Virus record (IMG/VR): IMGVR_UViG_3300028388_002021
Span: 10,792 to 34,321 of that record
Reading direction: 5' to 3' (one strand)
Origin: a virus
Length of the DNA stretch: 23,530 bases
This document shows, piece by piece, positions 1 through 23,530 of the stretch. A model generated the notes under the pieces. That model saw only the letters and a program-made list of their open reading frames with translations. It was not told where the DNA came from and searched no databases. Made by a program: the position numbers and the translations under genes. Positions within the stretch are counted from its first letter, which is position 1; every line of letters starts with the position of its first letter.

Positions 1-267
1 GTTCAGGCTGCGCTCGTCAGGCTCGCAGCCAGCCTTCCGCCTTCGTCTCAGCGCCCGCTCGGCGCACAGCACGGCAAACAGTCGCACGGTGCGGACGGGT
101 AAAACATCCTCTTGAAGCACGACCCAGAACCTATCCTCTACCGGTATTCGCAGCGACAGAATCTCAAGCGGAGACATGGCACGCGGTACAAGCTTGCGCA
201 CCCTTTCAGGTGGGTATTTTGTACATAGCTCCCACGATATGATTTCCTCGGCTGTGATCTTTTTCAT
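1..267 (-). CDS. Partial small protein, resembles phage Imm-5-like 'putative immunity protein' family
   Basis: This reading frame starts at ATG 267 and is still open at base 1, so only the first 89 residues are seen. The ATG overlaps the stop of the upstream gene (ATGA), which supports the start and places it in the same minus-strand operon. The protein opens with MKKITAEEII and has PLEILSLRIPVEDRFWVVLQ, then a Cys/Ala/Arg-rich stretch (LFAVLCAERALRRRRK). The IT-x-E-x(n)-C opening followed by DRxWVVL and LFAxxCAExAL resembles a small-protein family common in phage genomes and annotated as putative immunity protein. That family name rests on domain similarity and has no proven role in phages. 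The pentapeptide gene at 4510 opens with a related module (MRITREVL). The family call is tentative; the reading frame itself is solid. Confidence 0.7.
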   Translation of the reverse strand, partial: MKKITAEEIISWELCTKYPPERVRKLVPRAMSPLEILSLRIPVEDRFWVVLQEDVLPVRTVRLFAVLCAERALRRRRKAGCEPDERSLN

Positions 268-521
268 CTGTCAATCCAGTTCTTACCGTGCCTGCGGTAT
301 TGTTCGTCCGTCTGCTGTCTTGATCGTTCTTCTTCCGCGTCTTCTAGCTCGTCGCAGCGGTTGCACGCCTCGACGTAGTCGAGCATCAGACGGCAAGCCT
401 TGGCGGAGATGAATCTGTATTGATTGGTCGCTTCGCACCACGCTTGATTTGCGCCAGCAATCCGACGTAGCGCGTGCATCGAGAAGTATTCACAATCTCC
501 GCATCGTTCGGGCTTTTCCAT
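264..521 (-). CDS. Small cysteine-rich, probably zinc-binding protein
   Basis: An 85-residue protein with no recognised function. The chosen start is ATG 521 because GGAGG lies four bases upstream; an in-frame TTG at 572 would give 17 more residues but has no ribosome site. Near the N terminus it has CGDCEYF, then WCEA, SAKAC and EACNRC, a C-x2-C plus later cysteines pattern like small phage zinc-finger-like proteins. The C terminus is strongly charged (EDAEEERSRQQ), probably helical. It follows the phosphoesterase gene after 47 bp and its stop overlaps the next start by ATGA. The cysteine spacing suggests metal binding; a DNA- or protein-binding accessory role is only a guess. Confidence 0.75.
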   Translation of the reverse strand: MEKPERCGDCEYFSMHALRRIAGANQAWCEATNQYRFISAKACRLMLDYVEACNRCDELEDAEEERSRQQTDEQYRRHGKNWIDR

Positions 522-568
522 GCTTCCCTCCACCACTGATATGCCAAGTCCGCAAGCCTGTGTCAAGG

Positions 569-1408
569 TCAACTGTCGCCAACCGACACGTCGATCAGCA
601 TGCCGCTATTTCTGTTCGTTACCTTGATCAGCGGACAGGCGATTGCCGTGGGCGGATAGCCCTTGCGCTCGCTGTAGGTGGTTCTGCCTTCGTGGTGGGT
701 CCGCATAAAGGTTCCAGTGTTGACGATGTAGACAGGTCGCTCGACGATGTTGTTCTTTATCGACATGGCCGTCTTGCTCTCGACGTGGCAGTGGCATTGG
801 TGGTTGTGCCCGTACAAGCAGAAGTCCCAACCGTCGAAGCTATTCGCCCACCGCTTGGCGGCGGCAAGACCTTTGTTCATCCCGCCCCATGCGCCGTGGT
901 GATACAGGAAGACGAGAGACGTGCGCTTACCCCTGCTGCCGCCGCGCTTGCCGCGAACACGGATGCCCAGGCGTAGGAATCCAGAGTACCCGCCCCATGC
1001 GATGTATCCCTGTCGCCTGCGAAGCTCTGCGAGGATTCGCTCGCCAGGGTTGGTTCCGATGGTCCGCACAAGCTTTTCCTCGTGGTTGCCTGTGGCCCAA
1101 AGAGCCCATGGGAATCCACCGTAAAAGTCGGCAGCCTGTTGCACGAACTCGTCCAGGTAGTTGTCTCCGCCAATCATGCCACGCCTTGCGCCGCCACCTG
1201 TGAATCTTTTGTCTCCAGGGAATACGCAGTCCGTCGCATCTCCGAGGTTGAAAAACACCGGGTTCTGCAGCGCAGCACGCTTTTTCATGTGCGCCTGGAT
1301 GGCGTTCTCGTCGCACGTAGATGACCCAAAGTGCACGTCAGAGTAAGGCGAGATGTTGATCTCTTCTCCCCACTTGGGCATGTCTATTTCGATGACGTTC
1401 GATTCCAC
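569..1408 (-). CDS. Calcineurin-like metallophosphoesterase
   Basis: A 279-residue enzyme of the metallophosphoesterase superfamily, which hydrolyses phosphoester bonds with two bound metal ions. The ordered motifs are visible: SDVHFG (D24, H26), LGDATD (D57), GNHE (N108, H109), a histidine pair at 170-171 (YHHG) and YGHNH (H201, H203). Start GTG 1408 is chosen because AGGAGG sits about seven bases upstream and the motifs begin soon after; a longer in-frame extension to 1552 overlaps the upstream lipoprotein gene and looks like random sequence. The 62-100 region contains a glycine- and arginine-rich insert (GGGARRGMIGG). Phage members may act as nucleases or phosphatases in DNA metabolism; the substrate cannot be told here. 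It lies in the minus-strand operon, 17 bp after the lipoprotein gene. Confidence 0.9.
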   Translation of the reverse strand: MESNVIEIDMPKWGEEINISPYSDVHFGSSTCDENAIQAHMKKRAALQNPVFFNLGDATDCVFPGDKRFTGGGARRGMIGGDNYLDEFVQQAADFYGGFPWALWATGNHEEKLVRTIGTNPGERILAELRRRQGYIAWGGYSGFLRLGIRVRGKRGGSRGKRTSLVFLYHHGAWGGMNKGLAAAKRWANSFDGWDFCLYGHNHQCHCHVESKTAMSIKNNIVERPVYIVNTGTFMRTHHEGRTTYSERKGYPPTAIACPLIKVTNRNSGMLIDVSVGDS

Positions 1409-1425
1409 GGCAACACCTCCTGCGG

Positions 1426-1794
1426 TTAGATGAGCAGCACAAACAGTACAGCAAGCACCGCTCCAATACCGACTCCCCCTGCCCCGAATCTCCACTTCAA
1501 GACTTTCTCGTGCGCAAGCTCTGCCGACAGCTTGGCCACCTTGCCGGCGCACTCTTGCATGTCAACGTCAGCAGTGGCTCTGCACTTGTCCCACGCTGCT
1601 TGCATGAGTTGCGCAGTCTCCGCAAGGTCAACGCATACGAGCGCTGCGTCACAGATGCCCTTGTCGTGTTCTAGTTCGCAGCGCTCTACCAGGGGCACAC
1701 ACCGCTCGAAGTCTATTTCCGCCGCCTTGGTCTGTGACGACTTGCTCCCAGCGCACGAGGTAAGCACCATAAGTACGTATATCAGCGACCTCAC
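1426..1794 (-). CDS. Lipoprotein with C-terminal membrane segment, candidate u-spanin
   Basis: A 122-residue protein starting at GTG 1794, which overlaps the methyltransferase stop (GTGA) and has AGGAGGT upstream. Residues 1-13 are hydrophobic and end in LTSC, a good lipobox with C14 as the lipidated cysteine. The middle part is charged and helical with cysteines at 32, 39, 48, 54, 71 and 82. Residues 103-122 are a hydrophobic C-terminal segment that ends the protein. An N-terminal outer-membrane lipid anchor plus a C-terminal inner-membrane helix is the topology of unimolecular spanins such as T1 gp11, which fuse inner and outer membranes at the last step of lysis. The lysis genes in the same operon fit this. 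The family is not proven: known u-spanins have fewer cysteines, and a plain lipoprotein remains possible. Confidence 0.8.
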   Translation of the reverse strand: MRSLIYVLMVLTSCAGSKSSQTKAAEIDFERCVPLVERCELEHDKGICDAALVCVDLAETAQLMQAAWDKCRATADVDMQECAGKVAKLSAELAHEKVLKWRFGAGGVGIGAVLAVLFVLLI

Positions 1795-2462
1795 AACAGC
1801 ACCTCCTGGGTAAGACGTTTCGCCGCTATCTCGCAATACTTTTCTTCGATTTCGATGCCGATTGCTTTGCGGCCAAGGTCCTTGGCGGCGCGGAGAGTTG
1901 TTCCGGATCCGGCGAACGGGTCGAGGATCAACTGACCCGGTTTTGTGAAGTCCTGAATGAGCGCGCGCATAAGCGCCTCAGGTTTTTCTGTCGGGTGGTT
2001 TTCGTTTTTTTGATTGGTCTGGATTTCCCAGAAAGCATGCCTGCCGCCGCCGTTCCATCTCTTCTTTCCCGGCCTGTGCATGATGGCGATCCCCTCTCCA
2101 GGTTGACCGGGCCGGTCGCCTGTGAATTGAGGCGCGCCGTTCGGCTTGCGCCAAAAGCCAGCCCGTACCCATGCATACATGGCCTGGACCTTGTACTCTC
2201 CGAGCATTTCTAGCGAGCAAAAGCAAATCACCCACCCGGCTGAGATCCTCAAAAGCTCGTCGACATAATCGGCCGGGTCGATTGGGTCGAAGCCCATCTC
2301 GATTGGGCGGTCGCAGCGACCGCACGTACGCGCGCCCCTGTGTGTTTTCTCGTCATAGGGCGGATCGCAAATCACATGATCCACCGGACCCAGCCCCGGC
2401 AACACATCCCGGCAGTCCCCGTGGTAGATCGTGATCCCCTTGTGGTCGTAGTAGGGTTTCAT
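1791..2462 (-). CDS. DNA (cytosine-N4 or adenine-N6) methyltransferase, beta class
   Basis: A 223-residue SAM-dependent DNA methyltransferase. The catalytic motif IV, DPPY, is at residues 33-36 after an N-terminal YHGDCRDVL, and HPTEKP plus the SAM-binding motif I, DPFAGSGTT, come near the C terminus (about 158-190). Catalytic motif before SAM motif defines the beta group. DPPY is used by both N6-adenine and N4-cytosine enzymes, so the modified base cannot be assigned. A CGRC element follows the catalytic motif and may bind zinc. No restriction endonuclease lies next to it, so it is an orphan; such enzymes usually protect phage DNA from host restriction or mark it for regulation. ATGA overlap with the gene before and GTGA with the gene after show operon membership. 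Confidence 0.93.
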   Translation of the reverse strand: MKPYYDHKGITIYHGDCRDVLPGLGPVDHVICDPPYDEKTHRGARTCGRCDRPIEMGFDPIDPADYVDELLRISAGWVICFCSLEMLGEYKVQAMYAWVRAGFWRKPNGAPQFTGDRPGQPGEGIAIMHRPGKKRWNGGGRHAFWEIQTNQKNENHPTEKPEALMRALIQDFTKPGQLILDPFAGSGTTLRAAKDLGRKAIGIEIEEKYCEIAAKRLTQEVLL

Positions 2463-2746
2463 TCTTCAGACGCCTCAATGCCGGACACGCACATCAGCCG
2501 ACGGCCATCTGATGCCGTGAAGATGCACGCCTCTCCAGACTCATGCTCTTGGCAACCGTCAGGCACAACCGCAAGCGTGGCGTCTTCCTCGTCCGCCCAC
2601 ACACAAAACGATGTATCCGGCACGTCGTCAATCGCGCACTCCCTGTCCGTCAGAAGCAAGCATGTGATGTACCCGGCGAAGAAAGCACTGCCGAGAAAAA
2701 ACACCGCTGCCGTGATGATCATGATAACCGTTAGTCTGTCATCCAT
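2459..2746 (-). CDS. Small membrane-anchored four-cysteine protein, paralogue of the 10240 gene
   Basis: A 95-residue protein with one membrane helix (about residues 7-32) and a short, probably periplasmic, domain with cysteines at 48, 65, 74 and 86. The domain ends with TASDGRRLMCVSG. The gene at 10240-10557 on the other strand has the same order: membrane segment, then cysteines spaced 18, 9 and 12 apart (17, 9 and 12 here), and an identical TASDGRR. The two are clearly related within this phage. The cysteines could form two disulphides outside the cytoplasm. No function is recognised. The start at ATG 2746 overlaps the previous gene by 8 bp and has GAGAGG upstream; the stop overlaps the methyltransferase start by ATGA. 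Confidence 0.85.
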   Translation of the reverse strand: MDDRLTVIMIITAAVFFLGSAFFAGYITCLLLTDRECAIDDVPDTSFCVWADEEDATLAVVPDGCQEHESGEACIFTASDGRRLMCVSGIEASEE

Positions 2747-2954
2747 TACTGCCCCTCTCTTTCAGCATTGCGTCGGCTGTTTCGTATGCATGCTTAGCAA
2801 GCGCATCATGGTTTAGGAATTTCGACGCCGCGCCTTGCGCTGCCATCCCGGCAAACCAATCGCGGAGGGTCATGCCGTCTGCTTTGTGGATCATTCCACC
2901 GAATGAGTTCTTGATGATCGGAAACGCAGGGCCACCTGTTTCTTTTTCACTCAT
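2739..2954 (-). CDS. Conserved small phage protein of unknown function
   Basis: A 71-residue protein of a type often seen in phage genomes. It has a glycine/proline N-terminal stretch (TGGPAFPI), then GMTLRDWFAGMAAQG, then a C-terminal helix with AYETADAMLKERG. I recall this GGPAFP...GMTLRDYFAG...AYxxADAML pattern as a recurrent phage hypothetical family with no assigned role. ATG 2954 is preferred over GTG 2957 because GGAG sits five bases upstream; the ATG shares a base with the preceding stop (TGATG). It lies among lysis-associated small genes, but similar proteins also occur near replication genes elsewhere, so position says little. Confidence 0.85.
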   Translation of the reverse strand: MSEKETGGPAFPIIKNSFGGMIHKADGMTLRDWFAGMAAQGAASKFLNHDALAKHAYETADAMLKERGSNG

Positions 2955-3334
2955 CACTTCTCCAAGCTACCCAGGGTTGGCACTGGGTATGAACACACAA
3001 CACCCCCATTTGTTCGCCCGGTGAACGTAATGCCGGTTCCGTCAAGCACTTCACAAGCCAAATCGCGGCTCCATATGTGCGTAACAAAGTTTTCTCCGTC
3101 CGTGCCTGTCCCGATAGCCCACCCAGATGCTCCGCTGACGCACACAAGCTGCTTACCGTCTGGTAGCTTGACAGGATCTAGTGTCACGTTGCTGCACGGC
3201 TGCGACCGGCCGGCGGCGGTGCACTCGCATGTGCACTCCGATGCCACACCGCCAGCAAAAAAGCAAGCTACTGCCACAGACACCACACAAGAAAGTGCCG
3301 ACACACCTACCGCAAAAAAACACAGCACCCTCAT
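2954..3334 (-). CDS. Secreted or membrane-anchored cysteine-rich protein
   Basis: A 126-residue protein with a long hydrophobic N terminus (about residues 3-31, containing cysteines at 5, 16 and 24) followed by a cysteine cluster (ECTCEC) and a globular tail with KQLVCVSG around residue 65. No clean lipobox is present, so I call it exported or anchored rather than a lipoprotein. The DGKQLVCVSG piece resembles DGRRLMCVSG in the neighbouring 2459-2746 protein, which hints at a common origin, though only over about ten residues. GGGAGG lies upstream of ATG 3334 and the start overlaps the preceding stop as ATGA. Being directly after a spanin-like gene, it could take part in envelope disruption; this is inference. 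Confidence 0.75.
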   Translation of the reverse strand: MRVLCFFAVGVSALSCVVSVAVACFFAGGVASECTCECTAAGRSQPCSNVTLDPVKLPDGKQLVCVSGASGWAIGTGTDGENFVTHIWSRDLACEVLDGTGITFTGRTNGGVVCSYPVPTLGSLEK

Positions 3335-3600
3335 TGGTTCCTCCCGGCTGCGATTCTATCCCGCAGCTTGTCCGCTTCTGATTTGATTTCATCGACTCGG
3401 TTGTCGTACTCGGTTTTGATTTCCTCGCGCCTGTCCTCTGCCTGCTCCGGCGTGATAGACGCGGGCGGTGGTGTGGTCGAATCGCTCGATCTGTTGAGGA
3501 GGACTTTTGCGATCCAGACCACAGCCACCGCCGCAATAGACACGACCCACACAGCGGGCCGCCGGACCCATGCATAGATCCGCTTGAGGACTTGCTTCAC
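3331..3600 (-). CDS. i-spanin-like (Rz-like) membrane and coiled-coil protein
   Basis: An 89-residue protein that begins with a positively charged segment, has one membrane helix at about residues 14-35, a Pro/Ser/Thr-rich hinge (TTPPPAS) and a highly charged helical tail (about residues 50-85) with coiled-coil character. This is the plan of inner-membrane spanins of the Rz kind, whose periplasmic coiled coil contacts an outer-membrane partner. Start GTG 3600 overlaps the holin stop as GTGA; an in-frame extension to 3759 lies entirely over the holin in another frame and is rejected. Position right after holin and amidase supports a lysis role. No family signature was verified, so a generic small membrane protein is the alternative. 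Confidence 0.75.
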   Translation of the reverse strand: MKQVLKRIYAWVRRPAVWVVSIAAVAVVWIAKVLLNRSSDSTTPPPASITPEQAEDRREEIKTEYDNRVDEIKSEADKLRDRIAAGRNQ

Positions 3601-3791
3601 TTCTCGACCGCCTTGTCTGTGACGGTCCGCAGGTAGACACCAGCCGCGCCGACAGCCGCGAGAATCACAGCCTGCCACCCGGCACCACCGGCAACCGCGG
3701 CACATGCGGCACTGACCACGGCCGACACACCCAGCCATATGGTCTTGGATTGATACCACTTTTTCACTTGTTTTTCAGTTGTTCGTTCCAT
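3597..3791 (-). CDS. Holin-like small membrane protein
   Basis: A 64-residue protein with a basic N terminus (KQVKKWYQSKT), two closely spaced hydrophobic segments (about 17-36 and 38-54, rich in Ala, Gly and Val) and a short charged tail ending in DKAVEK. Size, topology and place between the amidase and the spanin-like gene fit a class II type holin, which forms inner-membrane holes that let the endolysin out. GGGAG sits eight bases before ATG 3791, inside the end of the amidase gene, giving a 28-bp overlap that should couple the two. Holins share little sequence, so this rests on topology and context. Confidence 0.8.
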   Translation of the reverse strand: MERTTEKQVKKWYQSKTIWLGVSAVVSAACAAVAGGAGWQAVILAAVGAAGVYLRTVTDKAVEK

Positions 3792-4258
3792 TCTGCAATC
3801 TCCCGAATAAAATTAGTTAGCGTGATTTCGCCGGCAAGGTAGTGCCGCATCGACTTGCCCGAGATGTTTGGGCAGGTCTTCCGGCCGTCAAGCTCGTAGT
3901 GACCGACCACCTGGTTGACATCGACGCCGAACTCCTGCTGCCACGAGCGCACCAGCTTTCGAAGCACCCAAAGCTGGTTGATTGTGTACTCGCCTCGACC
4001 GATTAGGCAGACGCCAAGCGACCGCTGGTTGTACCCAAGGCAGTGCGCCCCGTTTGTCCATGGCCGCCGCCCTGGCTGTATCTGCCCGTCAAAGTGCGCG
4101 TAGTAGTGCCGCGAGTCCCACGGGTATCCGTTGGTTATCACAGCGTGGTAACCGATGCCGCTGAATCCACGGGCCTCGTGCCACTGTCTGATAAGCTCTG
4201 CGTCGCCATACGGGCTGTCTGAGCAGTGGACGACAATGCAATCTGGTTTGTTTGCCAT
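3764..4258 (-). CDS. N-acetylmuramoyl-L-alanine amidase endolysin (T7 lysozyme-like, Amidase_2/PGRP fold)
   Basis: A 164-residue endolysin that cleaves the bond between N-acetylmuramic acid and L-alanine in peptidoglycan. The zinc ligands of the Amidase_2 fold are visible: H11 in VVHCSDS, H120 in VVGHYELD and C129 in KTCPN, with K127 near the T7 lysozyme catalytic lysine and a Tyr-His pair at GYHAV (38-39). GAHCLGYNQRSLGVCLIG is typical of T7-like amidases. There is no signal peptide or cell-wall-binding domain, so release needs the neighbouring holin. It is the first gene of the minus-strand operon. No ribosome site precedes ATG 4258, and the predicted promoter would start the transcript at or near the ATG, so the message may be leaderless. 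Confidence 0.94.
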   Translation of the reverse strand: MANKPDCIVVHCSDSPYGDAELIRQWHEARGFSGIGYHAVITNGYPWDSRHYYAHFDGQIQPGRRPWTNGAHCLGYNQRSLGVCLIGRGEYTINQLWVLRKLVRSWQQEFGVDVNQVVGHYELDGRKTCPNISGKSMRHYLAGEITLTNFIREIAEWNEQLKNK

Positions 4259-4264
4259 GGTGGT

Positions 4265-4293
4265 ATCATGCCATATTTGATCACCTTTGGCAA
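4265..4293 (-). promoter_or_regulatory. Predicted leftward promoter for the lysis operon
   Basis: TTGCCA (4293-4288), 17 bp, then CATGAT (4270-4265), preceded by TGG as an extended -10. The -35 matches 5 of 6 and the -10 matches 4 of 6 consensus bases. Counting seven bases from the -10 puts the start on the A of ATG 4258, so the amidase message would be leaderless. It lies back to back with the rightward promoter at 4304. Confidence 0.45.
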
Positions 4294-4303
4294 TAGTTTT
4301 TTC

Positions 4304-4332
4304 TTGACTTTCAGATTCGCACGGTGTACATT
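4304..4332 (+). promoter_or_regulatory. Predicted rightward promoter P1 for the recombination operon
   Basis: TTGACT (4304-4309), a 17-bp spacer, TACATT (4327-4332). It fits a sigma70-type promoter (5 of 6 and 4 of 6). The expected first base is G4339, which is the first base of arm A1 of the structured leader downstream. The divergent lysis promoter begins 10 bp to the left. Confidence 0.65.
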
Positions 4333-4336
4333 GGTA

Positions 4337-4428
4337 TTGTCACGCGCTGAACACCAAATTGATACACTACCGCCGGTGCCTTGCAATCACCTCCATGCAG
4401 GCGCGTGACAAGCCGGCGGTAGTTTTTT
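4337..4428 (+). promoter_or_regulatory. Leader RNA with intrinsic terminator and competing or pseudoknot pairing (leader 1)
   Basis: Arm B1 at 4367-4376 (CTACCGCCGG) pairs perfectly with B2 at 4413-4422 and is followed by six T, an intrinsic terminator with a 36-nt loop. Arm A1 at 4337-4347 (TTGTCACGCGC) is the perfect complement of A2 at 4401-4411, which lies in that loop. A1:A2 and B1:B2 cross, so they either form a pseudoknot or exclude one another. The loop also holds a small internal pairing of GCCTTGCA with TGCAGGC. Leader 2 at 6668 has the same plan. From 4429 to 4509 I see only a purine-rich stretch ending in the ribosome site AAGGAGG. Confidence 0.75.
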
Positions 4429-4509
4429 GTTCTTTGCGATGCTGGGCGAGATAGGTTGCAGTTAGGACGGTAGGGCGAAAGGGCTTGGCAAGGGACGCAA
4501 GGAGGGCGA

Positions 4510-4861
4510 GTGAGAATCACCAGAGAAGTCCTCGAATACAGCGGGGCGTGCAAGGGCGAACGCCAGCGATTCTGCAGGCTATGGCCAGACGGGCTGGAGC
4601 TGACGAAAGAGAACATCACATTAGTGAGGGAAAATGGATTCCAGATTTGGCTGCCTGGTGCCCACCTGCGCGGTGTCAACCTGCGCGGCCTACCTGCCTG
4701 GTGCCGACCTGCGAGATGCCTACCTGGGCGGTGCTAACCTGCGCGGTACCCACCTGACCGGTGCCGACCTGACCGGTGCCAACCTGTATGGTGCCTACCT
4801 GAGCGGTGCCGACATGGGCGACTGGGGGCGTGGACCGGACGGGTATGCGAGGGAAAGATGA
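4510..4861 (+). pseudogene. Pentapeptide-repeat protein gene split by a frameshift
   Basis: Starting at GTG 4510 (AAGGAGG four bases upstream), the first frame encodes MRITREVLEY, a cysteine, RLWPDGLELTKEN and then two pentapeptide units (GAHL, GVNL) before running into non-repeat sequence and a stop at 4735-4737. From about 4697 a second frame carries nine more A(D/N/Y)Lxx units and ends at 4861, where its stop overlaps the exonuclease start as ATGA. At the junction a GG-CC replaces the expected GG-TG-CC, so two bases appear to be missing. Pentapeptide repeats form a right-handed beta helix; some mimic DNA and bind gyrase. ATG 4634 with GAGGG just upstream could start a shorter product in the second frame. 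No slippery heptamer is evident, so I treat it as a broken gene, or a sequence error in repetitive DNA. Confidence 0.75.
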
Positions 4862-5496
4862 CTGAACACATTGCAGACATGGTGCTGGACATTGAGACTG
4901 TAGCAGAACCGACGAGCGCGGTCGTGCTTGAGATGGTCAAGCAGATCAAGCCGCCCGCTAACTACAAAGACGAGGCCAAGATCGAGGCGCATCGGGAAAA
5001 GAAAAAGCAGGAGATCATCAGCAAGGCCGCGCTCCGCGCCAGCACGGGGCGTATCGTTGCGGTGCAAATCGGCCTGCGCACAGATGCCGAATGGGACTTC
5101 GCGGTCTTTGTCGACAAAATCGGAGACGAGGGCGCGCTGTTGAAAAACGTATGCGATTCTCTCAACGAGTGCGGCTGTCCCATCGCGCGCCTCGGCACCT
5201 TCAACGGCAAGCACTTTGACGTTCCGTTCTTGACCGCGCGCTCAATGCACCACGGGCTCAACCTACACCTGGGCTTGCCGCAGGAGTACGGCAGGCACAT
5301 CGACTTGCGCGACGTGCTTGGAAAGCAGGGCAGTCTCGACGAGTGGTGCCAGGCCATCTTGGGCGAGGGCAAAAACGGAAGCGGTGGGGACGTTGCCGAA
5401 CTGGTAGCGGCCGGTGCATGGGACGAACTTCACGAGTACGGCATGCAGGACATCAAGCTGACGGCGGCTCTCTTTGACCGCTACCTCGGGAGGTAA
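4858..5496 (+). CDS. DEDDy-type 3'-5' exonuclease (DnaQ/PolB-exonuclease-like)
   Basis: A 212-residue nuclease of the ribonuclease H-like exonuclease fold. Exo I is DIET (D11, E13), Exo II is TFNGKHFDVPFL (N116, D121) and Exo III is YGMQD (Y194, D198), making it a DEDDy enzyme that uses two metal ions to remove nucleotides from a 3' end. FNGKxFDxPFL resembles the stand-alone exonucleases related to the proofreading domain of family B polymerases. No polymerase domain is fused. The middle (about residues 37-53) is a lysine/glutamate-rich helix. It overlaps the pentapeptide gene by ATGA and lies two genes before the RecT-like protein, so it may process DNA ends for annealing, though RecT partners are more often 5'-3' nucleases. 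Proofreading or RNA turnover are alternatives. Confidence 0.88.
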   Translation: MTEHIADMVLDIETVAEPTSAVVLEMVKQIKPPANYKDEAKIEAHREKKKQEIISKAALRASTGRIVAVQIGLRTDAEWDFAVFVDKIGDEGALLKNVCDSLNECGCPIARLGTFNGKHFDVPFLTARSMHHGLNLHLGLPQEYGRHIDLRDVLGKQGSLDEWCQAILGEGKNGSGGDVAELVAAGAWDELHEYGMQDIKLTAALFDRYLGR

Positions 5497-5497
5497 G

Positions 5498-5617
5498 ATG
5501 TACAAGCGGCCAAAAATCAGATCGCACAAAATGGAAGCATACAAACCGCTAGCGCCGTGGATCGGGCTTGATGCGTACAAGTTCGCACTCGCGGAATTCT
5601 ACGGGGTGATCCAATGA
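5498..5617 (+). CDS. 39-residue protein of unknown function
   Basis: A short gene with good translation signals: GGGAGG four bases before ATG 5498, and a stop that overlaps the RecT-like start as ATGA. It starts one base after the exonuclease stop. The product is basic at the N terminus (MYKRPKIRSHK) and contains the aromatic-rich LDAYKFALAEFYG. It has no membrane segment or known motif. The coupling suggests it is translated together with the exonuclease and annealing protein; a small helper for either is a guess. Confidence 0.7.
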   Translation: MYKRPKIRSHKMEAYKPLAPWIGLDAYKFALAEFYGVIQ

Positions 5618-6636
5618 AACTATCAGAAAAAGCGAACGCTGCTAATGCGGCGCAGGAAGTAAGCGATCTGTTGCCAGTGCCTGTGAAAAACTCAGGCGGT
5701 GCGAGTCTGTACCTCGACAGCAACAGGTTCAACCAGGCGTACAAAGCAGCGCGCCTGCTGGCACAAGCTGGCGAGATGGTGCCGAAGCATTTCCAGGGCT
5801 CGTGGGAAAAGTGCTTCGTTGCCCTTGAGCTTGCGGACCGATTTGGGATGAGTCCGTTCGCAGTCATGCAGCGGGTGTACGTGGTTCACGGCAGGCCAGG
5901 CATGGAGGCCAAGCTGAAGATCGCACTGGCCAACCAGCGCGCGCCCATCAAGGGCTGTATCAACTACGACATCGAGCAGGCAGACGACGGACGTATCCTC
6001 GGGTGCACCGCATACGTAATCCTGAAGGACACAGGCGACCGCGCAGAGATGACCGTCACACGCGAGATGGTCGAGGCAGAGGGGTGGCACAAGCCGAAGC
6101 CAAAGTGGTCATGGCGCGACGGGAAGAAGTTCCGCGATGGAGAAATCCAGTCCAAGTGGGTCACGATGCCGGAGCTGATGTACCGCTATCGCTCCGCGTC
6201 CATGCTCATCGACACTCACTTCCCGGACGTGGTGATGGGCATCCGGACCGTCGAAGAAATCGAGGACATCGAGGTCAGCGAACTCGAATCCACGCCAGCA
6301 GAGCCACCGCCAGAACCCGTGGTCGAACATGTCGATGCCGTCGTCGTGCCAGATGAACCCGTCGACGAAAAGCCTGAGTCTGGACAGGTCGAAATCGCCA
6401 CCACACCGGTCGAAAACAACACCAAAGACGACGCGGAGAGTCGAAAAAAAAAGTTCTCCGAGGCTCTTGCCTGGGCTGACGACTGGGGAGTACCGCAGTC
6501 GGAGGTGGACATCGTGGTCAAATCTCTGGACATCAAGCCGAACGACGCCCGCACCATGACTCCGGACCGGCTCGCTGAGTTATCCGGAAAAATCGGAGAA
6601 CTGGCGGATAACTACGCCGGGCCGCCGAAGGGTTGA
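5614..6636 (+). CDS. RecT/Bet-like single-strand DNA annealing protein
   Basis: A 340-residue protein whose first 220 residues look like a phage single-strand annealing protein. The stretch ADRFGMSPFAVMQRVYVVHG, followed by KLKIALANQRAPI, an EMTVTREM strand, PELMYRYRSASMLI and DVVMGIRTVEEIED, matches the recurring order of RecT-family proteins (LGxxPxxAxQxIxVIxGRP ... MLxYRAxSxLxR ... PDVVxGxxTxEE). These proteins coat ssDNA and anneal complementary strands in homologous recombination and replication restart. The C-terminal third is a long acidic, proline-rich linker (about 225-275) and a small helical domain that may contact partners. It ends the P1 operon with the exonuclease and the 39-residue gene. 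Its stop lies inside the -35 box of promoter P2. The family assignment is by motif recall only. Confidence 0.8.
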   Translation: MKLSEKANAANAAQEVSDLLPVPVKNSGGASLYLDSNRFNQAYKAARLLAQAGEMVPKHFQGSWEKCFVALELADRFGMSPFAVMQRVYVVHGRPGMEAKLKIALANQRAPIKGCINYDIEQADDGRILGCTAYVILKDTGDRAEMTVTREMVEAEGWHKPKPKWSWRDGKKFRDGEIQSKWVTMPELMYRYRSASMLIDTHFPDVVMGIRTVEEIEDIEVSELESTPAEPPPEPVVEHVDAVVVPDEPVDEKPESGQVEIATTPVENNTKDDAESRKKKFSEALAWADDWGVPQSEVDIVVKSLDIKPNDARTMTPDRLAELSGKIGELADNYAGPPKG

Positions 6637-6661
6637 CAAGCTGGCGCCGCCATGGTATCCT
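6633..6661 (+). promoter_or_regulatory. Predicted promoter P2 for the replication operon
   Basis: TTGACA (6633-6638), 17-bp spacer ending in TGG (extended -10), TATCCT (6656-6661). The -35 is perfect and the -10 matches 4 of 6. Its -35 covers the stop codon of the RecT-like gene. The expected first base, G6668, is exactly the first base of arm A1 of leader 2, as for P1. Confidence 0.7.
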
Positions 6662-6667
6662 GACAGA

Positions 6668-6770
6668 GTCATGCACGACGTATGCTCAAACTAGTTGGTT
6701 AGCTACCCCATGGTGGGCTGGTGCTCGCCTCTGCGTGCATGACACGCCGGTCCACCATGGGGGGCTTTTT
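6668..6770 (+). promoter_or_regulatory. Leader RNA with intrinsic terminator and competing or pseudoknot pairing (leader 2)
   Basis: B1 at 6706-6716 (CCCCATGGTGG) pairs perfectly with B2 at 6752-6762, followed by GGC and five T: an 11-bp intrinsic terminator with a 35-nt loop. A1 at 6668-6677 (GTCATGCACG) is the exact complement of A2 at 6734-6743 in that loop. Order A1-B1-A2-B2-T run and the start of A1 at the predicted +1 match leader 1. A1 and A2 differ from leader 1 at two positions each, and both differences keep the base pairs. The initiator gene begins 10 bp after the T run. The 6688-6698 stretch AAACTAGTTGG recurs at 20903. Confidence 0.78.
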
Positions 6771-6780
6771 GGGGATCACA

Positions 6781-7755
6781 ATGGCTAGATATCGAAAAAT
6801 AGATCCGCGAATGTGGGGCGATGCGAAGTTCCGGAGGCTGTCAAAAATACAACCGTCTGGCCAAGCTCTGTTTTTGTACCTGCTATCTGGCCCACACACA
6901 ACAAGCCTACCAGGGCTTTATCATATCGGGCCAGCAACTGTGTCCGAGCGGCTCGGGTGGGATCTGGAAGCCACAAGGGAAGCCTACACGGAAGCCTACA
7001 CGGAAGGCTTGATTGAGGTAGACGCAGAGGCATGCGTAACGAGTGTACCGAACGCGATAAAGTACAATCCTCCGGAGTCACCTAACGCAGTTCGCGGGTG
7101 GTCTGCCAGTATCGACGAGATACCGGAGTGTGGCCTCAAGACGAAGCACATTGAGCACATTAGGGACTATCTGATGTCCGATCAATTTGCGAATTCTGGC
7201 AGCCAAAACGGCAGCATACGCAACCCAGACCCATACATTGAGGCGATGGGTAAGCCTACACGGAAGCCTACACGGAAGCCTACACGGAAGCCTACACGGA
7301 AGCCTACACGGAATCAGGAGCAGGAGCAGGAGCAGGAGCAGGATAAAGATCTACCCACCAAACCTGAAGCAGTAAAAAAGACAAAGAAAGCCCGAAAACC
7401 ACACCCGGCAGAGACACACCGGATCGCCCTGCTCGCACTCAGGGCCAGGTACCACGAAAAGCGCGGCTTACCGCCACCGGAAAATGGAATCCAGAAGGAC
7501 GACCACATGAGGCGAGTCGCCAAGGTGTTGGGCGAAAAGGGGATTGAATACTGCGAGGCACTGATTGACGCGCACGCAAAAGAGCACAACGGGGACGGCG
7601 CAGATTCCAAGTTCGCCCCGTGGTACTTCGCATTCCCGAGCATTTACGACAACGGCAAGCCGAAGAAAAGAATCCCCGCCTATGAGCGCATGGACCCGAT
7701 TGTAGCCAAGGGACAGAAAAAAGAATTCGTGCCTGCGTACTGGCGCAATGAATAA
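6781..7755 (+). CDS. Phage replication initiator-like protein with internal iterons
   Basis: A 324-residue protein beginning ARYRKIDPRMWGDAKF, then LFLYLLSGPHTT and GLYHIGPATVSERLGWD, a pattern typical of the winged-helix N-terminal domain of phage replication proteins (O-like and DnaT/DnaD-like). Residues 67-75 are EAYTEAYTE and residues 158-177 are five KPTR units, followed by QE repeats; both sets are encoded by the same 12-bp DNA repeat in different frames. The C-terminal part (about 190-324) is basic, then contains HMRRVAKVLGEKG and KFAPWYFAFPSIYDN, as in loader-type replication proteins. It heads the P2 operon and lies two genes before a DnaB-like helicase, so it probably binds the origin and brings in the helicase. 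Start ATG 6781 has only a weak GGGGAT upstream; an earlier in-frame start would lie inside the terminator. Confidence 0.8.
   Translation: MARYRKIDPRMWGDAKFRRLSKIQPSGQALFLYLLSGPHTTSLPGLYHIGPATVSERLGWDLEATREAYTEAYTEGLIEVDAEACVTSVPNAIKYNPPESPNAVRGWSASIDEIPECGLKTKHIEHIRDYLMSDQFANSGSQNGSIRNPDPYIEAMGKPTRKPTRKPTRKPTRKPTRNQEQEQEQEQDKDLPTKPEAVKKTKKARKPHPAETHRIALLALRARYHEKRGLPPPENGIQKDDHMRRVAKVLGEKGIEYCEALIDAHAKEHNGDGADSKFAPWYFAFPSIYDNGKPKKRIPAYERMDPIVAKGQKKEFVPAYWRNE
6979..7002 (+). repeat. Two 12-bp iterons, first cluster
   Basis: Two perfect head-to-tail copies of GAAGCCTACACG (6979-6990 and 6991-7002), followed by a truncated GAAGGC. Within the initiator gene this frame reads EAYT. The same 12-mer returns at 7251-7310 in another frame. 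Confidence 0.9.
7251..7310 (+). repeat. Five 12-bp iterons, second cluster (candidate origin)
   Basis: Five tandem copies of GAAGCCTACACG, the first with one mismatch (T for G), at 7251, 7263, 7275, 7287 and 7299. They read as KPTR here and as EAYT in the first cluster, so the DNA rather than the peptide appears conserved. Repeats inside an initiator gene resemble the lambda O arrangement. An A-rich stretch (7340-7390) follows and could be the unwinding region. Confidence 0.9.
7315..7338 (+). repeat. CAGGAG hexamer repeat
   Basis: Four tandem CAGGAG copies and a partial fifth directly after the iterons, encoding alternating Gln-Glu. It could be simple slippage or part of the origin. The following 50 bases are rich in A. 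Confidence 0.85.
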
Positions 7756-7803
7756 CCCTTGCCAACCACCACCGAATCTGGCACATAGACAGTGGAGGTT
7801 ATC

Positions 7804-8523
7804 ATGAAATTCAAAGTCGGTGACTTGGTGGAGCCGGATCTCGACAACACGGAAATCAACAAAGACCTGGCAGAAGCATTCGTTTACCAGAACCCGCTGC
7901 CCTGGGAGGTGGTTGCGGCTGAAGACGTGCGCGTGATGGTGGTATCAAAAGAAACCGAATTCTTCGTGAACCCGGCAAAACCGCCAACGGCACAGGTTGG
8001 ACACGCAGTCATACCGACTGACGAACTCCGACCATACAAGACCACCACCACGAAGCCGACCCGCGAAGAGTCATCCCGCGACTTTTTCAACCGCGTGTTG
8101 GGCGGACTCTCTGTCCTGCTGATCGCCCTGACCATGGTCGCCTGCGGATTCCCAGAGCCCGATTACACGACCAAGCACGGCATCAACGTGTATCTCAACG
8201 GCAGTCCGGTTCCGAAGCACCACGTCGAAACGGCCACTAAGTTCTACATTGAGCGCATGTACGGTGCGGAATATGATACATTTGGCGGTGTATCGCTCGG
8301 ATTCAGCGACGTGCCGCTCAAGTGCGGAGACAGCCTCTGCGCAGGCGTCCAGCAGGGCCAGGTGATTTGGGTCGCATGGCCAGGCTCGCTTTGTGTCAGC
8401 GCCTTGTTCCACGAGTTCACGCACTACATCCACGGTGACCCGAGCCACAAAGACAAAGACCTTTGGCAGTTGGAATCAGACATTCGCGCAGAGTGCGCCG
8501 AAACTTTCATGGGTAAACTGTGA
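7804..8523 (+). CDS. Membrane-anchored zincin-like metallopeptidase with cytoplasmic N-terminal domain
   Basis: A 239-residue protein in three parts. Residues 1-80 form a soluble domain starting MKFKVGDLVEPD, a pattern like small SH3-type barrels. Residues 98-113 are a membrane helix ending in VAC at 114. The rest is a domain with LFHEFTHYIHGDPSH, where H203, E204 and H207 make an HExxH zinc-peptidase site; E224 in QLESD could be the third ligand. The spacing does not fit metzincins. The protease domain is probably outside the cytoplasm if the helix spans once. GGAGG five bases before ATG 7804 supports the start over GTG 7792. A fusion of a small cytoplasmic protein with a lipoprotein-like peptidase is possible. 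It sits between initiator and helicase, and its stop overlaps the helicase start by GTGA; its target is unknown. Confidence 0.8.
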   Translation: MKFKVGDLVEPDLDNTEINKDLAEAFVYQNPLPWEVVAAEDVRVMVVSKETEFFVNPAKPPTAQVGHAVIPTDELRPYKTTTTKPTREESSRDFFNRVLGGLSVLLIALTMVACGFPEPDYTTKHGINVYLNGSPVPKHHVETATKFYIERMYGAEYDTFGGVSLGFSDVPLKCGDSLCAGVQQGQVIWVAWPGSLCVSALFHEFTHYIHGDPSHKDKDLWQLESDIRAECAETFMGKL

Positions 8524-9773
8524 GAAACAACCTCGCCAACATCGAGGCTGAGAAGTCCGTACTCGGCTGCATCATGCTCGACAACTCGTCGCTTGGAGCA
8601 ATGCCTGGTCTTGAGTCAAGGCACTTCTCGTCACGAGCCAACGCGCACATCTTCGCGGTTATCGAGCGCATGGCTGGCGAGAACGAACAGATCGACCAAC
8701 TGACACTGGCAGACAGACTCAGCGTGCGCAACGAGTTGGAATCAGTCGGCGGCATCGCGTACATCGGAAGCTTGACCGACCACGCAGTCACAGCGCGGCA
8801 CGCGAAGCAGTACGCCGAAATCGTCAAGGAAAGATTCACGGCGCGGGAGATGGTCACTCGCCTGCAAAAGGTACTCGGCGATCTGCAACTCGGATGCAAC
8901 CCGGCAGACATGTCCGACGAACTCGCAGACCTAACGCACATCACGCAGCCGGACAACGTCCGCGAGGTAACGCTGGCCGAAGCATTCGACGACTTGGAAT
9001 CATATCAATTGGGCACGCGGGCCGGATTGGTCCACACAGGATTCGATGCACTCGACAGGTACTCCCCAGCCGCTGACGAGTTGGTAATAATCGCAGCGCG
9101 CCCGTCCACCGGCAAGACAGCGCTTGCAATCGAGATGGCGGAGCGAATGAGCAGGCGAATGCCGATCCTGTTCTTGTCCCTGGAGATGTCCGGGCGAGGC
9201 ATCCACTTCCGCCGCATCAGCTACGCCACCGGACTCGGAACGCTCGTGCTCAAGCAGAAGTCCGGCCTGTCTGCGGACCAATACAATCGGGTGTCTGACG
9301 CTTTCGGGCGCATGCACGAGAACAAAAACCTGCATATATTCCAGGGGTCTTTCGGGCTCAATGACATGGTTGGGCTTATACGCTCTGAAATCGCACGCCG
9401 CGGCATTGGCGCCTTTGTCGTCGACCACCTGGGCAAGGTGCGCTTACCTGGCAGGCTGCGCCACGACATCGAGACTGGCGAAATCACAGCGCGCTTGGCT
9501 GACCTTTGCAAAGAGCACTCAGTGCTTGGCCTCGTGCTGCATCAACTCAGCCGCAAGAGCGAGGACCGCGACAGCAAGCGCCCAATGATGTCTGACCTCA
9601 GAGACAGCGGGCGCCTTGAGCAAGACGCTGACCACGTCTGGCTGCTGCACCGGCCAAGTCGATACGACGATGAGGCAGGCAACAAGCTCGAAGTTGGCAT
9701 CGCGAAAAACAGAGACGGGCCAATCGGGATGGCGGAGCTTCGGTACACTGATTCCGGGAGGGTGGTGGAATGA
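8520..9773 (+). CDS. dnaB-like: DnaB-like replicative helicase
   Basis: A 417-residue hexameric helicase of the DnaB family, which unwinds DNA 5'-3' at the fork. The N-terminal domain begins NIEAEKSVLGCIMLD, typical of DnaB and its primase-interacting domain. The RecA-like core has Walker A ARPSTGKT (193-200), LFLSLEMS (217-224), Walker B VVDH (300-303) followed by LHQLSRKSEDR and the arginine-finger region SDLRDSGRLEQDADHVWLLHR. Length is slightly below the 450-470 usual in bacteria. GTG 8520 overlaps the preceding stop. Its neighbours, the initiator with iterons upstream and small accessory genes downstream, form a replication module; no primase is seen in the window, so the phage probably uses the host enzyme or one encoded elsewhere. 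Confidence 0.95.
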   Translation: MRNNLANIEAEKSVLGCIMLDNSSLGAMPGLESRHFSSRANAHIFAVIERMAGENEQIDQLTLADRLSVRNELESVGGIAYIGSLTDHAVTARHAKQYAEIVKERFTAREMVTRLQKVLGDLQLGCNPADMSDELADLTHITQPDNVREVTLAEAFDDLESYQLGTRAGLVHTGFDALDRYSPAADELVIIAARPSTGKTALAIEMAERMSRRMPILFLSLEMSGRGIHFRRISYATGLGTLVLKQKSGLSADQYNRVSDAFGRMHENKNLHIFQGSFGLNDMVGLIRSEIARRGIGAFVVDHLGKVRLPGRLRHDIETGEITARLADLCKEHSVLGLVLHQLSRKSEDRDSKRPMMSDLRDSGRLEQDADHVWLLHRPSRYDDEAGNKLEVGIAKNRDGPIGMAELRYTDSGRVVE

Positions 9774-9934
9774 ACCACAAAGAGCGAGCGTGGTTGGCCG
9801 TGTCTGATGTGCTTGCATTCGCCTTGCGATGGATTGGCAAGGCATACTACAAGTCGCTTGAGATTGCAGGCTCGCACTCGGACTGGTACGAGCACGACTG
9901 CGGCTACGCGGACGGCAAGGACGATCCGTTTTGA
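9770..9934 (+). CDS. 54-residue protein of unknown function
   Basis: A short gene whose ATG overlaps the helicase stop as ATGA. The product starts MNHKERAWLAVSDVLAFALR, probably one amphipathic helix, continues with WIGKAYYKSLEIAGS and ends with an acidic tail containing Trp, Tyr, one Cys and GKDDPF. No family is recognised. The next gene follows after 12 bp with its own ribosome site. Tight coupling to the helicase gene supports real translation, but the role is unknown. Confidence 0.65.
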   Translation: MNHKERAWLAVSDVLAFALRWIGKAYYKSLEIAGSHSDWYEHDCGYADGKDDPF

Positions 9935-9946
9935 TTGGAGGCCAAG

Positions 9947-10228
9947 ATGTTTAGACGATTGTTTTTGACGATTGCGGATTTTCTTGACGAAAGAATCTTT
10001 ACGATTGACGACCTGCGCTCAGAAGTCGAGAAGCTCCGCGAGTGGTGCGTGGAACTCGATACGCGGATCTCGGAACACGACGAGGAAATCGGAGTGCTGA
10101 AGTGCAGGATTGTCGAGATGGACGATCAATACTCAGAGCGCATCCAATACCTGCACACCCTGCTCGACAGGCTCGAAGAGAGAACTAACTGGCTTCCATC
10201 TTTGTTTGACAAAAAAACCACTTGCTGA
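9947..10228 (+). CDS. Small coiled-coil protein
   Basis: A 93-residue protein whose central part (about 18-80) is an almost unbroken charged helix with heptad spacing (LRSEVEKLREW, IVEMDDQYSERIQYL, LLDRLEER). The first 15 residues are hydrophobic and aromatic (MFRRLFLTIADFLDE), perhaps an amphipathic or peripheral membrane helix. Start ATG 9947 is chosen for GGAGG five bases upstream, over TTG 9935. It could be a multimerising scaffold between replication and membrane proteins, or an inhibitor; nothing in the sequence decides. It starts the run of small membrane genes. Confidence 0.75.
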   Translation: MFRRLFLTIADFLDERIFTIDDLRSEVEKLREWCVELDTRISEHDEEIGVLKCRIVEMDDQYSERIQYLHTLLDRLEERTNWLPSLFDKKTTC

Positions 10229-10239
10229 TTGGAGTTGTT

Positions 10240-10557
10240 ATGAGAGACGAATACTACAAACCAATCTTCTGGGGACTGTTCACCGGCGCAATGATTGCCG
10301 CACTGGTAATCCTCGCCACCGGATGCGCAGCCACCCGCGCGCAAATCGACGTGCTGCCAGATATGAGTTATTGCATCTGGCTCAGCGCAGCGGACGCAAA
10401 GGAGCTCAAGGACGTGAAAGACGACTGCGAGAACCACGATGGAATCCAGGCGTGCTTGCTGACTGCGTCGGACGGCAGACGCATGGTTTGCGCATCTGCC
10501 GGAGTGCCGCTCGTGCCGGTGCAACCGTTCAACATGAACCACTCGGCGAGAAAATGA
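10240..10557 (+). CDS. Small membrane or lipoprotein-like four-cysteine protein, paralogue of the 2459 gene
   Basis: A 105-residue protein. Residues 9-28 are hydrophobic and end in LATGC (C29), close to a lipobox though with Ala instead of Leu at -3. The outer domain has cysteines at 45, 63, 72 and 84 and carries TASDGRR; cysteine spacing and this motif match the protein at 2459-2746 on the opposite strand. The C-terminal extension (VPLVPVQPFNMNH) is unique to this copy. GGAG lies upstream of ATG 10240; TTG 10222 is disfavoured. The stop overlaps the next gene as ATGA. No function is recognised; two disulphides in the periplasm are likely. Confidence 0.83.
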   Translation: MRDEYYKPIFWGLFTGAMIAALVILATGCAATRAQIDVLPDMSYCIWLSAADAKELKDVKDDCENHDGIQACLLTASDGRRMVCASAGVPLVPVQPFNMNHSARK

Positions 10558-10769
10558 TCTGGGCACTCGGAATCGTCGGGTATCTACTGGCCGGGTTTGT
10601 TGTTACCGGGTTGATAATCAGGTACACCAGCATCTTCGGACCGGAAGATGACGAACCAGTCGTACACTTTATGTCAACAGCATTCTGGCCAGTCATGGTC
10701 TTAGTTGTTACCGCCGAAAAGCTTTGGCCGGTTATGTATAGGCTTTGGTCAAAGGACGACGACCAATGA
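10554..10769 (+). CDS. Small protein with two membrane segments
   Basis: A 71-residue protein with hydrophobic segments at about residues 3-22 and 42-56, joined by an acidic loop (FGPEDDEPVVHF), and a charged tail ending KDDDQ. It overlaps both neighbours by ATGA. The topology would fit a second holin or an antiholin, or a superinfection-exclusion protein, but the location among replication-associated genes gives no proof. Unknown function. Confidence 0.75.
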   Translation: MIWALGIVGYLLAGFVVTGLIIRYTSIFGPEDDEPVVHFMSTAFWPVMVLVVTAEKLWPVMYRLWSKDDDQ

Positions 10770-10969
10770 TCGCCGTCCTAATCGGGGGCTTCTCGCTCCT
10801 TGCGCTCGTGCTTGGCATGTGCTCCTGGGCACTGTGCGGCATAGGCAAGGAGATTGAATCAATCAACACGCTGCTCGCTGTTTGCGCAGAATACGCCGTT
10901 TCGCAACACGCGCAACACGCTAAACTGGAGCACTTCGGAGAGCGCGTGGAAATCGAGAACGATTTTTAG
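10766..10969 (+). CDS. Small protein with one membrane segment
   Basis: A 67-residue protein with an N-terminal hydrophobic helix (about 2-26, containing two cysteines) and a charged, histidine-rich cytoplasmic or periplasmic tail (SQHAQHAKLEHFGERVE). ATG 10766 overlaps the preceding stop as ATGA. It is one of at least four consecutive small envelope-directed genes. Function unknown. Confidence 0.72.
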   Translation: MIAVLIGGFSLLALVLGMCSWALCGIGKEIESINTLLAVCAEYAVSQHAQHAKLEHFGERVEIENDF

Positions 10970-10977
10970 GAGGAAAA

Positions 10978-11397
10978 ATGCGATATCTGATTATTCTTGC
11001 AATTGTTTTTGGCTGTAACGGATCTGGCGACACTGAGCACGTCCAGAACGTGTCCGGCGTGTACGAGGTTCTCGATGGCTCTGCGAGCATCGTCGACTCG
11101 CTCGGGAACGACGGCGTCATCGAGTTGGCCGGATTCTTTCTCGGCATCTCACAGGGAAGCTACGCGGTTGACGTGGCCGGATGCCTCGGCGTGATGACCT
11201 GCGACGGAGACGCATGCTCGCTTGACTGCGATTCGGTTTCATTCGAATCCGGCTACCCAGCCTGGACATCGGGACGAGTCGAGTTTTCCAACGATGTCTT
11301 GACCGGCGTGTTCGTCCAGACGTTCGCAGCCGGAGACTACCAACAGACCATTGAGTTCGACTTCTCGGCGAAGCTAATCGAAGACCAGCCAGGCTGA
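10978..11397 (+). CDS. Putative secreted lipoprotein with cysteine-rich domain
   Basis: A 139-residue protein with a short hydrophobic N terminus (MRYLIILAIVFGC) in which VFGC resembles a lipobox with C13 as lipid site, followed by a Gly/Ser linker. The mature part is acidic, rich in Gly, Ser, Asp and Val, with four more cysteines (in AGCLGVMTCDGDACSLDC) and probable beta strands (VEFSNDVLTGVFV, QQTIEFDFSAKL). AGGAGG lies six bases before ATG 10978. It ends the membrane-protein run and is followed by promoter P3. A phage lipoprotein could block superinfection at the surface, as T5 Llp does, but similarity to such proteins was not seen. Confidence 0.78.
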   Translation: MRYLIILAIVFGCNGSGDTEHVQNVSGVYEVLDGSASIVDSLGNDGVIELAGFFLGISQGSYAVDVAGCLGVMTCDGDACSLDCDSVSFESGYPAWTSGRVEFSNDVLTGVFVQTFAAGDYQQTIEFDFSAKLIEDQPG

Positions 11398-11420
11398 TGC
11401 CACGAGTAGTCGGCGGTCGC

Positions 11421-11449
11421 TTGACACACCCGCCAAAGTAGGCTATACT
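11421..11449 (+). promoter_or_regulatory. Predicted promoter P3 for the packaging operon, flanked by inverted repeats
   Basis: TTGACA (11421-11426), 17 bp, TATACT (11444-11449): 6 of 6 and 5 of 6. The expected start, 11456, leaves about three bases before ATG 11459, so the message would be nearly leaderless. GGCTA/TAGCC (11441-11445 and 11451-11455) encloses the -10, and GGCGG/CCGCC (11412-11416 and 11430-11434) encloses the -35, possible operator sites. Confidence 0.75.
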
Positions 11450-11458
11450 GTAGCCGAT

Positions 11459-11740
11459 ATGCCAATCTACATTTCAAAGTGCAATGGCTGCGGGCGAATC
11501 GACGATAGACTCGCCCACGAATTCATTCAAGACGGCGCCGAGTTCGATTCGTGCCCGTGCGACGAATGCGGCTCGGACGAATTCACGCGCGCTGGAATCA
11601 ACCTGACAGCGGACATGAGCAACCAATGGGAGACTCGCTGCCGATTTCAACACGGCGTGAAGCGTCACGTCGACAAGCCAGATCCGGCAGTGCGCCAGGC
11701 GCAAAACGAGAAGAGACACGGGCAGGCCCCTAAACCATAG
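11459..11740 (+). CDS. Zinc-ribbon protein (FmdB-like N terminus)
   Basis: A 93-residue protein opening with MPIYISKCNGCG, which resembles the FmdB family zinc ribbon. The second pair is CPCDECGSDEF, giving C-x2-C and C-x2-C ligands for one zinc ion within the first 40 residues. The tail is basic and hydrophilic (RCRFQHGVKRHVDKP ... QNEKRHGQAPKP). It is the first gene after P3 and precedes the terminase pair, so a role in late-gene transcription or DNA packaging is conceivable. No ribosome site is seen before ATG 11459, consistent with a leaderless message. Only the metal site is well supported. Confidence 0.8.
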   Translation: MPIYISKCNGCGRIDDRLAHEFIQDGAEFDSCPCDECGSDEFTRAGINLTADMSNQWETRCRFQHGVKRHVDKPDPAVRQAQNEKRHGQAPKP

Positions 11741-11758
11741 CCGCAGGACGGCACAACC

Positions 11759-12277
11759 ATGGCCACAAATGGCAAGAAACCCACGACAAAGAAACCCACT
11801 AAGCGCAAAACCGGGCGCCCAAAGGCCAAGGACGCGAAGCGGACCAAGGCTGAATCGGCGGCAATGCTCAATGATTACTTGGGCGGGATGAGCTTTGAAC
11901 AGGTTGCTGAAAAGTACGGCTACGCAAACGAGTCTGGACCACGCGAAAGAATCACGCGACTCATCGACAAGCAGGTTTCACCATCAGCAGAAGCGTATCG
12001 AAAGAAGTGTCTTGCTCAGTATGGCGCTTTACTTTCTGCCGTTTGGCCTGATGCAACTTCAGGCAACCGTGGCGCCGTCGAAACCGCAAGCGGACTCGTG
12101 GATAAAATCGCTCGCCTCGCAGGCGCAGACAAGCTCCCGCCAATCATCGACCCAGATGACACAGACGGACCCACAAAGCGAGCCGTCCACCTCGACGATG
12201 GCCGCGCAATCTACGTCGACGCAGGAACGTCAACCACCGGAATTACGGTACATGTGGACAGCACTCGATCCGACTGA
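11759..12277 (+). CDS. terS: Terminase small subunit-like protein
   Basis: A 172-residue protein with a very basic, Lys/Thr/Pro-rich start (GKKPTTKKPTKRKTGRPKAK), then a helix-turn-helix region (AAMLNDYLGGMSFEQVAEKYGY) and further helices with ITRLIDKQV and TASGLVDKIARLAG. The GRPKAKD plus HTH plus a following gene for the large terminase is the usual arrangement of a small subunit, which recognises the packaging site and regulates the motor. The C-terminal third is hydrophilic and acidic. It overlaps the large subunit gene by 26 bp. Small terminases are very diverse, so the assignment depends partly on context. Confidence 0.8.
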   Translation: MATNGKKPTTKKPTKRKTGRPKAKDAKRTKAESAAMLNDYLGGMSFEQVAEKYGYANESGPRERITRLIDKQVSPSAEAYRKKCLAQYGALLSAVWPDATSGNRGAVETASGLVDKIARLAGADKLPPIIDPDDTDGPTKRAVHLDDGRAIYVDAGTSTTGITVHVDSTRSD

Positions 12278-13640
12278 TGACCGCAGGCCACTGAAGCGCC
12301 TCGGGCATCAGCACCAGTTTGCTGCGTCCACGTCAACGAACACATACCTGGCAGGTGGTTGGGGTAGCGGAAAGAGCATTGCCGGCCTGGCCTTTATCGA
12401 CGACAGCCTTTGGGACAATCCCGGATGCACTGGCATCGTTATGCAGCCGACGCACCGCCTCTTGCGCGAGTTCGTCGAGACGCAATTGCGGCCAGCATTC
12501 AAGCGGCTTATCGTTGGCGAATCAAAGACCGATGGGATTCTCTACCTGCCAGGTGGGCGCCGAATCATCTGCCTCTCTGGCCATGTACTCGATAGACTGG
12601 AGTTGTACAATGCCGCGTGGGGATACATCGACGAAGGTGGACTGCTCAAGCGCGAAGTATTCACGCGCATGGCAGCGCGCCTTAGAGACGCTAGAGCGTC
12701 TCGGATTCGACTTGGAATCACTGGAACCCCTCATTACGGGTGGCTGCGTGACGAATTCGACGGTCGTCATGATGATAACCGATCAATCATCCACGTCAGA
12801 ACCGCAGACAATCCGCATCTACATCGAGACTACATCGAAAACCTGATGGCATCTTGCCCGGCGCGTATGCGCAAGGCATACCTGGAAGGACACTTCGTCA
12901 GTTCAGGCGGTAACGTTTACCCAGAGTGGGACCCAGATGACCGCCATCAGATTGACTGGACCTATCGACCGGATCGGGACATGCCGATTATCCCGGTGGT
13001 AGACTGGTCGCCTCGCACTGCCCATGTCCAGTTCTGGCAACTGATTCCGGAAGGAACCGAAATCACCAAAGGCGTGCACCTGAAAAAGCTGCACAGACAG
13101 CACGAGTATGCAGGCGCGGTGCTCGTAGATGAGTTGATTCCAGACTTGCTCATGGACACCACAACCACCGAAAGACTTGCGCGAATGACTCTTGAGCGAG
13201 CATACCCGTTCTCACAATACGTATGCGACCCGGCAGGAAAAGCTAAGGAAGCCACGTCGGGAAAGACTAACATCCGCATCTTCTCGCAAATCACCGGCGC
13301 GAAGCCTCTATATAAAACCAAGACGGGCTACCGCCTCATCACCAATGGCGTCGAGATGGTCCGTAACATGCTCGACCCATACGACGGAGTGCCTCGTATG
13401 TACATCTCTCGGGACCTGGTCGAGCGCTCTCGTCGACTGCCTGACCACCTCAAGCGCAGAGCAACGTCCGTCGCACTGCAGGAGTACGGATACTCCCCGC
13501 ACGTCGACGGAAAGCCCATCGACTCCAATCCAATTGAAGACGGCGTGACAGAGCACGCTGCAGACGATACTAGATATCTGGCTGTCAATTTCTTTCCCGT
13601 TGCCAGGCTGGCAGAGCGGGTGCATGTGAGGGCTGCGTGA
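12252..13640 (+). CDS. terL: Terminase large subunit (ATPase and nuclease)
   Basis: A 462-residue DNA-packaging motor protein. The ATPase domain has Walker A AGGWGSGKS (34-42), Walker B YIDE (125-128) with the catalytic glutamate and coupling motif GITGTP (155-160). The nuclease domain of RNase H fold starts at PVVDWSP (D251), followed by YVCDPAG and DDTRYLAVN near the end. These cut concatemeric DNA. Start ATG 12252 is placed so the protein begins just before the ATPase fold; the frame is open further upstream to 11895 but that part runs over the small subunit gene. SD is weak, so translation is probably coupled to the small subunit. Its sequence type (GWGSGK with YIDE) does not tell cos from headful packaging by itself. 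Confidence 0.95.
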   Translation: MWTALDPTDDRRPLKRLGHQHQFAASTSTNTYLAGGWGSGKSIAGLAFIDDSLWDNPGCTGIVMQPTHRLLREFVETQLRPAFKRLIVGESKTDGILYLPGGRRIICLSGHVLDRLELYNAAWGYIDEGGLLKREVFTRMAARLRDARASRIRLGITGTPHYGWLRDEFDGRHDDNRSIIHVRTADNPHLHRDYIENLMASCPARMRKAYLEGHFVSSGGNVYPEWDPDDRHQIDWTYRPDRDMPIIPVVDWSPRTAHVQFWQLIPEGTEITKGVHLKKLHRQHEYAGAVLVDELIPDLLMDTTTTERLARMTLERAYPFSQYVCDPAGKAKEATSGKTNIRIFSQITGAKPLYKTKTGYRLITNGVEMVRNMLDPYDGVPRMYISRDLVERSRRLPDHLKRRATSVALQEYGYSPHVDGKPIDSNPIEDGVTEHAADDTRYLAVNFFPVARLAERVHVRAA

Positions 13641-13882
13641 TGTGGTATGAAAAGCGGATAAATGGCAAAAAGAAGCTGGTTTTCAGGATCTCCGACAGAA
13701 TGCCAAATCGCATTGGCGACACATACGGCAGTTTCATAGAAACACATGCTCGGCGGCGTGAATACATCATGAAGTGTTGGAGGCACGAGTGCGACGATCC
13801 TAGCAATCCAAGCCCTCCATGTGTGCAGTGTGGCGACTGTGACCAATACGAGCAAGACGAATTCATCAACCCGTGGGAGTAG
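13640..13882 (+). CDS. Small cysteine-rich protein between terminase and portal
   Basis: An 80-residue protein with a basic N-terminal half (MWYEKRINGKKKLVFRISDR) and a C-terminal cluster of cysteines and acidic residues (CWRHECDD, CVQCGDCDQYEQDEF) that may bind zinc. ATG 13640 shares a base with the terminase stop and has GAGGG seven bases upstream; GTG 13637 is the alternative. Small genes between terminase and portal are common in phages and often unexplained. No family is recognised. Confidence 0.72.
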   Translation: MWYEKRINGKKKLVFRISDRMPNRIGDTYGSFIETHARRREYIMKCWRHECDDPSNPSPPCVQCGDCDQYEQDEFINPWE

Positions 13883-13885
13883 GCC

Positions 13886-15532
13886 ATGGTAACCAAGTTC
13901 ACCAAAGTTCTAAGCAAGATTTCCGACCCGACAGGCCCGTCTAGCATTGCCCGCCGAATGATGGACCCACTGTGGCGCAACAACGTCGAGTCTGTCTTGC
14001 AGCACGTAGCCAATTGGCAGCGCGGCACTGAGTTCTACTCGTACCGCGAGGAGTTGATGAACAGAACGCGGTACCTGCTCGGGTCGATGCAGTCGGATAT
14101 GATCAACATCATCAGCGACTACTTCCCGAAGACCGGATCGGACATCAGCGATAAGCAACTCAATATCCGGCTATTCCGCAAGTTGACTAAAAGCAAGGCA
14201 AAGGTATTTTGTTCAAGCGGCACTCGATTCTTCTTGGTGAACGACGCAGGCGAGGAAGTGGAAAGCGACGCATTCACGGACATGATTACCGAGGGACGGT
14301 TCAAGACAGCATTCAAGGACGCGGATCTGTTTGTCCAGGGCTGCGACCGGACATGCGTCAAGCTTGAGTGGAACAAGCGCCGGCGATGCGTTCGTCCGCA
14401 GGTGTGGCCAGCTCAACTTGTACACGTCGCAGTCAACCCTGCGCCAGGCTGCTACGGCTCAGTGGACGACGCGCACGGGGTCATGTTCGAGCTTCCGCCC
14501 GAGAGCGGGTATGCGAATGCCACTGATTCAAGGTACGAGGTGTGGGTCATTGACCCAATCACCGGGCAAACGGCGCACTACATCAGCGGGTCGCGCGAAA
14601 AAGAAGGGCCAGACGGAAAGAAAACCCCTGACTGGTATGAGGACGCAATCAACGAAGATGGCATGTTCCCATTCGTCGACCCGGAAACCAAAGAGCCTAT
14701 CTACCCGTTCGTATGGTGGCAAGCAGACGACCTGGACGCCGTCTACCACATCGGGTCAGAGGACGCGTTGACCGTCAACAGAAATATCAATCTGGCTCTT
14801 ACCGATATGATGGACGCTATCCACCATCAGGCATGGCCAACGCTGGTAATTAGCCGCGCCGAAGGAAGCGCAGGCGAATCAGGTAAGCAGGTGCCAATCG
14901 GTCCGCGTGATGTGATTGAGCTGGCCGAGGGCGAGTCTGCCGACTTCCTGGCGTCCCCGCTCGACGCAAAGCAGGTCTTCGACATCATGCAAAGCCTCAT
15001 GATGATTGACGCGATGATGGACGGGCAGAACCCGCAAGCAGTACGGGTCGAGGGCACCGAGGCACAAAGCGGCTATGCGCTCAAGGTCCAGAACGTCCCG
15101 CTGACCGAGCACCGAATGGATATGGTCGAGGTACTGCGGCCATACGTGGAAGACACGCTGCGCCGTGCGGTCATCGTGTGGAACTATTACGCGCCATCGT
15201 TTGGTCGTGAGCTGATTCCAGAGGGGTTGCGGCCGAAGTGGGAACCGGGAGACATCGACATCCCCGTCGACGATATGCAGGAAGAGCAGGTTTGGGCGCT
15301 GAAGTATTCGAGCAACGTGGCCACGCCAGCCGACAGGCTTATGGGCGAAAGGGACGTGGACAAGGAAGAGGCGATCAAGATGCTCGGTGCGAACGCTGCA
15401 CTAAACAAGGAGCTTGCCCGGGCTGGTTCCGTCGATATCGAGATGTCTGACAGGCCAGAGATTCCAGGCGGCGAACAACCAGACGGTGAGCCGGTCGAGC
15501 CAGAAGACGACGACCAGGAAGACGAAAAATGA
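13886..15532 (+). CDS. Portal protein
   Basis: A 548-residue protein at the position right after the terminase, which in this class is the dodecameric portal through which DNA enters and leaves the head. The N-terminal half has a helical region (VANWQRGTEFYSYREELMN, YLLGSMQSDMIN) and an alpha-beta core with EWNKRRRCVRPQ and VHVAVNPAPG. A following segment (DLDAVYHIGSEDALTVNRNI, DMMDAIHHQAWPTLVI) and the long helix before the acidic tail (about 480-548, EEDDDQEDEK-like) match the stem and wing plan of SPP1/HK97-type portals. Size fits. ATG 13886 is preceded by GGGAG. The final stop overlaps the zincin start as ATGA. Assignment uses order plus general fold features rather than a fixed motif. 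Confidence 0.82.
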   Translation: MVTKFTKVLSKISDPTGPSSIARRMMDPLWRNNVESVLQHVANWQRGTEFYSYREELMNRTRYLLGSMQSDMINIISDYFPKTGSDISDKQLNIRLFRKLTKSKAKVFCSSGTRFFLVNDAGEEVESDAFTDMITEGRFKTAFKDADLFVQGCDRTCVKLEWNKRRRCVRPQVWPAQLVHVAVNPAPGCYGSVDDAHGVMFELPPESGYANATDSRYEVWVIDPITGQTAHYISGSREKEGPDGKKTPDWYEDAINEDGMFPFVDPETKEPIYPFVWWQADDLDAVYHIGSEDALTVNRNINLALTDMMDAIHHQAWPTLVISRAEGSAGESGKQVPIGPRDVIELAEGESADFLASPLDAKQVFDIMQSLMMIDAMMDGQNPQAVRVEGTEAQSGYALKVQNVPLTEHRMDMVEVLRPYVEDTLRRAVIVWNYYAPSFGRELIPEGLRPKWEPGDIDIPVDDMQEEQVWALKYSSNVATPADRLMGERDVDKEEAIKMLGANAALNKELARAGSVDIEMSDRPEIPGGEQPDGEPVEPEDDDQEDEK

Positions 15533-15861
15533 AGCCACCGGACAAAGCGCTGATTCTGGGCTTTGACTACCAAGTCGACATCGTCGACGAGGCCAGGTTT
15601 ACCGATGGCGCAGAGGCCGCCGGGTACTGCGACCGGGAGAAGCAGCTTATCTACATCAACGCATCTCAGACGAATCAGGCGGTTGCCGACACGTTGATCC
15701 ATGAGTGCATACATGCAATCAGCGCAGCGCTGAACCTTGACCTCGAAGAGAAGGACGTTATCAGGTGGACAACTTCAGTACGCAACCTGTTCAGATCCAA
15801 CCCGGACGCTATTGTCTGGCTGGCAGAAAAGATGTCCGGTCGGAGGTACAGGTCTAAATGA
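15529..15861 (+). CDS. SprT/ImmA-like zinc metallopeptidase-fold protein
   Basis: A 110-residue protein with TLIHECIHAISAALNLDLEE at 55-74: HExxH (H58, E59, H62) plus E73 or E74 as possible third ligand, the usual zincin signature. The preceding part has a beta strand pair (KALILGFDYQVDIV) and a Cys. The HExxHAIS...LxLxE form and C-terminal VRNLFRSNPDAIVWLAEKM occur in many phage proteins between portal and head genes, generally called putative metallopeptidase. It might process virion proteins or act in the host cell; a prohead protease of the S14 or U9 class is not seen, so this could be one. It overlaps portal and zinc-ribbon genes by ATGA. Confidence 0.85.
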   Translation: MKPPDKALILGFDYQVDIVDEARFTDGAEAAGYCDREKQLIYINASQTNQAVADTLIHECIHAISAALNLDLEEKDVIRWTTSVRNLFRSNPDAIVWLAEKMSGRRYRSK

Positions 15862-16163
15862 AACCACGCATACCACCCAAGCCGCAAACCCTGTACTTGC
15901 TGCACGATGGATCTTGGTGCTTCGGTCCAATCAAGTGGGGAGACGAGTTCGACCTGCTGGCCTTTCAGTACGGGGTCGAGCACGACGGAGACGAGTTGGA
16001 AATAGAGGTAGACCCCGACCCGCTGCCCACTCTGTGGGTGGCTCATTGCCACGTATGCGGCGAGAAGTTTGGTATTGGTGAAGACGATCTGACAGACGAC
16101 GGCTGTTTGCCGAAGTGCCCTAATTGTGGAGCATGGTTGCAGCCGAATAGGGCTTGCTCTTGA
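15858..16163 (+). CDS. Zinc-ribbon protein in the head gene cluster
   Basis: A 101-residue protein. Its N-terminal half (TLYLLHDGSWCFGPIKWGDEF is the visible start) is rich in aromatic and acidic residues (EHDGDELEIEVDPD), and its C-terminal half has a zinc ribbon: CHVCG at about 64-68 and CPNCGAW about 20 residues later, with an extra cysteine in between. No named family is recognised. It sits between the zincin and the head morphogenesis gene and overlaps both, so it is translated with them. Host mRNA or capsid-related binding is open. Confidence 0.8.
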   Translation: MKPRIPPKPQTLYLLHDGSWCFGPIKWGDEFDLLAFQYGVEHDGDELEIEVDPDPLPTLWVAHCHVCGEKFGIGEDDLTDDGCLPKCPNCGAWLQPNRACS

Positions 16164-16984
16164 GCATCGACGCACTAGAATCCAGGCTGTGGAATGCATG
16201 GGGGCGCACCCTTGGCAACCTGGAGCTGCGCCTTCGGGACATTGTCACCGGGTTACATGACGACGGCGGCATCCTCGAGATGGACGCATACAACGTGCAG
16301 CAGATAGACCAGAACCTTCGCACCCTGCGCAACAAAATCCAGGAGGCTGGTCTTGGAGATGCGCTTTCCGAACAAAGAGACGTACTCGATTCACTACTCG
16401 ACGAAATCAGGGAAGAGGCGGAAGGCTTCGGCCTGCCAGATGTGTTTGCACCTGCGACGGATAAAAGCATTCAGATGCTTATCGACGGCTCAGAGGCTGA
16501 CATCCTGCGGGTAATGGACAAAGCCGCCGACGATGTTGCCGTACACCTGCGGTCTGCAATCGTGGGCGGGGTCAAGCGGACGGACCTACTTGGGAGCATT
16601 GCGCAGACCATGGGTAGGACGCAGAGGCAGGCCAAGACGGTTCTGGGCACGTCTCTCCAGTCATTCCACAGGCAGGTGACAATCACCCACGCCAAAGAAA
16701 ACGATGTTGAGGAATTCGGCTATGTTGGCCCGAAGGATGATATCACGCGAGAGTGGTGCAGGCGATGGGTCGGCAGACGCGGAACTGTTGCGCAGATAGA
16801 GGCGACGGTCAACGAATGGGGGAGAGCAAAGCAGCCAGGTCCCGCCTCTGTCTTTGGTGGTGGATGGGGCTGTCGCCATGACTGGATTCCAATCATAGGC
16901 GAGCGGCAGCGGAAGAAGTATAAACCAGCACCAACACCAACGGGCTCAATCAAGTGGGAAGGGGAAGAGGACTTTGGCAGTTAG
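16160..16984 (+). CDS. Phage head morphogenesis / minor capsid protein (SPP1 gp7 or Mu gpF-like)
   Basis: A 274-residue protein, mostly helical in its first 180 residues, then with the conserved C-terminal block of this family: EFGYVGPKDDITREWCRRW, the WVGRRGT stretch, and GGGWGCRHDWIP. The pattern FxYxGxxDxxTRxxCxxxxG ... GGxxCRHxWxP marks SPP1 gp7 / Mu gpF minor head proteins, which help assembly and are sometimes injected with DNA. Start TTG 16160 is chosen because it overlaps the preceding stop as TTGA and has AGGG seven bases before; TTG 16154 is an alternative. Both are weak starts, so the protein is probably made in small amounts. It is followed by a coupled gene. Confidence 0.85.
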   Translation: MSIDALESRLWNAWGRTLGNLELRLRDIVTGLHDDGGILEMDAYNVQQIDQNLRTLRNKIQEAGLGDALSEQRDVLDSLLDEIREEAEGFGLPDVFAPATDKSIQMLIDGSEADILRVMDKAADDVAVHLRSAIVGGVKRTDLLGSIAQTMGRTQRQAKTVLGTSLQSFHRQVTITHAKENDVEEFGYVGPKDDITREWCRRWVGRRGTVAQIEATVNEWGRAKQPGPASVFGGGWGCRHDWIPIIGERQRKKYKPAPTPTGSIKWEGEEDFGS

Positions 16985-17675
16985 TCGCGGCAGGTTGATT
17001 TCGTCGACCGTGAAGATCAGCAAGAAGCAATACAATTTGCCGAAGGGCAAGATGAAGCAATACCTGCGGCTGATAGCCATGGCGCTCAAGCAGATCCGGC
17101 AGGAGAGAATCAACGCAGGCAAGTGTACAGATGGATCGCCAATGCTGACCGGGCCGGTTCAAACGAACTACAAGAAGCCACGAAAGCGCAAGCCCATTGC
17201 CGAATACAAGACCAAGAAGGCAAGGGACAGACAACGTCAACTGCGGGCCAAGGAGCGAGAGGGGCGCACGCCCCTGTCTGCCATGAGCCACCACCCGACT
17301 GCGCAGTACACACCGGAATACGAGCGGAGAAAGCTGTTCACGTCAAAGAAGGGCGGGAAGCGCAAAGGCGGCAGGCGGCGGCTGTACACAAAGGGCGACA
17401 GGCTGCGCCTGACTGGTGCAATGCTTGCGTCTCAACACATCACGGTCAAGTCTTGGGACCGGGTTCTGCTTGGCTTCTCACCGGAGGAAGCTGGCAAGGC
17501 GTTCCGCAACGACCTGAATAGGCCGTTCGTGAAGTTCACCAGGGAAGAGATGAAGCTGGCACAATCTGACGCCAAGTCGGCAATGGACATCAGGGCAGAC
17601 AGGGCGGCAGAGCGCAAGGTTGGAAACCAACAGTGGCAGGCCAGCCCGGAGCCAGGGTGGTCTTGGATTAGGTAA
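16974..17675 (+). CDS. Basic protein, possible phage virion morphogenesis (tail completion-like) protein
   Basis: A protein of 233 residues if TTG 16974 is used; in-frame TTG 16995 and GTG 17010 are other starts, and none has a strong ribosome site. It is very basic, with Lys/Arg-rich tracts (KKPRKRKPIAEYKTKKARDR, KKGGKRKGGRRR). The later part has DRLRLTGAMLASQHITVKSW and DRVLLGFSPEEAGKAFRNDL, then NRPFVKFTREEM. The order L-x2-TG-x-L, then V-x-L-GF, then R-x-F-x3-T/S-x2-E resembles the phage virion morphogenesis (Mu gpG/P2 gpS) family, which fits its place after the gp7-like gene. The call is tentative; a DNA-binding structural protein is another option. Confidence 0.65.
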   Translation: MAVSRGRLISSTVKISKKQYNLPKGKMKQYLRLIAMALKQIRQERINAGKCTDGSPMLTGPVQTNYKKPRKRKPIAEYKTKKARDRQRQLRAKEREGRTPLSAMSHHPTAQYTPEYERRKLFTSKKGGKRKGGRRRLYTKGDRLRLTGAMLASQHITVKSWDRVLLGFSPEEAGKAFRNDLNRPFVKFTREEMKLAQSDAKSAMDIRADRAAERKVGNQQWQASPEPGWSWIR

Positions 17676-17693
17676 CGGACACAGGGGATAACA

Positions 17694-18125
17694 ATGAGCA
17701 CAGAAATAGTCAATACACGCGGGCAAACCGGGATGACCATCGGCTGGCTGACCGTCGAGAAGAATGGGACGGTTGTTGTCGGAAGCTTGGTCAATGGCCC
17801 GAATCACGCCGGATTCGCCATAAGGCGGTCAATCATGCCCAACGGCAAGGCGCGCCTCGGCGTGCATCCTGCCAAGCACATCTCAGGCGTCAAGGGAGAG
17901 CGCGTGCTGGCCCCTGGCGACATGCCTGTGTGGTGGTCAGACAAGCACAACATGGCCGTCAAGGCGGAGCTTCTGAAGCGTGCGCCGTACCTCAACGGCA
18001 ACAACAACCCATGGCCGAACTCGGTCATCAAGACCTCGTGGAAAGACCAGAAGGATCTGGACCACATCAAAAGGCGCGAGGCTGCGGCAGGCAAAGACGA
18101 CTCAATCGAGCTGGTGAGTGAATGA
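17694..18125 (+). CDS. Hypothetical protein in the head gene cluster
   Basis: A 143-residue soluble protein. The N-terminal 35 residues look like beta strands (GWLTVEKNGTVVVGSLVNGP), the middle is Lys/His/Gly-rich (IRRSIMPNGKARLGVHPAKH) and the C-terminal part is charged (KTSWKDQKDLDHIKRREA). No family is recognised. Upstream CAGGGGATAACA precedes ATG 17694. Its stop overlaps the next small gene as ATGA. Position suggests a connector or tail-joining role, but nothing in the sequence proves it. Confidence 0.75.
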   Translation: MSTEIVNTRGQTGMTIGWLTVEKNGTVVVGSLVNGPNHAGFAIRRSIMPNGKARLGVHPAKHISGVKGERVLAPGDMPVWWSDKHNMAVKAELLKRAPYLNGNNNPWPNSVIKTSWKDQKDLDHIKRREAAAGKDDSIELVSE

Positions 18126-18256
18126 GCAAGTACCTTGAGTGGGCCATGCGCCTCGTGTCTGACGCTGTCCGCAGTGGTCTGACGGGTAGCTTGACATTCC
18201 ATTTTCAAGGTGGTAAAATAAAGTCCGTGGACAGACAGGAAAAGCACAAACCTGAA
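18122..18256 (+). CDS. 44-residue DUF2292-like small protein
   Basis: A short gene whose ATG overlaps the preceding stop as ATGA. The product starts MSKYLEWAMRLVSDAVRSGL and continues with GSLTFHFQGGKIKSVDRQEK. The G-S-(L/V)-T-(F/I)-x-(F/I)-Q-x-GKI-x2-(V/I)-(D/E)-R-x-EK form is typical of DUF2292 proteins, small basic proteins of about 40-60 residues found in many bacteria and phages, function unknown. Promoter P4 lies inside its coding sequence. The family match is by recall and limited by size. Confidence 0.7.
18191..18219 (+). promoter_or_regulatory. Predicted promoter P4 for scaffold and capsid
   Basis: TTGACA (18191-18196), 17-bp spacer ending in TGG (extended -10), TAAAAT (18214-18219): 6 of 6 and 5 of 6, the strongest promoter in the window. 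The expected start is about 18226, inside the end of the 44-residue gene. The transcript meets a terminator at 18317-18360 before the scaffold gene. Confidence 0.75.
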
Positions 18257-18316
18257 ATATAGTTTTAGTTTGATGCAATAGCGCCACGAGCGCAGCGCAA
18301 GGCAAGCGCAACCACG

Positions 18317-18360
18317 CCCCTTGACCAAGTGAGCCGGACTCACAGGTCAGGGGTTTTTTT
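18317..18360 (+). terminator. Intrinsic terminator before the scaffold gene
   Basis: CCCCTTGACC (18317-18326) pairs with GGTCAGGGG (18345-18353), one bulged T, with an inner TGAG/CTCA pairing, and seven T follow (18354-18360). It would end most upstream read-through and also P4 transcripts unless bypassed. A six-base AGTCCG/CGGACT pairing between 18222 and the loop (18335-18340) weakly recalls leaders 1 and 2. The 18257-18316 stretch is non-coding and includes GCGC-rich short repeats. Confidence 0.85.
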
Positions 18361-18373
18361 ATTGGAGCAAAGA

Positions 18374-19075
18374 ATGCCCAACGACCCCAATCAGCCGCAA
18401 GACCCGGCAATCAACCCCACGGCAGATCCGGTGGAGCCGCAAGACCCGGCGCCGCAAGATCCAGCCCACAACCCCGCTGACCCCGTGGACCCGAAGACCG
18501 CAGAGGAATGGCTCGCGCAGAAGCGCAAGGCCAATGCCGAAGCGGCCAAGTACCGCAAGCAACTCGAAGCCGCAAACGCCAAGCTGCAGGAGTACGAGGA
18601 CAAAGACAAGTCCGAGGCTCAGCTTATCTTGGAACGAGCGGAAAAGGCCGAAGCCGAACTGGCCCAAGCCCGCAAAGAGGCGTCAGACGCTCGACTCGCT
18701 GCCCAGGTGGCTGGCCTCGGAGTGCGTGACGACTTTGCGAGAGATGCGATTGTACGCGAGATTCAGCAGGCGCAAGCAAGTGACCCGGAAACTGACGTTG
18801 AAGAGAAGCTCAAAGAGATCAAGGGCAAGGCACCGTATCTGTTCGCAGGCCAGGAGCCAGCGCCGGCAGAACCACCGCCAGCCGACGATCCAGAGCCAGA
18901 CCCAGCGGCTGTTGCCACCGGGGCAGGCGGGGCTCACCCGTCCGCAGCAAACGACAAGCGCGCTCGTGCCAAAGAGATTACAGACTGGTTGGATAACCAT
19001 CGCCATCTGCGCGACCCGGGAATCCAACTGCAGAAGGTAGCTCTCCGGCGGGAGTTGCAAAAACTCCAAGGCTGA
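18374..19075 (+). CDS. Capsid scaffolding protein
   Basis: A 233-residue protein placed directly before the major capsid gene. It has a Pro/Asp/Gln-rich N terminus with PQDPA and PADPV repeats (about 1-45), a long charged Ala/Glu/Lys helix with coiled-coil character (about 50-125; AEAAKYRKQLEAANAKLQEY), a Pro/Ala-rich linker (about 165-195) and a basic C terminus (ALRRELQKLQ) of the kind that binds the capsid protein. These properties and position match phage scaffold proteins, which guide procapsid assembly and leave afterwards. TTGGAG precedes ATG 18374. Its last codons include GGAGTT-gcaaa-AACTCC (19051-19067), a small hairpin that may stabilise or stop the message before the capsid gene. 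Confidence 0.85.
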   Translation: MPNDPNQPQDPAINPTADPVEPQDPAPQDPAHNPADPVDPKTAEEWLAQKRKANAEAAKYRKQLEAANAKLQEYEDKDKSEAQLILERAEKAEAELAQARKEASDARLAAQVAGLGVRDDFARDAIVREIQQAQASDPETDVEEKLKEIKGKAPYLFAGQEPAPAEPPPADDPEPDPAAVATGAGGAHPSAANDKRARAKEITDWLDNHRHLRDPGIQLQKVALRRELQKLQG

Positions 19076-19086
19076 AAGGGTAATTC

Positions 19087-20244
19087 ATGACCGCTTTTAC
19101 TCAGGGCACCGTCTATAGCTCGCAGCAGGTGAGCAAGCCCGAGAATGTCGAAAGTTTCATTTACGAGTTGGCGCCGACCGACACGCCGCTGTTGACTCGT
19201 CTGGGCCTGGATTCGCTCCGCGAAACCTGCGTACAGCCCACTTTCATCTACCAGGACATGGAGCATCGGTACAACGTCTCGACGCTGTCCAGCGCCATTT
19301 CCTCAACATCCGCGACCACCGTTGCCATCACTGATGCCAACATGTCGCAGAATGACATCATCCAGATCGAAACTGAGTTGATCAAGCTGGGCGTGCCCAA
19401 CTCGACCAACACCAGCTTCACCGGCTGCACCCGTGGCGTAGGCTCCACCACTGCCGCGACTCACGCTTCCGGCCAGCAGGTGGTCAGCATCGGCCGCATG
19501 AATGTACAGGGCGCCGCCTCCGGCGGCTCCGATGGCAATATCATGCCGTCCCGCGTGACCAACTATACCACCATCGTCGAGCGCGAAGTCAGCGTGTCCA
19601 ACACCGCCGACGCCACCGCCCGGCATGGTCGCACCGGCAGCGAGTATGACTATCAGGCTGCCTACCACAATCAGATGTGCTTCAAGCAGCTGGAAGGCCG
19701 CGTCCTGTGGGGCTACTCGCAGGCTGCCGCGACCAATGCCACCGCCGGCGGCATGGACGGCATCTGGCAGCGGATCAATTCCGCCAGCTCGACCAGCACG
19801 TCGTCTTTGGATTTGACCCTGAATCACATTCGCCCCGCCGTGCGAACCACCAATCAGTACGGCTCTGGCAATGACCTGCTGTTGCTCTGCCCCTTGTATA
19901 CCAAGGATGTCATCGACAGTTGGGGACAGACCTACGTGCGCCACGACGTACCCGTTGGCTCTCAGGTCATGGGCATGGCTCTCGGAGCCTCCGTCGACAT
20001 GCTGCACGTCGGCGGCAAGCGCATCCATCTGGTGCCATACCCCAGCCTGGAAACCGAAGCGTTCTTGCTGGACGTTGGTTTCTTGGGTGTAGGCCCGCTG
20101 AACGGTGGCAAGTCCCGCGCCTTCTCGCACACCTTCGAGGGTGTGAGCGGTGACCGGATCAAGGGCTTCTTCGTCGGCGAATACACCATGGAAGTTCCCT
20201 GTGTCCACGCGCACCACGTCTTTTACGGATTGAAGTCCAGCTAA
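19087..20244 (+). CDS. Major capsid protein (SU10-like, HK97 fold)
   Basis: A 385-residue protein in the right place after the scaffold. The N-terminal region FIYELAPTDTPLLTRLGLD is the hallmark of the SU10-type major head protein family (NP-x2-TPLL-like), whose members have the HK97 fold. EREVSVSNTADATARHGRTG, YDYQAAYHNQMCFKQLEGRV and the C-terminal EYTMEVPCVHAHHVFYGLK follow the same family pattern. Codons in this gene and the next favour C-ending codons strongly (GCC, ACC, GGC) compared with the genes around it, as expected for the most abundant virion protein. No cleaved propeptide boundary is evident. GGG lies before ATG 19087. It would form the icosahedral shell. Confidence 0.88.
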   Translation: MTAFTQGTVYSSQQVSKPENVESFIYELAPTDTPLLTRLGLDSLRETCVQPTFIYQDMEHRYNVSTLSSAISSTSATTVAITDANMSQNDIIQIETELIKLGVPNSTNTSFTGCTRGVGSTTAATHASGQQVVSIGRMNVQGAASGGSDGNIMPSRVTNYTTIVEREVSVSNTADATARHGRTGSEYDYQAAYHNQMCFKQLEGRVLWGYSQAAATNATAGGMDGIWQRINSASSTSTSSLDLTLNHIRPAVRTTNQYGSGNDLLLLCPLYTKDVIDSWGQTYVRHDVPVGSQVMGMALGASVDMLHVGGKRIHLVPYPSLETEAFLLDVGFLGVGPLNGGKSRAFSHTFEGVSGDRIKGFFVGEYTMEVPCVHAHHVFYGLKSS

Positions 20245-20268
20245 GGCTGGTAGGAAAGGAATACGAAA

Positions 20269-20904
20269 ATGGCTATCACTTACTCCTACGTTCCTTCTGA
20301 TGGAACCGTTGCTGCCGGCGCTGGTGTGGAAAACTTCCGCAATGCCAGCCCTGCTTTCCGCAACTATGTTGTGGACCGCCCGGTCATGGATATGGGCATC
20401 CAGTTGCCCAACGTGTCCGAGGCCACTCCCGCCAACTTGCTTGGCCACGGCGCCGGCACACCGGCCCTGGCTGAAATCAACTCGTCCGAAATCTGCGGAT
20501 TGACCCTCGATGCAAGTAACGAGGGTCTTGGCCACCTGTGGAAGGTGCCCTATTGGGTCGACTGCTCGCAAGACATCGACTTCCGCTGCAACGTCAGCAA
20601 CAGCGCCGGTGCAGGCACCGGCTCCGCCTTGATGGTGTTCGAATACACCGCGCTGACTCATGGCACTACCGCCATGGCCATCGGCGCTACCGCGCTGGAC
20701 ACCGCCGTCACGAGTTGGACCGACTTAGCCGCCAACGTCGTCGCAAACACCGCCTGGGGCACCCTGGCCGCGGCCACCTTGGCTGCTCTTACCCTGACTC
20801 CCGGTGACGACAGCCTGGCGTTCCACATCGATGTGACGCTGACCACGATCACCGACTGCACGTTCTACGGTGCGGACTACCGCGCCTATCGGCAGTGGCT
20901 GTAA
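20269..20904 (+). CDS. Probable head decoration or accessory virion protein
   Basis: A 211-residue protein rich in Ala, Thr, Gly and Asn, with beta-strand-like stretches (SALMVFEYTALTHGTTAMAI, LAFHIDVTLTTITDCTFYGA) and no membrane segment. It follows the capsid gene after 24 bp, has AAAGGA before ATG 20269, and shares the capsid gene's bias to C-ending codons, which implies high expression. These point to a decoration, head-stabilising or other major structural protein. No family is recognised. The structured intergenic region after its stop (20903-20980) could lower transcription of the following genes relative to the two capsid genes. Confidence 0.75.
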   Translation: MAITYSYVPSDGTVAAGAGVENFRNASPAFRNYVVDRPVMDMGIQLPNVSEATPANLLGHGAGTPALAEINSSEICGLTLDASNEGLGHLWKVPYWVDCSQDIDFRCNVSNSAGAGTGSALMVFEYTALTHGTTAMAIGATALDTAVTSWTDLAANVVANTAWGTLAAATLAALTLTPGDDSLAFHIDVTLTTITDCTFYGADYRAYRQWL

Positions 20905-20980
20905 ACTAGTTGGGCGCCCGGGCCGGTCTGGCGATTGGCCCGGGTTGTCCACTTTTTATTATCTTTGACAATCGCCAGAC
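20903..20980 (+). promoter_or_regulatory. Structured intergenic RNA with mutually exclusive pairings after the capsid genes
   Basis: GCCCGGGCC (20916-20924) pairs with GGCCCGGGT (20937-20945), followed by five T at 20953-20957: a terminator-like hairpin. Its loop carries GTCTGGCGATTG (20926-20937), the exact 12-base complement of CAATCGCCAGAC (20969-20980), which ends three bases before the ribosome site GGAGG of the next gene. The two helices share G20937 and cross. The region begins with AAACTAGTTGG, the same 11 bases as leader 2. No promoter is seen. Confidence 0.7.
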
Positions 20981-20992
20981 ACGGAGGCAGTT

Positions 20993-21574
20993 ATGCCATT
21001 AGGCGGAGTACGCGAAGTAGACGGAATCAAGCAAATCAGATTCACGGTGCCTTACACCTTTCACGGTCCCATGGGCCCGGTGAAATCACCAGACGGCCCC
21101 GGTAATCACGGCATGGTTCGGATTCCCAAGTGGGGCCTGGTTGTGCGCGACGAGCACTGGGAGAACCGCCGCGAGGTGGTGGAGATGCTGCTGACGGATC
21201 GGGTGCTGAAAAGCGACCCGGCTGATGCTGTTGTTGCCGGAATCATGACGCTTGAGGAAGTGCAGGCCATGGGCTTTTTGCACGACAAGGAAGAGATGAA
21301 AGCCCTGAACGAACGGCTCGGAATCAAGGAAGAGCCGGAAGAGCCTGCGCCGGTAAAGCCGGAAATCAAGAAGCATAGCCTGCCTGAGTTGCCCAACTTC
21401 TCGACCATGCGGCGCAAGGAAATCATCGAGTGGGCCAACGAAGAGGGCGAAGAATACGACGATGCACGCGGCGGGCAGGAGCCCTTCTGCGTGAATCCGA
21501 TGTACAACAAAGAGCGAGTGGTCGAGTTCATCATGCGCAATCTGAAAAAGCGCGGCGACCCTCGTGCCGAATAG
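20993..21574 (+). CDS. Hypothetical structural-region protein
   Basis: A 193-residue acidic protein. The N-terminal half (FTVPYTFHGPMGPV, then GMVRIPKWGLVVRDEHW) is probably a small beta domain and is followed by helices with NRREVVEMLLTD and MTLEEVQAMGFLH. A Glu/Pro-rich linker (EEPEEPAPVKPEIKK) leads to a C-terminal helical domain (MRRKEIIEWANEEGEEYDD ... RVVEFIMRNLKKRG) like short HeH or SAP-type modules. GGAGG lies five bases upstream of ATG 20993. Its position after capsid and decoration genes fits a head-tail connector or tail accessory protein. No family is recognised. Confidence 0.75.
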   Translation: MPLGGVREVDGIKQIRFTVPYTFHGPMGPVKSPDGPGNHGMVRIPKWGLVVRDEHWENRREVVEMLLTDRVLKSDPADAVVAGIMTLEEVQAMGFLHDKEEMKALNERLGIKEEPEEPAPVKPEIKKHSLPELPNFSTMRRKEIIEWANEEGEEYDDARGGQEPFCVNPMYNKERVVEFIMRNLKKRGDPRAE

Positions 21575-21583
21575 GAGAGAAAA

Positions 21584-22660
21584 TTGAAACTGCTCAAGCA
21601 GACGCTGAAACTACTCGCCCTTGGTGTTGGCGGGTTTCTCGGGTTGTCCGTTGTGGCCTTTGCTGTTGGCCACTTCTCCGGCGCCGCTTGGGCGCAAGAT
21701 ACGGGGCAATTCCTCATTTTCCAATCGCACAAGGTCGACGATGCTGCCTATACGGTGGCGACTGACGCACTGCAGATGGGCGGCTGTGTTGCCACGAGCG
21801 ACACGGTTGACAGCGGAGACGCTGCCGCGCTCAAGTGTGACACATCTCGTAACCTGGCCGTTAATGTTGCTGCTACCACCGGGCTAACATACGCAGAAGA
21901 CTCGGTACACGCCAGCGGCGATAACGGCATCATGACCCTGGCAGTGCGGACCGATACCAAGGCTGCGCTTGCCGGAACCACTGGCGACTACATCCCGTTG
22001 ATTGTCGATGCTGACGGTGACGTGTACATGACCGACGAAGCAGCTCAAGCGCTGCTGACCACAATCGATGCAGACACCGCTGCTCTCGTGGTTGACCTAG
22101 CCGCTATCGAGGTGTTGCAAACCAGTATCGAAGGTGATACTACTGCAATGCAGACAGCCCTGGAAATCATCGACGACTGGGACGAAAGCGACCGGGCCAA
22201 GGTGAATCCGATTGCTGGCCAGGCTGGTGTTGCTGCTGGCGCTGGCGCTGTAGACGCGCTGACTCAGCGCACGACCCTGGCGTCTGACGACCCTGCCGTG
22301 ACAGCCCTTCAGATTATCGACGACTGGGATAATGGTAGCGACCAAGCGGAGGTGGTGCAGGTACATCCGACTTTTGACGACGACGACACAAGCGGGTGCG
22401 TTGCTATCACTGCGGCTGCTGTTGACTATACCCTGCCCGATGCCACGGCAAGCTATGATGTCTGCTGCTATGGTAACACGGCATACATGCTTGGCGGTAC
22501 AAACCCACAGGGGAGTCTCGACCACACCGTTGGCAATTTCTCGTTTATCACATCCGATGGGCAGTGCCACAGGGATTTGTTTTTCGCCGGGGCAGAGGTG
22601 GCGGTGATTGGAGTTGCGGCCGCCGGGTTCTGTTGCTTCATGCAAAAAGATAATCCATAA
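21584..22660 (+). CDS. Virion surface or fibre-like protein with signal-like N terminus
   Basis: A 358-residue protein starting at TTG 21584 (AGGAGA upstream). Residues 1-37 are a positively charged plus hydrophobic segment ending AAWAQD, which looks like a Sec signal peptide with an AxA cleavage site or an anchor; both are unusual for a virion protein. The rest is Ala/Thr/Asp-rich with two IIDDWD elements at about 191 and 241, the second in TALQIIDDWDNGSDQAEV, and between them IAGQAGVAAGAGAVDALTQR and TTLASDDPAV. I recall this IDDWDESDRAKVN...GQxGVxxGAGAV...RxTLASDDP sequence as common in environmental phage structural proteins. The C-terminal part contains several cysteines (VCCYGN, FCCFM). 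Probably part of a tail, fibre or baseplate structure; the function is open. Confidence 0.75.
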   Translation: MKLLKQTLKLLALGVGGFLGLSVVAFAVGHFSGAAWAQDTGQFLIFQSHKVDDAAYTVATDALQMGGCVATSDTVDSGDAAALKCDTSRNLAVNVAATTGLTYAEDSVHASGDNGIMTLAVRTDTKAALAGTTGDYIPLIVDADGDVYMTDEAAQALLTTIDADTAALVVDLAAIEVLQTSIEGDTTAMQTALEIIDDWDESDRAKVNPIAGQAGVAAGAGAVDALTQRTTLASDDPAVTALQIIDDWDNGSDQAEVVQVHPTFDDDDTSGCVAITAAAVDYTLPDATASYDVCCYGNTAYMLGGTNPQGSLDHTVGNFSFITSDGQCHRDLFFAGAEVAVIGVAAAGFCCFMQKDNP

Positions 22661-22671
22661 GGAGCCGGGCT

Positions 22672-23530
22672 ATGAAAGCCAAGGCGCTTATTCTTTCATT
22701 GGCACTTGGCCTGCTGGCCGGTGCGCTCGTGCTGGCCGACTCGTCTGCTCTCGTCCGCGTCTTCACCTTCGGGGATGGCGGGCATGGGTTCGCGGCTGCG
22801 ACATTCGAGGACGACCTTTCCGGTAGTTGCGCGGGCGGGTCGTATACCTCAACATCAGGCCACACGCTGACCTGTAACAACACAACGTCAACCGCTGATG
22901 ACGCCTTTGGTTTTACCGAGGGTGTGCAGGACGGAAAGGCGCGGTTGTTCGACGGGTCGAATGATAGCCTGTCGTGCACTGACGCGGGGTGCGGATTCGA
23001 CGCTGACCCGGACGGTGATTTTTCAGTTGTTGCAGTCGTGACACCGCACGATATATCAAGCGCGGTAGTTATTGTGTCGAAATGGGATGCTGGTAGCAGT
23101 GATCGCGGATGGATGATACAGAAAGACACATCATCACTTGTTTTTTTAATATCCGATAATGGGATCGCAAACACCAGCGTATCAAAGGCATCTGCCGTAT
23201 CTGTTGGGAAAATGTCTGTCATTGTCGCCACATATAGCAAGGCAACTACAACCCAAAGCATCTATGTCGACGAGCTTTCTGTGGCGACAAATGCAAGCGC
23301 CAAGGCATCAGTGCATGATTCGTCTGCTGACTTCAGGGTGGGCAGCGCCCACCCGGCCGGGGCGCACTTCCCCGGCCTCATCCACTACGTCGCCTACATC
23401 GACGGCACAGCCCTATCCGCCGACCAGGCCCAGCGGACCATCAGACACTTTCGGGGCCTGCTGTCTGCAGACGGAACCAACCGCGTCATCATCTCAAGTG
23501 CAAGCCCGCCCATGGCAATGATAGCCGAAG
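22672..23530 (+). CDS. Partial surface protein with LamG/concanavalin A-like domain
   Basis: The frame starts at ATG 22672 (GGAGCC upstream) and is open to the window edge: 286 residues so far. Residues 1-22 are a hydrophobic signal-like segment (AKALILSLALGLLAGALVLA). After ARLFDGSNDSLSC comes a beta-sandwich pattern: DGDFSVVAVVTPHD, SKWDAGSSDRGWMI, SVIVATYSKATTTQSIYVDE, then DFRVGSAHP, FPGLIHYVAYIDGTALSADQ. The order FDGxxDxL, FSVxAxV, xKxD...W, YVDG-like and GxIxxVxxYxxxLSxxQ is the LamG/Laminin_G_3 fold, which binds carbohydrates or other ligands. In phages such domains occur in adhesion and decoration proteins. It follows another signal-like gene after 11 bp. The middle of the domain is richer in A and T than its surroundings. 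Confidence 0.8.
   Translation, partial: MKAKALILSLALGLLAGALVLADSSALVRVFTFGDGGHGFAAATFEDDLSGSCAGGSYTSTSGHTLTCNNTTSTADDAFGFTEGVQDGKARLFDGSNDSLSCTDAGCGFDADPDGDFSVVAVVTPHDISSAVVIVSKWDAGSSDRGWMIQKDTSSLVFLISDNGIANTSVSKASAVSVGKMSVIVATYSKATTTQSIYVDELSVATNASAKASVHDSSADFRVGSAHPAGAHFPGLIHYVAYIDGTALSADQAQRTIRHFRGLLSADGTNRVIISSASPPMAMIAE

Follow-up and report, generated by a model that had tools for sequence, protein, structure and literature searches.

A probable replication origin of frame-independent iterons and a purine-rich hexamer tract inside a phage initiator gene

Introduction

The origin of bacteriophage lambda (ori-lambda) maps inside the O gene (PMC5043065). In bacteriophage SPP1, gp38 binds direct repeats that lie within its own gene and adjoin an unwinding element, and the phage also encodes gp40, a helicase of the DnaB family (PMC6316719). 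Iteron plasmids place a winged-helix initiator on direct-repeat iterons beside a DUE with short repeats of its own, and the DnaA-trio and the (R)ATCA repeats of V. cholerae ori2 are short tandem motifs of the unwinding region, located next to double-strand sites and bound as single strands by the initiator (PMC10797057). Origins inside initiator genes are already known, as are iterons in several reading frames: those of lambda occupy three frames of O (offsets 0, 2, 2 and 1).

The locus described here lies within a window of 23,530 nt, the whole stretch of DNA that was analysed, in which an earlier note had proposed a probable replication origin inside an initiator gene. To our knowledge, replication origins have hardly ever been located in uncultured phages. 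A signature that is independent of reading frame, such as the one described below, would allow origins to be placed in many of their genomes.

The initiator gene and its product

The initiator gene is carried on a 34.3-kb virus contig, between genes for a RecT-like protein and a DnaB-like helicase. Coordinates are those of the window.

5614-6636, + strand: RecT-like annealing protein (PHROG 561, E 2.7e-56; Pfam RecT), part of the same replication/recombination module
6633-6661, + strand: promoter-like element TTGACA-17-TATCCT upstream of the initiator gene, 10 of 12 matches
6781-7755, + strand: replication initiator gene, 324 aa (PHROG profiles, AlphaFold2)
6964-7002, + strand: codons 62-74, third helix of the predicted winged helix, at the position of the CRP recognition helix
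8520-9773, + strand: DnaB-like replicative helicase (PHROG 19, E 1.2e-78; Pfam DnaB_C)

The start codon is ATG 6781, where the family alignment begins, rather than the GTG 6721 of the open-reading-frame list. The product matches PHROG 25711 (E 8.8e-22) and PHROG 1701, 'DnaD-like helicase loader' (E 3e-21), the latter profile being matched by all 30 aligned relatives; by these profiles the supposed initiator is indeed a phage protein of the initiator or helicase-loader type. Pfam reports just a weak 'PT disordered repeat', and a PDB sequence search with the initiator returned weak matches only (e.g. ribosomal protein eS25). The DnaB-like helicase is the likely loading partner of the initiator.

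The protein consists of a winged-helix N-terminal domain, a disordered linker that is encoded by the repeat array and a separate C-terminal part. The AlphaFold2 model shows a winged helix at residues ~8-135, with pLDDT mostly 86-98 in the N-terminus, followed by a disordered segment overlapping the encoded array (residues 163-207, pLDDT below 50) and an uncertain C-terminal part. A Foldseek search with the full-length model gave no significant match, whereas the N-terminal domain alone retrieved CRP-type winged helices and viral replisome organizers, the best viral structural match being a 'Replisome organizer' (E 2.7e-7). Residues 14-93 of the model superpose on the DNA-binding domain of CRP/Vfr (VIA-align) with an r.m.s.d. 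of 1.9 over 69 residues and a Z score of 7.8, a value below 8 that can reflect merely a common arrangement. On this model, the second half of the predicted DNA-recognition helix is encoded by the first of the two repeat clusters described below.

In the relatives L007, L067, L073, L114, L190 and others, the C-terminal parts that follow the array match PHROGs 16167, 678, 270/9474, 345 and 428/1163; matches to PHROG 345, 'replication initiation O-like', occur in some relatives and not in the window protein. From these sequences, domains seem to have been swapped at or after the putative origin while the N-terminal domain and the array stayed. The promoter-like element is followed by a hairpin (region 6633-6774, -49 kcal/mol, z -3.2) that ends in GGCTTTTTGG before the initiator ATG. 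The region has no Rfam match, and the hairpin may be an attenuated leader or a small RNA near the origin.

The repeat array of the window

Two clusters of 12-nt iterons and a tract of hexamers are arranged along the gene as follows.

6967-7014, + strand: iteron cluster 1, four 12-nt units in the EAYT frame, exact at 6979 and 6991 and degenerate at 6967 and 7003
7251-7310, + strand: iteron cluster 2, five tandem 12-nt units in the KPTR frame
7312-7314, + strand: AAT preceding the hexamer tract, present as AAT in 45 of 58 homologues with the tract
7315-7344, + strand: purine-rich hexamer tract (CAGGAG)4 CAGGAT, read QEQEQEQEQD, the proposed unwinding/loading element
7374-7390, + strand: A-rich stretch AAAAAAGACAAAGAAAG, not conserved as such

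The 12-nt unit GAAGCCTACACG occurs in seven copies with one mismatch overall: copies at 6979, 6991, 7263, 7275, 7287 and 7299 are exact and the copy at 7251 (TAAGCC...) carries the single mismatch. The exact part of cluster 1 (6979-7002) is translated as EAYTEAYT and cluster 2 as five KPTR, in different frames of the same gene, exactly where 12-bp repeats in two frames had been noted earlier. That account of cluster 1 was correct for the two exact copies and missed two further degenerate units which flank them on the same 12-nt lattice (GAAGCCACAAGG at 6967 and GAAGGCTTGATT at 7003). With up to two mismatches allowed, the window contains eight matches to the unit, a number reached by none of 100 dinucleotide shuffles. 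The longest identity between the clusters across frames is 29 nt; the maximum was 17 in 1000 codon permutations that held the protein and its codon counts fixed.

The last core of cluster 2 is at 7300 and the hexamer tract starts at 7315. The tract comprises four CAGGAG copies (7315-7338) and a fifth, degenerate CAGGAT (7339-7344). The four repeats had been recorded before as following the array; they are present and are more than a flank, belonging to a second conserved element, (CAGGAR)n. The A-rich segment, also recorded before, is found at 7374-7390 and may aid unwinding; it is not conserved as such, relatives being just ~4% richer in AT over the 30 nt immediately downstream of the tract. 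The tract itself is 50-67% GC, and a classic AT-rich unwinding element is not evident beside the iterons. The 50-bp segment of lowest stability in a span of several hundred bp starts close to the tract in about one third of homologues, which fits an unwinding role weakly.

The iteron of the window has diverged from that of its family (CCTAC instead of CCTTC) in an otherwise ordinary member. Exact AAGCCTACACGGAAGCCTACACGG does not occur in IMG/VR, so that the array of the window has no near kin in that collection. The nearest relatives on the tree are L190 and L218; cluster 1 of L190 contains another locally homogenised unit, GAAGGCATACGG, in three copies with a degenerate fourth, again in the recognition-helix codons.

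Conservation as DNA

Relatives were gathered as 80 IMG/VR loci (with NQEQEQEQ among the search peptides), 36 loci found with a frame-blind DNA pattern, 55 loci from genome assemblies of bacteria and archaea found by N-terminal search only and 80 further viral matches to the N-terminal domain. Combined, they yielded 67 non-redundant genes (<80% N-terminal identity), including that of the window. The assembly loci include Burkholderiales, Stenotrophomonas, Desulfovibrio, Spirochaetes and Planctomycetes MAGs. Among small replicons, a single record carries the initiator, the 47.7-kb E. coli plasmid CP100067.1. In a Thermoplasmata archaeon MAG, two equal-scoring copies of the initiator (L137 and L138), of the type reading GT at the tract (see below), share one contig; they more likely reflect a prophage or binning than an archaeal gene.

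Among the 67 genes, the core RAAG(C/G)CTT recurs at 12-nt spacing at both cluster positions. Its reading in relatives is EAF in cluster 1; in front of NQEQEQEQ it is KAF/EAF or KPS. Since the IMG/VR search peptides included NQEQEQEQ, prevalence is best taken from the set found by N-terminal search only, where three or more hexamers occur in 21 of 28 non-redundant genes, and iterons together with the hexamer tract in 20; the array is thus largely kept with the protein, and the proposal of the earlier note has stood its own check, that relatives keeping the protein should not lack the repeat. In the other eight of these homologues, collected without array bias, hexamers, iterons or both are missing as defined, and the family's two phages in the named-phage collection, Chris1 and pPE4, are without the tract and have degenerate repeats only. 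By itself, the iteron motif has no diagnostic value, because a pattern of three AAGSCTA also matches many unrelated KP-rich proteins.

Selection on the DNA was assessed by permuting synonymous codons within each of the 67 genes, with protein and codon counts unchanged. AAG(C/G)CTT was observed 108 times in the KPS frame (20.8±4.1 after permutation), 213 times in the EAF frame (51.2±6.3) and eight times in the SL frame (1.4±1.2). When tandem duplication was discounted by counting one site per gene, the motif was present at cluster 1 (EAF) in 52 of 67 genes, against 20.6±3.6 after permutation, and at cluster 2 in 37 against 13.2±2.9 (KPS) and 38 against 20±3.3 (EAF). Codon choice is correspondingly skewed: proline in the KP repeats is encoded by CCT in 89 of 99 cases (228 of 1448 elsewhere in the same genes) and alanine in cluster 1 by GCC in 86 of 93 (767 of 2063 elsewhere). 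The two clusters of a gene tend only weakly to carry matching iteron variants (p 0.03 and 0.05), which is suggestive at most. Cluster 1, too, is conserved as DNA, and may have an accessory or looping role.

The hexamer tract provides natural frame variants. (CAGGAR)n is read QEQEQE in most genes and GTGTGT in six relatives (L073, which equals L118, L087, L097, L114, L137 and L375), and the frame-blind search retrieved genes with ...EALPEAL...ESGTGTGT rather than ...KPS...NQEQEQ. In L087, L097, L114 and L118 another frame of the tract DNA still spells NQEQEQ; the DNA of the tract has thus outlasted the protein repeat, in whose place another reading now stands. The GT state requires at least four separate changes on the tree of the N-terminal domain, bootstrap trees included. 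What is conserved irrespective of frame is thus a pair of DNA elements, iterons and hexamers, in largely fixed geometry within a replication-protein gene. Hundreds of related phages keep the DNA pattern, even where its protein reading is altered, so that DNA and not protein is preserved at the array; synonymous-codon tests in 67 homologues and frame variants together bear out the proposal of the earlier note that selection acts on the DNA.

The number of hexamers varies from 2 to 11. The distance from the last AAG core to the tract is 15 nt in 33 of 54 QE genes and three of four GT genes, and the iteron registers relative to the tract are almost only 12k+3 and 12k+2 (129 and 77 of 228). Four genes (L146, L147, L170 and L233) have tracts read NPEPEPEPE, QEPEPDPEP, KKKEKKEEK or QQQQQ, which are possibly intermediate or decayed hexamers.

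A second initiator family

A pattern search with the CCTA variant of the window led to initiators of another kind (LGYTWYPKDWG...). This second family was gathered by N-terminal peptides only and comprises 80 loci (L376-L455), corresponding to 29 non-redundant genes, from low-GC phages. An hhalign comparison of the two families, for which both alignments were shallow, found no similarity. AAGCCT is in excess in all frames of the 29 genes (101 against 22±3.9, 16 against 3.4±1.5 and 10 against 1.3±1.0), and the proline following lysine at these sites is encoded by CCT in 106 of 110 cases. The start of a CAAA-led purine-rich tract of the (T/G)AGAAA type lies 15 nt downstream of the last core in 44 of 44 distinct arrays with that anchor, many of them close kin. 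In L423 and L428 the arrays have AAACCT over most of their length, as if the whole array had changed together.

Origin function and alternative explanations

The sequence evidence makes it probable that the initiator gene carries the phage replication origin, with a product that would bind the iterons and a tract that would act as the opening or loading site. The proposal of a probable origin is in this way supported as an intragenic origin of the lambda/SPP1 type; from the conserved arrangement we infer that the product binds the iterons, that the tract is the opening/loading site and that replication starts there. The winged-helix N-terminal domain would bind the 12-bp-spaced iterons RAAG(C/G)CTN (here GAAGCCTACACG), with the five-copy cluster 2 as its main site; the iterons of cluster 1, in the codons for the recognition helix, would be accessory. 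Once assembled, the initiator would open or hold the purine-rich hexamer tract, 15 nt past the last iteron, and its C-terminal part, perhaps with partners, would load there the DnaB-like helicase encoded 765 bp downstream.

The GC-skew minimum of the 34.3-kb contig (15,185, window ~4,394) lies ~2.9 kb away at a change in gene orientation and speaks neither for nor against an origin at the array. Mean GC skew over 2 kb on each side of the tract shows no sign change in 40 relatives, and no DnaA boxes were found within 1 kb of the array, with two loose matches elsewhere in the window.

Among the alternatives, the one that survives best, although we regard it as unlikely, is that the repeats are operators at which the winged-helix protein or another regulator controls transcription of the initiator gene, the origin being elsewhere. 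Binding to iterons is frequently also regulatory in plasmids and the N-terminal domain has a CRP-like winged-helix fold; the arrays, however, lie 200-530 nt into the coding region, away from the promoter-like element at 6633-6661, and downstream of them, at a preferred phase, comes another DNA element, for which operators have no need. Autoregulation and origin function could also go together. It is less probable still that the hexamer tract works in mRNA, its Shine-Dalgarno-like AGGAG/AGGAA repeats causing pausing or internal initiation. AGGAG is indeed contained in CAGGAG and an anti-Shine-Dalgarno effect would be frame-independent, but in-frame starts 3-15 nt past the tract are not enriched (5 of 58, against 12 of 58 at a control position), and the AGAAA-type tracts of the second family are not Shine-Dalgarno-like, yet keep the same 15-nt phase. 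Tandem duplication or slippage, or a repetitive linker maintained for its amino-acid sequence (KPxx and QE repeats), without any DNA function, has the least to recommend it: units of 12 and 6 nt are multiples of three, copy number varies and Pfam sees only a weak disordered repeat, but this reading is contradicted by the synonymous-codon permutations, by one core that recurs within a single gene at distinct positions and in more than one frame, by frame-changed relatives in which the DNA is kept and the protein repeat lost, and by the preferred spacing.

Beyond the origin assignment, we put forward tentatively, as somewhat less than an even chance, that the 12-nt RAAG(C/G)CT lattice, the 15-nt interval and the hexamer array form a widespread origin cassette, present in at least two initiator families between which no sequence similarity is detected; the conserved unit would be the DNA of the cassette and not the protein. 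If so, genes change frame through the cassette and swap C-terminal domains after it, and its hexamers would act as a sequence-specific element for opening or helicase loading of a kind not known before. The family offers clear natural cases of a DNA site dictating protein sequence, in the tract read QEQEQE or GTGTGT and in the iterons, which occupy codons of the very helix predicted to recognise them. It also becomes testable whether, in GC-rich phages, a short hexamer array replaces the AT-rich unwinding element.

Comparison with known systems

In the literature searched, in which subscription papers were thinly covered, the CAGGAR tract and the origin of the first family are not described. 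We judge as new with respect to that literature the iteron of the first family, the frame-independent hexamer tract with its preferred phase, the recurrent changes of frame through it and the occurrence of the same layout in a second family.

The locus resembles lambda O in having an internal origin with a winged-helix-type DNA-binding part, iterons, a strand-asymmetric opening region and a C-terminal part. Lambda has four inverted-repeat iterons of 18-19 bp and a 40-bp AT-rich region, whereas here the units are 12-nt direct repeats, the hexamer tract is GC-neutral and at a preferred phase, and the phage has its own DnaB-like helicase. Comparison of the N-terminal-domain profile with lambda O detected no homology (E 0.09, score below 0). 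With SPP1, compared by description, the locus shares repeats of the origin-binding protein inside its own gene (oriL) and a phage-encoded DnaB-family helicase; SPP1 differs in its AT-rich DUE, in having a further origin (oriR) and in using gp39 as a distinct loader. The plasmids RK2, F, R6K and P1 are similar in their direct-repeat iterons, winged-helix initiator and adjacent short-repeat region; their origins lie outside coding sequence, with an AT-rich DUE and different initiators. The DnaA-trio (tandem 3'-(G/A)AT-5', bound by DnaA) and (R)ATCA repeats are motifs of three or five bases that serve host initiators, and by analogy the hexamer tract may be their functional counterpart. Binding of an initiator to iterons, followed by opening or loading at an adjacent site, is the scheme of both lambda and SPP1 (PMC5043065, PMC6316719).
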